From Moorella sp. Hama-1 (GTDB lineage: Bacteria; Bacillota; DSM-521; Neomoorellales; Neomoorellaceae), in the NCBI RefSeq assembly GCF_023734095.1, contig NZ_AP024620.1, forward strand, positions 1,546,501-1,610,500: a stretch of 64,000 bases of DNA, read 5' to 3'. Shown one piece after another: positions 1-64,000 of the stretch. The first letter of the stretch is position 1. Every line of letters begins with the position of its first letter. The translations under genes and the position numbers were made by a program. A model generated the notes under the pieces. That model was not told where the DNA came from, ran no database searches, and was given only the letters and a program-made list of their open reading frames with translations.

Positions 1-566
1 GCCCGGGCCAGGGATTCGAAGGCCGTATGGCTGATGGACCCGTAGGACATGGCCGAGAACATGATGGGTGTCTCCAGGGGGACCAGGGGGGTCCGGGTTT
101 TGTCCTGGCGCTCCTTCAGGGACACTGGTTCGGTACGGCTGCCCAGGTAGGTCCGCAGTTCCATGGGTTCCCGCAAGGGGTCAATGGAGGGGTTGGTCAC
201 CTGGCTGGCATTTAATAATAACCGGTCAAAATAGGTGGGATAGGGCTGGTCGTTGCCCATCCCCGTCAGCAGCACCCCGCCGGTTTCCGCCTGCTTCATA
301 ATGTTGCGCAGGTGTCCCTCGCTCCAATAGGCATTGGGCCGCATGGGCGGCGGGTTTTTATAGATTGTCAGGGCCCCGGCCGGGCAGATGCTGACGCAGC
401 GCTGGCAATTGACGCAATTGGCGTCTATGGTGTACAGGCGGTCATCGGCAGCGTCATACTGCTGGGCGTCGAAGCCGCACTGGCGCACGCAGGCCAGGCA
501 CTTGACGCACTTATTCTCATCGCGAACGACGCTGAACTCGGGGGACATCAGGCTGAGAGTCGGCAT
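1..566 (-). CDS. Glutamate synthase large-subunit FMN/synthase part (GltB2-like), 5' part only
   Basis: The gene runs off the left edge of the window, so only about 188 N-terminal residues are visible. The start is the ATG at 566 (MPTLSLMSPEF), preceded by GGAGGAAG. A ferredoxin-like domain comes first: cysteine motifs CVKCLACVRQC near residue 20 and CVNCQRCVSICP near residue 50 would bind two [4Fe-4S] clusters. The beginning of the FMN-binding glutamate synthase domain follows (TPIMFSAMSYGSIS). This layout is the split, archaeal-type glutamate synthase, which makes glutamate from 2-oxoglutarate and the ammonia released by the GltB1 amidotransferase. It overlaps the upstream amidotransferase gene by 19 bases, so the two are probably translationally coupled. 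The catalytic end of the protein is not visible. Confidence 0.88.
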   Translation of the reverse strand, partial: MPTLSLMSPEFSVVRDENKCVKCLACVRQCGFDAQQYDAADDRLYTIDANCVNCQRCVSICPAGALTIYKNPPPMRPNAYWSEGHLRNIMKQAETGGVLLTGMGNDQPYPTYFDRLLLNASQVTNPSIDPLREPMELRTYLGSRTEPVSLKERQDKTRTPLVPLETPIMFSAMSYGSISHTAFESLAR

Positions 567-1654
567 TGGGCTTCCTCCTCCAGGCGACCGACAACCGGCT
601 CGCCGCCCCGCGGGTACCAGACCTGTTCCACGTCAGGGCAAATCTCCCGGATGGCCGCTTCTTCACTGGCCACATAAAGGGTATTGGCTTGAGCACCGGC
701 CACCAGGGGCCGCAGTTTCAGGCGGTCATTCAAAGCCATGATGCCCCCGCTAAAGCCGACAATGATGGAAAAGGGGCCATTCAGCAGGAGACTGCCGTAG
801 ACCACCCGCAGGCGGGTGTAGAGGTCGCGCTCCCCGGCCGGCAAGCGGTCGATTTCCTGCCAGAAGGGGGCCGCCAGCACCCGGGCTGCCAGCTCCAGGG
901 GGAGTTTATGGCGGCGGACCAGCAGGTCAATGGCGTAGGCGATGACCTCCGTATCCGTCTGCAGGGTGATTTTATAGTCGTACATCTCCAGGAAACGGCG
1001 GTTGGCGCCGTAAGACGAGACCTCGCCGTTGTGAACGACGGACCAGTCCAGCAGGGTGAAGGGATGGGCCCCGCCCCACCACCCGGGGGTATTGGTGGGA
1101 AAACGGCCGTGGGCGATCCAGCTGTAGGCCTGATATTCATCCAGGCGGAAGAACTCACCGATGTCCTCCGGGTAACCGACCCCTTTAAAGGCGCCCATGT
1201 TTTTCCCGCTGGAGACTACATAGGCACCGCTGACCTGGGCGTTGATGCGCATGACCAGCCGGGTCATGAAGTTCTCTTCCGTCTCCTGGGATTCATCAAT
1301 TTTCGACACCCTGGGGGTGACAAAATAGCGCCAGAGCAGGGGCGCCTTGCCGATGGATTTGACGTGCCGGGTGGGGATACGGTCCTCGGCTTCAATATAA
1401 AAATTGTCTTTAATGAGATCCTCGACCTGGTTGCGGCTTAATTTGTCTTCAAAGAGCAGATGCAGGGCGTAATAATCCTTGTATTCCGGGTAAATGCCGT
1501 AGGCGGCGAAACCGCCTCCCAGGCCGTTGGAGCGCTCTTGCATCAGGGCGATGGATTTGATGATGGCCTGGCCGTCGACCCGGCGGCCGTCTTTATTAAT
1601 GAAACCGCTGATGGCGCATCCCGATGGTATCCGGTAATCTCCCTCCCTGAGCAT
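548..1654 (-). CDS. Glutamate synthase amidotransferase subunit (class II glutamine amidotransferase, GltB1-like)
   Basis: This 368-residue protein is a stand-alone class II (Ntn-type) glutamine amidotransferase domain. It has the family start region MLREGDYRIPSGCAISGFI, where Cys13 is the likely nucleophile exposed by processing. Further motifs are AHGRFPTNTPGWWGGAHPF and VVHNGEVSSYGANR. It would release ammonia from glutamine for the synthase subunit encoded next, which overlaps it by 19 bases. Together with the upstream glnA this gives a complete GS-GOGAT unit. The start ATG at 1654 follows GGAGG, which is the end of a degraded copy of the dispersed repeat. Purine-pathway amidotransferases (PurF, GlmS) differ at the N-terminus, so the GltB1 assignment is favoured. 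Confidence 0.9.
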   Translation of the reverse strand: MLREGDYRIPSGCAISGFINKDGRRVDGQAIIKSIALMQERSNGLGGGFAAYGIYPEYKDYYALHLLFEDKLSRNQVEDLIKDNFYIEAEDRIPTRHVKSIGKAPLLWRYFVTPRVSKIDESQETEENFMTRLVMRINAQVSGAYVVSSGKNMGAFKGVGYPEDIGEFFRLDEYQAYSWIAHGRFPTNTPGWWGGAHPFTLLDWSVVHNGEVSSYGANRRFLEMYDYKITLQTDTEVIAYAIDLLVRRHKLPLELAARVLAAPFWQEIDRLPAGERDLYTRLRVVYGSLLLNGPFSIIVGFSGGIMALNDRLKLRPLVAGAQANTLYVASEEAAIREICPDVEQVWYPRGGEPVVGRLEEEAQCRLSA

Positions 1655-1662
1655 CGTTGCTC

Positions 1663-1800
1663 ACCTCCGTATATGGGATGTGAGAGGTGAGAAGGGGGAA
1701 GTGAGATCTGAGGTGGAAACTGGCTACGCCAGTTTCAAATTAGAGCCTCTCAACCTCTCGTTGATTGCTGTTCGCTGTCGGCGACGTGCCGATATAAGTG
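1663..1800 (-). repeat. Dispersed leader repeat, degraded copy before gltB1
   Basis: This is a partial copy of module A of the dispersed repeat. It keeps the hairpin GAAACTGGC-N3-GCCAGTTTC at 1716-1736, the CU-rich tract (read on the minus strand), and the terminal GGAGG that acts as the Shine-Dalgarno sequence of the amidotransferase gene. The rest of the 1655-1883 gap shows no ANTAR-type paired hexaloops and no obvious promoter, so the gene may depend on read-through from glnA. Confidence 0.7.
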
Positions 1801-1883
1801 AGTTCTTGTGGTTAATTACGTCAGCCCGCTGGTGTAGTTTGGCCTTTTCCCTTGCCCGAACGTTAGCCTATATGGAGGTTCTC

Positions 1884-3218
1884 CTAAAACTTGGTGAGGT
1901 ACTGGTCGATCTCCCACTGGTGGACCCGGGTGCGGTATTCATCGCACTCCAGTTTCTGGGCCAGGGTCAGGCGTTCGTAGATATGGGGTCCCAGGGCGGC
2001 GCGGATGACTTCGTCCTGCTCCAGGGCACCTATGGCTTCCTCCAGGCTGCCGGGCAGGACGCCGATGCCCTCGGCTTCCAGTTCCGCCGGGGCCATGGCA
2101 AAGATGTTTTTATCCGTCGGTGGCGGCGGCGTCAGACCCTTTTTGATGCCGTCCAGGCCGGCCTGCAGGAGGACAGCCAGGGCCAGGTAGGGGTTGCAGG
2201 AGGGATCCGGGTGGCGCACCTCAATCCGGGTGGAGGCTCCCCGTTTGGCCGGCACGCGGATTAAGGGACTACGGTTGCGTGGCGACCAGGCAATATAGAC
2301 CGGTGCTTCGTAACCCGGCACCAGGCGCTTATAGGAGTTAATAGTCGGGTTGGTGACGGCCGTCAGGGCCCGGGCGTGGGTCATGACACCGGCGATAAAG
2401 TTGTAAGCTACCTGGCTTAAGCCCAGCTCGCCGGACGGGTCGTCGAAGGCATTCTTGCCATCTTTTGATAAAGAGAGGTTGGCGTGCATGCCGGAACCAT
2501 TGATGCCAAAGATAGGCTTGGGCATAAAGGTGGCGTGGAGGCCGTGCCGCTGGGCAATGGTGCGGACCACAAATTTAAAGGTGGCAATGCGGTCGGCGGT
2601 AGTCAGGGCCTCGGCGTATTTAAAATCGATTTCGTGCTGGCCGGGAGCCACCTCGTGGTGGGAGGCTTCGATTTCAAAGCCCATCTGCTCCAGGGTCAGG
2701 ACCATGTCCCGGCGGGCGTCTTCACCCAGGTCCACCGGGGTCAGGTCAAAGTAACCGGCGCGGTCCTGGGTCTCCAGGGTCGGCCGGCCGTCGCCATCAG
2801 TATTGAAAAGGAAGAATTCGGCTTCCGGACCGGCATTCATGGCAAAGCCCATTGCTGCCGCCTCAGCCATTACCCTTTTTAAGGTGCAACGAGGGCAACC
2901 GGCGAAGGGCGTGCCGTCCGGGTTGTAGACGTCGCAGATAAGGCGGGCCACCGAGCCCTCGTGGGGCCGCCAGGGGAAGACGACGAAGGTATCCGGATCC
3001 GGGCGCAGGTACATATCGGATTCCTCGATGCGGACAAAGCCTTCAATGGAGGAGCCGTCGAACATCAGCTCGTTATTGAGGGCTTTGGGGAGTTGATCTA
3101 CCGGAATAGCGACATTTTTAAGCACCCCGAAAATATCCGTAAACTGGAGGCGAACAAACTTAACGCCCCATTCTTCGGCCTGTTGCAGGACCGCGGCTTT
3201 CTTTTCCTTGTCATCCAT
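1884..3218 (-). CDS. glnA: Glutamine synthetase type I (first copy)
   Basis: This 444-residue GSI-alpha glutamine synthetase makes glutamine from glutamate, ammonia and ATP in a cytosolic dodecamer. Visible hallmarks are DGSSIEGF (about 54-61), the metal-ligand segment PEAEFF (131-136), [15 protein letters not shown] (about 187-201), NGSGMH (240-245), and the ATP and glutamate site segments [11 protein letters not shown] and [12 protein letters not shown]. The C-terminus ends in the short GSI-alpha form with no adenylylation-loop extension. The start ATG at 3218 follows GGAGGAAAATTTCA, contributed by the adjacent repeat. The gene lies downstream of the ANTAR regulator and upstream of glutamate synthase. 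A terminator with an ANTAR-type hexaloop lies at 3768-3843. A second, very similar glnA is at 6411-7742. Confidence 0.96.
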
Positions 3219-3223
3219 TGAAA

Positions 3224-3752
3224 TTTTCCTCCTCCGAAATGAGATGTGTGAGGTTGGAGGTGAGAGGTGGGAGGCTTTTCGAAACTGGCTGCGCCAGTTT
3301 CAGATTAAAGCCTTGCCTCTCATTTCTCCCGTTCGCTGGTGGAGTTTGCCCCCATTAGGGGTTCCTCCGAAAATAGGGTTCTGGCAAAAATGGATTCTTA
3401 TGGTAAGCATTTGGCTAGGGGGCTGGCGGTACAGGTCTCCAGGCTCCGTGGTTCTCGGCGAGCAAACTTGGCGCTCAGCCTTCCTCGGCGGCGGGGGTGG
3501 CTTTACATTATCTCATCAGAATAAGCGCAGCGGGGAGCGGAGCTCTTCGTTCCTCAATTTACGTTCCGATCCCCATCCCGTTCACCGCCGCCTCGCCGCG
3601 GCTTCGCTGAGTTTGCTAGCGCCTCGAACCAAGTCGCCTTCCGCCTGTATCCGCCAGCCCCTTACATCAACCAGCATTTTCCTTGTTTGCTGGAGGGAGG
3701 CGTTAGCCCCCCATGAAGGGCTCCTCCGAAAATAGGGTTCTGGCAAAAATGG
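3224..3752 (-). repeat. Dispersed leader repeat, full copy (modules A and B) before glnA
   Basis: Module A (about 3224-3393) carries the perfect 9-bp-stem hairpin at 3281-3301, CU-rich tracts, and the terminal TTTCGGAGGA that serves as the glnA ribosome binding site. Module B (about 3394-3720) is bounded by a 32-bp near-perfect direct repeat at 3362-3393 and 3721-3752. No transposase or long conserved reading frame is present. The same sequence occurs inverted at 4735-5240, so the ANTAR gene sits between inverted copies about 1 kb apart. Confidence 0.85.
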
Positions 3753-3767
3753 TTACTGCGGGAAGTA

Positions 3768-3843
3768 TAAAATAACGCCCTGAGGGGTAGAAGTAGCCTC
3801 CCCCCTTCAGGACGCCGTTGCCCTCAAGTAGCTTTCTTAAGCC
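3768..3843 (-). promoter_or_regulatory. Candidate ANTAR-responsive terminator/antiterminator upstream of glnA
   Basis: On the minus strand, stem AGGGC/GTCCT (3809-3824) closes the hexaloop AACGGC, with A at position 1 and G at position 4 as in known ANTAR targets. Five bases upstream, GGCT/AGCT (3830-3843) closes UAAGAA, which has G4 but U instead of A1, so this first loop is weaker. The 3' arm of the second stem overlaps the 5' arm of a terminator (arms 3779-3787 and 3801-3811) followed by a broken T run. The element lies after the ANTAR gene and before glnA, so it would control read-through in the operon. Confidence 0.6.
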
Positions 3844-3872
3844 AGACTATGCAGTTTTAATGTAGTAAAGCC

Positions 3873-4499
3873 TTATGCTTTGCCGGAATTCCCGCCGTTA
3901 CTTTTAGCCGTGAGGCTACCGTGCTGGAGTTCGTGGGCGACAATAATGGCTTCAGCGATGGTTTTCATGGGTACGCAGCGATCCATACTCTGGCGCTGCA
4001 GGCGCCGGTAGGCCTCGGCCTCCGTTAAACCCATGGTATCCATTAAAATCCCCTTGGCCCGCTCCACGACTTTGCGGGAGGCCAGGGTTTCCTTTAACTT
4101 GCTGATCTCCTGTTCCAATTGGGTTACCCGGCGATAATTGGCCAGGGCTGCTTCTACCGCCGGGATAAGGGTACTCTCCTGAACCGGTTTGATAAGATAG
4201 GCAAAAACAGGAAGATCCCGGGTGCGTATAATCAAATTCCGGCGCCAGGTAGAAGCCAGGAGGATTACCGGCGCTACCCGGTCCTCATCAATGATCCGGG
4301 CTATTTCCAGGGCGCTGGTGCCCTGGAGATCGCTATCCAGAATCACCAGACCGGGCTGCAGGGTACGGATCATTCGCAGGGCCTGGCTGCCATCCGGGGC
4401 TTCCCCGGCGATAAGGTAACCTTCGCGTACCAGCATGTACTTCAGGTTTTGCCGGGCAGACGAGTCGGCACAGGCAATAAAAATTTTGGCTTGCTGCAT
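3873..4499 (-). CDS. ANTAR-domain response regulator (RNA-binding antiterminator)
   Basis: This 208-residue protein has an N-terminal receiver domain (about 1-120) and a C-terminal ANTAR domain (about 130-192) joined by a short coiled coil. In the receiver, Asp55 (VILDSD) is the likely phosphoacceptor and Lys104 (LIKPV) the switch lysine. Only Asp12 of the usual acidic pair is kept. The ANTAR part has VVERAKGILMDTMGLTEAEAYRRL. ANTAR proteins bind paired hexaloop RNA hairpins and prevent terminator formation. Such pairs occur in its own leader and before both glnA genes, asnB and amt, so a nitrogen-control role is inferred. NitR next to glnA in Clostridium saccharobutylicum is a precedent. No cognate histidine kinase is visible. 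The start ATG at 4499 follows GAGGGGGG at a rather long distance. Confidence 0.9.
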   Translation of the reverse strand: MQQAKIFIACADSSARQNLKYMLVREGYLIAGEAPDGSQALRMIRTLQPGLVILDSDLQGTSALEIARIIDEDRVAPVILLASTWRRNLIIRTRDLPVFAYLIKPVQESTLIPAVEAALANYRRVTQLEQEISKLKETLASRKVVERAKGILMDTMGLTEAEAYRRLQRQSMDRCVPMKTIAEAIIVAHELQHGSLTAKSNGGNSGKA

Positions 4500-4524
4500 G
4501 GACTTTGGTCACTGCCCCCCTCGC

Positions 4525-4563
4525 GCTACGTCGTTGTAGCCATGTCGAGGACGCCGTTGCCCC
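4525..4563 (-). promoter_or_regulatory. ANTAR RNA motif in the leader of the ANTAR gene itself
   Basis: On the minus strand, GGGGC/GTCCT (4548-4563, two wobble pairs) closes AACGGC. Seven bases later GCTAC/GTAGC (4525-4540, perfect) closes AACGAC. Both loops have A1 and G4. There is no T run. Instead, CCTCG in the first hairpin's 3' side could pair with CGAGG of the Shine-Dalgarno region, enclosing the second hairpin. This suggests autoregulation at translation rather than termination. Confidence 0.65.
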
Positions 4564-4594
4564 GCGAAATTGTTTTTCATTTATTGTTGACCAT

Positions 4595-4623
4595 ATTATA
4601 AGGGATGAAGGGGGAAATAGCAA
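4595..4623 (-). promoter_or_regulatory. Promoter of the ANTAR regulator
   Basis: The minus strand shows TTGCTA (4618-4623), a 17-base spacer and TATAAT (4595-4600). Transcription would start about 30 bases before the paired hexaloops, giving a short leader that includes both. Confidence 0.7.
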
Positions 4624-4734
4624 TAGGTTGACGATGTGTATTATGTATTTCAAAAGTAGTTTTCGTATTGTGGAAGTCGCTTTCTGAATCCTGACAGGCA
4701 AGTTTTATAAGGTTGAGCATAAAGATTAAGTAAG

Positions 4735-5240
4735 CCATTTTCAAGGAGCCCCTCATGGGGGCTGACGCTCCCACCACGAAGATATGAAAATATTGGTTGA
4801 GTAGAGGGCTGGCGAGTACAGGCGGAAGGCGACTTGGTTCGAGGCGTAAGCAAACTCAGCGAAGCCGCAGTGAGGCGGCGGTGAACGGGATGGGGATCGG
4901 AACGTAAATTGAGGAGCGAAGAGTTCCGCTCCTCGTTGCGCTTATTCAAAGAGATACAGCCGGGCCACCCCCGCCGCCGAGCAAGGCTGAGCGCATAGTT
5001 TGCTCGCCGAGAACCACGGAGCCTGGAGACCTGTACCGCCAGCCCCCGAGCCAAATGCTTACCACAAGAATCCATTTTTGCCAGAACCCTATTTTCGGAG
5101 GAGCCCCTCATGGGGGCAAACTCCACCAGCGAACGGGAGAAATGCGAGGTGGGCTGGCTTTAATCTGAAACTGGCGCAGCCAGTTTCGACAATCCTCCCA
5201 CCTCTCACCTCCCACATCTCATATCTCATTTCGGAGGAGG
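4735..5240 (+). repeat. Dispersed leader repeat, full inverted copy before the P-loop gene
   Basis: This copy contains modules B and A in the orientation opposite to 3224-3752. The hairpin is at 5167-5187 and the terminal TTTCGGAGGAGG at about 5229-5240 is the ribosome binding site of the P-loop gene at 5249. The left boundary direct repeat is degraded (about 4735-4760), while the internal one (about 5079-5106) is well kept. Reading frames across it are not conserved with other copies and are not taken as genes. Confidence 0.85.
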
Positions 5241-5248
5241 CTATATCA

Positions 5249-6391
5249 ATGGCCCAGGGTAAGTTGAAAAGAGTTTTCCCTGGAGGTAACACCTGCGAAG
5301 GTTTTTATTCCTTTTATGACTACATTATAGAGCCCGATGCCACGCGTATCTTTATCGCCAAGGGCGGCCCGGGGGTGGGGAAATCCACCTTTATGCGTAA
5401 AATCGGCGAGGCCATGCTCGCCCGGGGTTACGACGTCGAGTTCCATTGCTGTTCCTCGGATAATGGCTCCCTGGATGCCGTGGTGCTCCCGGCCATTAAA
5501 GTGGCCATCATCGACGGCACAGCGCCCCATGTCGTCGACCCGAGGAACCCCGGCGCCGTTGATGAGATTATTCACCTGGGTGACTACTGGGACGAGGCCC
5601 TGATGCGCGCCCACAAGGAAGAGATCCTTAAGGCCAACGCCCGGGTGGGTCGCCTCTTTCGCATTGCTTACAGCGCCCTGCGGGAGGCCAAAGTTATCCG
5701 GGACGAGTGGGAGAGTTATGTCTCAGAGTGTATGCTGGAAAGCCAGGTCAATAAAGCTGTAGCCGGTTTATTGCAGGCCATCTTCAGCGGCGTCGCCCCC
5801 CGCTATGACCGGTCGGCTAAGATACGCCATCTCTTTGCTACGGCTATTACCCCCGATGGGATCATCACCGGCCACGTAGAGTCCCTGCTCCAGGATGTCC
5901 AGCAGCTCTACACATTAGCCGGGGAGCCGGGGAGCGGGGTGCCCCAGGTCCTGGGACGGATAGCCGATCTCGCCCATGAAAAGGGCCTGCATACGGAGGT
6001 TTATCACTGCCCCTTTAATCCTAAGAATATTGACCTGGTAATCATGCCGGAGATCAAGGTGGCAGCCATGAATGTCCAGCCGCCCCATACTTATGACCCT
6101 TCTTCCCTGCCGGACCTGACGGCCATGAAACTCAATCTGTCTACCTTTATCGACCGGGATAAACTGGCTGTCTACGCCCACGAACTCAGCAGCGCCGCCT
6201 ACCGCTACCAGGCCTGCCTGGACCGGGCCGTGGCCTACATTCGCCAGGCCAAGCTGACCCACGATTACATGGAAAACTTCTATATCCCGGCCATGAACTT
6301 CGAGGCTATAAACGCCAAACGCCAGGAAATCCTGCAGCGCATCCTGAACTACGCTGCCGAATTTCCCGGCGTTCTCGATGAAGCCAGTTAA
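5249..6391 (+). CDS. P-loop ATPase-like protein with duplicated, decayed second half
   Basis: This 380-residue protein begins at the ATG at 5249 (MAQGKLKRVFPGG), behind GGAGGAGG from the repeat. The N-terminal half has a Walker A motif GGPGVGKST (about residues 38-46) and then EFHCCSSDNGSLDAVVLPAI. The C-terminal half looks like a duplicate: GEPGSGVPQ stands where the P-loop should be, followed by EVYHCPFNPKNIDLVIMPEI. The second P-loop lacks the Lys-Ser/Thr pair, so it probably does not bind nucleotide. It resembles a conserved uncharacterised ATPase family of Firmicutes. Its position between two glnA genes suggests, but does not show, a link to nitrogen metabolism. The longer frame from about 5000 lies inside the repeat and is not used. 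Confidence 0.85.
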   Translation: MAQGKLKRVFPGGNTCEGFYSFYDYIIEPDATRIFIAKGGPGVGKSTFMRKIGEAMLARGYDVEFHCCSSDNGSLDAVVLPAIKVAIIDGTAPHVVDPRNPGAVDEIIHLGDYWDEALMRAHKEEILKANARVGRLFRIAYSALREAKVIRDEWESYVSECMLESQVNKAVAGLLQAIFSGVAPRYDRSAKIRHLFATAITPDGIITGHVESLLQDVQQLYTLAGEPGSGVPQVLGRIADLAHEKGLHTEVYHCPFNPKNIDLVIMPEIKVAAMNVQPPHTYDPSSLPDLTAMKLNLSTFIDRDKLAVYAHELSSAAYRYQACLDRAVAYIRQAKLTHDYMENFYIPAMNFEAINAKRQEILQRILNYAAEFPGVLDEAS

Positions 6392-6410
6392 TGTTTTTCG
6401 TTACAAAGGC

Positions 6411-7742
6411 TTAAAACATAGTCAAGTATTGCTGTACTTCCCAGGGATGAACCTGGAGACGGTACTCATCCCATTCCTTCTGTTTGGCTTCGACAAAACG
6501 TTCGTAAATATGCTCGCCCAGGGCTTCCCGGATAACCTGGTCCCCGGCCAGTTCCGCCAGGGCTTCCTTTAAATCCCCGGGCAGGCTGCCGATGCCCAGG
6601 TCGCGGCGTTCCGCGGCAGTCATTTCGTAGATATTACGTTCAGTGGGAGCCGGGGGCTGGATCTTATTTTTAATCCCGTCCAACCCGGCTTTGAGCATTA
6701 CGGCCAGGGCCAGGTAGGGGTTGCAGGCCGGGTCGGGATTGCGTAATTCTATTCTAGTTGAGGCCCCGCGCTTGGCCGGTACGCGAATCAAGGGGCTGCG
6801 ATTGCGGGGGGACCAGGCGATATATACCGGGGCCTCAAAACCTGGTACCAGGCGTTTGTAAGAATTGATAGTTGGGTTGGTAATGGCGACCATGGCCCGG
6901 GCGTGGCGCATCAGGCCACCAATATAGTGGTAAGTCACCTCGCTTAGCTGCAGGGGTGCCTCTGGGTCGTAAAAAGCATTCTTCCCGTCTTTAAATAATG
7001 ATTGGTTGGTATGCATGCCCGAACCGTTGATCCCGGCAACTGGTTTGGGCATGAAGGTGGCATGCAGGCCATGGCGCTGGGCAATGGTACGGACGACGAA
7101 TTTGAAGGTGGCTATCTTGTCGGCTGTGGCCAGGGCGTTATCATATTTGAAGTCAATCTCGTGCTGACCGGGAGCCACTTCATGGTGGGAGGCTTCAATC
7201 TCAAAGCCCATGGCCTCCAGGGAGAGGACCATATCCCGGCGGGCGTCTTCTCCCAGATCGACTGGCGACAGGTCGAAGTAACCGGCCTGGTCCTGGGTTT
7301 CCAGGGTTGGGTTTTTACCGTCGGTGTGAAAGAGGAAAAACTCCGCCTCCGGGCCGGCATACATGGTATAGCCCATGGCCTCAGCTTCAGCCAGGGCCTT
7401 TTTCAGAACTCCCCGGGGGCAGCCGGCAAAGGGGGTGCCGTCGGGGTTATAAACGTCACAGATTAGCCGGGCTACGGCCCCGTCCATGGGCCGCCAGGGG
7501 AAAATGGCGAAGGTAGACGGGTCAGGCCGCAGGTACATGTCGGATTCCTCGATGCGAACGAAACCGTGGATGGAAGAGCCATCGAACATTAATTCCCCGT
7601 CCAGGGCTTTCTCTAATTCGGCCGGGGTTATGGCCACGTTTTTGAGCACCCCGAAGATATCGGTGAATTGGAGCCGGATAAAACGGACATTCATTTCTTT
7701 GACACGTTGCAGGACGTCTTCTTTGGTCAACTGCTCGTTCAT
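6411..7742 (-). CDS. glnA: Glutamine synthetase type I (second copy)
   Basis: This 443-residue paralogue of the glnA at 1884-3218 has all the same hallmarks: [49 protein letters not shown] and [12 protein letters not shown]. The start is the ATG at 7742 ([10 protein letters not shown]), behind GGAGGGACAAAAA. An in-frame ATG at 7877 lies inside the transcribed leader, over the promoter and terminator, and is rejected. It has its own promoter, an ANTAR motif and a terminator, so it is a single-gene unit. It converges with the P-loop gene, with only 19 bases between the stops. Two near-identical GSI-alpha enzymes with the same kind of control suggest recent duplication. Confidence 0.96.
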
Positions 7743-7765
7743 TTTTTGTCCCTCCTGGCATAAAT

Positions 7766-7810
7766 TAGAAAAGCCCGCCCCGGCTACAATCCCTGTAGCT
7801 GGAGCGGGCT
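7766..7810 (-). terminator. Leader terminator of the second glnA
   Basis: A GC-rich hairpin on the minus strand (AGCCCGCTCC...GGGGCGGGCT, with GCTACA/TGTAGC extending it inward) is followed by TTTTCT. Its 5' arm shares GCCCG with the second ANTAR hairpin at 7805-7820, so the two structures exclude each other. Confidence 0.85.
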
Positions 7811-7844
7811 TCTTTGCCCGTGTGGTGGGAACGACCTTGCTCCC
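7805..7844 (-). promoter_or_regulatory. ANTAR RNA motif in the leader of the second glnA
   Basis: On the minus strand, GGGAGC/GTTCCC (7827-7844) closes AAGGTC, and after six bases CGGGC/GCCCG (7805-7820) closes AAAGAA. Both hexaloops have A1 and G4. The second stem overlaps the terminator, which matches the established ANTAR antitermination arrangement. This is the cleanest example in the window. Confidence 0.8.
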
Positions 7845-7875
7845 GGCAATTTCGCTGGCGCCAAGCTTTTTTATC

Positions 7876-7903
7876 ATTATAACATACTCTTACTGGCCGT
7901 CAA
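7876..7903 (-). promoter_or_regulatory. Promoter of the second glnA
   Basis: The minus strand has TTGACG (7898-7903), a 16-base spacer and TATAAT (7876-7881), about 30 bases before the first ANTAR hairpin. The DUF1614 gene starts divergently at 7953. Confidence 0.75.
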
Positions 7904-7952
7904 GACCTGTTTTGTGTTAAAATGGTTAAAACTAATACCGGGGTGAGATTAA

Positions 7953-8591
7953 ATGCTCTGGCCGTTACTGTTCCTGTTTTTATTTATCCCCATGCTCCTG
8001 GCCTCCATCTTTCTTAATCTGGCCGTCTTCTCCTTCGCCCGTTTGGGCCTCTCCCCAGCCGGGGCGATGTTATTGCTCTCAGCTTCAATCATCGGCGGCC
8101 TGATTAATATCCCCATTTCCCGCCGCCGGCTCCATATCGAGGAGCGTCGTTACGGCCCCTTCCCCTTCTTTTTCTACTACCCACCCCAGGTGAGCTACCA
8201 GCTCCTTTGCATCAATGTCGGTGGGGCGGTGATCCCCATTCTCTTTTCCCTGCACCTCTTGACTACCAGAGCTCCTCTGGTACCCGCCCTGCTGGCCACC
8301 CTCATTGTTACCGTAGTCGCCAAACTCCTGGCCCGGGTGGTCCCGGGAGTAGGTATCTCTATTCCTACCTTTATCCCGCCCATAGTAGCCGCCCTGGCGG
8401 CCGTCATCGTCGCTCCCCATAACGCAGCCCCCGTGGCCTATATCGCCGGAGCCCTGGGGACCCTCCTGGGGGCAGATATCCTCAACCTGGGAGCCATTTG
8501 CCGGCTCCAGTCCCAGGTGGTCAGTATCGGCGGCGCCGGTGTCTTTGACGGCATCTTCCTGGTGGCCCTGGCGGCAGCCCTGCTGACTTAA
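7953..8591 (+). CDS. DUF1614 family membrane protein (first copy)
   Basis: This 212-residue protein is largely hydrophobic, with about six predicted membrane segments. It carries motifs shared with the second copy at 48118-48870: INIPISRRR, INVGGAVIPI and, near the C-terminus, GGAGVFDGIFLVALAAALL. It therefore belongs to the DUF1614 family, whose function is unknown to me. A weak GGGGTGAG precedes the ATG at 7953. It sits in the nitrogen gene region, between the second glnA and asnB, but no ANTAR motif precedes it. It could be a small transporter or a structural membrane protein. No catalytic motif is visible. Confidence 0.8.
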   Translation: MLWPLLFLFLFIPMLLASIFLNLAVFSFARLGLSPAGAMLLLSASIIGGLINIPISRRRLHIEERRYGPFPFFFYYPPQVSYQLLCINVGGAVIPILFSLHLLTTRAPLVPALLATLIVTVVAKLLARVVPGVGISIPTFIPPIVAALAAVIVAPHNAAPVAYIAGALGTLLGADILNLGAICRLQSQVVSIGGAGVFDGIFLVALAAALLT

Positions 8592-8624
8592 ACCCCACAG
8601 GATCAGGGCACGTTTTCTAAAGCG

Positions 8625-8745
8625 AACTATAAAAATATAGGTTGCGGCAAGGGACTGGGTTACAGGCGAAGGGCGACTTGGTTCGAGACGTAAGTAAACT
8701 CAGCGAAGCCGTAGAGAAGCGGCGGTGAACGGGATTAGGAAACGT
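8625..8745 (+). repeat. Dispersed repeat, fragment of module B
   Basis: This degraded piece of module B reads in the same sense as 4735-5240. Recognisable blocks are CGACTTGGTTCGAGACG, AACTCAGCGAAGCCG and CGGCGGTGAACGGGAT. It lies in the asnB leader region and lacks module A and the Shine-Dalgarno end. Confidence 0.7.
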
Positions 8746-8800
8746 GATTATGGGGGGTACTTTTTCCCGCCGGCGGCATAAGATCAATATGGAACCCGGC

Positions 8801-8847
8801 TGCAAAAGGGGTTGCAAGGGCGTGACCCCGGTGGGCAACGGCGTCCG
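8801..8847 (+). promoter_or_regulatory. Candidate ANTAR RNA motif in the asnB leader
   Basis: TGCAA/TTGCA (8801-8816, perfect) closes AAGGGG, and GGGC/GTCC (8833-8846, extendable by a wobble pair) closes AACGGC. Both loops have A1 and G4. The linker of about 16 bases is longer than in the other leaders here. No T-rich terminator follows. A later hairpin GGCAT/ATGCC just before the GGGGGG ribosome binding site holds CTCC in its loop, so control may be on translation. Confidence 0.55.
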
Positions 8848-8904
8848 GTGAGGGGCGGGTTTCAATCAAGGGCATCTCCGCTATGCCTACTGGGGGGATT
8901 TGGT

Positions 8905-10746
8905 ATGTGCGGAATTACCGGCTGGGTGGACTGGGAACAGGACCTCACCAGGCAAAGACCCGTCCTGGAAGCTATGACCGCCACCCTGGCCTGCCGGGGG
9001 CCGGATGCCACCGGGACCTGGATTTCACCCCGGGCGGCTCTGGGGCACCGCCGCTTAATTGTCGTTGACCCTGCCGGGGGCGGCCAGCCCATGGTCCGCC
9101 GCCGGGGTGACCAGACCTTTGTTGTTTCCTATAATGGCGAGCTTTACAACACCGAGGATATCCGGCGCGAACTCCTGGCCCGGGGGTATACCTTTCGCGG
9201 CCACTCGGACACGGAAGTTTTGCTGACGGCTTACATGGAATGGGGACCGGCCTGTGTGGACCATTTTAACGGCATCTTCGCCTTTGCTATCTGGGATGCG
9301 GCCGCGGAAAGCCTCTTTTTGGCCCGGGACCGGTTAGGAGTCAAACCCCTTTTTTATACCCTGTTTAATAGTACTTTTCTCTTTGGTTCGGAGTTGAAAG
9401 CCCTTCTAGCCCACCCGGCAGTCACGGCGGAGGTGGATGCCGAAGGCCTGGCCGAGGTCTTTGTCCTGGGGCCGGCCCGGACGCCGGGGCACGGGGTATT
9501 TCATAACGTGGCCGAATTAAAGCCCGGCTATTATATGATCTATGACCGGCAGGGCCTGCACTGGCACCAGTACTGGTGCCTGCAGAGTAACCCCCACCCG
9601 GACGACCTGGAGACAACCACCGCTAAAGTGCGCCAGCTACTGGAGGATACCGTGGAACGGCAGCTGGTAGCCGACGTACCTGTCTGCACCCTCCTCTCCG
9701 GCGGGCTGGACTCCAGCGCCGTTACCGCCTTCGCCGCCCGGACCTTTCAGGCCAGGGGCCAGGGTCCTGTCCATACCTGGTCGGTAGACTATGTCGATAA
9801 TGACCGCTACTTTCAGCCCAACCACTTCCAGCCCAACACGGACGCCCCCTGGGTGCAGCTGGTTTCAGAGCACCTGGGAACCACCCACCACTATGTTTAT
9901 ATTGATACCCCGGAACTGGTTAACTTCCTGAAGGCGGCCATGCGGGCCCGGGACCTGCCGGGTATGGCCGACGTGGATTCCTCCCTGCTCCTCTTCTGCC
10001 GGGAGGTAAAAAAGGAAGCCACCGTTGCCCTTTCGGGGGAGGCTGCCGATGAAGTCTTCGGCGGTTATCCCTGGTTCCGGAGTGAAAAGGCCCTGGCGGC
10101 CGACACCTTCCCCTGGAACCGAGCCGGCCAGGAGCGACTGCGTCTTTTATCCCCGGAGTTAAGAGCTGTGGTCCGGCCCGAGGAATATGTAGCGCGGCGT
10201 TACCGGGAGGCTCTGGAGGAAGTGCCTCGCCTGCCGGGGGAGGAGGCCAGGGCGGCCCGGCTACGAGAGATCTCTTACCTGAGTCTCACCCGTTTCATGC
10301 CGGTGTTGCTGGATCGTAAGGACCGTATGAGCATGGCTGCGGGCCTGGAGGTCCGGGTGCCATACTGCGATCACCGTCTGGTGGAGTATGTCTGGAATAT
10401 CCCCTGGGAGATGAAATTCGCCGGCCAGATGGAAAAGGGCATCCTGCGCCGGGCCCTGGAGGGTCTCTTGCCGGTGGAGGTGATCACCAGGCGCAAGAGC
10501 CCCTACCCCAAGACTTACAACCCGGCCTACCTGGAAGCCGTGGGCAACTGGATACTGGAGATCCTGGCGGATACCGCTTCGCCCCTGCTGCCTTTTATTG
10601 ATGTGCCGGCAGTGAAAGCCCTGGCCATGTCTCGGGAAGTCTTTAACCTGCCCTGGTTCGGCCAGCTTATGAGCGAGCCCCAGCTCTTTGCCTACCTGGC
10701 CCAGGTTGATACCTGGATGCGGGAGTACCGGGTGACGGTACGGTAA
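8905..10746 (+). CDS. asnB: Asparagine synthase (glutamine-hydrolysing)
   Basis: This 613-residue enzyme makes asparagine from aspartate, ATP and glutamine. Cys2 after the initiator Met (MCGITGWVDW) is the glutaminase nucleophile, which fixes the start at the ATG at 8905 behind GGGGGG. The N-terminal class II amidotransferase domain has RGPDATG and SYNGELYN. The synthetase domain has the pyrophosphate loop SGGLDSS (about 263-269) and SGEAADEVFGGYPWF. The gene stands alone, upstream of amt. Its leader carries an ANTAR-like hairpin pair, which would link asparagine synthesis to nitrogen status. A longer frame starting at 8812 would add residues before the catalytic cysteine and is rejected. Confidence 0.95.
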   Translation: MCGITGWVDWEQDLTRQRPVLEAMTATLACRGPDATGTWISPRAALGHRRLIVVDPAGGGQPMVRRRGDQTFVVSYNGELYNTEDIRRELLARGYTFRGHSDTEVLLTAYMEWGPACVDHFNGIFAFAIWDAAAESLFLARDRLGVKPLFYTLFNSTFLFGSELKALLAHPAVTAEVDAEGLAEVFVLGPARTPGHGVFHNVAELKPGYYMIYDRQGLHWHQYWCLQSNPHPDDLETTTAKVRQLLEDTVERQLVADVPVCTLLSGGLDSSAVTAFAARTFQARGQGPVHTWSVDYVDNDRYFQPNHFQPNTDAPWVQLVSEHLGTTHHYVYIDTPELVNFLKAAMRARDLPGMADVDSSLLLFCREVKKEATVALSGEAADEVFGGYPWFRSEKALAADTFPWNRAGQERLRLLSPELRAVVRPEEYVARRYREALEEVPRLPGEEARAARLREISYLSLTRFMPVLLDRKDRMSMAAGLEVRVPYCDHRLVEYVWNIPWEMKFAGQMEKGILRRALEGLLPVEVITRRKSPYPKTYNPAYLEAVGNWILEILADTASPLLPFIDVPAVKALAMSREVFNLPWFGQLMSEPQLFAYLAQVDTWMREYRVTVR

Positions 10747-10773
10747 AATCGATGTCTTCAGCTAAAAAAATCC

Positions 10774-10801
10774 TTGACAACCGGCGGGGTAACAGTATAA
10801 T
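10774..10801 (+). promoter_or_regulatory. Promoter of amt
   Basis: TTGACA at 10774-10779, a 16-base spacer and TATAAT at 10796-10801 form a near-consensus vegetative promoter. It begins a leader of about 300 bases before amt. Confidence 0.85.
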
Positions 10802-10810
10802 TAATTTAAA

Positions 10811-10848
10811 GCAAGCAAGGTTGTTTGCACAAGCGGGTAATGAGGCCC
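10811..10848 (+). promoter_or_regulatory. ANTAR RNA motif in the amt leader
   Basis: GCAAGC/GTTTGC (10811-10828) closes AAGGTT, and after six bases GGGT/GCCC (10835-10848, with a closing wobble pair) closes AATGAG. Both hexaloops have A1 and G4. The 3' arm of the second stem overlaps the terminator arm starting at 10845, so protein binding would release transcription into amt-PII. Confidence 0.75.
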
Positions 10849-10881
10849 CCGTACCACATCAGGTACGGGGGCTTCTCTTTT
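10845..10881 (+). terminator. Leader terminator of amt
   Basis: A perfect 11-bp stem GCCCCCGTACC/GGTACGGGGGC (10845-10855 with 10862-10872) is followed by CTTCTCTTTT. It lies 240 bases before amt and is therefore a leader terminator, not the end of asnB, which has its stop before the promoter. Confidence 0.9.
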
Positions 10882-10897
10882 ACGCCGCTGGAGTAAA

Positions 10898-10942
10898 GGC
10901 GCTCCTGGCCGGCAATCGGGTCGGCCGGGAGCCTTTGTTTAA
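10898..10942 (+). terminator. Second terminator-like hairpin in the amt leader
   Basis: GG(CG)CTCCTGGCCG pairs with CGGCCGGGAGCC around a 10-base loop and is followed by TTTGTTT. It could be a back-up terminator behind the ANTAR-controlled one. The remaining leader to 11115 shows nothing I recognise. Confidence 0.55.
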
Positions 10943-11115
10943 AGGTGGTGATGCCATCGTCAATTTAACCGGCGTCCGTTCATTTTATCTCCTTGTCCGG
11001 GGTTTCCGGCAAAAACTTTCTCACCTTCCCATAACCGCACACCGCGCCGGGAAACCCCATCTTTCATTTTTGTGGGCAATGCCGTCCAAATATTTTCTCA
11101 GAAGGAGGCTCCCAC

Positions 11116-12741
11116 ATGAGGCGTTTTGAATTGAAAAAATCCGTCATAATTTATGGATTAATCCTGGCCGCTGTGCTCATCCTTTACCTGGCCCTGCCGG
11201 CCTGGGCCGGGGACCCCACCGGAGCAAATACCGGTAGTGCCGCAGATATTGCGGCCGCCCAGAGCGGTGCACCGACCCTGGAAGAATTGGCGACGGCAGC
11301 GGGAAAGTTAAAGATAGGACTTAATTTTGTCTGGACCCTCCTGGCCGGTTTCCTGGTCTTCTTTATGCAGGCCGGTTTTGCTCTGGTGGAAACCGGTTTT
11401 ACCCGCGCTAAAAACGCCGCCCATACCATGGCCATGAACCTCATGGTCTTTCTGGTCGGCGCGGTGGGTTTCTTCGTCCTTGGCTTCGGCCTGATGTTCG
11501 GCGGCCTGGGGGCGGTAGCCAACCTGGGCGGCACGCCGTCCTTAGTTCATGAGTTGACTGCCGGCGGCTGGGGACTCCTGGGCCTGAAAGGCTTTTTCCT
11601 GAATGGCGATGCCTATGACGTCGGCGTCTTTGCCCTCTTCCTTTTCCAAATGGTCTTTATGGATACGGCCGTGACTATCCCCACCGGCGCCATGGCCGAA
11701 AGGGTAAAATTCGGCGCCATTGTCCTGGGCTCCTTCTTCATCGCCATGTTCCTTTATCCCATCTTTGGCAACTGGGTCTGGGGCGGCGGCTGGCTGGCCC
11801 AACTGGGGGCGAAACTAGGCCTCGGCCACGGTGCCGTCGACTTTGCCGGTTCTGGTGTCGTCCACTCCATCGGCGGTGCGGCCGGCCTGGCGGGTGCCCT
11901 GATCCTGGGACCGCGCCTGGGTAAATACCGGGACGGTAAACCGGCGGCCATCCCCGGTCACGATATTCCCATGGCTGTCCTGGGAACCATCATCCTCTTC
12001 TTCGGCTGGTTCGGCTTTAACCCCGGCAGCACCCTATCCGGCGGTGACCTGCGTATCGCCGTGGTGGCTGTCAACACCATGATGGCCGGGGCTGTCGGGG
12101 GCCTGACCTCCATGCTTTACACCTGGTGGCGCCAGGGCAAGCCGGATCCCTCCATGATGTGCAACGGCGTCCTGGCCGGGCTGGTGGCCATTACTGCTCC
12201 TTGCGCCTTTGTTAACGCTCCCGTAGCCTGCCTCATCGGCGCCGTGGCCGGTGTCCTGGTGGTCTGGAGCGTATATTTCTTCGATCATGTCGTCAAGGTC
12301 GATGACCCGGTGGGCGCCATCTCCGTCCACCTGGTGAACGGCCTCTGGGGGCTCCTGGCGGTAGGTCTCTTTGCCGACGGCACCTACGGTGCCGGCTGGA
12401 ACGGCGTCGGCGTCGACAGCTATCTGGGGGTAGCCGGCCAGGGGGTTACCGGCCTCTTTTACGGTGATCCCACCCAGTTTGTGGCCCAGCTGATCAACAT
12501 GGTGGTAGTTTTTATCTGGGGCTTCGGTGCTTCCTATGTATTTTACAAGGTACTGGATCGGGTTATGGGTATCCGCGTTAAACCCGAGGCCGAGGATGAG
12601 GGCCTGGATATCCCCGAAATAGGCGCCCTGGCCTACCCCGACTTCATGCTGACCTTCAGCGATGCCTACAGCCCTGAACCAGCACCGGCCGGCAAGGCTG
12701 CTTACGCCCCACAGCGGCAGGAAATCCCGGTGCGCAATTAA
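11116..12741 (+). CDS. amt: Ammonium transporter
   Basis: This 541-residue Amt/Mep/Rh channel takes up ammonium. It starts with a signal-peptide-like hydrophobic segment (about 9-31, ending LPAWAGD), followed by a polar stretch and then about eleven membrane helices. The pore histidines are in SGVVHSIGGAAGLAGA and ISVHLVNGLWGLLAVG. The cytoplasmic tail of about 60 residues follows GIRVKPEAEDEGLDIPE, which fits interaction with the PII protein encoded 64 bases downstream. The ATG at 11116 follows AAGGAGG. The transcript begins at a strong promoter and passes through an ANTAR-controlled terminator, so expression probably needs the activated ANTAR protein. Confidence 0.95.
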   Translation: MRRFELKKSVIIYGLILAAVLILYLALPAWAGDPTGANTGSAADIAAAQSGAPTLEELATAAGKLKIGLNFVWTLLAGFLVFFMQAGFALVETGFTRAKNAAHTMAMNLMVFLVGAVGFFVLGFGLMFGGLGAVANLGGTPSLVHELTAGGWGLLGLKGFFLNGDAYDVGVFALFLFQMVFMDTAVTIPTGAMAERVKFGAIVLGSFFIAMFLYPIFGNWVWGGGWLAQLGAKLGLGHGAVDFAGSGVVHSIGGAAGLAGALILGPRLGKYRDGKPAAIPGHDIPMAVLGTIILFFGWFGFNPGSTLSGGDLRIAVVAVNTMMAGAVGGLTSMLYTWWRQGKPDPSMMCNGVLAGLVAITAPCAFVNAPVACLIGAVAGVLVVWSVYFFDHVVKVDDPVGAISVHLVNGLWGLLAVGLFADGTYGAGWNGVGVDSYLGVAGQGVTGLFYGDPTQFVAQLINMVVVFIWGFGASYVFYKVLDRVMGIRVKPEAEDEGLDIPEIGALAYPDFMLTFSDAYSPEPAPAGKAAYAPQRQEIPVRN

Positions 12742-12805
12742 GCAGAGGCCTCCCCGGTAACTGGGTATGGCAAATGAGTGGTAAAGAAGTTGGGAGGGTA
12801 GTTTT

Positions 12806-13144
12806 GTGAAAAAAATCGAAGCCATCATCCGCTCCTCGCGCCTGGAGGCCGTCAAAGAAGCCCTGGGCAAGTACAACATCCACGGCCTGACGGTCACCCA
12901 CGTCCTGGGATGCGGCCTCCAGCGAGGCCAGACGGAGTATTATCGCGGCAACCTGTATACCGTTAACCTGTTGCCCAAGGTAAAACTGGAGATTATCGCC
13001 TTGGACCACCGGGTGCCGGAAATAGTGGAGATAATCTCCCGAGAAGCCCGGACCGGTGAAATCGGTGACGGTAAAATCTTTATCTATCCCGTGGAAACTG
13101 CCATTCGCATTCGCACGGGCGAACAGGGCGAAGACGCCATCTAA
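12806..13144 (+). CDS. Nitrogen regulatory protein PII (GlnB/GlnK type)
   Basis: This 112-residue PII trimer subunit senses 2-oxoglutarate and ATP/ADP, and here most likely gates the Amt channel encoded before it. The T-loop (about 37-55, GLQRGQTEYYRGNLYTV) keeps the Tyr51 position. The B-loop is REARTGEIGDGKIFIYPV. The start is the GTG at 12806 behind GGGAGGG. The amt-PII pairing points to GlnK function. Whether Tyr51 is uridylylated cannot be told from this window. A strong terminator follows the gene. Confidence 0.93.
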   Translation: MKKIEAIIRSSRLEAVKEALGKYNIHGLTVTHVLGCGLQRGQTEYYRGNLYTVNLLPKVKLEIIALDHRVPEIVEIISREARTGEIGDGKIFIYPVETAIRIRTGEQGEDAI

Positions 13145-13183
13145 CTATTTATCCAGGCCATTCCTCCTTCATAATATATTACG

Positions 13184-13212
13184 GGCCCGGGTAATCCCGG
13201 GCCTGCATTTTT
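13184..13212 (+). terminator. Terminator of amt-PII
   Basis: GGCCCGGG-TAAT-CCCGGGCC at 13184-13203 is followed by TGCATTTTT. It separates the amt operon from the convergent amidohydrolase gene. Confidence 0.9.
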
Positions 13213-13239
13213 AAAGAGCAAAACGTCAGTCTAAAAATT

Positions 13240-14604
13240 TTAACTCCCCTTACGTTGGAGTTCTACCAAGCTCCTGGCCACTGAGTGGGCCCGGTTTCTA
13301 ATTTTGCGGGTATCCATGGTTAAAAGCTCGCCGTTGTGGACTATAATTTTTCCGTTAACAATGGTTGTATTGACGATATTACAGTTGCCGCAACAGACTA
13401 AAGCTACTACCGGATCGTGGCAACCGGTGAAGGCGATATCGTCGAGGTCTATGAGGACGATGTCGGCGGCTTTATCTATTTCAATACTCCCGGTATCATC
13501 CCGTCCCAGTACCGCCGCTCCTCCCCGGGTGGCTAGTTTAAGTACCTGATAGGCGGAAAGTCCTTGATCGCCATAATATAAATGGCTTAAAAGATAGGCG
13601 CGCTTTACTTCTTCCCAAATGTTGGAGGCATCATTGCTGGCGCTACCATCCACAGCGATACTCAGCTTAACCCCTGCTTTTAAAAGTTCACTGGTCCGGC
13701 AAATACCGCTCCCCAGCTTCATATTAGATGAGGGGCAATGGGCGACCCCGGAACCGGACAGTCTTTTAATCTCCGCGTCATTCAGGTGAATGGCATGGGC
13801 GAACCAAACATCGGGCCCCGTCCAGCCTAGATCTGCCATTAACTCTGCCGGCCGGCGATTGTAATTTTCCAGGCAGTATTTCTCTTCATCTTTCGTTTCT
13901 GCCAGATGGGTATGGAGCATTACCTGTTTCTCCCGGGCCAAATCCCTGGCCTGCTTCATGAGATCCAGGCTTACCGAAAAGGGTGAGCAGGGGGCAAGGG
14001 CTATTCTCAGCATGGCATAGGGTTCTGGATGATGGTATTTTTCTATCAGCCTGAGGGAGTCTTCTAAAATGACATCTTCTTTTTGGACAACGGCATCAGG
14101 GGGCAACCCGCCCTGGTTTTGGCCTTTGGACATTGAACCTCGCGTGGCGTGAAAGCGGATTCCCAGCTCCTGTGCTGCCTGAATCTCGCTATCAATTAGG
14201 TTGCCAGCCTTACCGTCTGGAAAGACATAGTGATGATCGGCCGTCAGGGTACAACCGGTGTGCAACAGTTCACTCATTCCAACTAGGGCTCCATAATAAA
14301 CGGCTTCCGGCGTTAGATGGCGCCAGAACTGATAAAGGCCGGTAAGCCAGGAAAAGAGGGGCATATCCTGTACTTCCGGCAATCCCCGGAAGAGGGTCTG
14401 GTATAAATGGTGATGGGTATTTACCAGGCCCGGTATGGCTATCATGCCATTCCCGTTCAGGGTAGCAACTTGATGGTTTGTCTTTAAATTTTTACCTAGA
14501 GAAACGATCTTCGGACCCTCGATTAAAATGTCGGCATCGTTTAAGACTTCGTCTTGATCATTACAAGTGACTACATACGATATGTTTTTTATTAATAATG
14601 CCAT
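13240..14604 (-). CDS. Amidohydrolase of the 8-oxoguanine deaminase / hydroxyatrazine hydrolase type
   Basis: This 454-residue protein of the amidohydrolase superfamily deaminates a purine-like ring. Metal-site motifs are NTHHHL (about 63-68), HTHLAET (about 234-240), HAIHL (about 269) and VDGSASNDASN (about 321-331). The segment HATRGSMSKGQNQGGLPPD is characteristic of 8-oxoguanine deaminases, and I favour that over guanine deaminase. It is the last gene of the GntR-BMP-ABC-phosphorylase operon, so its substrate is probably the base released by the phosphorylase encoded before it. The ATG at 14604 follows AGGAGG at a somewhat long spacing. The exact substrate is inference. Confidence 0.82.
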   Translation of the reverse strand: MALLIKNISYVVTCNDQDEVLNDADILIEGPKIVSLGKNLKTNHQVATLNGNGMIAIPGLVNTHHHLYQTLFRGLPEVQDMPLFSWLTGLYQFWRHLTPEAVYYGALVGMSELLHTGCTLTADHHYVFPDGKAGNLIDSEIQAAQELGIRFHATRGSMSKGQNQGGLPPDAVVQKEDVILEDSLRLIEKYHHPEPYAMLRIALAPCSPFSVSLDLMKQARDLAREKQVMLHTHLAETKDEEKYCLENYNRRPAELMADLGWTGPDVWFAHAIHLNDAEIKRLSGSGVAHCPSSNMKLGSGICRTSELLKAGVKLSIAVDGSASNDASNIWEEVKRAYLLSHLYYGDQGLSAYQVLKLATRGGAAVLGRDDTGSIEIDKAADIVLIDLDDIAFTGCHDPVVALVCCGNCNIVNTTIVNGKIIVHNGELLTMDTRKIRNRAHSVARSLVELQRKGS

Positions 14605-14649
14605 TAACCGTTGTTTTTCCTCCTTGCCAGGCCTGCTTTGCCGCCTCCG

Positions 14650-15435
14650 TTATTGTCCTTGTCCCTTCCGGATCTGCTCATAATTGTAGATGGTTTCTAA
14701 CACTACCTGTATCTCTTTATTCCAACCCTCAACCAGCCGGGTATTCTCAGTTTCATAAACGACCTCGCCGGTTACTAAGTTACCAGAGACAGCGCAGATG
14801 CTGGCAGCCTTTTTTTGTCTCATATGGGCTACTGTAAAGATTGCCGAGCTTTCCATTTCTACGTTGGTGATACCGAGAGCGGTTAATTTTTGAATCCATT
14901 CCTGGGTTTCCCCATAGAAACTATCGTCGGAAGCACAAATACCCACGTGGAGACCATAATCAAGTTTTTCCTTAAGTCGGCGGGCCGTGTCGATTAATAC
15001 ACTGGTAAATTCAAAGTCCGGTACAGCCGGAAACCCATCCGGCACATAGAACCTGGAGGTACCTTCATTTTTCATAGAACCGCAGGAAATAATTAAATCA
15101 CCCAGGGCAATATGCGGCTGTAAAGCAGCAGAACTGCCAATGCGAATGAATACCTCGGCTCCTACATTAGCTAACTCCTCAACAGCAATGGACGCAGAAG
15201 GACAGCCTATTCCGGTGGAAGTTACGCTGACCTGGATGCCCTTGTAATAACCGGTAAAAGTTCTATATTCCCTGTTATTGGCTATCAGTCTGGCGTTATC
15301 CAGGTATTTGGCGACGCGATCACTACGGGCGGGATCACCTGGTAGAAGAACGTATTTGCCGACATCGCCAGGTTTAACACGTAAATGGTACTGGATCTTT
15401 CCTAGTGTCACTTCAACTTTGTTCAGTATGGACAT
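14650..15435 (-). CDS. Nucleoside phosphorylase (uridine/purine nucleoside phosphorylase, NP-I family)
   Basis: This 261-residue protein splits nucleosides with phosphate into base and ribose-1-phosphate. It has the NP-I phosphate-site motif LLPGDPARSDRVA (about 30-42), VTSTGIGCPSASIAVEEL (about 71-88), IRIGSSAALQP and the ribose-site NVEMESSAIFTVA. The sequence is closer to uridine phosphorylases than to trimeric purine phosphorylases, but the neighbouring purine-type deaminase suggests a purine nucleoside substrate. The ATG at 15435 follows GGAGGAAATACTG. It lies between the permease gene and the deaminase gene in one operon. Confidence 0.87.
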   Translation of the reverse strand: MSILNKVEVTLGKIQYHLRVKPGDVGKYVLLPGDPARSDRVAKYLDNARLIANNREYRTFTGYYKGIQVSVTSTGIGCPSASIAVEELANVGAEVFIRIGSSAALQPHIALGDLIISCGSMKNEGTSRFYVPDGFPAVPDFEFTSVLIDTARRLKEKLDYGLHVGICASDDSFYGETQEWIQKLTALGITNVEMESSAIFTVAHMRQKKAASICAVSGNLVTGEVVYETENTRLVEGWNKEIQVVLETIYNYEQIRKGQGQ

Positions 15436-15458
15436 CAGTATTTCCTCCTTGCAAAATC

Positions 15459-16379
15459 TTAGTTTTGATTTAAGTTGTATATCTTGCCATCATGGGCCGG
15501 GCCCCTGGCATGCTTGGAGACAAAAGCTAGAACTAAAAGGGTAGTTATATAAGGTATTGCTTCAACTAGCTGGGCCGGTACCGACAATCCCTGGGTATTA
15601 AGCTGCCAGGCTAGTACATAACCAAAAAAAAGCGAGGTCAGGAGGGAACCTAGCGGCGTCCAACGACCAAAAATCATGGCCGCCAGGGCTATAAACCCGC
15701 GGCCGGCCGTCATATTCTTCGTGAAGACATTGAGCATCCCTATCGAAAGGAAGGCACCGGCAAGTCCCGCTAGAGCACAGCCAACAATTACGCTAGCATA
15801 CATATAGTTCACGACCGGGATTCCTAAGGATTGGGCAGCATAGGGGTTTTCACCAATGGAACGAAGGCGTAAACCCGTTTTGGTGTAGTATAAAAAGATA
15901 TGGCTTAAAACTATTAGAACCAGGCCCAAGACGGTTAAATAACTCATGCTTTGAAGGATAAACCCCAAAAAGGGAATCCCACTGAAGCTTGCCCCCAGGG
16001 TACCGATCTTGGGGCAGGTAGGAGACTGGCCTTTATTGCCAAACAAATACTGCAATAAAAAGACCGTCACGCTGGAAGTTAAAATATTGATTGAAACCCC
16101 GCTAATGACGTGATCGGCTTTAAAACCTACACAAATCACTGCATGCAGGATACCCAGAACTGCACCCACTAGTAAGGCGATTATTACCCCTAGCCATGCT
16201 GACTGGCTGTAGTAAGAAGCGATAGCCGCAGCAAAAGCGCCTGCCAGCATGATGCCATCCAGGCCGACATTGACGATCCCTACCCGTTCGCAGAAAAGCC
16301 CGCCCAGCGCACCTATAAACAGGGGAGTAGCGATGGTCAGAGTAGAAGATAGAAGACTGGCCGAAAAAAACTCACTCAT
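15459..16379 (-). CDS. ABC transporter permease, BMP-type nucleoside importer (second permease)
   Basis: This inner-membrane permease of about 306 residues has roughly eight to ten hydrophobic segments and the family motif ERVGIVNVGLDGIMLAGAFAA near the N-terminus. It forms a heterodimer with the permease encoded upstream and imports nucleosides, as in the NupPQ/BmpC type. The ATG at 16379 (MSEFFSASLL) has GAGGGGTG at a good distance, so it is preferred over the GTG at 16388. The gene overlaps the preceding permease gene by a few bases. Confidence 0.9.
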   Translation of the reverse strand: MSEFFSASLLSSTLTIATPLFIGALGGLFCERVGIVNVGLDGIMLAGAFAAAIASYYSQSAWLGVIIALLVGAVLGILHAVICVGFKADHVISGVSINILTSSVTVFLLQYLFGNKGQSPTCPKIGTLGASFSGIPFLGFILQSMSYLTVLGLVLIVLSHIFLYYTKTGLRLRSIGENPYAAQSLGIPVVNYMYASVIVGCALAGLAGAFLSIGMLNVFTKNMTAGRGFIALAAMIFGRWTPLGSLLTSLFFGYVLAWQLNTQGLSVPAQLVEAIPYITTLLVLAFVSKHARGPAHDGKIYNLNQN

Positions 16380-17430
16380 GACTCTCACCCCTCTTTATAA
16401 TGGTCACAAAACGGCTTTTAATAAAATACTGGGCAGCGATGAAAACAATAATCAAAGCCTCAAGAATCAGTCCCAATTCGCGGGGGACATTAACCTGGAG
16501 CGACATGGCCGTCCCCCCGCTTTCCAGGGCGCCAAAGAGAATAGCAGCGGGGATGATGCCAAGGGGGTTATTCTGGCCCAAGAGAGCTACCGCAATGGCT
16601 GTAAAGCCATATCCGGGTGAGAATGAATGGATGAAACGCTGATAGACACCGAGGATGCGCTCTGCTCCCATGAGGCCACCAATTGCACCGCTCATCAAAA
16701 GGGCGTTAAAAATAACACGTTCGCTGTTAATACCGGCATACCTTGCGGCAGGTAAACTGAGGCCTGTGACCCGCAAATCATAACCCCCCGGTGTGTAAAA
16801 TAAATACACCCAGAGGATAACGGCCAGTAAAAGACCTAATATAAATCCTGTATTCAATTTAGACGGCGGCAAAAGGGGAGCCAGGACGGCTGTAGGAGCT
16901 ACCTGAAAGGTCTGCGGTATCAAGCCCGGTTCATGAAAGACGTGTACTGTAAGGTAGGCAGTCACAGAATAAGCCACATAATTTAGCATAATGGTAGATA
17001 TTACTTCGTTTACCCCGGCCCTAACCTTCAGCCAACCTGGAATTAAGGCCCATAAAAGACCCATCAGCATAGCCCCTGCCAGAGCAAGGAAGAGATGTAG
17101 AATTAAAGGAAGACCCGGAACGCTGAAACCAATTATAGCCGCTGCCATCCCGCCTACATACATTTGACCTTCGATACCGATATTGAACAGCCCCGCTTTG
17201 GCCGCTACCAGAAAAGCCAGGGCGCCGAAAATATAGGGGGTGGCACGTTGCAGGGTATCAGCCAAACTAGAGAGGTCACCAAAAGCACCGCTCAACATGG
17301 CCCTATAAGCGTCAAACGGATTTTCCCCGATGGCCAGAATTATAATGGCCCCTATCACTAGGGCAGCTATTACCGCTATCACGGAAGGTATTAACTGCCA
17401 TAATCCTTCACTCCATTTTACCCTGCTCAC
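16372..17430 (-). CDS. ABC transporter permease, BMP-type nucleoside importer (first permease)
   Basis: This 352-residue polytopic membrane protein has the motif AKAGLFNIGIEGQMYVGG (about 81-98), typical of the carbohydrate/nucleoside uptake permeases that pair with BMP lipoproteins. The start is a GTG at 17430 directly after the TAA of the ATPase gene, indicating translational coupling. With the second permease it forms the transmembrane channel of the importer. Confidence 0.9.
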   Translation of the reverse strand: MSRVKWSEGLWQLIPSVIAVIAALVIGAIIILAIGENPFDAYRAMLSGAFGDLSSLADTLQRATPYIFGALAFLVAAKAGLFNIGIEGQMYVGGMAAAIIGFSVPGLPLILHLFLALAGAMLMGLLWALIPGWLKVRAGVNEVISTIMLNYVAYSVTAYLTVHVFHEPGLIPQTFQVAPTAVLAPLLPPSKLNTGFILGLLLAVILWVYLFYTPGGYDLRVTGLSLPAARYAGINSERVIFNALLMSGAIGGLMGAERILGVYQRFIHSFSPGYGFTAIAVALLGQNNPLGIIPAAILFGALESGGTAMSLQVNVPRELGLILEALIIVFIAAQYFIKSRFVTIIKRGESHE

Positions 17431-18963
17431 TTATTTCACTCTCCAATTGTCTGGAGTTATACCGGCCATCAATAACCCTATCTCTTCTTGAGCAAATTGC
17501 TTGGGATCTCCTACCGCCATAAATTTACCGTTAAAGATAACAGCAATGCGATCAGATAGGGATAGCACCTCGTCCAATTCATTGGAAATGAGTAGAATGG
17601 CAGCCTGCTGCCGTTGGCGTTCCAAGAGAATCTGATAGATGAACTCAATGGCACCTATATCAACTCCTCTGGTAGGCTGGACGGCGATAATTAAGGCAGG
17701 GGACTGGTGTAATTCACGACCAATAATTAATTTTTGCTGGTTCCCACCCGACAATTGGGTTATCCGGGAATTGAGGGAGGGGGTCTTTACGTTATACTCT
17801 TTAACTACCCTGGACGCCAGGTTTCTTATATATTTCCAGGAAAGGATTATTCCTTTCCTGGCCTTGCTGTTATGCTGAAAACCCAGGATGACATTTTCGA
17901 GAACGGTAAATTCCCGGACTAACCCCTCTTTGAGCCGATCAGACGGTATACAGCTTATGCCCTTATCGCGTAAGCTAGCTGTCGAAACGTTTGTCACATT
18001 TTCCCCTAAAAACCTTACCCGACCTCTATTTACCCGGCGTAGTCCCAGAATGCCTTCAACCAGGGCCTCTTGACCGTTACCGGCCACGCCCACGATACCA
18101 AAGATTTCTCCAGCGTGTATATTGAAGGATACATCCTCAATGCCTTGATCGCCATTAACCCCGGCAACCTGTATCTTTTCTACCTCTAAAACCGGTTGTC
18201 CCCTGGTGATGGCTTCCTTCTGAATCTCCAACATTACCTCGCGGCCCACCATCATCCGGGCCAGCATTTTCTCATTTACCTGGCTAACGGGCCAGGTACC
18301 GACCGTTCGGCCATCCCGGATAACGGTAACCACATCAGCAATAGTCATGACCTCCGCCAGTTTATGGGTAATAAAGATAATCGTACATCCGCGTTCCTTG
18401 AAATCGCGCAGGACAGCAAAGAGGCTCTGGATCTCCTGGGGGGTTAAGACTGCCGTCGGTTCATCTAAAATAATGAGCCGGGCCCCGCGATAGAGCACCT
18501 TGATAATCTCGATTCTCTGCTGGACACCAACAGGGAGATCGCCTGCGTTAGCATCCCAGTCGACTTCTTCCAGGCCATAACGTTGACAAACGGCTTGCAC
18601 GGCCTTTTTGCTTTCCTCATAACTCAGCCAGGCATTCTTTCCCGGTTCCGCCCCCAGGATAATATTATCCAGGGTTGTCAAGGCGTCCACTAGCATAAAG
18701 TGCTGGTGGACCATCCCAATGTTTTTAGCCAAGGCATCCTGGGGGGAGTGAATTTGCGACCGCTCCCCCCAGATAAAAATCTCTCCTGCATCCGGCTGGT
18801 GAAGACCGAATAAACACTTTACCAGGGTGCTTTTCCCTGCTCCATTTTCCCCTACGATCGCATGGATAGTCCCTGCTTTTACAGCCAAGTCGATCCCATC
18901 ATTGGCCTTAACATTGCCAAAGTACTTTTTTAGACCTTTAACCTCCAGGGCATACTCGTACAC
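17431..18963 (-). CDS. ABC transporter ATP-binding protein (double cassette) of the nucleoside importer
   Basis: This 510-residue protein has two ABC domains. The N-terminal one has Walker A GENGAGKST (about 38-46), a diverged signature and LIILDEPTAVLTPQE. The C-terminal one has a diverged Walker A (VGVAGNGQEAL) and the signature LSGGNQQK, followed by PTRGVDIGA. That degeneracy is usual for RbsA/NupO-type ATPases. It powers the importer formed with the two permeases and the BMP lipoprotein. The start is a GTG at 18963. Confidence 0.93.
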   Translation of the reverse strand: MYEYALEVKGLKKYFGNVKANDGIDLAVKAGTIHAIVGENGAGKSTLVKCLFGLHQPDAGEIFIWGERSQIHSPQDALAKNIGMVHQHFMLVDALTTLDNIILGAEPGKNAWLSYEESKKAVQAVCQRYGLEEVDWDANAGDLPVGVQQRIEIIKVLYRGARLIILDEPTAVLTPQEIQSLFAVLRDFKERGCTIIFITHKLAEVMTIADVVTVIRDGRTVGTWPVSQVNEKMLARMMVGREVMLEIQKEAITRGQPVLEVEKIQVAGVNGDQGIEDVSFNIHAGEIFGIVGVAGNGQEALVEGILGLRRVNRGRVRFLGENVTNVSTASLRDKGISCIPSDRLKEGLVREFTVLENVILGFQHNSKARKGIILSWKYIRNLASRVVKEYNVKTPSLNSRITQLSGGNQQKLIIGRELHQSPALIIAVQPTRGVDIGAIEFIYQILLERQRQQAAILLISNELDEVLSLSDRIAVIFNGKFMAVGDPKQFAQEEIGLLMAGITPDNWRVK

Positions 18964-18998
18964 AGTCCTGCACCACCCGGTTAGCCATTTAAAGAACC

Positions 18999-20033
18999 TT
19001 ATTTTTTCGTTACATCTATAACTTTAATCGAGCCAGCGATTATCCCTTGCTTCAACTCATCCAGCTTCTTTATTTTCTCTGGTCCAATGAGGTCTTTAGT
19101 ATACTTCATATCAGTGATCCCGATCCCGCCGTTGGCAACACCAAAAACCTTAACTTCCCCTTTGTATTTGCCTTCGACAACGTCTTTGATGGTATCGTAA
19201 ACGGCAACGTCGACCCGCTTCATCATCGAAGTCAGAATTTGGCCAGGGGCCATATCATCTTGATCAGAATTACACCCGATAGCATATTTTTTAGTTTCCT
19301 TGGCAGCTTCGAACAGTCCTGCTCCTGAACCACCAGCGGCATGATAGATGATATCGACACCCTGGCTGTACATAGAGAGGGCAATACTCTTGGCTTTCGC
19401 AGGATCATTAAAAGCGCTGAAATCAGATCCTATAGGTTGAATTACTACCTGTACCTGTGGATTTACATATTTAGCACCCTGCTCATAAGCCTTGGTGAAT
19501 CTATTCAAGAAGGGGATGTCCATCGCTGGAATAGCGCCGACTTTGTTAGTTTTCGTCATCATGCCCGCGAGGGCGCCTACGAGGAAAGAGCCCTCATGTT
19601 CATTGAAAGTCAAAGATGCTACATTAGGTTTATCAACAACTGCGTCTACAATGGCGAACTTAGTATTGGGGAACTCTCCAGCTACTTTTTTAATCGGTTC
19701 GGCCATATCAAAACCGACACCAATTACCAAATCATTGCCTGCCTTGGCCAGATCCCTCAATAATCCTTCTTCTGAAGCCAGGTCTGGGGGTTCAACTACC
19801 TTTAATTTAATTTTAAGATCCTGCTCGGCTTTCTTGGCCCCTTCATAAGATAGATCGTTAAAGGATTTATCGCCCAGGCCTCCCACTCCTGTTAATAACC
19901 CTACTTTGACTACCTTTTCATTATTACCACCAGCATTACTGTTCTGGCCTTGGGAACCCTGCTGGCTCCCACCGCAGGCTACCAGGCCAAACATTATCGC
20001 AAGGACTAGGAAGATCATCAACAACCTTTTCAT
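18999..20033 (-). CDS. BMP family nucleoside-binding lipoprotein
   Basis: This lipoprotein of about 344 residues begins at the ATG at 20033 (MKRLLMIFLVLAIMFGLVAC), with a lipobox LVAC, so it is exported and anchored by Cys20. A Gly/Ser/Asn-rich linker precedes the BMP fold (VGLLTGVGGLGDKSFNDLSY). Other family marks are GVGFDMAEP, HEGSFLVGALAG and YHAAGGSGAGLFEAA. It captures nucleosides for the ABC importer downstream. The frame extends upstream to 20123, but the lipoprotein signal fixes the start. PnrA-like purine nucleoside binding is likely but not proven. Confidence 0.93.
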   Translation of the reverse strand: MKRLLMIFLVLAIMFGLVACGGSQQGSQGQNSNAGGNNEKVVKVGLLTGVGGLGDKSFNDLSYEGAKKAEQDLKIKLKVVEPPDLASEEGLLRDLAKAGNDLVIGVGFDMAEPIKKVAGEFPNTKFAIVDAVVDKPNVASLTFNEHEGSFLVGALAGMMTKTNKVGAIPAMDIPFLNRFTKAYEQGAKYVNPQVQVVIQPIGSDFSAFNDPAKAKSIALSMYSQGVDIIYHAAGGSGAGLFEAAKETKKYAIGCNSDQDDMAPGQILTSMMKRVDVAVYDTIKDVVEGKYKGEVKVFGVANGGIGITDMKYTKDLIGPEKIKKLDELKQGIIAGSIKVIDVTKK

Positions 20034-20139
20034 GATTTTCAAGCTCTTTACCCCCTGTAGTTGATTTTGGATTACTGCTCCAGGCTCTATAATTGTTGGC
20101 GTGTCTTTTTCCCCCACCCCCATTCAGGGAAAAGAAGAA

Positions 20140-20901
20140 TTAAGGCATGTAAGCCACATTGCGGCATAAGGTAAATCTTATAAACTGGTCAAGGTAATAC
20201 TCCGAGTTATACATTACAGCCTGTCCATCCTCGGCATATTCAACGGCGTCCAGGCATAATAAAGGGGTCCCTGGATTAACCTGTAAAAGTTTCATCAACT
20301 TTGCGTCAGCTACCATAGGGATAATTTCGATTACATCGTGGGTTAACTGGCAGTTACATTGATGTTCTGTAAAACTAAAGATCGAGGCAGCCAGATCCCT
20401 TACACTGAAATTTAAATCTCTAAAAAGTACCTTCGGAATCCGGTCGATACAGAAGGCGGCCGGGTTACCGTCAGCTAAAAAACGTTTTTCGACAACAAGG
20501 ATTTCCTCCCCCGGGTTGATGCCCAGCTTGATCGCTTCATTATCGGACGCTTTTTTCCAAAGGCTTTTAACCTCGTCGATCGAGACGGTATAACCGTTTT
20601 CTTCAATAAACTTTCCAATTTCACGGGCGGAATCAATGCGGCTAGTAAGGCGCCTGGCGAAAGGATTTACGACTGTTCCCCGGCCCTGTACCCGGGCAAT
20701 GATACCCTCACGCTCGAGGACTGTTAAAGCCTCCCTTACCGTAAGGCGACTAATACCTAGTTGAGTTGCCAGTTCTTCCTCCGAAGGCAGGCGGGGATCC
20801 CGATCTATATCCAGCGAGGCCACAATATCCCTGAGTATTTCTAAGGCCTCCTGGACGGCCGTCTGCTTTTTCACCCTGCGAATTGATTTTTGTCTGTTCA
20901 T
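20140..20901 (-). CDS. GntR family transcriptional regulator with UTRA ligand domain
   Basis: This 253-residue regulator has an N-terminal winged helix (RLPSEEELATQLGISRLTVREALTVL split over about 37-62; GIIARVQGRGTVV follows) and a C-terminal UTRA sensor domain (about 95-250). It is the first gene of the nucleoside importer operon and probably represses it until a nucleoside or related ligand binds. The start ATG at 20901 follows GGAGATAACA. A perfect palindrome overlapping the promoter is a likely operator. Confidence 0.9.
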   Translation of the reverse strand: MNRQKSIRRVKKQTAVQEALEILRDIVASLDIDRDPRLPSEEELATQLGISRLTVREALTVLEREGIIARVQGRGTVVNPFARRLTSRIDSAREIGKFIEENGYTVSIDEVKSLWKKASDNEAIKLGINPGEEILVVEKRFLADGNPAAFCIDRIPKVLFRDLNFSVRDLAASIFSFTEHQCNCQLTHDVIEIIPMVADAKLMKLLQVNPGTPLLCLDAVEYAEDGQAVMYNSEYYLDQFIRFTLCRNVAYMP

Positions 20902-20915
20902 TGTTATCTCCTCTG

Positions 20916-20931
20916 ATGATTATATAATCAT
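20916..20931 (-). promoter_or_regulatory. Palindromic operator overlapping the -10 region of the nucleoside operon
   Basis: ATGATTATATAATCAT is a perfect 16-bp palindrome ending 15 bases before the GntR start codon. It contains TATAAT/TATATA sequences suitable as a -10 box, with TTGGCT about 18 bases upstream as a weak -35 box. Its size and position fit a GntR-type operator for autoregulation. Confidence 0.6.
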
Positions 20932-21092
20932 ATTCTCTATCGTGAGCCAAATTCCTGCTAACCCTTGTAAATTTGTTTAGGTTTATTTTCCGGCTGCCCG
21001 TTAATGGCGTTCATTAAAAGTAGCCGGGACTTGTAAATTAAAGGCTGGCTCTATATAATACAGGCTGGTTTAATGTTAAGGAGATGGCCTGC

Positions 21093-22694
21093 ATGTTTTC
21101 CCTGCTGATTAAGGGCGGCATGGTTGTCGACGGTACCGGTCGCCCTCCTTTTCGGGCCGATGTAGGTCTGCAAGGAGCAAAGATCGCCGCCCTGGGCCGG
21201 TTGGATAGCACACCCGCCGGGAAGGTCATGGATGCCGCCGGCCTGGTAGTTGCTCCCGGATTTATTGATTTTCACAGCCACGCTGACGCCGCACTTCTGC
21301 GCGACCCGGAGGACCGGGCCAAGCTGGCCCAGGGAGTCACCACCGAAGTCATCGGTAACTGCGGTATGTCCCTGGTCCCGGGGCACCAGGATACCCGCCC
21401 CCTCCTGGCCGCGTATGCCAGCCCGGTATTGGGGGGGCTCCCGCCGGATTTTGAGGCCGCCGGCATGGCTGAATACCATTCCCTCCTTAGACGCCAGGGA
21501 ATAGCTGTCAATGTGGCCACTCTGGCCGGTCATGGTTCAATCCGCCTGGCGGTCATGGGTATGGCCGATCGCCGTGCCAACAAGGCTGAGATGGAAGGGA
21601 TGAGCTACCTCCTCAGGCAGGCGATGGCGGAAGGCGCCCGGGGCCTGTCCAGCGGCCTTCTCTACCCGCCGGGATGTTACGCTCCTACCGCGGAGTTAAT
21701 CACCCTCTGCCGGGTAGTTCACCAGTACGGTGGTTTTTATGTCAGCCATATTCGTAATGAATCCGACGGTGTCCTGGAAGCGCTCGAGGAAGCCCTGGAA
21801 ATCGGGCGGGAGGCCGGCGTACCCGTCCACATCTCCCACCTTAAAGCCTGCGGTTCCCGCAACTGGTCCAAAATACCCCGGGCCCTGGCCCTGCTGGACG
21901 CAGCCCGGGCTAAAGGCCAGGACGTAACCTGGGACGTTTACCCTTATATTGCCGGTTCCACCACTGCCGCCTCCCTGCTGCCTCCCTGGGCCGTTGCCGG
22001 GGGCACTGCTGCCCTTCAGGAACGCCTGCATTCACCGCTGGTTCGCCAGGAAATTAAGAAAGCCTGGGAGGAGGGCTTGCCGGGCTGGGACAACATGGTC
22101 AGTTCCCTGGGTTACGACCATTTAATAATTAATGCCGTGGCCCACCGGGAAAATGAGGACTGCGTGGGCCTGAGCCTGGCGCAAATCGGCCAAAAAAGGA
22201 GTTTGGACCCGGGCGTCGCCCTCCTGGACCTGCTCCAGAGCGAAGGTGGTAACCTGGCCATTGAAACCTACCACGCCAGCGAAGAAACCCTGGGGATGAT
22301 CTTGCACCACCCGGTAACGATCATCGGCAGCGATGGGATTTATTCCGGCGAACAGGCCCATCCCCGCCTGTACGGCACCTTCGCCAGGGTTTTGGGCCGT
22401 TATGTCCGGGAGCGAAAACTCCTCTCCCTGGAGGAGGCCGTAGCCAAAATGACTTCCCAACCGGCTGCCAGGCTCGGCCTCCGGGACCGGGGCCTGGTAA
22501 CGCCGGGCTATTACGCCGACCTGGTCCTCTTCGACCAGGAAACTATTGCCGACCGGGCTACCTTCCAGGAACCGTCCCGGACGCCCGCCGGCATTGCGGC
22601 GGTTATCGTCAACGGGCGGGTGGCCTACCAGGACGGCCAGTTTACCGGCGAACGGGCCGGAATTACTCTCACCAGTTACACTGCGGGTGCTTAG
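21093..22694 (+). CDS. N-acyl-D-amino-acid deacylase (D-aminoacylase)
   Basis: This 533-residue zinc amidohydrolase removes the acyl group from N-acyl-D-amino acids or related compounds. Motifs in order: FIDFHSHAD (about 62-70), VIGNCGMS with the metal-bridging Cys (about 92), SHIRNES (about 219), HISHLKACG (about 249) and IIGSDGIY (about 410). AAGGAG directly abuts an upstream ATG at 21084, so the ATG at 21093, nine bases from it, is the better start. It is transcribed away from the nucleoside operon. N-acyl-D-glutamate or dihydropyrimidinase-like substrates cannot be excluded. Confidence 0.88.
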   Translation: MFSLLIKGGMVVDGTGRPPFRADVGLQGAKIAALGRLDSTPAGKVMDAAGLVVAPGFIDFHSHADAALLRDPEDRAKLAQGVTTEVIGNCGMSLVPGHQDTRPLLAAYASPVLGGLPPDFEAAGMAEYHSLLRRQGIAVNVATLAGHGSIRLAVMGMADRRANKAEMEGMSYLLRQAMAEGARGLSSGLLYPPGCYAPTAELITLCRVVHQYGGFYVSHIRNESDGVLEALEEALEIGREAGVPVHISHLKACGSRNWSKIPRALALLDAARAKGQDVTWDVYPYIAGSTTAASLLPPWAVAGGTAALQERLHSPLVRQEIKKAWEEGLPGWDNMVSSLGYDHLIINAVAHRENEDCVGLSLAQIGQKRSLDPGVALLDLLQSEGGNLAIETYHASEETLGMILHHPVTIIGSDGIYSGEQAHPRLYGTFARVLGRYVRERKLLSLEEAVAKMTSQPAARLGLRDRGLVTPGYYADLVLFDQETIADRATFQEPSRTPAGIAAVIVNGRVAYQDGQFTGERAGITLTSYTAGA

Positions 22695-22758
22695 TTGTCC
22701 AGCCCATAACTCACCCTGAATCCTCGACGGCAGCAAAGATAAAACCATGTTTCAACGA

Positions 22759-22790
22759 AAAAAGGGCGGCAGGTTTTCACCTGGCGCCCT
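22759..22790 (-). terminator. Terminator of the LysM gene
   Basis: On the minus strand GGGCGCCAGGT-GAAA-ACCTGCCGCCC (one mismatch) is followed by TTTTTTCG. It lies 14 bases after the stop of the LysM gene and may also stop the convergent D-aminoacylase transcript. Confidence 0.85.
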
Positions 22791-22803
22791 TGCCGTATTT
22801 CCC

Positions 22804-23142
22804 CTACCCCGGCAGGCAGATGTTCTGGCCCACCTGGAGGTTGTAGGGGTTAATATGGGGGTTTAACTCTAATAGTTTTTCTACCGTCGTCCCGGTCGCC
22901 CTGGCTATGCTGTAGAGAGTGTCACCAGGCGCCACCTGCCAGTAAACCCCCGAAGGACAGGGCTGTTCAGCCGGCAGGCAGAGGACCTGGCCGATTTGGA
23001 GGTTGTAGGGATTGACGCCGGGATTCAGGCGTTCCAGTTCGGCTACGGTAGTCCCGATGCGTAATGCTATAAGGTAGAGGGTATCCCCCGCTTCTACCCG
23101 CCAGTAGCGGCCGGAAGGACAGGGTATCTGGTTCTGGCCCAC
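22804..23142 (-). CDS. Small two-LysM-domain protein
   Basis: This 112-residue protein consists almost entirely of two LysM repeats (about 14-58 and 69-111). Each begins with CPSG-YW and ends in the NPYNLQ-GQ segment followed by a Cys-Leu-Pro. There is no signal peptide or membrane segment. The start is a GTG at 23142 behind GGGGGTG. LysM binds peptidoglycan, and small proteins of this type in spore formers are often coat or cortex associated, which is only inference here. The near-identical repeats with conserved cysteines suggest internal duplication. Confidence 0.85.
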   Translation of the reverse strand: MGQNQIPCPSGRYWRVEAGDTLYLIALRIGTTVAELERLNPGVNPYNLQIGQVLCLPAEQPCPSGVYWQVAPGDTLYSIARATGTTVEKLLELNPHINPYNLQVGQNICLPG

Positions 23143-23368
23143 GCATAATCACCCCCTGCAGGTTTCTCTCCCTGCATCTTATGCATGGGCCGGGATAAAG
23201 GTACTTTATTTATAACTACCCAGCCTGCCTGGCCGGTAGACCTTCCCGCAAAAGCCCCGGAAGACCATGTATTAGGCCAGGCTTCAAGGGCTAACGTAAT
23301 AGAGCGCCAGCAGTAGTAGCGGTAAGAGCGGTGGTGGCCTCTGTAGCTAACTTTACTTATTCTTTTAT
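23143..23368. other. Intergenic region between lysC and the LysM gene
   Basis: I find no gene here. On the minus strand an imperfect hairpin at about 23244-23292 (AGCC...GGGCTTTT with an inner GAAGCC/GGTCTTC) could end the lysC transcript, but the stem is interrupted. No clear promoter for the LysM gene was found, which would fit use of a sporulation sigma factor. Confidence 0.35.
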
Positions 23369-24586
23369 TTATTCCTTATCCAGGCCAAAATGCCGGTGCA
23401 GGGACTGCATGGCCCGGGTCAGGTGTTCTTCGTCGATGATGCACGAGACCTTGATCTCTGAAGTGCTGATCATGTGAATATTGATTTCTTCCCCGGCCAG
23501 GCAGGCGAACATGTCGGCTGCTACGCCGGGATTGGTGATCATACCGGCGCCGACAATGGAAACCTTGGCCACCTTATCATTAAATGTTACCTTGCTGGCG
23601 CCGATTTCCTCCTTCACCCGTTCGGTAACCGCCAGGGCCTGGTGGAGGTCATCGCGGGCCACAGTAAAGGCAATATCGTTGACTTCATTACGCATGGCAC
23701 TCTGGACGATCATATCAACATTGATGCCCTCCCGGGCCAGAGCGACAAACAGGGACCTGGCAATACCCGGCCGGTCGGGAACATCGTAAAGGGCAATGCG
23801 GGCTACATTATGGTCACCGGCGATGCCGCTGACGACCATTTTCCTTTCCATTTCCGTCACCTCTTTAACCAGGGTTCCTTCGTGATCGTTGAAGCTGGAA
23901 CGTACCTCCAGGACGACATTATTGAGTTTACCGAACTCCACCGACCGGGGCTGGAGTACCTGGGCGCCCAGGCTGGCCAGTTCCAGCATTTCATCATAGG
24001 AAATAACCGGTAATTTCCTGGCCTCCGGCACCACCCGGGGGTCGGCCGTATAGACGCCGTCCACGTCGGTATAGATCTGGCAGACGTCGGCCCGTAGGGC
24101 GGCTGCTACCGCCACGGCCGTGGTATCCGATCCGCCCCGGCCCAGGGTTGTTATCTCGTCTTCACAGGTCTTGCCCTGGAAGCCGGCGACAATTACAATC
24201 CGTCCCTGTTCCAACTCCCGGCGCAGCCGGTCGCAGCCTACTTCCAGGATGCGTGCTTTGGAATGGACATTATCGGTCAAGATGCCTGCCTGGGGACCTG
24301 TAAGGGAGATAACCGGCTCACCCAGGGCATGGATGGCCATGGCCAGGAGAGCTATCGATGTCTGCTCACCGGTAGCCAGGAGCATGTCCATTTCCCTGGC
24401 CGGCGGGTTGGGAGTGATCTCATGGGCCATGGCGATGAGGTCGTCGGTCATATCGCCCGGGGCCGACACAATAACGACCACGTCGTTCCCGGCGCGGCGG
24501 GTATTGACCACCCGGCGGGCGACGTTTTTGACCCGTTCCGGACCGTTAACGGAAGTGCCGCCGTACTTTTGGACTATGAGGGCCAT
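23369..24586 (-). CDS. lysC: Aspartate kinase
   Basis: This 405-residue enzyme phosphorylates aspartate, the first step to lysine, threonine and methionine. The N-terminal KYGGTSV (7-13), the catalytic TTLGRGGSDTTAVA (about 167-180) and two C-terminal ACT domains (about 265-400) are all present. The size fits the alpha-type LysC. The start ATG at 24586 follows GGAGGTTACT, supplied by the end of the dispersed repeat. It is the last gene of the met/thr group. Feedback by lysine or threonine is likely through the ACT domains, but the effector cannot be told. An internal beta-subunit start is possible. Confidence 0.94.
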   Translation of the reverse strand: MALIVQKYGGTSVNGPERVKNVARRVVNTRRAGNDVVVIVSAPGDMTDDLIAMAHEITPNPPAREMDMLLATGEQTSIALLAMAIHALGEPVISLTGPQAGILTDNVHSKARILEVGCDRLRRELEQGRIVIVAGFQGKTCEDEITTLGRGGSDTTAVAVAAALRADVCQIYTDVDGVYTADPRVVPEARKLPVISYDEMLELASLGAQVLQPRSVEFGKLNNVVLEVRSSFNDHEGTLVKEVTEMERKMVVSGIAGDHNVARIALYDVPDRPGIARSLFVALAREGINVDMIVQSAMRNEVNDIAFTVARDDLHQALAVTERVKEEIGASKVTFNDKVAKVSIVGAGMITNPGVAADMFACLAGEEINIHMISTSEIKVSCIIDEEHLTRAMQSLHRHFGLDKE

Positions 24587-24589
24587 AGT

Positions 24590-24966
24590 AACCTCCTCTG
24601 AAAATAGACTTCTACCAAAAATGGTTGCAACTTACAGTAACCGCTGCGGGGCTGGCGGTACAGGTCTCCAGGCTCCAGTGGTTCTCGGCGAGCAAACTTA
24701 GCGCTCAGTTGCTTAAGCGGCGGGGGTGGCTCGGCTGTATCCCTTTGAATAAACGCAGCGAGGAGCGGAACTCTTCGTTCCTCAATTTACGTTCCGATCC
24801 CCATCCCGTTCACCGCCGCCTCGCTTCGGCTTCGCGCAAGTATCTAGCGCCTCGAACCAAGTCGCCTTCCGCCTGTACTCGCCAGCCCCTTCCCTCAGCC
24901 TGCATTTTTATAGTCCGTGGAGGGGGGCATTAGCCCCCCATGAGGGGCTCCTCCAGAATCTCCTCC
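24590..24966 (-). repeat. Dispersed repeat, module B copy between thrB and lysC
   Basis: This copy carries module B with the roughly 30-base boundary sequence next to lysC (TTTTCAGAGGAGG on the minus strand), where it provides the ribosome binding site. Module A with its hairpin is absent. The distal end contains CCCCCCATGAGGGGC and a short tandem CTCCAGAATCTCCTCCAGAATCTC against the thrB stop. It fills the whole thrB-lysC gap. Confidence 0.85.
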
Positions 24967-24972
24967 AGAATC

Positions 24973-25863
24973 TCAAATGATTACTGCTCCGTGGTTACAG
25001 GGGGCCAGTTCTTTGACGATACATTTTACTCCCTGGCGGGCAAAAGCCGCGGCCATAGCCGGCCCTACCTCCGGCTGGGAACCCCGGCAAAAGGCGATTA
25101 CCGAAGGGCCGGAACCACTCAGGGTCACGGCCAGGGCGCCGGCTTCCCGGGCCGCAGTAAAAACCCCGGCCATCCCCGGCACCAGAGGCAACCGGTAGGG
25201 CTGGTGCAGCCTGTCGACCATCATCTTACCCATGAGTTCCAGGTCGCCACCGGCAACAGCCGCCAGGAGTAGGGCCACCCGGCTGATATTAAAGACGGCG
25301 TCCTCCAGGGTGATGCTGGCCGGCAAAACACCCCGGGAGACCCGGGTTGACAGGCTGAACTGGGGGATGGCGACGACGGTCATTAAACCCGCTGGCAGGT
25401 CCAGGCGCCGGCAAATAACCTGATCCCCCTCCCTGGCGGAGACCACCAGGCCACCTAAAATTGCCGGGGCGACGTTATCCGGGTGCCCTTCCAGGGAGGT
25501 GGCCAGGTTGACCAGTTCGGCCGGCCTTAAGGGTTCTCCCAGGAGGGCATTGGTCCCGACGATGGCCCCCACCAGGGCGGCGGCGCTGGAGCCCAGGCCC
25601 CGGGCCACGGGAATGGAGTTATGCATTTCCAGCTTCAAAGGTACCGGGGGTACCCCCGCCCTGGTAAAGACGGCCCGGGCGGCCCGGTAGGCGATGTTCT
25701 CAGGGCCCCGGGGTATGCTGGCCTCCCCTTCACCGGAGATGATAATCTGTGGCGTAGTCGCTTGCTCAATTAACAGTTCATCAAAAAGCTCCAGGGCCAT
25801 CCCCAGGGTGTCGAAACCCGGCCCCAGGTTGGCCGTCGTAGCTGGTACCCGTACCAGCGGCAT
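24973..25863 (-). CDS. thrB: Homoserine kinase
   Basis: This 296-residue GHMP-family kinase phosphorylates homoserine for threonine synthesis. It shows the N-terminal VRVPATTANLGPGFDTLG (about 4-21), the ATP-binding PVARGLGSSAAALVG (about 83-97) and the C-terminal GSGPSVIAF motif. The ATG at 25863 follows AGGGG. It lies downstream of thrC with a 123-base gap. That gap holds GC-rich inverted repeats (TCCCGGC/GCCGGGA) but no convincing terminator. Confidence 0.94.
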   Translation of the reverse strand: MPLVRVPATTANLGPGFDTLGMALELFDELLIEQATTPQIIISGEGEASIPRGPENIAYRAARAVFTRAGVPPVPLKLEMHNSIPVARGLGSSAAALVGAIVGTNALLGEPLRPAELVNLATSLEGHPDNVAPAILGGLVVSAREGDQVICRRLDLPAGLMTVVAIPQFSLSTRVSRGVLPASITLEDAVFNISRVALLLAAVAGGDLELMGKMMVDRLHQPYRLPLVPGMAGVFTAAREAGALAVTLSGSGPSVIAFCRGSQPEVGPAMAAAFARQGVKCIVKELAPCNHGAVII

Positions 25864-25986
25864 TTTTCCCCTGCCCCTTTAGCCCCTTTAGATTATAAAA
25901 GTGACTCCCGGCAGCGAGCCGGCTTAGTCTATCGTGTGAAACCTGTCTGTTTGAGTCCTCTACCAGCCGGGAACGGCAACCGTAAT

Positions 25987-27033
25987 CTACAGTACAATCT
26001 CCAGAATCCGGTCTTCATCCGGCGGCAGGGAAACAGGTTCAGCCACCTGTTTGATGGCGATGTTCGGGTCCTTCAACCCATGCCCCGTTAAAACACAGAC
26101 TACCTGGTCGTCCCGACGGAAGTAGCCTTTCTTAACGTATTTGAGCACCCCGGCCAGGGAGGAAGCCGAGGCCGGTTCGGCGAAGATACCCTCGGAAGTG
26201 GCTAGGAGGTGCTGGGCGGCCAGGATCTCGTCGTCGCTGACGCAGTCGATAAAGCCGCTGGAGTCCCTGGTCGCCCGGACGGCCGGTTGCCAGCTGGCCG
26301 GATTGCCGATGCGAATGGCGGTGGCGACGGTTTCGGGATTGGGTACCACTTCGCCCCGGACAATGGGAGCGGCGCCCTCGGCCTGGAAGCCGATCATCCT
26401 GGGCAGGGCATGACTGCGGCCGGCCTGGTAATACTCGTTGAAGCCCTTCCAGTAGGCGGTTATATTGCCGGCGTTGCCCACCGGGATGGCCAGGTAGTCC
26501 GGCGCTTCCCCGAGGACGTCACAGACCTCGAAGGCGGCCGTTTTTTGCCCTTCAATACGGAAGGGATTGATGGAATTGACCAGGGTAATAGGGTGCTTGG
26601 CGGTGATGCTCCGGACCAGGGCCAGGGCATCGTCAAAATTGCCCTGGATAGCTATGACCCTGGCCCCGTAAAAAAGGGCCTGGGCGAGTTTCCCCAGGGC
26701 GATATTACCCTCGGGGATGAGGACGCTACACTTTAAGCCGCACCGGGCGGCGTAGGCCGCCGCTGAGGCTGAGGTGTTGCCCGTGGAAGCGCACATAATA
26801 GCCCGGGAACCGGCCTCCATGGCTTTAGCCACGGCCATGACCATGCCCCGGTCCTTAAAGGAACCGCTGGGGTTGAGTCCCTCGTATTTAAAGTAAAGTT
26901 TCAACCCCAGTTCCCGGGAGAGATTCCCGGCGGCAATAAGGGGGGTATTCCCCTCCTGTAAAGTAATCAAGGGAGTCTCCTCCGTCACCGGCAGAAACTC
27001 CCGGTAAGCACGAATAACTCCGGGCCAGTTCAC
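25987..27033 (-). CDS. thrC: Threonine synthase
   Basis: This 348-residue PLP enzyme turns O-phosphohomoserine into threonine. The PLP lysine is in GSFKDRGM (about 57-64). [17 protein letters not shown] and the phosphate-binding [14 protein letters not shown] follow. The start is a GTG at 27033 behind GGAGGAG, and it overlaps the TGA of hom, so the two are coupled. Its size is that of the short, S-adenosylmethionine-independent bacterial class. Confidence 0.94.
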
Positions 27034-28325
27034 CTGGCGTCTCCTCCTTCAACCCTTATTACACTGGCTATTTCTTTGACTACCGGCAGGTTACCAAGGA
27101 TCCCCAGGGCCTCCCGGACATTCTTCTCGCGCACGCGGTGGGTGATGAGCACCAGCTCCGCCAGGTCGCCGAGCATACGCTCCTGGATGACCGAGGCCAG
27201 GCTGACCTCCTGCTCACCAAAGATCCCGGCTATGGCGGCCAGGACTCCCGGCCGGTCGACAACTACCAGACGCAGGTAATATTTCGTAATTATGGCTCCC
27301 ATGGGTTTCAGGGGTTTATCATAAAAACAGGTACAGGAAATACGGCCCCGGTCGTGATGCTGGAGGTTGCGGGCCGCTTCTATGATGTCCCCCACCACGG
27401 CGCTGGCAGTGGGCAGGGAACCGGCACCCCGGCCGTAGAACATGGTTTCCCCGACGGCGTCGCCCTCGACGAAGATGGCGTTAAAGACATCGCTGACGGC
27501 GGCCAGGGGGTGATGCAAGGGAACCAGGGCCGGGTGGACCCGGACCTCTATCCCCTCTTCGTCTTCCCGGGCGATACCCAGGAGTTTGATGGCGTAACCC
27601 ATATCCCGAGCATAATTAATGTCGTGGGAGGAAAGGTTACTAATGCCCTCCCGGTAGACCTCCGGGTAGGTAATGCGCGTGCTGAAGGCGATGGAAGCCA
27701 GGATGGCCATTTTGCGGGCGGCATCGTCGCCCGCAATATCAGCCGTAGGGTCGGCTTCGGCGTAGCCCAGGGACTGGGCTTCCTGCAGTACGTCAGCAAA
27801 GTCCCTGCCTTCGCGGCTCATTTTGGTGAGGATATAATTAGTGGTGCCATTAACAATCCCCATGACCTGGCGGATACGGTTGCCCGCCAGGCACTCCTTT
27901 AAAGGGCGGATAATGGGGATACCGCCGCCCACGCTGGCTTCAAAAAGGAGGTCGGCGCCGTGGGTTTCGGCGGCATCAAAAAGCTCCTTGCCATGAAGGG
28001 CGAGGAGGTCCTTGTTGGCCGTTACTACACTCTTTCCCCGGCGCAAGGCCTGGAGAATATACTCCCGGGCAGCCCCGGTGCCGCCCATAACCTCGACGAT
28101 GATGGAGATCTCTGGATCATTCAGGATGGTTTCCACTCCGGTGGTAAGCAGGGCCGGAGGAACATCCACCTGGCGAGGACGCTTTAAATCCCGGACCAGG
28201 ATGCGTTTAATATTTAAGGGCTGGCCCAGTTTCTGGGTAATAAGGGCTTTATTCTGTTCCAGCAGCTGGACGACACCGCTACCGACGGTACCCAGCCCCA
28301 GAAGGCCCAGGTTGATTGGTCCCAA
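27030..28325 (-). CDS. hom: Homoserine dehydrogenase
   Basis: This enzyme of about 431 residues reduces aspartate semialdehyde to homoserine. The Rossmann motif is [13 protein letters not shown] near the N-terminus. Catalytic-domain segments are [20 protein letters not shown] and [19 protein letters not shown]. An ACT domain ends the protein (about 350-430). I choose the TTG at 28325 ([10 protein letters not shown]) because GGGAGGG lies eight bases before it. The longer frame from a TTG at 28382 would overlap metX and has no good ribosome binding site. Confidence 0.93.
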
Positions 28326-28356
28326 CTCAGCTTCCCTCCCTTTATACCCCTCAATT

Positions 28357-29514
28357 TTACCGTATACCCGCCCGATGGGCAATACTTTTTTCAGCAGCCA
28401 GGTCCGGGCGCAGTTCCCGGAGAAAAGGTTGGATAATAGCTGCCAGCTGGTTAAATTCGATCAGGAAGGCATCGTGGCCGTAGGGGGAATCAATCTCCGC
28501 GTAACAGGCCTGGCCGCCGCCGTCGTTAATCATCTGGACAATCTCCTCTACCTGGTAGGGAGGAAAGAGGAAATCGCTGGAAATACCTATCCCCAGGCAG
28601 GGGCAGGGGAAGTCCCGCCAGACCTCTTTATAGCTCCCCCGGCCCTGGCTGACGTCATGGAGGTCCACGGCCTTGGTCAGGTACAGGTAAGAATTGGCGT
28701 CAAAACGTTCCACCAGCTTTTTACCCTGGTAGGCCAGGTAGCTCTCAACTTCAAACTGCCCTTCCAGATGAAAAAACTTCTGCGGGTCCACCAGGGTGCG
28801 ACCAAACTTCATAGTCCAGGAAGGGTCGCTTTTATAGGTAATAATGCCGATGCGCCGGGCCAGGGCCAGTCCCTGCCGGGGGCCGCTGCTGCCGTAGTAG
28901 TTACCTCCCTGCCAGCCGGGGTCGGCGTAAATGGCCTCCCGCTGGACGTTATGAAAGGCGATCTGCATGGGCGTTGTCCGGCCGCAGGCGGCAATGGGAA
29001 TAATGGAATCCAGCATCTGGGGATAGAGAAATCCCCATTCCAGGACCTGCATCCCGCCCATGGAACCGCCGATGGCTGTTACCAGGCGCTTTACCCCCAG
29101 GTAATCGAGGAGGATTTTTTGCGCCCGCACCATATCGCGAATGGTAATAGTCGGGAAATCTATACCATAGGGCCTGCCGGTGGCCGGGTTGGTACTGGCT
29201 GGCCCGGTGGTGCCGTAGCAACTGCCCAGGACGTTGGCACAGACGATAAAATAGCGCCGGGTATCCAGAGCTCGCCCCGGCCCTACCAGGGGATCCCACC
29301 AGCCTGGTTGCCGCTCTTCCGGGTGGTTGCGGCCGGCAATATGGGCGTTCCCGGTGAGGGCGTGAAGGACCAGGATGGCATTGTCCCCCCGGGTGTTCAG
29401 CTCCCCATAGGTCTCGTAGGCTATGGTAAGGGGGCCTAAGAAGGCCCCGCTTTCCAATTGCAAGGATTCCGGCCACTGGTACAACCGGGTTGTGACGATA
29501 CCTACGCCATCCAT
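28357..29514 (-). CDS. metX: Homoserine O-acetyltransferase
   Basis: This 385-residue alpha/beta hydrolase transfers an acetyl (or succinyl) group from CoA to homoserine. The catalytic serine is in GGSMGG (about 149-154), Asp in SSDFLFPP (about 320) and His in SPYGHDAFL (about 354). LHALTGNAH and NVLGSCYGTTGP are MetX hallmarks. The ATG at 29514 lies four bases after metY. Acetyl versus succinyl preference cannot be fixed by eye. Confidence 0.93.
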   Translation of the reverse strand: MDGVGIVTTRLYQWPESLQLESGAFLGPLTIAYETYGELNTRGDNAILVLHALTGNAHIAGRNHPEERQPGWWDPLVGPGRALDTRRYFIVCANVLGSCYGTTGPASTNPATGRPYGIDFPTITIRDMVRAQKILLDYLGVKRLVTAIGGSMGGMQVLEWGFLYPQMLDSIIPIAACGRTTPMQIAFHNVQREAIYADPGWQGGNYYGSSGPRQGLALARRIGIITYKSDPSWTMKFGRTLVDPQKFFHLEGQFEVESYLAYQGKKLVERFDANSYLYLTKAVDLHDVSQGRGSYKEVWRDFPCPCLGIGISSDFLFPPYQVEEIVQMINDGGGQACYAEIDSPYGHDAFLIEFNQLAAIIQPFLRELRPDLAAEKSIAHRAGIR

Positions 29515-29518
29515 CCGG

Positions 29519-30892
<1,374 letters not shown>

Positions 30893-30900
30893 TTACCCCC

Positions 30901-31017
30901 CTTATCTCTCAGGGCTTTTTAGCCCTGCAGGAATTGGCACCTGTCGCCCCCGAAAAACCGGGACAGCGGGTTGCCGGGCTTCATCGGGCCAGTCCCTCCA
31001 CCGCTCTTGATAAGAGT
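30901..31017 (-). ncRNA. SAM-I (S-box) riboswitch aptamer
   Basis: On the minus strand the sequence matches the S-box core: CTTATC (P1 5' side), AGAGCGGTGGAGGGACTGGC, CCGATGAAGCCCGGCAACC, GGTGCCAATTCCTGCAG and GAGATAAGG (P1 3' side). It precedes a terminator and metY-metX-hom-thrC. By family knowledge it binds S-adenosylmethionine and represses the downstream genes. Confidence 0.96.
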
Positions 31018-31091
31018 TTAATTCCTTTATTAAGTTCCAGCCAGCTTGTTATACAATATACCCCTTGTAGAAATCCCTGTCAAGAGTTTTT

Positions 31092-31835
31092 TTAAGCCTT
31101 CCAGGCAGCCTCTACCTGCTCCTCGACGTCTTCCAGGTGGTGCAACATGGCGGTAGCAGCTGCCTCAGCGTCCCGGCGCAGGATGGCCTGGACTATTTCG
31201 TAATGCTCATCCACCGAGCGTTCCCCCCGGCCGGGAATGGCCAGGCTGCGGGAGCGGCTGTCGGCCAGAAGGTCGAGCATACTGTGCATTAACCTTACCA
31301 GGACGGTATTACCGGTAGCCTGGGCCAGGCGGTAATGGAAGTTGCTGTCATGGCCGGCCAGGAGGGAAAGACGCCCGCTCCGCAACCGCCCCAGCTGCTC
31401 CCTGGTTGTCGTAACCATAGAAGCCAGTTCCTGGATAGCGCTCTGACTCCCCCTTTCGGCTACCCAGCGGGCCGTCTGGGGCTCCAGAACTTTGCGCACC
31501 TCAAAGAGATCCAGGACGGTATCCTGGTTGACGGGCAGGTGGCTGGCAAAACGCTTTAAGTACTCATCGGGGTCCTGCTCGCTGATGAAGGCTCCCTGGC
31601 CGTGGCGGATGCTCACCAGGCCTTCGACTGCCAGCATCTTGAGGGCCTCCCGGACGGAAGTCCGGCTCACCCCCAGCATCTCGGCCAGCTCCCGTTCCGC
31701 CGGCAGGCGGTCGCCGGGACTCATTTTACCCTCAAAGATGCTTTTTTTAATTTCATCTACCACCCGGTTATAGACACTCTTCGGGTTGCGGTTGATGGGT
31801 TGGAACAATTTCTCATCTGTCAGGTTATTGCGCAA
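31092..31835 (-). CDS. GntR family regulator, FadR subgroup (FCD domain)
   Basis: This 247-residue regulator has a winged helix (about 20-85, with RLPAERELAEMLGVSRTSVR) and an alpha-helical FCD ligand domain (about 95-240) with the metal-ligand-like histidines in HDSNFHYRLA and DEHYEIV. Such proteins respond to organic acids or related metabolites. The start is probably the TTG at 31835, behind GGAGAGG. It follows the corrinoid gene and may control the methyltransferase cluster. It is not part of the methionine operon, which starts after it. Confidence 0.88.
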   Translation of the reverse strand: MRNNLTDEKLFQPINRNPKSVYNRVVDEIKKSIFEGKMSPGDRLPAERELAEMLGVSRTSVREALKMLAVEGLVSIRHGQGAFISEQDPDEYLKRFASHLPVNQDTVLDLFEVRKVLEPQTARWVAERGSQSAIQELASMVTTTREQLGRLRSGRLSLLAGHDSNFHYRLAQATGNTVLVRLMHSMLDLLADSRSRSLAIPGRGERSVDEHYEIVQAILRRDAEAAATAMLHHLEDVEEQVEAAWKA

Positions 31836-31954
31836 AGGTACCTCTCCTACCCATGGACAAGTGGTCCTACTTCTTATTCAATTCTACCATATCCGGCGGT
31901 AAGATAAAAGGGTAGGACAGGGTGCTTTTAGAGATATCCACCCAACTGGTTCAT

Positions 31955-32617
31955 TTATTCGCTGCCGGCAATTTTTTTCCTGCCGTCTTCTCGTAACCAG
32001 CGGCGGCAGATGGCTACCCCCTCCCCGGCTTCCCGGACCCAGGCGTCGGCGCCAACGTACTGGCAGACACGTTCATTGACCAGGCCGCCGATGAGGACCT
32101 TTACCGGGGCCGTGCTTTCCACCAGGTGCATCAGGTGAACGGTGCGGCGCATGGCCTCAAAGGAAGAAGTCAACAGGGCCGAGAGGCCCAGAACCCGGGC
32201 ACCAGTTTTCTGGAGTATTGCTAAAAAGACGTCCGGTGGTATATCTACTCCGGCATCATAGACCCGAAAACCTTCGCAACGCAGTAGGGAGATAGTAATA
32301 TTTTTGCCGATGTCGTGAATATCCCCTTCAACTGTACCAAAGACAATATCTGCTTTGGCTGGTTCTTGCATATCAGCAAGGGGTGCTTTCAGAAAAGGTT
32401 CGATAAGTTTCAGGGCTTCCCGGAAAATCTCCGCCGACATCACTAGATCGCTCAAAAAATACTCGCCATTTGCATAAAGCTCGCCAACTATATTCAATCC
32501 CCTACGACATTCTTCTACAATTGCCAGGGGTGCTTGCCCGACAGCAAGACTGTGGCTGACGAGTTCCAGTACCTTTTTTTCCTCCAATTTTCCCATGGCC
32601 TGGGCTAAAAGGCTCAC
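31955..32617 (-). CDS. Corrinoid methyl-carrier protein (MtaC/MtvC type, first)
   Basis: This cobalamin-binding protein of about 220 residues has an N-terminal helical cap (about 1-85) and a B12 domain with GDIHDIGKNI, whose His is the lower cobalt ligand, followed by SALLTSS and IGGLV. It would carry a methyl group between a substrate methyltransferase and a pterin methyltransferase. I prefer the GTG at 32617, eight bases after GGAGG, over the GTG at 32626. It is encoded after the UTRA regulator. Confidence 0.92.
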   Translation of the reverse strand: MSLLAQAMGKLEEKKVLELVSHSLAVGQAPLAIVEECRRGLNIVGELYANGEYFLSDLVMSAEIFREALKLIEPFLKAPLADMQEPAKADIVFGTVEGDIHDIGKNITISLLRCEGFRVYDAGVDIPPDVFLAILQKTGARVLGLSALLTSSFEAMRRTVHLMHLVESTAPVKVLIGGLVNERVCQYVGADAWVREAGEGVAICRRWLREDGRKKIAGSE

Positions 32618-32646
32618 ACTGTCCACCTCCAGACTTTTAGTATCAA

Positions 32647-33378
32647 TTAGAAAACCGGCGGCTGGGAACTCAACTGGTACCTGTCACCGCGATACAGGCA
32701 CCATCCCCATCCAACTGGCCTCTCCATATTATCAAAAAGGATTTGTTCCAGTAAAAAGGCCGGCGTTCCCGGAGCAACGCGCAGGGCCCGGGCTTCTTCT
32801 TCATTTAGAACCGTCACCTGCAGGGTCATCTGGCTGCTCACCGGCAGGACTTCGGCGTGTTTTTCCACCATTTCCGGTAGTGCCTGGTACTGGAGCTCGT
32901 TCTCAAGGATTGGCCGGCCACGATCATAGCGCAGGTACTTACGGTCGTAAGCCATTGGCTCGCCATCAGCCAGGAGGGAGCGGCGAATATACAGTACCTT
33001 CTCTCCTGCCGGCAACTGGAGTTTGGTTGCCGCCTTTTCAGGGGCTGGCACCAGCCTGGCCTCCATGAGGCGGACGCTGGAGCCAAAACCCCTGGCGGCC
33101 ATCTCCGTATGAAACTCTTCCATGACGAAAACTGCCCGGTCGAGGCGAGGGCGTGAGACAAAAGTACCCTTCCCCTGTTCGCTGTAAATCAACCCAGCCC
33201 GGGCCAGCTGGCTCAGGCTGCGGCGTACCGTCATCCGGCTGAGACCGTATTTTTCACTCAACTCCGCCTCTGAAGGGAGGGTATCGCCGGGACGGTATTG
33301 ACCGGATCTAATCTGCTGTTCAAGGATCTGCGCTAATTGATAATATGGCGGGACAAAGGAGTTTTTATCGATGATCAT
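32647..33378 (-). CDS. GntR family regulator with UTRA domain
   Basis: This 243-residue HutC-type regulator has an N-terminal winged helix with LPSEAELSEKYGLSRMTVRR (about 37-56) and GKGTFVSRPRL, then a UTRA sensor domain (about 85-240). It lies four bases after the DUF1638 gene and before the corrinoid gene, in the methyltransferase cluster. It probably senses the methylated substrate or a product. The ligand is unknown. Confidence 0.9.
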   Translation of the reverse strand: MIIDKNSFVPPYYQLAQILEQQIRSGQYRPGDTLPSEAELSEKYGLSRMTVRRSLSQLARAGLIYSEQGKGTFVSRPRLDRAVFVMEEFHTEMAARGFGSSVRLMEARLVPAPEKAATKLQLPAGEKVLYIRRSLLADGEPMAYDRKYLRYDRGRPILENELQYQALPEMVEKHAEVLPVSSQMTLQVTVLNEEEARALRVAPGTPAFLLEQILFDNMERPVGWGWCLYRGDRYQLSSQPPVF

Positions 33379-33381
33379 TTC

Positions 33382-34104
33382 TCATTTTTCACCTGCCTCT
33401 AGGTTCCAGAAAGCTGTAGTAGAAATTTTTTGCCGTGGTTCCACTTTTAAAAAGTTATTATCCCAGGGACCCTGGATCAACCTTTGCAGGTAAAGGCTGT
33501 TCCCCCGATATACATTAAAAGTTAACCCCATGTTTACAGCTAATTGCCGGGCCATTGCCAGGGCCCCGGGGTTTAACGACTGGGAAGAGGCAGCGCCAGG
33601 GTTAACTTGTAGTTCTGTCCCGGCGGAGCAGGTGCCCTGCCCGAAGTCTGTTTCGATAAAAACAAGATTTTGATAATGATTATAAAGCTGTTTCAAGATC
33701 CAGCGACCGCGCTCTTCTCCATAGCGCTCCAAGCAATGCTGGTATTCCCGCACTATATTTTCTTCTCCGGCCAGCCATCCTGATGATAAAAAGTAGGTGC
33801 CCGCCGGCCATCCTCCCCTTGCCGCGACGGATCCTAAAAGCAAGGGAATGCAGTCATCAACCTTAGGAATGATGACGGGGCAGGGACCAGCATGCAGGCC
33901 GTCCAATGCCCCGCCGCAGAGCCCATAACCCAGGAGGACAAAATCATAATCAACAGCAGCGTCAATTGCTTCCTGGAGGGCCTGCCGCAGTCTTTCTGGA
34001 GAACGATGCAAACCCTGATCGAGAAAAAGCAGCTCTTCACGACCGGTGGCCAGGGAACGTAGCTCCTCTTCCATGACCCGGCAAGCGATAATCAGGCTGC
34101 GCAA
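33382..34104 (-). CDS. DUF1638 family protein
   Basis: This 240-residue protein of unknown biochemical role belongs to the DUF1638 family. Visible conserved stretches are LIIACRVMEEEL at the N-terminus, DFVLLGYGLCGGALDGL (about 55-71), and VIIPKVDDCIPLLLGS. Cys residues in the first two could bind metal. The family is often found near corrinoid methyltransferases, as here. The start is a TTG at 34104 behind GGAGGCAATTTT, contributed by the dispersed repeat. It starts a group with the UTRA regulator and the first corrinoid protein. Confidence 0.82.
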   Translation of the reverse strand: MRSLIIACRVMEEELRSLATGREELLFLDQGLHRSPERLRQALQEAIDAAVDYDFVLLGYGLCGGALDGLHAGPCPVIIPKVDDCIPLLLGSVAARGGWPAGTYFLSSGWLAGEENIVREYQHCLERYGEERGRWILKQLYNHYQNLVFIETDFGQGTCSAGTELQVNPGAASSQSLNPGALAMARQLAVNMGLTFNVYRGNSLYLQRLIQGPWDNNFLKVEPRQKISTTAFWNLEAGEK

Positions 34105-34107
34105 AAA

Positions 34108-34285
34108 ATTGCCTCCTCCGAAATAAGATGTGTGAGGTGGGAGGTGAGATGTGGGAGGCTCGTCGAAACTGGCTGCGCCAGTTTCAGATTAAAACTTGCC
34201 CGCCTCTCATTTCTTTCCTTCGTTGGTGGTGATCCGCCACCATGGTCGGCTCCTCCACAAATAGGGTTCTGCCAAATCAGGCGGT
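34108..34285 (-). repeat. Dispersed leader repeat, module A copy before the DUF1638 gene
   Basis: This is a complete module A with the hairpin at 34165-34185 (loop of three bases), CU-rich tracts and terminal TTCGGAGGAGG, followed directly by the TTG start. The variant GCCACCATGGTCGG replaces the usual CCCCATGAGGGG hairpin. That change also keeps a short inverted repeat. Confidence 0.8.
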
Positions 34286-34399
34286 AATAGCTGTCAATAG
34301 AATTATAGATTCAGAAGCAGCCCGGTCTCCGTATCCCCCAGGAGCCGGAAAACGGGCAACGCGAACTGTTGTCGCGGGAGAAACAGCATGGGCAATGAT
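34286..34399. other. Short gap downstream of the second UroD-type gene
   Basis: I see no gene here. A TTGACA on the minus strand near 34300 has no -10 box at a usable distance. No strong terminator after the UroD-type gene is visible. Confidence 0.3.
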
Positions 34400-35716
34400 T
34401 TAGGAGTAGCTGCCGAATTCCCGGGCGGATTCTATTAACGCCCGCAGGTTTTCCGGCTTTATTTTATCGATTACCGCTCCGGAGCCCAGTATAAAACCTC
34501 CGTCCTTACCGGCAGTTTTTATTAACTGCTTGCAGTATTCTTTTATTTCTTCCGGTGTTCCAAGGGTTAACAGGGTAATGGGCACATTGCCGGAGATACA
34601 GGCTATGTCCCCCAGGATTTCTTTAGCCCTGACCATATCGGTGTCGTCAAACAGCCATACAGTTTTTCCCTTCGGCAGATCGCTAATGATTTCTAAACGG
34701 GAATTATAGCCGCCTTCGGCAAACAGGAAAGGTACCAGCCCTTCTTCAATTAAGCCAGTAATAACTTTCTTTAACGTCGGCCAGTAAAAAGTTCTATACT
34801 GCTTATCCGACAGGAAGCCGTCGGCACCTTTATGGAGAGGTATAAATACTAGCGGGTGGCCGGCGGCCTTGGCCGCAGCAACACCCATCCTAATGGCGAG
34901 GGGGGTCACGGCGTCAAGGGCCTCCAGCAGTTTCTCGGGTTGTCTGTACATATCCAGCATGATCCCACGGGTACCCCTGAGGGTGTCGCCGAGGATATCA
35001 AAGGGAGCCTTGCTAACCCCTCCTAGAAAGGCAGGAAACCCCTGCCCTTGAAGCGCCTGATCCACAGTACGCAGCATATTGACCCAACGGCGAACCTCAT
35101 TCCCCGCAGCAAAAAGGGCCTTAAAAGCCTCCTGTACCTCGGTCAACCCGAAGGGGAGGAAACTGCCGCAGGTCATCACTATTTCCACGACGTCGGTGAG
35201 GGGGGCTAATTTTTCGAAGGGTTTAAGGGCGCCAAAGATGCGGGGGAGGTAAATCCTGACCCAAAAATCGGAAGGATCTTGAATCAAAGCATTATATTCA
35301 TCGGCTTTCATATACTCAGCCTCAAGGCACTGATAAGATGTATCCAGAGGGGTACCGTGGCCTGGCCATTTATATAATTTATAGTCGAGGATTTCAAAAA
35401 ATCTGCCTGGCGGATCCAGGAAGGGGCCTATATAGGCATCTGGTGCAAAATCCAGAACATATTTTTTCCAGGCCGCTGCCGCCCTATCATAATCATACAT
35501 TGCTCCCTTAACCGTCATTCCGTCGTAGTAAGCAGGGAAAAAACCCGTAATTGGGCATACCGGCACTCGATCCGGCACTTTCTGTAATTGAACAGCGGCT
35601 TCTAGCCGGCTTACCCTTTCTCTATAAGCCTTTTCCGCTTCCGGGCTAACAAAATGGATGCCCTGGCCCGAAAGCCATGAAGCGAACATTCGCTCCTGCT
35701 TTTCTTCCGGCGTCAT
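34400..35716 (-). CDS. UroD-family corrinoid-dependent methyltransferase (second)
   Basis: This protein of about 438 residues belongs to the uroporphyrinogen decarboxylase superfamily used by O-demethylases and related systems to move a methyl group from a substrate to a corrinoid protein. It shares with the first copy the pattern FIPLHKGADGFLS, then FLFAEGGYNSRLE and GNVPITLLTLGTPEEIK. The canonical UroD arginine-rich N-terminus is missing, so haem synthesis is unlikely. The start is the ATG at 35716 behind a G-rich ribosome binding site. The palindrome TAACATGTTA lies upstream near 35758-35767. The substrate is unknown. Confidence 0.87.
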   Translation of the reverse strand: MTPEEKQERMFASWLSGQGIHFVSPEAEKAYRERVSRLEAAVQLQKVPDRVPVCPITGFFPAYYDGMTVKGAMYDYDRAAAAWKKYVLDFAPDAYIGPFLDPPGRFFEILDYKLYKWPGHGTPLDTSYQCLEAEYMKADEYNALIQDPSDFWVRIYLPRIFGALKPFEKLAPLTDVVEIVMTCGSFLPFGLTEVQEAFKALFAAGNEVRRWVNMLRTVDQALQGQGFPAFLGGVSKAPFDILGDTLRGTRGIMLDMYRQPEKLLEALDAVTPLAIRMGVAAAKAAGHPLVFIPLHKGADGFLSDKQYRTFYWPTLKKVITGLIEEGLVPFLFAEGGYNSRLEIISDLPKGKTVWLFDDTDMVRAKEILGDIACISGNVPITLLTLGTPEEIKEYCKQLIKTAGKDGGFILGSGAVIDKIKPENLRALIESAREFGSYS

Positions 35717-35950
35717 TATTTTCCCCCCCGTCCCGAAAAGCAAAAAATCTATAATAACATGTTACAATTAAATTTTATTTAAAGCAATGCCTGCCTTTGC
35801 CAACTTGCTGCCCCTTGCCCCTTGGAAACACGGGTGCGAGGCTCCATGTCAAGGGCGACCGCAAAAAAATGTTCTGCCCACACGAAACAGCGAAGAACCA
35901 ATAAACCTGAGAACTGTAAAAAATTTCCCCATGAATACGATATAAATATA
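35717..35950. other. Intergenic leader of the second UroD-type gene
   Basis: No gene is supported here. On the minus strand the AT-rich segment near 35744-35775 with palindrome TAACATGTTA and TATTATAGAT could be a promoter/operator for the UroD-type gene. The rest shows no recognisable element. Confidence 0.35.
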
Positions 35951-35977
35951 AAAAAGAGAGGCCATTTTTCAGGCCCC
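35951..35977 (-). terminator. Terminator after the second corrinoid gene
   Basis: On the minus strand GGGGCC-TGAAAAAT-GGCCTC (one wobble pair) is followed by TCTTTTTTA. It ends the upstream methyltransferase unit, so the gene at 34400-35716 is transcribed separately or by read-through. Confidence 0.7.
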
Positions 35978-36012
35978 ATCCCTTATCATTGTCAACTTTC
36001 CATGCATAAGCA

Positions 36013-36636
36013 CTATGCTCTGAAAACTTCCGCTGCCACCTTAACTCCATCGGTGGCCGTGATAGCATAATAATCGGCTCCTACATGGTTTTTGACGGTT
36101 TCATCTATATAGTTACCTCCAATGACCACCCTGGTGTCCAGACCTGCACCCCGGATCGCTTCGATGGTTTCTTTCATCGCCTCCTGGCAGCTGGTTAAGA
36201 GCACGCTCATGCCTACCAGGGGCGCCTTAGTTTCCTGCAGGGCCTCAACAAACTTTTCCTTCGGCACGTCCACTCCCAGGTCGACCACTTTATACCCGGC
36301 CCCTTTTAGCAGCATGATGACTATATTCTTGCCCAGGTCGTGGATATCTCCTTTCACTGTACCGATGACTATTGTTCCTTTGTGATCTCCACTCTCTCCG
36401 CCCAGGCGTGGTTCCAGGATATCCATAGCGCCTTTCATTATCTCGCCGGCCATAATTAATTCACTCAGGAAATACTCCCCCGACTCAAATAGGTTACCTA
36501 CTTCCACCATGCCTTCTTGCAAGGTTTTGACAATCTCCAGGGGCGCGACCCCACCCCCCAGGCGTTCTTTTACCTCCGCGAGTACCTGCTCCTCTTCTAA
36601 TTCTGCCATTGCCTTTGATAAAGTATCTGCTAGCAT
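36013..36636 (-). CDS. Corrinoid methyl-carrier protein (MtaC/MtvC type, second)
   Basis: This 207-residue cobalamin protein has a helical cap (about 1-85) and a B12-binding domain with the cobalt-ligand motif GDIHDLGKNIV (about 114-124), SVLLTSC and VIGGNYID. It resembles the corrinoid subunits of vanillate O-demethylase systems of acetogens. The ATG at 36636 follows TAGGAG. It follows the 57-residue small gene and precedes a terminator, so it closes the first transcription unit of the cluster. Confidence 0.93.
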   Translation of the reverse strand: MLADTLSKAMAELEEEQVLAEVKERLGGGVAPLEIVKTLQEGMVEVGNLFESGEYFLSELIMAGEIMKGAMDILEPRLGGESGDHKGTIVIGTVKGDIHDLGKNIVIMLLKGAGYKVVDLGVDVPKEKFVEALQETKAPLVGMSVLLTSCQEAMKETIEAIRGAGLDTRVVIGGNYIDETVKNHVGADYYAITATDGVKVAAEVFRA

Positions 36637-36679
36637 AAATACCTCACTCCTACTCTAAATAGTTAAATATTATTGCTGG

Positions 36680-36853
36680 CTAGCGCTGTACCCAGGACCA
36701 GATAAAGGCATAGGCAAAGGCCTCGAGTTTCTCCCATTCTTTTTTAACAATCTCCTCATTACCGGGGATTTCCCCCACTTCGTCTATCTTAACCTTCCAT
36801 GGCAAACAGGTACCGGCTTCCGGAACGAATGCTATTTGCTTTTTGTCCACCAT
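36680..36853 (-). CDS. Small uncharacterised protein (57 residues) in the methyltransferase operon
   Basis: The ATG at 36853 follows a strong AAAGGAGGGATAGTCG ribosome binding site and opens a frame ending at 36680. The protein starts MVDKKQIAFVPEAGTCLPWK, has an acidic/basic middle (VKIDEVGEIP, EEIVKKEWEKLEA) and ends FAYAFIWSWVQR. There is no membrane segment or signal peptide. It contains one Cys and three Trp. It sits 17 bases after the UroD-type gene and 43 bases before the corrinoid gene, in the same direction. I do not recognise it. A chaperone or subunit role for the methyltransferase is only a guess. Confidence 0.75.
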   Translation of the reverse strand: MVDKKQIAFVPEAGTCLPWKVKIDEVGEIPGNEEIVKKEWEKLEAFAYAFIWSWVQR

Positions 36854-36870
36854 CGACTATCCCTCCTTTT

Positions 36871-38043
36871 TTAATAAACCCCGTATTCCCTTGCCGCTTC
36901 GAGCATCGCCATGATGTTTTCCCGCTTAGCATCACCCAGAACCACCCCACCCGGCGCAAGGACAAAACCACCGTCACAGGCCAGTTCATCAATAGCCTGC
37001 TTGACACAATCCTTTACCTGTTGCGGCGTGCCATAAGTGAGGAGCGTGGTGGGAACACCGCCCCACAGGCAGAACCTCCCGCCGAGAATTTTCTTCGCTT
37101 TTTGGGCATCAGTATTATCAATGGCAAAGACGATACTTTTTTCGGGTAGCTCGGCTATCTTCTCCAGGTACGGCGTCCAGTCTCCTTCGGCGAAGAAGAA
37201 GGTCCTCTTTCCCTGCGCCCAGAGGCCCTCGATAACCGCTTTCCAGGACGGCCAGTAGAATTTTTCCCACTGTCCCATGCTCAGGAACGGGTACGCCCCG
37301 CGATGCAGGGGGGCAAAACAGGGCAGGGACGTATCGCCTGCTGCAGTAATCTTGCCATAGGCGATATTATGGGGTACAATCGCCTCGCAGGCGGCTAAAA
37401 CCTTGTCGGGCCGCCGGCGAAGGTCCAACAAAATCCCCTTCATCCCCCGCAAGGCATCCCCCAGGGTATCAAACGGGGCTTTGGTCATCCCCGTCCCATA
37501 GGGTACTACGCCATATTCTTTTGCCAGTTTTTCACCTTTTATAGCCGCGTTGGCATTGGCCATGGCAAATCCCGCGGCGCTCTTAATTAATGCCACCGTA
37601 GCCCGGTATGACCCCGGTTCGGCAAACTCCTCGTTGATCCGGGGTAAAAATTTATTGGCCAGCCATGCAGTAGGATTGGCGATAAAATCATCATAGTCTT
37701 CGGCCTTCATATACTCTCCTTCTACATACTGGTAACCAACGTTTGCTTCCAGCTGGAGGCCGGGGAACTTATAGTATTTGGAACCCATGGCATCATACAT
37801 GGGCGGCCACCATAATATGAGGAAGCCAAACATTATATCAAAATCAAGGTCTTTAACAATATCGCAGATAATTTCTGTTTCTTTATCGAAATTATAATAC
37901 GCTTCTTGAATAGTGCTATCTGTGTACTTAACCACCCATTCGCTCAGTGGAAAAACAACCGGAACCTTGTCAGGCTTGCCGCATTCCATAGCTATAGAGT
38001 AACGCTTAAACCGTTCCTGATAGAGCTTTTCCTTATTACTCAT
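36871..38043 (-). CDS. UroD-family corrinoid-dependent methyltransferase (first)
   Basis: This 390-residue relative of MtvB/OdmB-type methyltransferases would demethylate a methoxylated or methylated substrate onto the corrinoid protein encoded downstream. Key stretches are FAPLHRGAYPFLS (about 265-277), FFFAEGDWTPYLE and GGVPTTLLTYGTPQQVK, shared with the second copy. The ATG at 38043 follows GGAGGAATAAGGGTAT. Gene order is pterin methyltransferase, this gene, small protein, corrinoid protein, which resembles three-component O-demethylases. The substrate cannot be deduced. Confidence 0.9.
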   Translation of the reverse strand: MSNKEKLYQERFKRYSIAMECGKPDKVPVVFPLSEWVVKYTDSTIQEAYYNFDKETEIICDIVKDLDFDIMFGFLILWWPPMYDAMGSKYYKFPGLQLEANVGYQYVEGEYMKAEDYDDFIANPTAWLANKFLPRINEEFAEPGSYRATVALIKSAAGFAMANANAAIKGEKLAKEYGVVPYGTGMTKAPFDTLGDALRGMKGILLDLRRRPDKVLAACEAIVPHNIAYGKITAAGDTSLPCFAPLHRGAYPFLSMGQWEKFYWPSWKAVIEGLWAQGKRTFFFAEGDWTPYLEKIAELPEKSIVFAIDNTDAQKAKKILGGRFCLWGGVPTTLLTYGTPQQVKDCVKQAIDELACDGGFVLAPGGVVLGDAKRENIMAMLEAAREYGVY

Positions 38044-38193
38044 ATACCCTTATTCCTCCTTCTGCTTATGTGATTCTTCAAATGATGCACTACATCAGGT
38101 CCCTCTTTCATTTCTTCTTACTCAACCGTACTACTCCACCCCCTTTAAATTTGGAAATCGTAGCTTACCTGGAGAAATAGCGGAAGTATTACT

Positions 38194-38991
38194 TTAATCC
38201 TCTAACAAATCTTGGCGATACGCCTTTAAAAAGTTCTTCCCGAAACGGTCGTTACCCAGCAATAAATCGGCGGTGGTGACCGCGGTCATGATTTTCCGGT
38301 CCAAGGGGTCGAGGATGGCCGCGTCCATGCCGCTCGCCATACAAATTGTCAGGAAATACCTGTTAATGAGCTTCCTCTTCGGCATGTTATATGAAATATT
38401 GCTTAAGCCAGATACCGTTTTGACGTTGAACAATCGTTTGATATCCGTGAGGCACTGGAAAAACATCGTTGCATGAGTATGGTTAACAGCCAGGGGAAGA
38501 ACTAGGGGATCGATATACACCTTGTCCAAATCATAGTTTTCTTGCCGTAGGGTTTCTAGCAAACGCTCGGTTATTTTAAGCCTTTCTGCAGCGGTTTTCG
38601 GGATGCCGTTGTCGTCCACCGTCAGGCCGATTACCGGGCACTGGTATTCGAGCACAAAGGGCAGCACCTCCTCCAAGCGCTTTTTTTCCATAGAAATGGA
38701 GTTGATTATCACCTTGCTCTTATCGCCCTTGACAGTCTCCAGGCCCTTTTTTATTGCCTCCCCTTCTGTGCTATCAAGGCATAGGGGCACATTGGTTACC
38801 TCTTGCACTGTACGCACAAGCCACTCCATATCAGCCACTTCGTTACACTGTGCCGTGTTCAAATCCAAGTAGTCAGCTCCTGCCGCCACTTGCCTGAGTG
38901 CCAGGTCTTGAATAGCCGCGACATCTTTATCATTAATGATTTGGCGTATACCGGGAATCGCGCTATTAAGCTTTTCGCCGATTATTAACAT
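38194..38991 (-). CDS. Methylcorrinoid:tetrahydrofolate methyltransferase (pterin-binding, MtvA/AcsE-like)
   Basis: This 265-residue pterin-binding TIM-barrel protein has IIGEKLNSAIPG at the N-terminus, DYLDLNTAQ (about 40-48), PLCLDSTE (about 69-76), VIINSIS (about 94-100), VIGLTVDDNGIP and SNISYNMPKR. These match the tetrahydrofolate-binding methyltransferases of acetogenic O-demethylation and of the acetyl-CoA pathway. It would pass the methyl group from the corrinoid protein to tetrahydrofolate. It is the first gene of the cluster. The ATG at 38991 follows GGGGGG. The gap of 150 bases to the next gene holds no clear terminator. Confidence 0.92.
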   Translation of the reverse strand: MLIIGEKLNSAIPGIRQIINDKDVAAIQDLALRQVAAGADYLDLNTAQCNEVADMEWLVRTVQEVTNVPLCLDSTEGEAIKKGLETVKGDKSKVIINSISMEKKRLEEVLPFVLEYQCPVIGLTVDDNGIPKTAAERLKITERLLETLRQENYDLDKVYIDPLVLPLAVNHTHATMFFQCLTDIKRLFNVKTVSGLSNISYNMPKRKLINRYFLTICMASGMDAAILDPLDRKIMTAVTTADLLLGNDRFGKNFLKAYRQDLLED

Positions 38992-39139
38992 TTACTTTAA
39001 CCCCCCATCATTTCAATTCAATATAATTAATAGAAGTAATATACAACTTCATATAAAAACCTCATCCTCCAGTTTCGGTTTAAAATTCATGCCTTTCTCA
39101 TCTACCCCTTGAAAAATATTTTTACTTACCTTGTCTTCC

Positions 39140-39171
39140 TGTCTATACATATATTCGACGTTAGATAGACA
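39140..39171. promoter_or_regulatory. Inverted repeat upstream of the methyltransferase cluster
   Basis: TGTCTAT at 39140-39146 and ATAGACA at 39165-39171 form perfect 7-base half-sites with an 18-base centre, about 150 bases before the pterin methyltransferase gene. It could be an operator for one of the two GntR regulators or for another activator. No sigma-54 promoter was found near it. Confidence 0.45.
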
Positions 39172-39229
39172 ATGCCTTCTAAATTACAAGCTACTATTAA
39201 AATTTTTCTTTTCCTTAGTGTAGTCCTAG

Positions 39230-39345
39230 CCTGAGAAAAACGCCGTTTACCATTTTCATCCTTCTGCTGGTGCCGCCTGGGCGGCATGGGCGTCTACTCT
39301 AATTTCCATAAAGACGGAAAGCAAAACAGAAGACTCACCCTCAGG
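39230..39345. other. Candidate structured RNA (nested inverted repeats) in the methyltransferase leader region
   Basis: Nested pairings frame a 116-base segment: CCTGAG/CTCAGG (39230-39235 with 39340-39345), CTTCTG/CAGAAG (39261-39266 with 39327-39332), TGCCGCC/GGCGGCA (39271-39286) and TTTCC/GGAAA (39303-39320). Two hairpins inside a double outer stem look like a multi-branch RNA. It matches no riboswitch class I know. On the minus strand it would be a leader of the methyltransferase operon; on the plus strand a free-standing RNA. Confidence 0.4.
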
Positions 39346-39405
39346 ACCTTTTTCTATACTATCCCTTTGCAAATATTTAATTTTAACCCGTAACAAATAT
39401 TTCCT

Positions 39406-39435
39406 GAAAAAAATAATCCGGGGTTCGCACCCCGG
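39406..39435 (-). terminator. Terminator of spoIVA
   Basis: On the minus strand CCGGGG-TGCGAA-CCCCGG is followed by ATTATTTTTTT, 14 bases after the spoIVA stop. Confidence 0.92.
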
Positions 39436-39449
39436 CCGTTTATTGTAAC

Positions 39450-40928
39450 CTAAATGATGATGCAGATCAGCCCGCCGCCACCGTCATTGACGATGCGTTC
39501 CACCGTCTCCTGAAGCTTCACCTGGGCATTTTCCGGCATGCGGTAGAGCTTGCTCTGGATGCCTTCCCGGACCAGGTCGCTCAGGGACTTACCAAAGACA
39601 TTGGTCTGCCAGATCTTCTGGGGATTATCCTCAAACTCTTCCATGATATACTTGACCAGGTCCTCGCACTGCTTCTCGGTGCCGATAAGGGGCGTTACCT
39701 CGGTGGTGATGTCGGCGCGGATGAAGTGGTAGGACGGCGCCGTGGCCTTGAGCCTTACCCCGGAGCGGCCGCCCTGTTTGATAAGTTCCGGCTCCGCCAG
39801 CTCCATTTCCTCTTCGGTGGGCGTCACTACGCCGTAGCCGGTGTTGCGGACCTCCTGGATACCGTAGGCGATCTTATCCCATTCCTTCTTAATGCCCGCC
39901 AGTTCCCGGATCCAGCGCACGAGGTCCTGGTCGCCGCTGATGTCCAGGCCGCTGAGCTCGCGTAAAACCTGGTGGAAAAGGCCTTCCCTGGTGCCCATAT
40001 CGATATGGGCCGTACCGGTACCCAGGTCCATATCCTTCAGGGCGACGCGGGAGACATATTCGTTTTCGCCCAGCTTTTCAATGGCGTTGTTGATATCCCG
40101 CAGGCGCCGGACCTCGCCTACGGCCTCCCGGACGGCATTTTCCAGCTGCTGCCGCAGCCAATGGTCGTTTTCTAATTCGTCTACCCAGCGGGGCAGGTTG
40201 ACGTTAACCTCGGCCACCGGGAATTCGTAGAGGGCCTCCTCCATGATATGGAGGATGTCGTCTTCCGTTAAGTTCAGGCAATCTACCGGCAGCACCGGCA
40301 CATCGTAGGCCCCTTCCAGCTCGCCGGCCAGGGCAATGGTCTCCTCGGCCAGGGGATGCCGGGAGTTGAGCAAAATAACGAAGGGTTTACCTAGCTCTTT
40401 GAGTTCCCAGACGACCCGTTCTTCAGCATCGATATAATCCTGGCGCGGTATCTCGGTAATACTGCCATCAGTGGTTACCACGATGCCAATGGTGGCGTGA
40501 TCGGTAATGACCTTGCGGGTCCCCGTCTCGGCAGCTTCCTGAAAGGGGACCGGGTTCTCAAACCAGGGGGTCCGCACCATCCGGGGCCCTTCGGCGTCCT
40601 CATAGCCCTGGGCCCCCGGTACAGTGTAGCCGACACAATCCACCAGCCGCACCCGCATCTTTAGCCCCTCACGGATGGCGATCTCCACCGCTTCATTGGG
40701 AATAAACTTTGGTTCCGTAGTCATAATCAGGCGACCGGCGCCGCTCTGGGGCAATTCGTCCCTGGCCCGGTCCCGATCGTTGGGGTTTTTGATATTCGGC
40801 AATACCAGCTTTTCCATGAACTGCGTGATGAAGGTTGATTTGCCGCTGCGTACCGGCCCCATGACACCGAGATAAATATCGCCACCGGTACGTTCGGTTA
40901 TGTCCCGGAAAATGTCCCGTTTTTCCAC
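39450..40928 (-). CDS. spoIVA: Stage IV sporulation protein A (spore coat morphogenetic ATPase)
   Basis: SpoIVA polymerises with ATP hydrolysis around the forespore and forms the base layer of the coat. The protein starts at the GTG at 40928 (MEKRDIFRDITERTGGDIYL when read with Met), giving 492 residues, the same length as in Bacillus subtilis. Walker A is GPVRSGKST (24-32). VRLVDCVGYTVPGAQGYEDA and ILLNSRHPL follow. GGAGGGAGAATACGG precedes the GTG, whereas the upstream ATG or alternative starts lack support. It is transcribed alone, from a sigma-E-like promoter to a strong terminator. Confidence 0.96.
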   Translation of the reverse strand: MEKRDIFRDITERTGGDIYLGVMGPVRSGKSTFITQFMEKLVLPNIKNPNDRDRARDELPQSGAGRLIMTTEPKFIPNEAVEIAIREGLKMRVRLVDCVGYTVPGAQGYEDAEGPRMVRTPWFENPVPFQEAAETGTRKVITDHATIGIVVTTDGSITEIPRQDYIDAEERVVWELKELGKPFVILLNSRHPLAEETIALAGELEGAYDVPVLPVDCLNLTEDDILHIMEEALYEFPVAEVNVNLPRWVDELENDHWLRQQLENAVREAVGEVRRLRDINNAIEKLGENEYVSRVALKDMDLGTGTAHIDMGTREGLFHQVLRELSGLDISGDQDLVRWIRELAGIKKEWDKIAYGIQEVRNTGYGVVTPTEEEMELAEPELIKQGGRSGVRLKATAPSYHFIRADITTEVTPLIGTEKQCEDLVKYIMEEFEDNPQKIWQTNVFGKSLSDLVREGIQSKLYRMPENAQVKLQETVERIVNDGGGGLICIII

Positions 40929-40996
40929 CCCGTATTCTCCCTCCCCAGACCTGAATTTTTCCGTCCGCATGGCTACTGGCATGTTTTAACAGTACA

Positions 40997-41025
40997 TTTA
41001 TATGAGTCAACCATAAAAATATAAC
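40997..41025 (-). promoter_or_regulatory. Sigma-E-like promoter of spoIVA
   Basis: On the minus strand GTTATATT (41018-41025), a 13-base spacer and CATATAAA (40997-41004) resemble the mother-cell sigma-E consensus (GTCATATT and CATACAAT). spoIVA is sigma-E dependent in Bacillus, so the position and match fit. Confidence 0.6.
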
Positions 41026-41136
41026 CCGGAAAAAATTTTTTAGGACAACCCCTGTAGTAGTCTCCATATTAAAAGGGTCAGTTAAGTAAATATTCCTCAT
41101 GGTTAAACCTCTTAAGAATCTATGCAGGTTGAACCA

Positions 41137-41166
41137 CGAAAAGAACCCGCCGGCAAAAGGCGGGTT
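41137..41166 (-). terminator. Terminator of the der-plsY-gpsA unit
   Basis: On the minus strand AACCCGCC-TTTTGCC-GGCGGGTT (41144-41166) is followed by CTTTTC, about 80 bases after the gpsA stop. Confidence 0.85.
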
Positions 41167-41247
41167 ACAATATAGTTTAAGGAAAGATTAGGACGGGAAT
41201 TGCACCTACCTGCAATGGAGATAAGGCAGGTTACACAGGCACCGGTT

Positions 41248-42255
41248 TTACCAGTCGCCTGTTTCTACCTCATGAGTCCGGGGCCGTTCCATCAGGGCGG
41301 CCACGCAGTCGCCGACTGGTTTGCCTTGATAGAGGACCTGATAAATCTCCTCAGTAATGGGCATGCGGATGTTATACTGGCGGGCCAGTTCCCGGGCCGC
41401 GGCCGTAGTCCGGACACCCTCCACCACCATGCCTACCGCCGCCAGGACTTCCTCCAGGGCCTGACCCTGCCCCAGGAGGATCCCGGCACGGCGATTGCGG
41501 CTGTACATAGAGGTGCAGGTGACAATCAAATCGCCGATGCCGCTGAGGCCGGCGAAGGTCAGGATTTTGCCGCCCAGGGCCACCCCCAGGCGGGCGATCT
41601 CCGCCATCCCCCTGGTCATAAGGGCGGCGCGAGCATTATCTCCCAGTCCCAGGCCGTCGGCCATTCCCGTAGCTAGGGCAATGATGTTCTTCAATGCCCC
41701 GCCGAACTCCACGCCGGTAATATCCGGGTTGGTGTAAACGCGAAAAGTAGGGTCCATAAAAACGTCCTGGACGTACTCGGCCGCTTCCCGATCGGCGGCG
41801 GCCACCACGACGGTGGTGGGCAGGCCGCGCCCCACTTCCTCGGCATGGCTGGGGCCGGATAATACCACCACCCTGTCCAGGCCCTCTTCAGCCAGAACTA
41901 TCGATAAACGCTTTTTCGTCTCCAGCTCCAGGCCCTTGGCGGTATTGACGATAATTACCTCCGGAGGTAAAAGGGGCCTTAGTTCCCGGGCCATTAACCG
42001 GACGGCGTGGGAAGGAACGCTGAGCACCACCAGACCTACCTCCCTGACAGCCACCGCTAGATCAGCCGTAGGCGTAATCGTTGCCGGCAAGCCCACCTCC
42101 GGCAAATAGGCCCTGTTTTCCCTCCGTTCCTTTAAAGCGGTCACTTGTTCCGGCCGCCGCGCCCAGAGATTAACATGCATACCCTTACGCGCCAGCAAGA
42201 TGGCCAGGGCCGTCCCCCAGCTACCGGCACCGACAACGGCTACACGCTCCTGCAC
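41248..42255 (-). CDS. gpsA: Glycerol-3-phosphate dehydrogenase [NAD(P)+]
   Basis: This 335-residue enzyme makes sn-glycerol-3-phosphate for phospholipid synthesis. The Rossmann motif VVGAGSWGTALA (about 7-18), VLSGPSHAEEV (about 135-145), the catalytic-lysine region GGALKNIIALATGMADGLGLG and the C-terminal LxxxKPV segment are present. The GTG at 42255 directly follows the TAA of plsY, behind GGAGCGGAG. The product feeds PlsY, encoded just before it. Confidence 0.95.
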   Translation of the reverse strand: MQERVAVVGAGSWGTALAILLARKGMHVNLWARRPEQVTALKERRENRAYLPEVGLPATITPTADLAVAVREVGLVVLSVPSHAVRLMARELRPLLPPEVIIVNTAKGLELETKKRLSIVLAEEGLDRVVVLSGPSHAEEVGRGLPTTVVVAAADREAAEYVQDVFMDPTFRVYTNPDITGVEFGGALKNIIALATGMADGLGLGDNARAALMTRGMAEIARLGVALGGKILTFAGLSGIGDLIVTCTSMYSRNRRAGILLGQGQALEEVLAAVGMVVEGVRTTAAARELARQYNIRMPITEEIYQVLYQGKPVGDCVAALMERPRTHEVETGDW

Positions 42256-42840
42256 TTAGCTCCGCTCCCCCAGTTTATGTTCTGTACCGGCCAGCAGGCG
42301 TTCAATATTGGGCCGGTGGCGGTATATTACCAGGGCTGCCCCGGCAAAGGTAAAAAGGATATAGGGCCAGGGACGGTGAAAGTAAATGACCAGGAAAGGA
42401 GCAATAGCCGCGGCTACAATAGACCCCAGGGAAATATAACGGGAAAAGATCACCACAACTAGCCAGATTAAGAGGGCCCAGAGGGCCGCCAGGGGAGCCA
42501 TGGCCAGTAAAGCCCCGGCAGTGGTGGCTACACCGCGACCTCCCTGAAAGCCCAGGAAAATAGACCAGTTATGGCCGACAATGGCCAGCATGGCCGCCAG
42601 GATGGCCAGCCCGGGACCGCCAAAGGCCTGGCCCAGCCATACAGCCACCACTCCTTTAAAGGCGTCCACCCCCAGGACCACCAGGCCGGGAATAGTGCCC
42701 ATGGTTCGCAGGGTATTGGTAGCCCCGACATTACCGCTGCCCCGCCGCCGGATATCAAAACCGTAAATATAGCGCCCAACGACATAGGCGGTGGGAATGG
42801 ACCCTACCAGGTAGGCCAGCACCAGGGCCAGCAACCACAT
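42256..42840 (-). CDS. plsY: Glycerol-3-phosphate acyltransferase (acyl-phosphate dependent)
   Basis: This 194-residue integral membrane enzyme transfers an acyl group from acyl-phosphate to glycerol-3-phosphate. Three PlsY motifs are visible: GSIPTAYVVGR (about 12-22) with RRGSGNVGATNTLRT (about 32-46), VGHNWSIFLGFQGGRGVATT (about 94-113), and a C-terminal YRHRPNIERLLAGTE. About five membrane helices are predicted. The ATG at 42840 follows GGGAAAGT. It lies between der and gpsA, a common clostridial arrangement. Confidence 0.95.
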   Translation of the reverse strand: MWLLALVLAYLVGSIPTAYVVGRYIYGFDIRRRGSGNVGATNTLRTMGTIPGLVVLGVDAFKGVVAVWLGQAFGGPGLAILAAMLAIVGHNWSIFLGFQGGRGVATTAGALLAMAPLAALWALLIWLVVVIFSRYISLGSIVAAAIAPFLVIYFHRPWPYILFTFAGAALVIYRHRPNIERLLAGTEHKLGERS

Positions 42841-42861
42841 ACTTTCCCCTTCCTTTCCGGT

Positions 42862-44178
42862 TTAACGTTCCCTGCCACGCCGGAAGATTAAACGAATCGG
42901 TGTACCTGCAAAGCCAAAGGCCTGTCGTAACTGGTTTTCCAGGTAACGCTGGTAAGAGAAATGGACACCTTCGGGCCGGTTGGTAAAAAAGATAAAGGTC
43001 GGCGGTTTAACCTTTACCTGGGTGGCGTAGTAGATCTTTACCTCCTGGCCTTTAACCGCCGGTGGCGGTGTCAGGAGCACCGCCTCCCGGACGACGCTGT
43101 TTAGAGTTCCGGTAGCTATACGCCGGCTGGCCGCCTCGCCCACAGTATCGATAGTCGCCAGGACCTGGCTTACCCGCTGGCCCGTCAGGGCAGAGATAAA
43201 CAACACCGGTGCATAGGCCATAAAGGTGAGCTCCTGCTGCACTGCCTCCCGGTAGTGAGCCATTGTTTTATCATCCCTGGGCACCAGGTCCCACTTGTTC
43301 ACTATTATTATAGACGCCTTACCCTGCTCGTGACCATAACCGGCAATTTTTTTATCCTGTTCGGTAACACCCTCGGTGCCATCCAGGACGACCAGGACGA
43401 CGTCGGCCCGTTCTACGGCCCGCAGGGCCCGTAAAACGCTATAACGCTCTGTAGGCGCTGTAATCCGGCTCTTCCGGCGCATACCGGCAGTGTCAATAAG
43501 TATGTATTCCTTTGAACCACGGCGGATATAGGTGTCAATGGCATCCCTGGTCGTACCCGGCAGTTCGCTGACAATCACCCGTTCCTCCCCCAGGAGGCGG
43601 TTGACCAGGGATGATTTACCTACATTGGGCCGCCCGACCACTGCTACCTTCACGGCGTCCCCTTCTTCCCCAGCGGGGGTTTCAGGTAGCAACTCGATTA
43701 CCTTATCCAGGAGATCGCCGATATTCATCCCGTGGGCCGCCGAGATAGGCAAGGGATCACCTAATCCCAACCGGTAAAACTCGTGGGTCACGGTAGGGTC
43801 GCTGAAGTCTTCCACTTTATTGGCCACCAGGAGCACCGGCCGGTCGGAACGGCGTAAAAGGGCGGCTATCTCTTCGTCGTCGGCTGTTATCCCGGTACGG
43901 CTGTCTACCAGGAAGATTATAACGTCGGCTTCTTTGAGGGCCTGTTCTGCCTGGCTCCTTACCCTGGCTACCAGGGGGTCGTCCAGGCGGGCGGCTATAC
44001 CGCCGGTGTCCACCAGGGTAAACTGGCGGCCGCACCACTCCGCGTCCCGGTACAGGCGGTCCCTGGTAACCCCGGGGGTATCCTCGACAATGGCCACCCG
44101 GCCGCCAGTGATGCGGTTGAACAGGGTTGATTTGCCGACATTGGGCCGGCCGACGATGGCAACTACCGGTTTGGACAT
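42862..44178 (-). CDS. der: GTPase Der (EngA), ribosome biogenesis
   Basis: This 438-residue protein has two consecutive GTPase domains and a C-terminal KH-like domain, and it is needed for 50S ribosome assembly. G1 motifs are GRPNVGKST (about 8-16) and GRPNVGKSS (about 183-191). DTPG/DTAG switch motifs and NKVE / NKWD specificity motifs are present in each half. The ATG at 44178 follows GGAGGAAAGC, which is the end of a shortened dispersed repeat. Confidence 0.96.
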
Positions 44179-44181
44179 GCT

Positions 44182-44252
44182 TTCCTCCGAAATGAGATGT
44201 GTGACCGTTTGCTGGTGGAGTTTACCCCCATGAGGGGATCCTCCGAAATAAG
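44182..44252 (-). repeat. Dispersed leader repeat, internally deleted copy between der and the DUF512 gene
   Basis: Only both ends of module A remain: CTCCGAAATGAGATGTGTGA next to der and GGTGGAGTTTACCCCCATGAG followed by TCCTCCGAAAT near the DUF512 stop. The central hairpin and most CU-rich tracts are deleted, but the ribosome-binding end is kept. Confidence 0.75.
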
Positions 44253-45568
44253 CTGTGAACCAGCCCTTCTCCCGTCGTCGGGGCCACCCGGACGGTTATC
44301 CCCAGCTGCCGGGCTAAATCCTCCGGCGTCAAATCATCCAGGAAGACCGGGGTATCGCTCTTGAGCATGACATCCGGCAGGATAATCTCACCCTTCTTCT
44401 CCCGGGCCCAGGAAACAGCTTCCTCCAGGCCGGTCCGGAGATCCCGCCCGGTAAGGAGACCGGCTACCGTTACCTCCGGCCCGAAGAAACGGTTGGGGAT
44501 GGCGACTACCCTGGCCGCAAGGCCAGGGTTTTCCTGGGTAAGTCGTTGAACCAGCCCAGACAGGAGGGGGGCAGCCAGGGTACCGGTGGCGACAGCCACA
44601 CGGCGCGGCTGAGCCGGCGCCGGGCGGTTTTCTTTTAACGCTCCGGCGAATTCATCCAGAAAGAGGCGGGTAATGCCAATGCCGTTTTCTGTCTGGGGAA
44701 AGTCATCATAATAGCCGGCCGGGGGTAGGGGCAATCCGGCCAGCAGGTAGAGTTCGTCAGCCCCGTAGACCAGGCCCCGGCCATAACGCTGCCGGAAGTC
44801 CGCCTGCCAGGCAGCGATCCGGGTAACTATCTCCCGGGCCGCAACCGGTCCAACCCGCCGCAGGGGGAATAACTTCTCCCGTCCGGATGTCAAGCCTACC
44901 GGGACCACGGCGATGGATTGCACCGCCGGGAAAAGGCCGCTTAAATCTCTTATCGTCCGCGTCAGTTCCGGGCCGTCATTAAGCCCCGGGCAAAGGACAA
45001 TCTGGGTATGGACCTGGATGCCGGCCGCAGCCAGGCGCTGCAGCTGGTCCATAATGGCTCCGGCGCGATGGTTACCCAGGATCTGCTGCCGCAACTCCGG
45101 GTTGGTCGTATGGACAGATACATAGAGGGGGCTGAGGTGCCAGCGCCGGATATAATCCCAGTCCGCGGGTTGCAAATTAGTCAGGGTGATAAAGTTGCCG
45201 TGTAAAAAGGAGTAACGATAGTCATCGTCTTTGAGATAAAGACCCCGGCGTAGACCGGCCGGCATTTGGTCGACGAAGCAAAAGAGGCATTTGTTGGCGC
45301 AATGGCGCAGGCCGTCAAAGGTGGGGTTGGCAAACTCCAACCCCAGATCCTCACTATAATCTTTTTCAATATCCAGAAGCCAGGTTTCGCCAGCGGCCTT
45401 CTTTATCTCTACCTGAAGGTTTTCATCAGCACAGAGGTAACGGTAAGCAATAAGGTCGGGCACCGGCTCACCGTTAATGGCCACCACTTCATCGCCAGGG
45501 GCGATTCCCAGTTCAGCAGCAATACTGTCCGGCCGGACGGCAGTTATCACTGCCCGCGCATCGGGCAA
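44222..45568 (-). CDS. DUF512 family PDZ/radical SAM-like protein
   Basis: This 448-residue protein is of a conserved Firmicutes family of unknown exact function (TIGR03279-like). An N-terminal PDZ-like domain (about 5-65) is followed by [14 protein letters not shown] (about 91-104), whose three cysteines suit a [4Fe-4S] cluster of radical SAM type. The DUF512 domain follows, with [22 protein letters not shown] and a C-terminal VLPDVMLKS-like stretch. The start is a TTG at 45568 behind GGGAG. It precedes der in the same direction. Confidence 0.88.
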
Positions 45569-45631
45569 AAAACTCAGCTCCCTGCTAGTTCCATTGTTTC
45601 GCCCTAATTATCCAATATTTTACCCCGGCCG

Positions 45632-46141
45632 TCAAGTTTTTACCTGGAGCCGGGGCCTCAACCCGGAAGCAGGGGCCGGTTTTTTTAGCCCACCAGCCAT
45701 GCTCCTCCGGACCCCTTCTACCAAACCGGCCAGGGTTTGGTAGTCACGTCTAAGACTCCAGCACAATAACCACCGGCCCGGTGTTGCCAGGTGGCGGTAG
45801 CGCCGGCAGAAACCGCCTACCCGCCACGATAGGGAAACATGGCGGGAGACATCTAACCACACCACCTCCCCCTGTTCCCGCCCCATAATTGCCAGGAAAC
45901 TCGCCACCGCCAACCGGGCGGCTGCACCGTCATTACCCACGGCGGCAGTGTATATAGCCGCGCCGGTGCGATCCCGGCTCAGGTAGCGCAGGCCTCCCCG
46001 CCCTTCAGGAGCATCAAAATGGGGGAGTTTTTTTAATTGCCGCCAGTCCGGCAGTTGAGCGGGAGTAAGCCACCCCAAATGCAGGGCGGCGGCGATTACC
46101 CCGGCATGGGTGCCGTTAAAACAGGCGTAAACAACTATCAT
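45632..46141 (-). CDS. DUF3189 family protein (first copy)
   Basis: This 169-residue protein starts MIVVYACFNGTHAGVIAAAL and has LPHFDA, YLSRDRTGAAIYTAAVG and a C-terminal domain with VWLDVSRHVSLSWRVGGF. It matches the second copy at 46295-46801 along its length but is strongly diverged. The family function is unknown to me. A Cys/Ser followed by NGTH or GGTH/GGSH near the N-terminus looks like a phosphate- or metal-binding site. The ATG at 46141 follows GGGAGACCTGCA at the edge of a dispersed repeat. The neighbouring spoIIP hints at sporulation. Confidence 0.75.
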   Translation of the reverse strand: MIVVYACFNGTHAGVIAAALHLGWLTPAQLPDWRQLKKLPHFDAPEGRGGLRYLSRDRTGAAIYTAAVGNDGAAARLAVASFLAIMGREQGEVVWLDVSRHVSLSWRVGGFCRRYRHLATPGRWLLCWSLRRDYQTLAGLVEGVRRSMAGGLKKPAPASGLRPRLQVKT

Positions 46142-46143
46142 TG

Positions 46144-46318
46144 CAGGTCTCCCCCAAAACGAGATGTGAGATGTGGGAGGAGAGATTTGAGCTGCCTGTA
46201 GAAACTGGCTAATGCCAGTTTCAGATTAAAGCATGCTTACTTACCATTTCTCCCGTTCGCTGGTGGAGGCATGCCACCATGGGTGGCTCCTCGCTCAGCC
46301 TTGTTTGGCGGCGGGGGT
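46144..46318 (-). repeat. Dispersed leader repeat copy between the two DUF3189 genes
   Basis: Module A carries a hairpin at 46201-46222 whose loop is four bases (TAAT) while the 9-bp stem is unchanged. The far end (about 46290-46318) continues into a fragment of module B (CGCTCAGCC, GGCGGCGGGGGTGGCT), which overlaps the 3' end of the second DUF3189 gene. Confidence 0.8.
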
Positions 46319-46801
46319 GGCTCCTTCCTGCCGGCAATGGTTACCACCCTGCCAGAGGGGGCGGTGCCGGTCGACAAAAGCGACCAGCTGGAAATAGGCC
46401 CGCCGGGTGCCCAGGATAACCAGGGGCCGCCCGGGGGTGGTCATCCCCAGGCGCCGGGAGGTGAAGCCCCCCAGGACCATTAACCGGTTCACAAAGGGGG
46501 AGGTGTTGAGGAGTAGCAATTCCCTGCGTGGCAGTTCCAGAGCTGCTGCCAGATCGTAAAGGAGGGCTTCAAAGCGCTCACCCAGATTTTTCTTACCAGC
46601 CGCATAAATGTCGTTACCGTAAGGGTCACGGCCCATATATTTAATTTCCCCCTCTTCTCCCCGGCTGCGGGCATCAAAATACGGCAGGGACATGAGTTCC
46701 GCTGCCGCAGGTAAACGGTCCCGGGGCAGCAGCCCCAGGTGGATGGCTGCTGCCGTTACCGAGGAATGGGAGCCACCAAAGCAATGGTAGATAACCTGCA
46801 T
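46295..46801 (-). CDS. DUF3189 family protein (second copy)
   Basis: This 168-residue paralogue begins MQVIYHCFGGSHSSVTAAAI at the ATG at 46801, behind AAAGGACTGAG, and follows spoIIP without a gap. It shares LPYFDARS, YMGRDPYGNDIYAAGKK and LLNTSPFVNRLMVLGGFTSR with family members. Its last residues (about 160-168) are encoded by repeat module B sequence, so the C-terminus appears to have been altered by repeat insertion. A longer upstream frame overlaps spoIIP and is rejected. Function unknown. Confidence 0.78.
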   Translation of the reverse strand: MQVIYHCFGGSHSSVTAAAIHLGLLPRDRLPAAAELMSLPYFDARSRGEEGEIKYMGRDPYGNDIYAAGKKNLGERFEALLYDLAAALELPRRELLLLNTSPFVNRLMVLGGFTSRRLGMTTPGRPLVILGTRRAYFQLVAFVDRHRPLWQGGNHCRQEGATPAAKQG

Positions 46802-46802
46802 C

Positions 46803-48125
46803 TCAGTCCTTTTGCCAGTCCGCCCTTTCGTCATTGGTCTCCAGATTTGCATAAGGTTTTGCCAACGGCCGGACCGCCCCACCTTCCTCATCCATTTCTT
46901 CAGTCTCTTTTTCCTTGCCGGCATTACCCTTAAGACCTTTGTTCACCAGGGGTTTAGAGGCCCGCCGCCAGCCCAGCAGGTTAACCCACTCTATGGAGGT
47001 AAATTGTTTTAACCTGGCTACGGCCTTTTCCCAGCTGCCGGCTGAAATCAGTAGGAAAATGCCGCCGCCGAGGACAAAAGCCAGCAGGACAAAGAAGACA
47101 CCTTTCCAGTCGGCAGCAGTACTGGGAGTCCGGGCCGCTGTAGGAGTGGCAGCGAAGCCCAGAACCGGCGGCACGACGTCAGCGAAGAGGGCGGCCCCCC
47201 GCTCCGCTTCCTGGCGGGTATTGGTGTGGGTACCCACCTCCAAGAGCATAGCCCTGGGGGTGAGGTCCTGGTTGTAGCTACCGGCGCCGATGAATATCCC
47301 CCTGATTAAGCCGGGATAGCGGGCATCGGCTGCTGCCTTCAATCTTTTAGCATAATCCAGGTTGGCGCCCATATTCTGGTTTTCCCGGCCAACGACCAGT
47401 CGCACCATAGTGACATCCTGGCCATTGATTGTCCGGCGGTAAAAGGTGGGGTCGGGTACTCCGTCCCGGTGGATATCGAACAGGGCCGCCGCCCCTTTTT
47501 GCAATAAGGATAAAGCCGTGCGGCGGGAACGCCGGTAGGAGCCGTCGTCATGGGGAGCATGGGAAGTCGTGTCATGGATGACTGTTAGCCCCAGGCTGCG
47601 CAGGCGATCGCTGAAGGCGCTGCCTACCTTGAGGATGCCGCCGTTTCCAGGAATACTCTCCGTACCGTCGGAAGGTACGTAGGATTCGTCGTCATGGGAG
47701 TGATAAACGCCGATTATCTGGCTGCCGGCCTGGGCCGGGGTCGCACTGCCTGCAGGGGCGGGTTGCCCGGCCAGGGCGGGAGCCTCCTCCTCATTGAGGG
47801 AGATCTGCTCAATACCTATTTCCCGGCAGATACCTCGGTTGCCTTCAATACGGATTACCCGGTACCGATGGTTATCAGCGGAGATAAACTCGTCATGAAT
47901 GTAGACCTTGCGGGCCATCATATCCAGGACCCGGCCCTGTTCATCAACCAGGACGGAGTATTGCCCGGTGGTATGGTTGCCCGGCAACAGTTCAGCCAGG
48001 CTGAAGACCCGGGCAGCCGGAGCCTGATCCTGGTTCCGGAGGGAGGCAACTCCCAGCATGACCAGGGCCAGAACCAGCAAGCCCAACCCGCCCCAGATTC
48101 GGATGGAACGGCTGATTTTACTCAT
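46803..48125 (-). CDS. spoIIP: Stage II sporulation protein P (peptidoglycan amidase)
   Basis: This protein of about 440 residues works in the SpoIIDMP engulfment complex that degrades septal peptidoglycan. An N-terminal membrane anchor (about 10-30) precedes the amidase/endopeptidase domain with GVYHSHDDESYVP, ALFDIHRDG, GRENQNMGAN and MLLEVGTHTNT, whose His and Glu residues suit zinc binding. A second hydrophobic segment follows at about 335-355, then a charged tail. The ATG at 48125 overlaps the end of the DUF1614 gene by eight bases, so the two are coupled. Confidence 0.93.
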   Translation of the reverse strand: MSKISRSIRIWGGLGLLVLALVMLGVASLRNQDQAPAARVFSLAELLPGNHTTGQYSVLVDEQGRVLDMMARKVYIHDEFISADNHRYRVIRIEGNRGICREIGIEQISLNEEEAPALAGQPAPAGSATPAQAGSQIIGVYHSHDDESYVPSDGTESIPGNGGILKVGSAFSDRLRSLGLTVIHDTTSHAPHDDGSYRRSRRTALSLLQKGAAALFDIHRDGVPDPTFYRRTINGQDVTMVRLVVGRENQNMGANLDYAKRLKAAADARYPGLIRGIFIGAGSYNQDLTPRAMLLEVGTHTNTRQEAERGAALFADVVPPVLGFAATPTAARTPSTAADWKGVFFVLLAFVLGGGIFLLISAGSWEKAVARLKQFTSIEWVNLLGWRRASKPLVNKGLKGNAGKEKETEEMDEEGGAVRPLAKPYANLETNDERADWQKD

Positions 48126-48870
48126 TACCCTCACCCCCCCTGCCTTGAGTTGTCTCAGTGTTTGTACTCGCTGGTGCCTGTTTCAGGGCTGGCCCTTTCA
48201 GGCCGGCCAGTAAGGAACGGTCGTGAGTACCGATTTGCGGGCCACCCTGCATCCTTTCCCTTATCTCCCCGATTAATTCCGCCAGGAGAACTGCCACCAC
48301 AGCAGCCATAAAGGTGGCGTCAATAATACCGGCGCCGCCGAAGGCCACCGTCCCGCGCAGGCCCAGGCGTAGGTAAAAGATGAGGTCAGTAAGATCCAGC
48401 AGCAGGACGCCCAGGATAGCCCCCACAAAGGCCGCCCGGCGGGAACGACCGACCAGGTAGGCTACTAAGCCGGCGACGAAGGGGTAATAATAAAGGGGAT
48501 CAAGGAGGTTAAGGGCGTAGACATTCCATGCTTCCCGGCCGCGGGTGATGTAGGTGATGCCAAAAAGGACGGCGGCAGTTACAACTGCCCCCAGCAGGGC
48601 CCGCCCCGTCTCCCGGGCTGTACCGGCCCGGTAAAGGACATAAACGGCCAGGCCCAGGGGTATCAGGGCACCGCCGACGTTTATGGAAGTAACGACGCGG
48701 CCGCTGGTCAGGGGGATGTTGATGAAGCTGCCTACAATCATAGCCACAATCAAGACCAGGGCGGTACGATCGTTTAAATACAGGCGATCCAGGACCCGGT
48801 GGGCCAGGCCAAAATAAACCAGGCCAAAGATAATAACCAGCAACAAAACGCCAATGGTATATCCCGTCAT
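48118..48870 (-). CDS. DUF1614 family membrane protein (second copy), coupled to spoIIP
   Basis: This 250-residue polytopic membrane protein shares INIPLTSGR, SINVGGALIPLG and GGAGIIDATFMAAVVAVLL with the protein at 7953-8591. About seven hydrophobic segments are followed by a basic, glycine-rich tail (about 212-250). The ATG at 48870 follows AGGAGG. Because its stop overlaps the spoIIP start, a role at engulfment or in the forespore membrane is a reasonable guess. The biochemical function is unknown. Confidence 0.82.
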   Translation of the reverse strand: MTGYTIGVLLLVIIFGLVYFGLAHRVLDRLYLNDRTALVLIVAMIVGSFINIPLTSGRVVTSINVGGALIPLGLAVYVLYRAGTARETGRALLGAVVTAAVLFGITYITRGREAWNVYALNLLDPLYYYPFVAGLVAYLVGRSRRAAFVGAILGVLLLDLTDLIFYLRLGLRGTVAFGGAGIIDATFMAAVVAVLLAELIGEIRERMQGGPQIGTHDRSLLAGLKGPALKQAPASTNTETTQGRGGEGNE

Positions 48871-48925
48871 GGGAATCCTCCTTCCAGGAATAGATTTCCC
48901 CGACGGGACAGAAATATACCGCCAT

Positions 48926-48956
48926 TAAAAAAGCCCAGGTGCTAAGCACCCGGGTC
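48926..48956 (-). terminator. Terminator of the trp/aro...fni supra-operon
   Basis: On the minus strand AGACCCGGGTGC-TTA-GCACCTGGGCT (one mismatch) is followed by TTTTTTA, 24 bases after the fni stop. It separates fni from the DUF1614-spoIIP unit. GGTATATT shortly after resembles a sporulation -35 box, but I found no matching -10 box. Confidence 0.88.
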
Positions 48957-48980
48957 TTCTCCGAAAATATCATATTTCCG

Positions 48981-50039
48981 CTATACCTGGCGGCGCCGGA
49001 GGCCATCCAGCCAGGCCCTGGTCTGGCCGGTAATGACTATCGGACTGCTGGCCAATTCAGCCGGGGTGGCACAGCCGGTTAGCAGGCAGATACGTTTTAA
49101 GTCTTCCTGCCAGTGAAGAATCTCCTGGGCCAGGTTTTCTTCGCCCTCTTCCAGGAGGATTTTCAGGAAGTAGCCAGCTACACCTACGATTCTGGCCCCC
49201 AGGGCCAGGGCACGGGCAGCGTCCAGGGCGTGGCGGATACCGCCGGTGGATACTATCTCTACCGGCAGGCCCAGTTCCTTAATCTCTAGGATGCTCACCG
49301 CCGTCGGCAGCCCCCATTCCGCCAGGGCGGTAATCTGGCGTTCCCGGCGCCTGTTTTCGATGGCGGCAAAATCAGTCCCCCCGCGGCCGCCTACATCCAG
49401 AATCCGTACGCCGGCATGATATAGCTGCCGGGCCGCTTCCCGGGAGAGACCAAAGCCAACTTCCTTGGCGATAACAGGTACCTCCAGGGTATTAACGAGA
49501 TCCCGGATATTACCCAGCCAGCCCCGGAAGGAGCGGTCACCCTCGGGCATGACCAGCTCCTGGGCCGCATTCAGGTGTACCTGTAACCCGTCGGCAGCAA
49601 TCATATCTGCTGCCTCGGCCGCCGTGGCCGGGGAGTTACCGGCACCGATGTTAGCCAGGATTAACCCGTCTGGGTTTTCCCGGCGCACGACAGTAAAACT
49701 CGCGCGCCAGTCTTTATTCTCCACCGCTCCCTTCTGGGAACCCACGGCCAGGGCAATACCCGTCCGTCGCGCCACCCTGGCCAGGGCGGCGTTGATGGCC
49801 GTTGTCTCCGGTGGTCCGCCGGTAAGGGCGTTAATAATAAAAGGGGCGGCCAGGGTTTTTCCCAGCCACCGGCAACTAAGATCTATATCAGACCAGTCCA
49901 GTTCCGGCAGGGCCTGATGGATGATGTGGACATCCTCCAGGCCGTTACCGTCGTTATTATCTCCCTGGAAAAGGCGCAGGTGTTCCAGCTTGCGCCGGCC
50001 CCGGCCTTCGTTATCTATATCATTCAAGTGAGAGCCCAC
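48981..50039 (-). CDS. fni: Isopentenyl-diphosphate delta-isomerase, type 2 (FMN-dependent)
   Basis: This 352-residue TIM-barrel flavoprotein interconverts isopentenyl and dimethylallyl diphosphate. Family segments are RKLEHLRLF, PFIINALTGG (about 69-78), LAVGSQKGAVEN, NIGAGNSP, VHLNAAQELVMPEGDRSF (about 154-171) and DVGGRGGTDFAAIENRR. The start is a GTG at 50039. It follows ispH-rpsA by 15 bases, so both enzymes that set the IPP/DMAPP ratio are encoded together. Confidence 0.93.
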   Translation of the reverse strand: MGSHLNDIDNEGRGRRKLEHLRLFQGDNNDGNGLEDVHIIHQALPELDWSDIDLSCRWLGKTLAAPFIINALTGGPPETTAINAALARVARRTGIALAVGSQKGAVENKDWRASFTVVRRENPDGLILANIGAGNSPATAAEAADMIAADGLQVHLNAAQELVMPEGDRSFRGWLGNIRDLVNTLEVPVIAKEVGFGLSREAARQLYHAGVRILDVGGRGGTDFAAIENRRRERQITALAEWGLPTAVSILEIKELGLPVEIVSTGGIRHALDAARALALGARIVGVAGYFLKILLEEGEENLAQEILHWQEDLKRICLLTGCATPAELASSPIVITGQTRAWLDGLRRRQV

Positions 50040-50054
50040 CCCTCGCAGGTGGCG

Positions 50055-52280
50055 TTACTGGTTTGAGGATTGATTTTCCTCAAAAAGCTCCCCAAAGAGA
50101 TCGCCAAGTTTAACACCGCTATCATTTTGAGGTTCGGCAGCCTTTTCTGCCGGTCGGGGCTGTTTCCTGGCCTTTTCCCGGGCAGCCTGGCGCAGGCTCA
50201 GGCTCATCCGCTGGGCTTCCTGATCTACCCCCAGGACCTTTACCGGGATGGTTTCGCCAACGCTGACAACGTCCTCGGGTTTATCGACGTGGCGGTCGGC
50301 CAGCTGGGAGATGTGCACCAGGCCTTCAATACCCGGTTCAACCTCCACAAAGGCACCAAAGGGGGCCAGGCGGAGAACTTTACCTTCAACAACGGTTCCT
50401 ACCGGATAGCGTTCGGCTGCCGTGTCCCAGGGATTGGGCAGAAGTTGCTTACGGCCCAGGGAAACCTTACCGCCCTCCCGGTCGATGCCCAGGACCTTTA
50501 CTTCAATTTCCTGGCCTTCGCTCAGGGCATCCCGGGGATGCTCGACCCGGCCCCAGGATATTTCTGACACATGGAGCAGGCCGTCAACCCCGCCCAGGTC
50601 CACGAAGGCACCAAAGTTAGTTAAGCGCCGGACAATGCCCGTACGCACCTGGCCTACTTCCAGGCTTTCCCAGGTGGCCTGGCGCTGTTTCTCATATTCT
50701 TCTTCCAGGATAGCCTTCCGGGAAAGGACGACTTTATTCTTGCTGCGGTCGAGTTCAATTACCCGCAGGCGCAGGTTTTGTCCCAGGTAGGCGTTGAGGT
50801 CTTCGACATAACCCCTCTCCACCAGGGAAGCCGGTAAAAAGCCCCTGACGCCGACGTCAATCAGGAGACCACCCTTGACGACTTCGATAACCTCACCAGT
50901 GATCTCCTCACCACTGGCCAGTTTTTCCTCTAACCTTTCCCAGGCAACCCGGCGGTCTGCCCGCCTCTTGGACAATACTGGATGGCCCTCTTCATTCTCG
51001 GGCCGTAAAACCATGACCTCTATGGTATCGCCCACGGCAACCACTTCATGGGGGTCGGTCACGTTACGGTGGGATAGTTCATTCAAGGGGATGATCCCTT
51101 CGGATTTACCCCCCACGTCCACCATAACTTCATTTTCGTTGACCTGGATGACCGTACCCCTAACAACGCTGCCGCGGCGCAGTTCCGGCATCCTGGCGGT
51201 TATCTGCTGCATTTCACTACGCTGCTCTTCCGGGGTCCCGGCTTCTTCCGGGGCTACCTCTGGTGCCTCCTGATCCCAGTCGGCAGCGGCGTTTTCCGCC
51301 CCTGCTGCCGGTACTCCGGCCCCGTTTTCCGGCTCGGAAACTGCCGCGTTACCTTCTGGCGCTGCTGGGGCTAAGGGTTCTCCAGCGGCCGCTGGTTCCT
51401 GGGCGGTTACCGGTTCCTTTTCTTCTTCCGGGACCATCGTTTTTTCCTCTCCAGTCAACATTACAACTACCTCCTCAATAATCCACGCTGGGGTCGAAGC
51501 GCCACCTGTGACCCCGACCCTCCGGGTATTTATGAACCACTGGCGACACAACTCCCCGGCCCTTTCCACATGGTAAGTAGGCGTCCCCGTCGCCCGGCAG
51601 AGTTCTGCCAGGTGCCGGGTATTGGCGCTTTCCTTACCACCGACGACGACCATTACGTCTACCTGGCGCGCCAACCTGACTGCCGCTTCCTGACGCTGGT
51701 GGGTGGCCTGGCAAACGGTATTGTGTACTACCAGAGTATCCGTATTGGAACGCAAAGCTGCAGCAACTTCCATCAACCGGGATTCCGGCTGGGTGGTCTG
51801 GGCTAAAACCGCCCGCCGCTGGTGAAAGGGTAAAGCTGCCGCCGCTTCTTTATCTGGAACTACCACGGCCCCCGGCCCGGCCCAGCCCAGGAGGCCCTGA
51901 ACTTCTGGATGACCGGCTTCGCCAACGATTACCACCTGGTAACCGGCAGCGGCCATTTTTTGGGCCAGCCGCTGGGCCCGCCGCACATAAGGGCAGGTGG
52001 CATCGATAATCTCCAGACCCCTGGCCCGGGCCTGACCCAGCGTCTCCGGGGTTGTACCGTGGGAACGAATCAAGACCCGGTCACAATCGACTTCTTCCAG
52101 GGAAGCCGCCGGGCGGACGCCCTCCCTGGCGAGCTGCTCCACCACCTGGGGGTTATGGATAAGCATCCCCAGGGAGGCCACCGGTTTAGGAGCTCGCCGG
52201 GCTTTTTCTACGGCGCGCGTGACGCCGAAACAAAATCCGGCATAATCGGCTACAATCACTTCCATTACTGGTTTTGACAT
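50055..52280 (-). CDS. ispH: 4-hydroxy-3-methylbut-2-enyl diphosphate reductase fused to ribosomal protein S1
   Basis: This protein of about 741 residues fuses two functions. The N-terminal IspH/LytB part (about 1-280) makes IPP and DMAPP. Its cluster cysteines are in GFCFGV, DATCPYV and HNTVCQATHQRQ. An acidic, Ala/Pro/Glu-rich linker (about 285-370) leads to four S1 RNA-binding domains (RGTVIQVNENEVMVDVGG, then three more ending near residue 695). LytB-S1 fusions are known in Clostridia. An in-frame ATG at 51437 with GGAGAGG before it could start S1 alone. The start is uncertain: ATG at 52280 or 52265, neither with a clear ribosome binding site. Confidence 0.92.
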   Translation of the reverse strand: MSKPVMEVIVADYAGFCFGVTRAVEKARRAPKPVASLGMLIHNPQVVEQLAREGVRPAASLEEVDCDRVLIRSHGTTPETLGQARARGLEIIDATCPYVRRAQRLAQKMAAAGYQVVIVGEAGHPEVQGLLGWAGPGAVVVPDKEAAAALPFHQRRAVLAQTTQPESRLMEVAAALRSNTDTLVVHNTVCQATHQRQEAAVRLARQVDVMVVVGGKESANTRHLAELCRATGTPTYHVERAGELCRQWFINTRRVGVTGGASTPAWIIEEVVVMLTGEEKTMVPEEEKEPVTAQEPAAAGEPLAPAAPEGNAAVSEPENGAGVPAAGAENAAADWDQEAPEVAPEEAGTPEEQRSEMQQITARMPELRRGSVVRGTVIQVNENEVMVDVGGKSEGIIPLNELSHRNVTDPHEVVAVGDTIEVMVLRPENEEGHPVLSKRRADRRVAWERLEEKLASGEEITGEVIEVVKGGLLIDVGVRGFLPASLVERGYVEDLNAYLGQNLRLRVIELDRSKNKVVLSRKAILEEEYEKQRQATWESLEVGQVRTGIVRRLTNFGAFVDLGGVDGLLHVSEISWGRVEHPRDALSEGQEIEVKVLGIDREGGKVSLGRKQLLPNPWDTAAERYPVGTVVEGKVLRLAPFGAFVEVEPGIEGLVHISQLADRHVDKPEDVVSVGETIPVKVLGVDQEAQRMSLSLRQAAREKARKQPRPAEKAAEPQNDSGVKLGDLFGELFEENQSSNQ
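51435..51452 (-). promoter_or_regulatory. Internal ribosome binding site and ATG for the S1 part of ispH-rpsA
   Basis: On the minus strand GGAGAGGAAAAAACG precedes an in-frame ATG (51437, MVPEEEKEP) exactly at the join between the IspH domain and the acidic linker. Use of this start would give a separate S1 protein of about 460 residues from the same message. Confidence 0.5.
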
Positions 52281-52399
52281 GAGATAAAGACATCTTCTCC
52301 TGGTCAGGCTAAAAACTAGTTTGCTGATTCCAGGCAAACAATATTACATTTCGCGAAAAAGACGTAAAATCCTGCCTGCCGCTAAAAAAAGCCGGTTAT

Positions 52400-52981
52400 T
52401 CAGACCAGCATTTTCTTTACTTCCTGGTAGGCGGCTGAGGTGAGGTCCTGGACCTCCTGGGGTGTATAGCTTCTGCCGGAGATTATCATTTTTAAGGGGC
52501 GGCCGAAGGTTACCCGGATGCGGCCACCACGGAAGATGGCGTTGGTATTTTTAACGGCCACCGGTAAAAGGGGTGCTCCGGTCTTTAGAGCCAGTACCGC
52601 CGCCCCGGCCTGGAAGGGGAGCAAGCTTCCGTCCGGGCTCCGGGTGCCCTCAGCAAATATACCTAGGACCTGGCCCTGGTGGAGGACCTGTAGGGCGGTT
52701 TTCAGGGCCGCTCGGTCCACTTCCCCCCGGCGCACCGGAAAGGCCTGCAGGCCCTTTATGATGTACTTGAAAATCGGAATATGAAAAAGCTCTTCCTTGG
52801 CCATAAAGCGCACCAGGCGCGGGCAGGCTACACCTACAGCCACTGGATCCAGGTAGGAGACGTGGTTGGCAACGATGACCACCGGTCCTGCCTCCGGTAC
52901 GTGTTCCCGGCCCCGGACTTCCCAGCGGCAGATAAAGCGGAGGAAAAGGTAACAGACGAACTTGGCGAAGTGATAAAACAC
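52400..52981 (-). CDS. plsC: 1-acyl-sn-glycerol-3-phosphate acyltransferase
   Basis: This 193-residue enzyme makes phosphatidic acid. The acyltransferase motif NHVSYLDPVAVG (HX4D, about 37-48), FPVRRGEVDR, FAEGTRSPDG (about 109-118) and LLPVAVKNT are all visible. The start is a GTG at 52981 behind GGAGGTTCTCAG, contributed by the dispersed repeat. It lies between cmk and ispH-rpsA, as in many Firmicutes. Confidence 0.93.
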   Translation of the reverse strand: MFYHFAKFVCYLFLRFICRWEVRGREHVPEAGPVVIVANHVSYLDPVAVGVACPRLVRFMAKEELFHIPIFKYIIKGLQAFPVRRGEVDRAALKTALQVLHQGQVLGIFAEGTRSPDGSLLPFQAGAAVLALKTGAPLLPVAVKNTNAIFRGGRIRVTFGRPLKMIISGRSYTPQEVQDLTSAAYQEVKKMLV

Positions 52982-52984
52982 CTG

Positions 52985-53151
52985 AGAACCTCCGAAATGA
53001 GATGTGTGAGGTGGGAGGTGAGAGGCTTGTCGAAACTGGCTACGCCAGTTTCAGATTAAAGCTTGCTCGCCTCTCATTTTCCACTGCTCGCTGGCGGCGG
53101 CTCGCCGCCATAAGGGGCTCCTCCGAAAATAGGGTTCCACTAATCAGGCGA
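52985..53151 (-). repeat. Dispersed leader repeat, module A copy between cmk and plsC
   Basis: This is a complete module A: terminal TTTCGGAGG before plsC, CU-rich tracts, the hairpin at 53032-53052, the CGGCGGCTCGCCGCC variant of the second inverted repeat, and the CTCCTCCGAAAATAGGGTTC boundary at the distal end against the cmk stop. Confidence 0.85.
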
Positions 53152-53820
53152 CTATTGGTTAGCAACAATCAAGGCCAGCAACCGGGCTACCACATCCTCA
53201 ACTGTCATCTGGCCGGTATCGATAATAATGGCATCAGGGGCTGGTTTTAAGGGAGCCACCTCCCGCCCGCTATCCAGGGCATCCCGCTGGCGGATTTCTT
53301 CCTTAATCGTTTCCAGCTCGACTGATTGGCCGGCGGCCAGAAGTTCCCGGTGACGCCGGCGGGCCCGTTCTTCCAGGCTGGCCGTCAGGAAGAATTTATA
53401 GGGGGCCCGGGGCAGGACCCAGGTACCGATATCGCGGCCGTCCATGACTACCCGGTTGGAGGCAGCCATTTCCCGCTGGAACTCTACCAGGCGTTGCCGT
53501 ACCCCGGGTACGCTTGCTACCAGGGATACCTGCCGGGAGATGTCGGCCTGCCTGATGGCGGTTGTAACCTCTTCACCGTCGCAATAAACAGCTACATCCC
53601 TGGCGCCCCGGTCCTCCAGGCGGATAGTAGTCTCCTGCGCCAGTTCGACCAGGCGCCGGCTGTCATCGGGGCTGATGCCCTGGCGCAGGGCCTTCCAGGT
53701 CAGGGCTCGATACATGGCGCCGGTATCGATATAGAGATAGCCAAGCCTGGCCGCCAGGAGCCGGGCTACGGTGCTCTTACCAGCACCGGCAGGACCATCG
53801 ATGGCAATATTACCCTTCAA
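53152..53820 (-). CDS. cmk: Cytidylate kinase
   Basis: This 222-residue kinase phosphorylates CMP and dCMP. The P-loop AIDGPAGAGKSTVAR is at about 5-19, DTGAMYRALT at about 33-42, and MDGRDIGTWVLP (about 125-136) and the lid arginines (RARRRHREL) follow. The start is probably a TTG at 53820, eight bases after aroA. Its place between aroA and plsC matches other clostridial supra-operons. Confidence 0.94.
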   Translation of the reverse strand: MKGNIAIDGPAGAGKSTVARLLAARLGYLYIDTGAMYRALTWKALRQGISPDDSRRLVELAQETTIRLEDRGARDVAVYCDGEEVTTAIRQADISRQVSLVASVPGVRQRLVEFQREMAASNRVVMDGRDIGTWVLPRAPYKFFLTASLEERARRRHRELLAAGQSVELETIKEEIRQRDALDSGREVAPLKPAPDAIIIDTGQMTVEDVVARLLALIVANQ

Positions 53821-53827
53821 TACCTAA

Positions 53828-55135
53828 TCATCCTTCATCTTTTTGGACTATAACTCCCAGCCGGGCCAGGTCGGCCGTAAAACCGGGGTAAGATACGGCC
53901 ATACATTCGGCCCCCCGGATCACCGTGGTACCGGTAGCCACCAGGCCGGCTACGGCCAGGGCCATGGCCAGGCGGTGATCGCCGTGGCTGTCCACCACGG
54001 CCCCGCGAAGGTGACTCCGGCCCGTGATCAGGAAGCCATCGGACCGGGGGGTAATATCCGCCCCCATCCGGGCCAGTTCCCCGGCCACCAGGGTAATGCG
54101 ATCGCTTTCTTTAACCTTTAATTCGGCGGCGTCCCTGATGCTGGTTTCACCTTCGGCCAGGGCGGCGGCCACCGCCAGTACCGGTATCTCATCAATCAAC
54201 CGCGGGATTAGGGACCCGCCTATCTCCAGGCCCCGCAGGCTGCTGGAGGAAACCCGTATTCTCCCGGCAGGCTCGCCGCCGGTTTCTTCCCCCGGGGTTA
54301 TCTCTAGCTGCGCTTCCATAGCCAATAAGGTGTCGATTATCCCCGTACGGGTCGGGTTTAAGTTTACGCCCTCCAGGGTAATGTCAGCCCGGGGGTGCAG
54401 GCAACCGGCCACCAGGAAAAAGGCGGCCGCGGAGATATCCCCGGGCACGTTAATGGTCAGGGGGTTAAGGAGTTGCCGGCCCCTGATCCTTATCCGGGTA
54501 CCCTTTACCTGGAGGTCGGCCCCGGCGGCCCGGAGCATGCGCTCACTATGATCCCGGGAGGGATAGGGCTCGGTAATGACCGTTTCCCCGGGGGTAAAGA
54601 GACCAGCCAGGAGGAGAGCCGATTTCACTTGGGCGCTGGCCACGGGGAGGGTGTACTCCAGGGGCCGCAGATTGCCGCCCCGGACGCTTAAAGGGGCCAG
54701 TTCGCCGTCGCATCGGCCCCAGATCTTTGCCCCCATGGCTTGCAAGGGCCCGGTCACCCGGCCCATAGGCCGCCGGCGCAGGGAGGCATCGCCGCTCAGA
54801 ACGCTGTAAAAGGGTTGCCCGGCCAGCACCCCCAGGAGAAGGCGCATAGTGGTGCCGGAGTTACCGGCATCGAGGACTGTTTCCGGTTCGCAGAGGGAAT
54901 TTAAGCCCCGCCCCCGCACTGTTACCCGACCAGCATCCGGTCCGGTAATGTCAACCCCCAGGGCACGCAGGCAGGCCAGGGTACTAAGGCAGTCGGCTCC
55001 CGCTAGAAAACCGTTAATGGTAGTTGTACCATCGGCCAGGGCGCCGATGAGGGCCGCCCGGTGGGAGATGGATTTATCTCCCGGAGGTGTGATGACTCCA
55101 GTTAGAGCCCGCGGCGATTGGATAATAAGGTTCAT
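53828..55135 (-). CDS. aroA: 3-phosphoshikimate 1-carboxyvinyltransferase (EPSP synthase)
   Basis: This 435-residue enzyme joins phosphoenolpyruvate to shikimate-3-phosphate. Marks are PPGDKSISHRAALIGALA (about 15-32), LDAGNSGTTMRLLLG (about 88-102), RPMGRVTGPL and the C-terminal DSHGDHRLAMALAVAG. The ATG at 55135 (MNLIIQSPRA) follows GGAGGAAGC. The frame continues upstream but has no ribosome binding site there. The N-terminal ALTGVITPPGDKS differs from the E. coli type and resembles the glyphosate-tolerant class II; that subclass is an inference. Confidence 0.95.
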   Translation of the reverse strand: MNLIIQSPRALTGVITPPGDKSISHRAALIGALADGTTTINGFLAGADCLSTLACLRALGVDITGPDAGRVTVRGRGLNSLCEPETVLDAGNSGTTMRLLLGVLAGQPFYSVLSGDASLRRRPMGRVTGPLQAMGAKIWGRCDGELAPLSVRGGNLRPLEYTLPVASAQVKSALLLAGLFTPGETVITEPYPSRDHSERMLRAAGADLQVKGTRIRIRGRQLLNPLTINVPGDISAAAFFLVAGCLHPRADITLEGVNLNPTRTGIIDTLLAMEAQLEITPGEETGGEPAGRIRVSSSSLRGLEIGGSLIPRLIDEIPVLAVAAALAEGETSIRDAAELKVKESDRITLVAGELARMGADITPRSDGFLITGRSHLRGAVVDSHGDHRLAMALAVAGLVATGTTVIRGAECMAVSYPGFTADLARLGVIVQKDEG

Positions 55136-55221
55136 GCTTCCTCCGGAAAAAGGCTTATTCCCGTTCAGGGTTTGCGTTTCTGCTTTCAAACTACCAGGAA
55201 TAACCCGTACTGTCAAGGGCT

Positions 55222-56484
55222 TTATAGCATCCGCACGGTAATCCCGGAAGCCCTTAATATCTCCAGGGCCCTGGTGGCAGCTGCCGCTGTGGTAAAGCCC
55301 AGGCGGATGCTGCCCCCCTCCCCTTCCCGGACCCGCAGAATCTCAATATCAATAATGTTAATACCGGCCTGCCCCAGGGAGGTGGCCAGGCCGGCGATAA
55401 CCCCGGGCCGGTCGGGAACGGTAACTACCAGTTCATGGAGGGCCGGGAGGAGGCCCTTCTGGCGAGCCGGAACCTGGGAGCGTAGGGCCCGGGCCTGGCT
55501 AAGGGCGGTTTCCAGACCCGGGGCGTCACCCCGGCTGATCATTCCTGCCAGGGCGTCAATCCGGGAGCGCCAGGAATTCAGCAGGGCCAGTATAGCCTGC
55601 TGGTTGTGCAAAAAAATATCCCGCCACATGACCGGGTCACCCCCGGCGATGCGGGTGGTATCCCGGAACCCCCCGGCGGCCAGCATCAGGGTCAGGGGAT
55701 GCTCCCGGGCCAATTCCCCGGCAGCCTCTACCAGGCTCACCGCCAGGAGATGGGGCAGGTGGCTGATGCCGGCCACAATGAGATCATGCTCGTCGGGGTC
55801 CAATTCAATAACCCGGGAACCCAGGGCTTGAACCAGGTTCGTTAGGGTTTGCCGGGCTTCATTATCGGTATTTACCGTAGGTGTAAGGATGTAGACGGCA
55901 TTCTCCAGGAGGTAACCGTCGGCGGCGCCGATACCGGCGCGTTCGGAACCGGCCATGGGGTGCCCGCCGACATAACGAGCCCGTCCCTGGAAGATCCTTT
56001 CCAGTTCCCGGACTACCGAGCCTTTAACGCTACCGGTGTCGGTGACGATGGTTCCGGGGCCGAGGAAAGGAGCGATACCCTCTGCCAGCCGGCCCAGGGC
56101 CCCCACCGGTACGGCCAGGATAACCACCTCTGCTCCCAGGACTGCAGCCGCCGGATCGGCCGCCGTCCTGGTGACGGCTCCGGCGTCCAGGGCTGTTGCC
56201 ATAGTTTCCGGGTGGCAGTCATAACCAACTATTTCTTTAAGGCCACACCGGCCCAGGGCCAGCCCCAGGGAACCGCCAATCAGCCCCAGCCCCAGGATGG
56301 CGACCCGGGAAATTGCGAGCGCAGGCCGGGAAGCGGTAGCCTTGATCCCCGTTGCAGCTGACGGCTCCGGTTCCAAACTGAAATCCGCCATGCAGTCACT
56401 TTGCGTGTCCGGTAGCGCCGTAGTAGCATTGGGAGCCGATTTGTCGGGGTAACCGGCCGGAGTAAAGGGGGGGTTACCGGTCAT
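55222..56484 (-). CDS. tyrA: Prephenate dehydrogenase with C-terminal ACT domain
   Basis: This protein of about 420 residues oxidises prephenate to 4-hydroxyphenylpyruvate for tyrosine. The NAD site is ILGLGLIGGSLGLAL (about 63-77). VTDTGSVKG, GGHPMAGSE (about 174-182) and HLPHLLAV follow, and an ACT domain (about 345-415) probably mediates tyrosine feedback. About 60 extra residues precede the Rossmann fold. They are Pro/Ala/Thr-rich and look disordered, so the true start may lie further in, for example the Met at about residue 32. The ATG at 56484 overlaps the end of pheA. Confidence 0.92.
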   Translation of the reverse strand: MTGNPPFTPAGYPDKSAPNATTALPDTQSDCMADFSLEPEPSAATGIKATASRPALAISRVAILGLGLIGGSLGLALGRCGLKEIVGYDCHPETMATALDAGAVTRTAADPAAAVLGAEVVILAVPVGALGRLAEGIAPFLGPGTIVTDTGSVKGSVVRELERIFQGRARYVGGHPMAGSERAGIGAADGYLLENAVYILTPTVNTDNEARQTLTNLVQALGSRVIELDPDEHDLIVAGISHLPHLLAVSLVEAAGELAREHPLTLMLAAGGFRDTTRIAGGDPVMWRDIFLHNQQAILALLNSWRSRIDALAGMISRGDAPGLETALSQARALRSQVPARQKGLLPALHELVVTVPDRPGVIAGLATSLGQAGINIIDIEILRVREGEGGSIRLGFTTAAAATRALEILRASGITVRML

Positions 56485-57316
56485 GACCTGCACCCCCATC
56501 ACAGGGATAAGAGCCCAGAACCAATAATAAAGACGTTTTATTTTTCAGGCCCGCCAGGACGTCTTTTAAAGGCGAATCCGTCGCTTTTCCTTCACAATCG
56601 ATAAAGAACAGGTAATCCCCGAGTTCCTTTTTGGTGGGCCGGGATTCGATCCTGGTCAGGTTGATCCCGGCCTCGGCGAAGTCCTTCAAAATGGCATAAA
56701 GGCTTCCGGGCCGGTTGGCCACTGCCGCTACTACCAGGGAGGTTTTATAGGGACCGGGGTGCTGAAGGGCTTCCTGGCCCAGGATCCAGAATCGGGTTTT
56801 ATTATCCGGGTAGTCTTCGATACCCGTAGCTACTACAGGCACCTGGTACAACCCGGCGGCGAAGGTGGAAGCGATGGCCGCCAGGTCCGGCCGTTGCTGC
56901 GCCTGGCTGGCGGCCGCGGCCGTACTGGTTGCCGGCCTGATAGCAACCCCGGGGAGTTTTTGAGCCAGGTAGTGACGGCACTGGGCCAGGGCCTGGGGGT
57001 GGGACCAGACCTCCCTGATAGTCGCCAGGTTGTCGGCACGGCTGAGTAAACAGTGGTGGATGGGCAGGACGACCTCGCCGACAACCTGGAGTTCGGGAGT
57101 CTCCAGGACCAGGTCCAGGGTGAGGTTGACGGCACCTTCGATGGAGTTTTCCACAGGTAAGACGGCCGCCCCCGCCCGGCCGTCGCGGACGGTGGCCAGG
57201 GCTTCAGGTAAATCGAGGCAGGCCAGGAAGAGATCCTGGCCTGCCAGCCGGCCCCATATGGTTGCTGCTTCGTGGGAGTAAGTACCCGGCGGGCCCAGAT
57301 AGGCTATGCCCTTCAT
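56474..57316 (-). CDS. pheA: Prephenate dehydratase
   Basis: This 280-residue enzyme converts prephenate to phenylpyruvate for phenylalanine. It has [14 protein letters not shown] (about 4-17), [15 protein letters not shown] (about 62-76), TRFWILG and a C-terminal ACT domain with [20 protein letters not shown] and ESRPTK, the phenylalanine-binding motif. The ATG at 57316 has GGAGG ten bases before it and is preferred over the ATG at 57325. It overlaps aroF by four bases. There is no chorismate mutase domain. Confidence 0.94.
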
Positions 57317-58341
57317 GACGCCCATTCCTCCCCTGGCCGGCCGCCCGCGGCGATAATGGGCCGGATTTCCTTGACCAGGGTAGCGAATTCTTCCGGGTTC
57401 AGGGACTGGGAACCGTCGGAAAGGGCCTCCTGGGGGTTGGGATGGACCTCGACCATGAGGCCGTCGGCCCCGGCGGCCAGGGCGGCCCGGGCCATAGGGG
57501 CCACCATAAAGCGGCGCCCGGTGCCGTGGCTGGGATCGACAATGACCGGCAAGTGGGAGAGGTGCTTCACCGCCGGTACGGCGCTGAGGTCCAGGGTATT
57601 GCGGGTATAGGTTTCAAAGGTGCGAATCCCCCGTTCGCATAAAATTACCTGGTTATTACCTTCGTTAAGAATGTACTCCGCCGCCAGGAGCCACTCCTCA
57701 ATGGTGGCTGAGAGGCCGCGTTTTAAGAGGATCGGTTTGCCGGTCTGGCCTGCGGCTTGCAGGAGGGCAAAATTCTGCATGTTGCGGGAACCAATCTGCA
57801 GAACGTCGGCGACATCAGCCACTTCTGCGACCAGGTTTTGATCCATAACCTCGGTGACTACAGGCAGGCCCGTACGTTCCCTGGCTTCAGCCAGGAACTC
57901 CAGACCCCTGGCGGCCAGGCCTTGAAAGGAGTAGGGTGAACTGCGAGGTTTGTAAGCCCCGCCGCGTAACATGGTCGCCCCTGCTTCCCGGACGGCGATG
58001 GCAGCCTCCAGGAGCTGGGCTCGGCTCTCAACGGCACAGGGTCCGGCGATTATCTGCACCTCCGGGCCACCTACAACATGATTGCCCACCTCTACCTGGG
58101 TATCCTCCGGGTGAAAATCCCGGCTGGCCAGTTTGTAGGGCTGCAAAATGGGCACCACCTTTTCTACCCCGGGCAAAGCGGCCACGGTTTCACACTTCAA
58201 ACGGGTTTTATCACCTATAGCCCCGATAATTGTCCTTTCGATGCCCCGGGACAGGTGGACTTTGAACCCTTCCTGTTCCAGGCGGTTAATGACTCCCTGC
58301 TGTTCTGCGTCAGTGGCTCCGGGTTGCATAACGATGATCAT
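57313..58341 (-). CDS. aroF: 3-deoxy-7-phosphoheptulonate synthase (DAHP synthase, type I beta)
   Basis: This 342-residue enzyme starts the shikimate pathway from phosphoenolpyruvate and erythrose-4-phosphate. The N-terminal 70 residues ([18 protein letters not shown]...) form the ferredoxin-like regulatory domain of the Thermotoga type. The barrel has [10 protein letters not shown] (about 96-105), [16 protein letters not shown] (about 125-140), IGSRNMQNF and DPSHGTGRR. Feedback by tyrosine or phenylalanine through the N-terminal domain is known for this type. The ATG at 58341 follows GGGGG. Its own promoter lies upstream. Confidence 0.95.
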
Positions 58342-58362
58342 GGCTTATTACCCCCTGAAAGC

Positions 58363-58393
58363 AAAACGTCACCCCCGCCAGGAGTGACGTTTT
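58363..58393 (-). promoter_or_regulatory. Leader hairpin (possible attenuator) before aroF
   Basis: A perfect 10-bp stem AAAACGTCAC/GTGACGTTTT with an 11-base loop lies 22 bases before aroF. The T-rich 3' side (TTTTGCTTTC) could act as a weak terminator. A second hairpin GATAAC/GTTATC lies upstream near 58433-58456. No Trp/Phe/Tyr-rich leader peptide or T-box was found. Confidence 0.5.
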
Positions 58394-58482
58394 TATCTCA
58401 AACTCTCCTGCCGTTCTACCATCCTACTATTGACGATAACCCTGCAGTGTTATCCTACTATACTACCCTTGACTACACTTAG

Positions 58483-58511
58483 AATATAGCACAGCTACCC
58501 CCTCCTGGCAA
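58483..58511 (-). promoter_or_regulatory. Promoter between trpA and aroF
   Basis: On the minus strand TTGCCA (58506-58511), a 17-base spacer and TATATT (58483-58488) form a good vegetative promoter. It lets aroF-pheA-tyrA-aroA be transcribed apart from the trp genes. Confidence 0.7.
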
Positions 58512-58543
58512 GGGGCGAACTGTTGCTCGGGGATAATAAAGGG

Positions 58544-59326
58544 CTATAAAACTTCCCGGAGACCTTGCACCAGTTCCAGGGCCCCGGGCAATCCCCGCTT
58601 ATAAAGGGTGTCAACCAGGGCACTGCCGACGATTATACCGTCGCCCAGGGGGGCCAGGAGGCGGGCTTGCTCCAGGCTGCCAATCCCGAAGCCAATACCC
58701 AGGGGCTGATCTGTAACCGCCCGTACCCCGGCCAGGTATTCTTTAATCCCCGGTGGCAGACCATCCCGGGCCCCAGTGACCCCGGTCAGGGATACGCAGT
58801 AGATAAAGCCCCGGGCGGCAGCAGCAATCCTGGTCAGACGTTCCCTGGGAGTTGTCGGGGCTACCAGGGGAATTAGGGCCAGATCCTCCAGTTCCAGGGC
58901 CTGCTTTAAAGGCCTACTCTCTTCCAGGGGTAAATCAGGAACAATCAAACCATCAACCCCGGTAGCGGCCAGGTCGGCACCCAGCGAGTTCAGGCCGTAC
59001 TGCAGGAGGGGATTATAGTAACTCATGAGGACCAGGGGGATATCTAACCCGGTGCGTAGCTCCTGTACCAGGTCAAGGATCCCGGTCAGGGTTACCCCGG
59101 CGGCCAGGGCACGGTTACCGGCAGCCTGGATGACCGGGCCATCGGCCACGGGATCGGAAAAGGGTACCCCCAATTCAATGAGGTCAACCCCGGCAGCGGC
59201 CAGTTCCCGCACCACTTTCCCGGTAACCTCCAGGGAAGGATCCCCGGCGCAGAGGTAAACTATCAGGGCTTTGCGTCTCTCCCCCTGGCGGGCGGTAAAG
59301 GTGGAAGTTATTCTTTCAACACCCAT
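58544..59326 (-). CDS. trpA: Tryptophan synthase alpha chain
   Basis: This 260-residue TIM barrel cleaves indole-3-glycerol phosphate to indole. It shows YLCAGDP (about 24-30), [18 protein letters not shown] with the catalytic Glu/Asp pair (about 48-65), [14 protein letters not shown] and [10 protein letters not shown] with the phosphate site. The start is the ATG at 59326 ([10 protein letters not shown]), overlapping trpB by 11 bases. An earlier GTG in frame has poorer support. Confidence 0.95.
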
Positions 59327-60521
59327 GGCTGGCACTCCCTTCCTTGAGGATGGCGGCCACCTGCTGGACGTCCTTATCCCCCCGGCCGGAGAGGTTAATG
59401 ATCATTATCTCTTCTGGAGCCAACCGGGGAGCCAGCTCCATGGCCAGGGCGACGGCATGGGAACTCTCCAGGGCAGGTATAATACCCTCCGTACGGCTCA
59501 GGAGTTGAAAGGCCTCCAGGGCGGCGGCATCAGTTACGGCTCTGTAGGTGGCCCGGCCGCTATCCTTGAGGTAACTATGCTCCGGTCCGACGCCGGGGTA
59601 ATCCAGACCGGCCGAGACAGAATATACCGGCTCGATCTGGCCGTTTTCATCCTGGACCAGGTAACTGTAGGCCCCCTGGAAGACCCCGGGGCGACCGGCG
59701 GTTAAGGAAGCGGCGTGGCGGCCGCTCTCAACCCCCAGCCCGGCGGCTTCAGCGCCCCACATTTTAATCCTTTTTTCTGGGATAAAGGGGTAAAAGAGTC
59801 CAATGGAGTTGCTGCCACCGCCGACACAGGCCACCAGGTGGTCGGGCAAACGGCCGGTGGCAGTTAGAATTTGCTCCCTGGCTTCCCGGCCGATAACAGA
59901 CTGAAAATCCCGCACCATCATGGGATAAGGGTGGGGGCCAGTTACCGAACCCAGGAGATAATAGGTGGTCGAGACGTTGGTGACCCAGTCCCGCAGGGCT
60001 TCGTTTACGGCGTCCTTCAAGGTAGCGCTGCCGGCGGTTACTGGTATCACCTTGGCCCCCAGGAGCTCCATGCGAAAAACGTTTAGGGCCTGGCGGCGGG
60101 TGTCTTCTTCACCCATATAGATGACGCACTCCATTCCCATCAGAGCCGCCACCGTGGCTGTAGCCACCCCGTGCTGGCCGGCCCCCGTCTCGGCTATAAG
60201 GCGTTTCTTGCCCAGGCGCCGGGCAAGTAAAGCCTGGCCCAGGGCGTTATTGAGCTTATGGGAGCCGGTATGATTGAGATCCTCCCGTTTGAGATAAATC
60301 CTGGCCCCGCCCAGGTGTCGGGTAAGGTTCGCCGCGTAATAAAGGGGCGTCGGCCGGCCGGCGTATTGTTGGAGATAATACTGGAATTCCTTTTGAAATT
60401 CTTTATCCCGGGAGGCTTCCCGGTAAGCCTGTTCTATCTCTTCCAGAGCCGGCATAAGGGTCTCGGGTACATACCGCCCCCCGTAAGGGCCAAAATGGCC
60501 CTGGCTATCTGGCAGCGCCAC
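59316..60521 (-). CDS. trpB: Tryptophan synthase beta chain
   Basis: This 401-residue PLP enzyme joins indole and serine to form tryptophan. The N-terminus has [17 protein letters not shown] (about 10-26). The PLP lysine is in [18 protein letters not shown] (about 83-100), followed by [19 protein letters not shown] and [14 protein letters not shown]. The canonical TrpB1 class is clear. The start is a GTG at 60521 behind GAGGAGGAG, four bases after trpF. Confidence 0.96.
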
Positions 60522-60525
60522 GGAA

Positions 60526-61146
60526 TCACTCCTCCTCTGCTTTCTTTACCGCCTCTAGAAAGGCGGCTATCCGGGCCGGGTCTTTACGGCCGCCGGCTTC
60601 CACCCCGCTGGAGACGTCGACGGCGTAGGGACGTACCAGGCGGATGGCGATGGCGACATTCTCCGGCGTTAACCCCCCGGCCAGGATGATTGGTTTCCCA
60701 GCAATTATCCCTGTCCGGACGAGTTCCCAGTTGAAGGTGGTACCGGTACCACCGGCCCTCCCGGGAACGCAGGCGTCCAGGAGAAATCCCTGCACCTCCC
60801 GATAAGCCTCCAGACCCTCCAGGGAATTGGCATCCCGCACCCGGACGGCCTTGAGGAGCCGCTGGGAGAGGCCGTGACAGTACTCCGGCGGCTCATCGCC
60901 GTGGAGTTGCAGGACGTCCAGGTGGCAAAAGGAGGCTATCTCCATGAGGCTGTAGCGTGGTTCGTTGACGAAGACGCCCACAGTGGTGGTAAAGGGCGGC
61001 AGCCGGTTAATTATCTCCCTGGCGGCTTCCGGTTTGATTTGCCTTGGGCTCGCGGCGAAGACAAAACCCAGGGTGTCGACACCGGCGTCCAGGACCATCC
61101 TGGCTTCCTCCCAGTCCCGGATGCCACATATTTTTACTCTTACCAC
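60526..61146 (-). CDS. trpF: Phosphoribosylanthranilate isomerase
   Basis: This protein of about 206 residues isomerises phosphoribosylanthranilate. It has [12 protein letters not shown] with the catalytic Cys (about 4-15), [24 protein letters not shown] (about 78-84) and [11 protein letters not shown] with [11 protein letters not shown] at the end. I choose the GTG at 61146 (MVRVKICGI) because GTGGAGGAAAAGAAT gives it a well-placed ribosome binding site. The longer frame from 61161 starts inside that site. Confidence 0.94.
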
Positions 61147-61151
61147 ATTCT

Positions 61152-61188
61152 TTTCCTCCACCGGAAATAGACTTTAGCAAAAACGGAA
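61152..61188 (-). repeat. Short remnant of the dispersed repeat boundary before trpF
   Basis: The plus strand CTCCACCGGAAATAGACTT and GCAAAAACGG resemble the roughly 30-base boundary sequence next to lysC (CTCTGAAAATAGACTT, CCAAAAATGG). It again sits over the ribosome binding site of the downstream gene. The match is short, so common origin is only likely. Confidence 0.4.
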
Positions 61189-61189
61189 A

Positions 61190-61969
61190 TTAATGCCTAA
61201 GCCGTAACTCGGCCATCTTGGCCGCTACATCTCCGGCGGTCATCAAGGCCTCCCCCACCAGAATGGCGTCCACCCCAGCGTCGGCCACCAGGGCGGCATC
61301 GGCCCGGTTCTTGATGCCGCTCTCGCTGACAACGATTATCCCTGGAGGGATCCGGGGCCGCAGGAGGGCCGTTGTTTGCAGGTCAACCCTGAAGGTTTGG
61401 AGATCCCGGTTATTGATGCCGATAATCCTGGCCCCGGCTAGTAGGGCTACTTCCAGTTCGGGGGCAGTATGAACCTCCACCAGGGCCGCCAGCCCCAGCC
61501 TCCCGGCCAGGTCCAGGTATTCCCTGAGTTCCACCGGTTCCAGGGCGGCGACAATGAGCAGGATGGCGTCGGCACCCAGGACCCGGGCTTCATATATCTG
61601 GTAGGGGTCAATAATAAAATCCTTGCGCAGCAGGGGTAGAGGGGTCACCCGGCGTACCCGGGCCAGATATTCCGGCTGGCCCCGGAAAAACCGTTCATCA
61701 GTCAGGACGGAGATGGCTGCCGCCCCGGCAGCCGTATAGCTCCCGGCCTGCCCTTCCAGGTCGAAATCCTCCCGGATCAGGCCCCGGGAGGGGGAGGCCT
61801 GTTTTAGCTCGGCAATAACCCGCAACTCGCTGCCCCGGCGTCCCAGGGCGGCGGCGAAGTCCCTGGTGGCAGGCAGGGTAGTTATCGCCTTCTCCAGGAC
61901 CGCCAGGGGCTGCGCTTCCCTGGCGGCCGCCACTTCCCGGTATTTATGCTCCAATATCCCGGCCAGCAT
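61190..61969 (-). CDS. trpC: Indole-3-glycerol phosphate synthase
   Basis: This 259-residue TIM barrel has ELKQASPSRGLIR (about 54-66), AAISVLTDERFFRGQPEYL (about 86-104), PLLRKDFIIDPYQIYEAR with the catalytic Lys, EVHTAPELE, GINNRDLQTF and SESGIKNRADA. The ATG at 61969 (MLAGILEHKY) overlaps the TGA of trpD, so the two are coupled. Confidence 0.95.
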   Translation of the reverse strand: MLAGILEHKYREVAAAREAQPLAVLEKAITTLPATRDFAAALGRRGSELRVIAELKQASPSRGLIREDFDLEGQAGSYTAAGAAAISVLTDERFFRGQPEYLARVRRVTPLPLLRKDFIIDPYQIYEARVLGADAILLIVAALEPVELREYLDLAGRLGLAALVEVHTAPELEVALLAGARIIGINNRDLQTFRVDLQTTALLRPRIPPGIIVVSESGIKNRADAALVADAGVDAILVGEALMTAGDVAAKMAELRLRH

Positions 61970-62997
61970 CAGGCAGCCCATCTTTCCACCCAGGCCACCA
62001 TGGCCTGGAGTTTGGCTGCCGCAGCCCCGGAATCAATGCTCTCAGTCGCCAGGGCCAGGGCCTGCCCCAGGTCGCCGGCAGCCCCGGCGGCCAGGAGGGC
62101 AAAGGCGGCGTTAATTAGAACGACGTCCCGGGCCGGACCCCGGGTACCGTTAAGGACGGCACGGGCAATGGCGGCATTATCGGCTGCCGTTCCCCCCACC
62201 AGGTCAGCAAGGGCGGCCCGGGGCAGGCCGGCATCTGCGGGTTCAAAGGTATAAGTCCTGATACTGCCGTTATCCAGGCAGGTTATTTTGCTGGGGCCGG
62301 TGGTGGTTATCTCGTCCAGGCCGTCACTGCCGTGGACCACGTAAGCCCGGCGGCTACCCAGGCGCCCCAGGACGGCGGCTACAGTTTCGGTTAAAGCCGG
62401 GTCGTACACCCCTACCAGCTGGCAGGGGGCACCGGCCGGGTTGGTCAGGGGACCCAGGAGATTGAAGGCTGTCCGGATGCCGATTTCGCGTCGCGGTCCG
62501 GCGGCGTATTTCATAGCCCCATGGAAAACGGGGGCAAAAAGGAAGGCCATCCCTACTTCATCCAGGCAGCGAGCAACTGTATCCGCAGGCAGGTCGACCT
62601 TGATGCCCAGGGCCTCCAGCATATCAGCGCTACCGCAGCGGCTGGAAACGGAACGATTACCGTGTTTGGCCACGGCCACTCCGGCCCCGGCGACGACGAA
62701 GGCAGCGGTAGTGGAGATGTTGAAGGTCTGGCGGCCATCACCGCCGGTACCGCAGGTATCGACGAATACCTGGTGGCCGGTGGTGATACTGGCGGCGTGG
62801 CGGCGCATGCTGCGGGCAAAACCGGTAATCTCGTCAACCGTTTCCCCTTTGAGGCGCAGGGCGGTGAGGAAGGCGGCAATCTGGGCCGGGGTGGCCTGGC
62901 CGGTCATAATGATATCCATGGCTTCCCCGGCTTCGGCTTCGCTCAGGTGCTGGCCGGCTACTACTTTGCTAATCTGACCTTTTAACACTCGGCTCAT
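61969..62997 (-). CDS. trpD: Anthranilate phosphoribosyltransferase
   Basis: This protein of about 342 residues adds the phosphoribosyl group to anthranilate. The PRPP site is VDTCGTGGDGRQTFNIST (about 78-95). KHGNRSVSSRCGSADMLEALG and FNLLGPLTNPAG follow. The ATG at 62997 (MSRVLKGQ) is close behind GAGGGGAG. A GTG three codons later has better spacing, so the start is uncertain by a few residues. It overlaps trpC by one base. Confidence 0.94.
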   Translation of the reverse strand: MSRVLKGQISKVVAGQHLSEAEAGEAMDIIMTGQATPAQIAAFLTALRLKGETVDEITGFARSMRRHAASITTGHQVFVDTCGTGGDGRQTFNISTTAAFVVAGAGVAVAKHGNRSVSSRCGSADMLEALGIKVDLPADTVARCLDEVGMAFLFAPVFHGAMKYAAGPRREIGIRTAFNLLGPLTNPAGAPCQLVGVYDPALTETVAAVLGRLGSRRAYVVHGSDGLDEITTTGPSKITCLDNGSIRTYTFEPADAGLPRAALADLVGGTAADNAAIARAVLNGTRGPARDVVLINAAFALLAAGAAGDLGQALALATESIDSGAAAAKLQAMVAWVERWAA

Positions 62998-63019
62998 CTC
63001 CCCTCTTATTTTGTGAAGT

Positions 63020-63592
63020 CTAATGGGCATAACTTACCAGAAAGTTTTTCAGGAGTTGTTTTCCCGCCGTCGTCAGGATAGACTCGGGGTGAAATTGGAC
63101 GCCTTCTACGGGCAGCTGGCGATGGCGCAGGCCCATGAGCTCCCCGGTTTCGCTCCGGGCGGTCACCTCCAGGCAGGGAGGCAGGGTGGCCTCGTCAACG
63201 ATTAAAGAATGGTAGCGGGTGGCAGTAAAGGGATTAGGGAGGTTTTGATAAATAGTTTTACCATCATGGGTAATGGAGGAGGTCTTGCCGTGCATTAACC
63301 TTCCGGCCCGGACTACCCGCCCGCCGAAGACCTGGGCAATGCTCTGATGGCCCAGGCAAACCCCCAGGATGGGGATTTGGCCGCTGAAGGCGGTTATGGC
63401 CGCCAGGGAGATGCCGGCTTCATCAGGGGTGCAGGGACCGGGGGACAGGACCAGGTAATCGGGCTCCAGGTCGGCAATCCCCTCCAGGGTTATGGCGTCG
63501 TTCCGCCGCACCGTCACCTCCTGGCCCAGTTCCAGAAAGTACTGTACCAGGTTGTAGGTAAAGGAATCGTAGTTGTCAATCATTAGCAGCAC
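63020..63592 (-). CDS. trpG: Anthranilate synthase glutamine amidotransferase component
   Basis: This 190-residue class I amidotransferase supplies ammonia to TrpE. The triad is in [15 protein letters not shown] (Cys about 79) and [11 protein letters not shown] (His/Glu about 169-171). [20 protein letters not shown] and [11 protein letters not shown] are typical. The start is a GTG at 63592, overlapping the end of trpE by 17 bases. It may also serve para-aminobenzoate synthesis; no separate pabA is visible. Confidence 0.95.
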
Positions 63593-64000
63593 GAGGAGCC
63601 ACCTCCGGGTCCCTTAATACTTGTAACAGGGCTCTGGCTTTGTTCAGGGTCTCTTCGTACTCGGCCTCCGGATCGGAGTCGGCGACAATGCCTGCTCCGG
63701 CCTGGATAAAGGCCCGGTCCCGGTTAAAGGCGATGGTGCGGATGGTTATACAGGTATCCAGGTTGCCGTGAAGGCCCAGGTAACCGACAGCCCCGGCATA
63801 GGGCCCCCGGGCAGTAGGTTCCAGTTCAGCGATAATTTCCATGGCCCGTACCTTGGGGGCTCCCGTTACTGTGCCGGCCGGAAAACAGGCCTTCAGGGCA
63901 TCCAGGGCCTCCCTACCGGCGTCCAGCCGGGCGGTAATATGGGAAACCAGATGCATGACATGGGAGTAGTATTCCACCACCATTTGCCGGGGTACCTGAA
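63576..64000 (-). CDS. trpE: Anthranilate synthase component I, C-terminal part
   Basis: The gene continues past the right edge, so only the last about 140 residues are seen. They include [37 protein letters not shown] (the chorismate-binding signature), [20 protein letters not shown] and [18 protein letters not shown]. These are the active-site end of the chorismate-binding fold. The N-terminal regulatory part and the promoter of the trp operon are outside the window. It overlaps trpG. Confidence 0.94.

Follow-up and report, generated by a model that had tools for sequence, protein, structure and literature searches.

The leader of glnA2, the second glnA gene in the 64,000-nucleotide stretch of Moorella sp. 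Hama-1 DNA analysed here (the window), is with high probability an ANTAR-target transcription attenuator, at which read-through would be permitted by the active form of the ANTAR protein encoded at 3873-4499 on the minus strand. The leader is one of a small group of nitrogen-gene sites which this protein, the sole one of its kind in the genome, apparently controls as a regulon. The parts of the leader, their recurrence before other nitrogen genes and the regulator itself are taken up below, together with other readings of the same DNA.

Anatomy and folding of the glnA2 leader

In the order of transcription, the leader and its gene consist of the following parts.

7876-7903, minus strand: sigma-A-type promoter of glnA2, TTGACG-N16-TATAAT (11/12 in a consensus scan, with TG before the -10 box)
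7827-7844, minus strand: hairpin P1, GGGAGC-AAGGTC-GTTCCC, six pairs of which one is G-U (sequence, fold, and a covariance-model match of 49.7 bits as a seed member)
7826-7821, minus strand: P1-P2 linker ACCACA, 6 nt (sequence)
7805-7820, minus strand: hairpin P2, the antiterminator hairpin, CGGGC-AAAGAA-GCCCG, five pairs, all Watson-Crick (sequence, stepwise folding, covariance model)
about 7769-7813, minus strand: stem of an intrinsic terminator, -33.2 kcal/mol in the fold, its U-tract reaching about 7767 (pairing kept with compensatory changes across Moorella)
6411-7742, minus strand: glnA2, type I glutamine synthetase of 443 aa, coding start ATG 7742 (NCBIfam TIGR00653 above cut-off; Pfam)

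The sequence GCCCG at 7809-7805 is at the same time the 3' arm of P2 and part of the 5' arm of the terminator, and the two folds are therefore mutually exclusive. The -10 box ends at 7876, 31 bases upstream of P1. This anatomy and the mutual exclusion of the folds can be regarded as established, and they bear out the initial annotation, which had described two hairpins with a six-base linker, a strong terminator downstream sharing one arm with the second hairpin, and a promoter about 30 bases upstream. The listed open reading frame 7877-6411 was rejected as glnA2 from its first codon, since its ATG overlaps the -10 box. As the sole frame spanning the leader begins within that box, it would be untranslated from the glnA2 promoter, and a leader peptide is rejected for the same reason.

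An ANTAR-target RNA has two stems, each 3 bp or longer, with a variable linker between them; in the glnA2 leader the stems are of 6 bp and 5 bp and the linker is of 6 nt. The first base of both its hexaloops, AAGGTC and AAAGAA, is A and the fourth is G (A1 and G4). The remaining sequence features of the terminator type are also found: a terminator overlapping P2, an ANTAR protein encoded in the genome, and compensatory changes in relatives.

When the full leader segment is folded freely, P1 and the terminator form (-43.9 kcal/mol, z = -5.8), with a stability reached by none of 200 shuffles. In stepwise folding of the growing transcript, P1 and P2 are formed around 66-69 nt, while the terminator appears from about 96 nt, and the interval between the two events would be a kinetic window open to the action of a protein.

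Recurrence of the element and rival explanations

Are the two small hairpins just incidental neighbours of a terminator? A constitutive attenuator, in which the terminator simply fixes a low level of glnA2, agrees with the great stability of the terminator (-33.2 kcal/mol), which wins equilibrium folding; the calculated thermodynamics of the protein-free RNA would strongly favour the terminator, and we count this against the ANTAR reading. However, A1/G4 hexaloops, P1, P2 and terminator in this order, and the overlap are found again in front of different genes and in different genera, and the chance expectation is 0.01 per strand. This figure comes from a motif scan for two A..G.. hexaloop hairpins with stems of at least 4 bp, a linker of up to 30 and an overlapping terminator. 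It found the arrangement at two places in the 64 kb, before glnA2 and before amtB-glnB (10811-10848), against a mean of 0.01 for each strand over 100 shuffles from a first-order Markov (dinucleotide-based) model, by which a chance origin is rejected. Applied to 80 public-genome loci surrounding the closest glnA relatives, the same scan gave 14 dual-plus-terminator matches, mostly directly 5' of glnA genes of Moorella, Desulfotomaculum, Desulforudis, Heliophilum and Dethiobacter, versus 1 in an equally large shuffled set. A constitutive attenuator is thus a very improbable explanation.

A covariance model was also built from seven sequences, including the glnA2 and amtB leaders of the window as seed members, and a search of 49 relative loci returned 42 matches at E up to 5. 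In the alignment of these 42 matches, 79 cells were changed on both sides as compared with a shuffled mean of 21.6 and 94.7% of cells were paired, counts which lean towards the structure because the alignment is fitted to that of the model and includes the seed and some weak matches. Shifting the pairing partners abolishes the signal, and the motif scan of the glnA loci is independent of this fitting bias. G4 of the six-base loops is found in 34/36 sequences for P1 and 37/37 for P2, and A1 in 30/36 and 32/37, respectively. The glnA2 leader itself is present in 8 of 11 Moorella genomes. Its P1 is invariant within the genus and therefore gives no covariation there, and it is the terminator that has the compensatory changes. 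Comparison of eight Moorella glnA2 leaders showed a similar promoter upstream of every one; the distance from its -10 box to P1 is 14 nt in genome G004 and 27-37 nt in the other seven. The arrangement of dual hairpin and terminator before glnA or amtB is seen in the majority of Moorella genomes and also in Clostridia further removed, and the conservation and covariation of the leader can likewise be regarded as established.

Another Moorella genome carries a full ANTAR leader with promoter, P1, P2 and terminator before a 449-aa protein (L118, G001:C1:735755-735787, minus strand).

The position before a nitrogen gene and the mutually exclusive terminator and antiterminator would also suit a switch without protein, whether a T-box or a riboswitch for a metabolite such as glutamine. 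But the glnA2 leader has no Rfam match at the gathering score and none at E up to 1, for which reason a riboswitch or T-box identity was rejected; besides, a dual hairpin of 40 nt that lacks a conserved junction falls short of the usual aptamer size, and it matches the full ANTAR consensus. We hold this explanation to be even more improbable than the constitutive attenuator.

The ANTAR regulator and its candidate sites

What, then, would act on the leader as an ANTAR-target attenuator? The initial annotation, which read it as an antiterminator before the second glnA, left the regulator unnamed, and it is very probably the product of the window's own ANTAR gene. The antiterminator reading itself is supported by every sequence-level feature of ANTAR targets, by the homologous leaders and their covariation, by the amtB-glnB copy, and by the single ANTAR protein of the genome. 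The last point is established: a search of the genome found exactly one PF03861 (ANTAR-domain) protein, whose gene lies 3 kb from the glnA2 leader. That some other antiterminator protein, of LicT/BglG type or a P-II-linked factor, binds the leader and leaves the ANTAR protein to other RNAs is as improbable as a riboswitch, because this sole ANTAR gene has hexaloop sites on both its sides and the loops match the A1/G4 code of ANTAR targets exactly, whereas proteins of the LicT/BglG type recognize one longer hairpin.

The regulator and the further sites are listed below.

3873-4499, minus strand: ANTAR response regulator, the presumed trans-acting partner (Pfam ANTAR, E 8e-23, and Response_reg)
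4525-4562, minus strand: pair of hexaloop hairpins, GGGC-AACGGC-GTCC and GCTAC-AACGAC-GTAGC, in the 5' UTR of the ANTAR gene, a candidate autoregulatory site (motif scan)
3774-3823, minus strand: lone hexaloop hairpin, GGGC-AACGGC-GTCC (3823-3810), that overlaps a terminator, in the interval from the ANTAR gene to glnA1
10774-10801, plus strand: amtB-glnB promoter TTGACA-N16-TATAAT (12/12 in a consensus scan)
10811-10848, plus strand: second full ANTAR element, GCAAGC-AAGGTT-GTTTGC, a 6-nt linker and GGGT-AATGAG-GCCC (motif scan; covariance model, 45 bits, seed member)
10842-10875, plus strand: terminator of the amtB leader, having the 3' arm of P2 in common (fold, z = -6.7)
8810-8847, plus strand: weaker dual element before asnB (covariance model, 21.6 bits, E 0.003 in the window, not a seed member)
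556271-556306 of the same genome (L096): nifH leader with promoter, P1 AGATAC-AGGGTT-GTATCT, P2 with G at loop position 1, and terminator (22.8 bits)

At least one ANTAR protein is found in 10 of 11 Moorella genomes, with a second match below the family cut-off in two of the ten; the eleventh genome, without a match, is 58% complete. Among 22 genomes of the class, covariance-model matches at E<=0.01 occur in 10 of the 18 with an ANTAR gene versus none of the four without, by itself a weak comparison, of few genomes (Fisher p about 0.07); genome G008 has an ANTAR gene and no match. The solved structures closest to the regulator are those of Rv1626 and E. faecalis EutV. In a gap-free alignment to both, the receiver of the Moorella protein retains the phospho-Asp and the Lys, has Cys-Ala in place of the acidic pair, and has Ala at the switch position, so that the set of a EutV-type phosphorylation-activated receiver (acidic pair, phospho-Asp, switch Ser/Thr, Lys) is incomplete in it. 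The loss of the acidic pair is common to Moorella ANTAR proteins and makes classical phosphorylation of the regulator doubtful; by analogy with AmiR, gating by a partner protein is more likely. Many of the glnA-linked ANTAR proteins compared from other Clostridia have degenerate receivers, too.

From these parts the following course of events can be proposed. RNA polymerase would start about 25 nt upstream of P1. Without active ANTAR protein, the nascent RNA would proceed to the terminator fold, and transcription would halt before glnA2. Active ANTAR protein would instead grip the hexaloops via A1 and G4 and keep P2 closed, holding GCCCG out of the terminator; the terminator would be prevented, and polymerase might read on into glnA2. 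The geometry of the leader points to activation rather than repression, and the identity of the downstream genes suggests nitrogen shortage as the signal. The amtB-glnB leader would act in the same way as that of glnA2, and thus ammonium uptake and one glutamine synthetase would rise together, presumably under nitrogen shortage. A single hexaloop hairpin, GGGC-AATGCC-GTCC (11074-11087, plus strand), is also seen about 30 bases 5' of the amtB start, and also in M. thermoacetica DSM 21394.

The sites on the two sides of the ANTAR gene differ in kind from these leaders. The hairpins in its own 5' UTR adjoin a purine-rich stretch before ATG 4499 and have no terminator; the dual hairpin is kept with all pairs preserved in the 11 leaders compared, two of them from outside the genus. 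They are compatible with autoregulation, possibly of translation. An anti-Shine-Dalgarno pairing might take part in it: such pairing can be drawn in most of the sequences, which singly are mostly no better than shuffles (p 0.02 to 0.6). Before glnA1, a full dual site was rejected, a single A..G.. hexaloop hairpin being conserved there: its sequence is identical in 10 of 10 Moorella genomes, none of which has an A..G.. hexaloop hairpin upstream of it, and the window shows no convincing P1 there.

The dual element before asnB is kept in the relatives L014, L112 and L114. It has no U-tract terminator and therefore, if functional, would work differently, perhaps on translation. A sigma-54 promoter before asnB is not claimed, as the spacing is one base shorter than the consensus. 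The 14-mer GGGCAACGGCGTCC has three copies in the 3.3-Mb genome, all of them in the window, before asnB, glnA1 and the ANTAR gene. Further genome copies of GGGCAA.G..GTCC (L144, L145, L146, L151, L152) show no leader context and are taken as chance, as is a covariance-model match in the same genome beside a xanthine dehydrogenase-like gene (L097), since no gene follows it on that strand. The region of the nifH leader (L096 1501-1740, genome 556271 onwards) apparently has two further terminators in series before nifH. The genome-wide search with the covariance model was limited to 150 scored candidates in each genome and did not return the asnB site, and so the list of the regulon may be incomplete.

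The window contains other elements as well. A dispersed intergenic repeat of about 360-500 bp, without Rfam match, is found in the window at 3228-3757 (minus strand), 4744-5240 (plus strand) and, in part, 8640-8740 (plus strand). It has at least 40 copies on both strands of the genome, and fewer, more diverged ones (1-18 found) in 9 of 10 other Moorella genomes. One copy separates glnA1 from the ANTAR gene and its attenuator; M. thermoacetica DSM 21394 has no copy at this place. Between the ANTAR gene and glnA2 there is a P-loop ATPase gene of the PRK06851 group (below the NCBI cut-off; 5249-6391, plus strand), which neighbours glnA also in M. thermoacetica DSM 21394 and, as far as the upstream reading frame tells, in M. 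sulfitireducens. An ordinary SAM riboswitch (RF00162, 90.8 bits) is at 30899-31016 on the minus strand.

It might be possible, though we consider it rather doubtful as a whole, that the lone Moorella ANTAR protein governs a nitrogen regulon that limits or amplifies itself, through three kinds of sites: full dual attenuators at glnA2, amtB-glnB and probably nifH; a dual hairpin beside the Shine-Dalgarno sequence of the ANTAR gene itself, one arm of P1 pairing alternatively with that sequence; and a single-hexaloop attenuator at glnA1. The pseudo-receiver would in that case be switched by a protein or a ligand and not by a kinase. The chief value of the locus is as a compact model, in which a single ANTAR protein and a few candidate sites lie together within 7 kb. 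The glnA1 site would test whether one hexaloop can antiterminate, and the locus would allow tests of ANTAR self-control of translation and of the switching of a receiver without acidic pair. Moorella species are acetogens used for gas fermentation, and control of their nitrogen uptake is therefore of practical interest as well.

Comparison with known ANTAR systems

ANTAR-target RNAs before genes for glutamine synthase, ammonium transporter, P-II and nitrogenase were described by Ramesh et al. (2012; PMC3369931), in whose work the E. faecalis eut leaders are bound by EutV and the leaders before nitrogen genes are predicted. The glnA2 leader is like these RNAs in its two short stems, A1/G4 hexaloops, short linker, terminator overlapping P2 and nitrogen gene downstream. 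Moorella is unmentioned in the main text of that paper, whose supplementary hit tables may already list the glnA2 leader; the leader adds one well-supported case to the known class. In the published EutV model, the hexaloops are bound by active ANTAR protein, which keeps P2 in place and blocks the terminator (PMC3369931). The EutV receiver has its acidic pair intact, whereas that of the Moorella protein has lost it. A structure paper of 2022 on EutV proposed that one hexaloop is the least that binding requires, P1 nonetheless being needed for antitermination in vivo.

With the Klebsiella nasF leader and NasR, the glnA2 leader has in common the A1/G4 hexaloop code, the terminal C:G closing pair, which is a preference of NasR, and, as predicted for it, antitermination of a nitrogen operon. 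NasR, however, is a one-component nitrate sensor with a NIT domain, while the Moorella regulator is a receiver-ANTAR protein. As to its receiver, AmiR-AmiC of Pseudomonas is a closer parallel: the pseudo-receiver of AmiR is not driven by a classical kinase, and the degenerate Moorella receiver suggests likewise, although the target genes of the two systems differ. In actinobacteria, ANTAR RNAs are dual hairpins without terminator near the start codon, and are taken to act on translation (PMC8164766); ANTAR RNAs near ribosome binding sites had already been noted by Ramesh et al. (2012; PMC3369931). The ANTAR gene's own leader resembles these actinobacterial RNAs, while the glnA2 and amtB leaders are of the terminator type instead.
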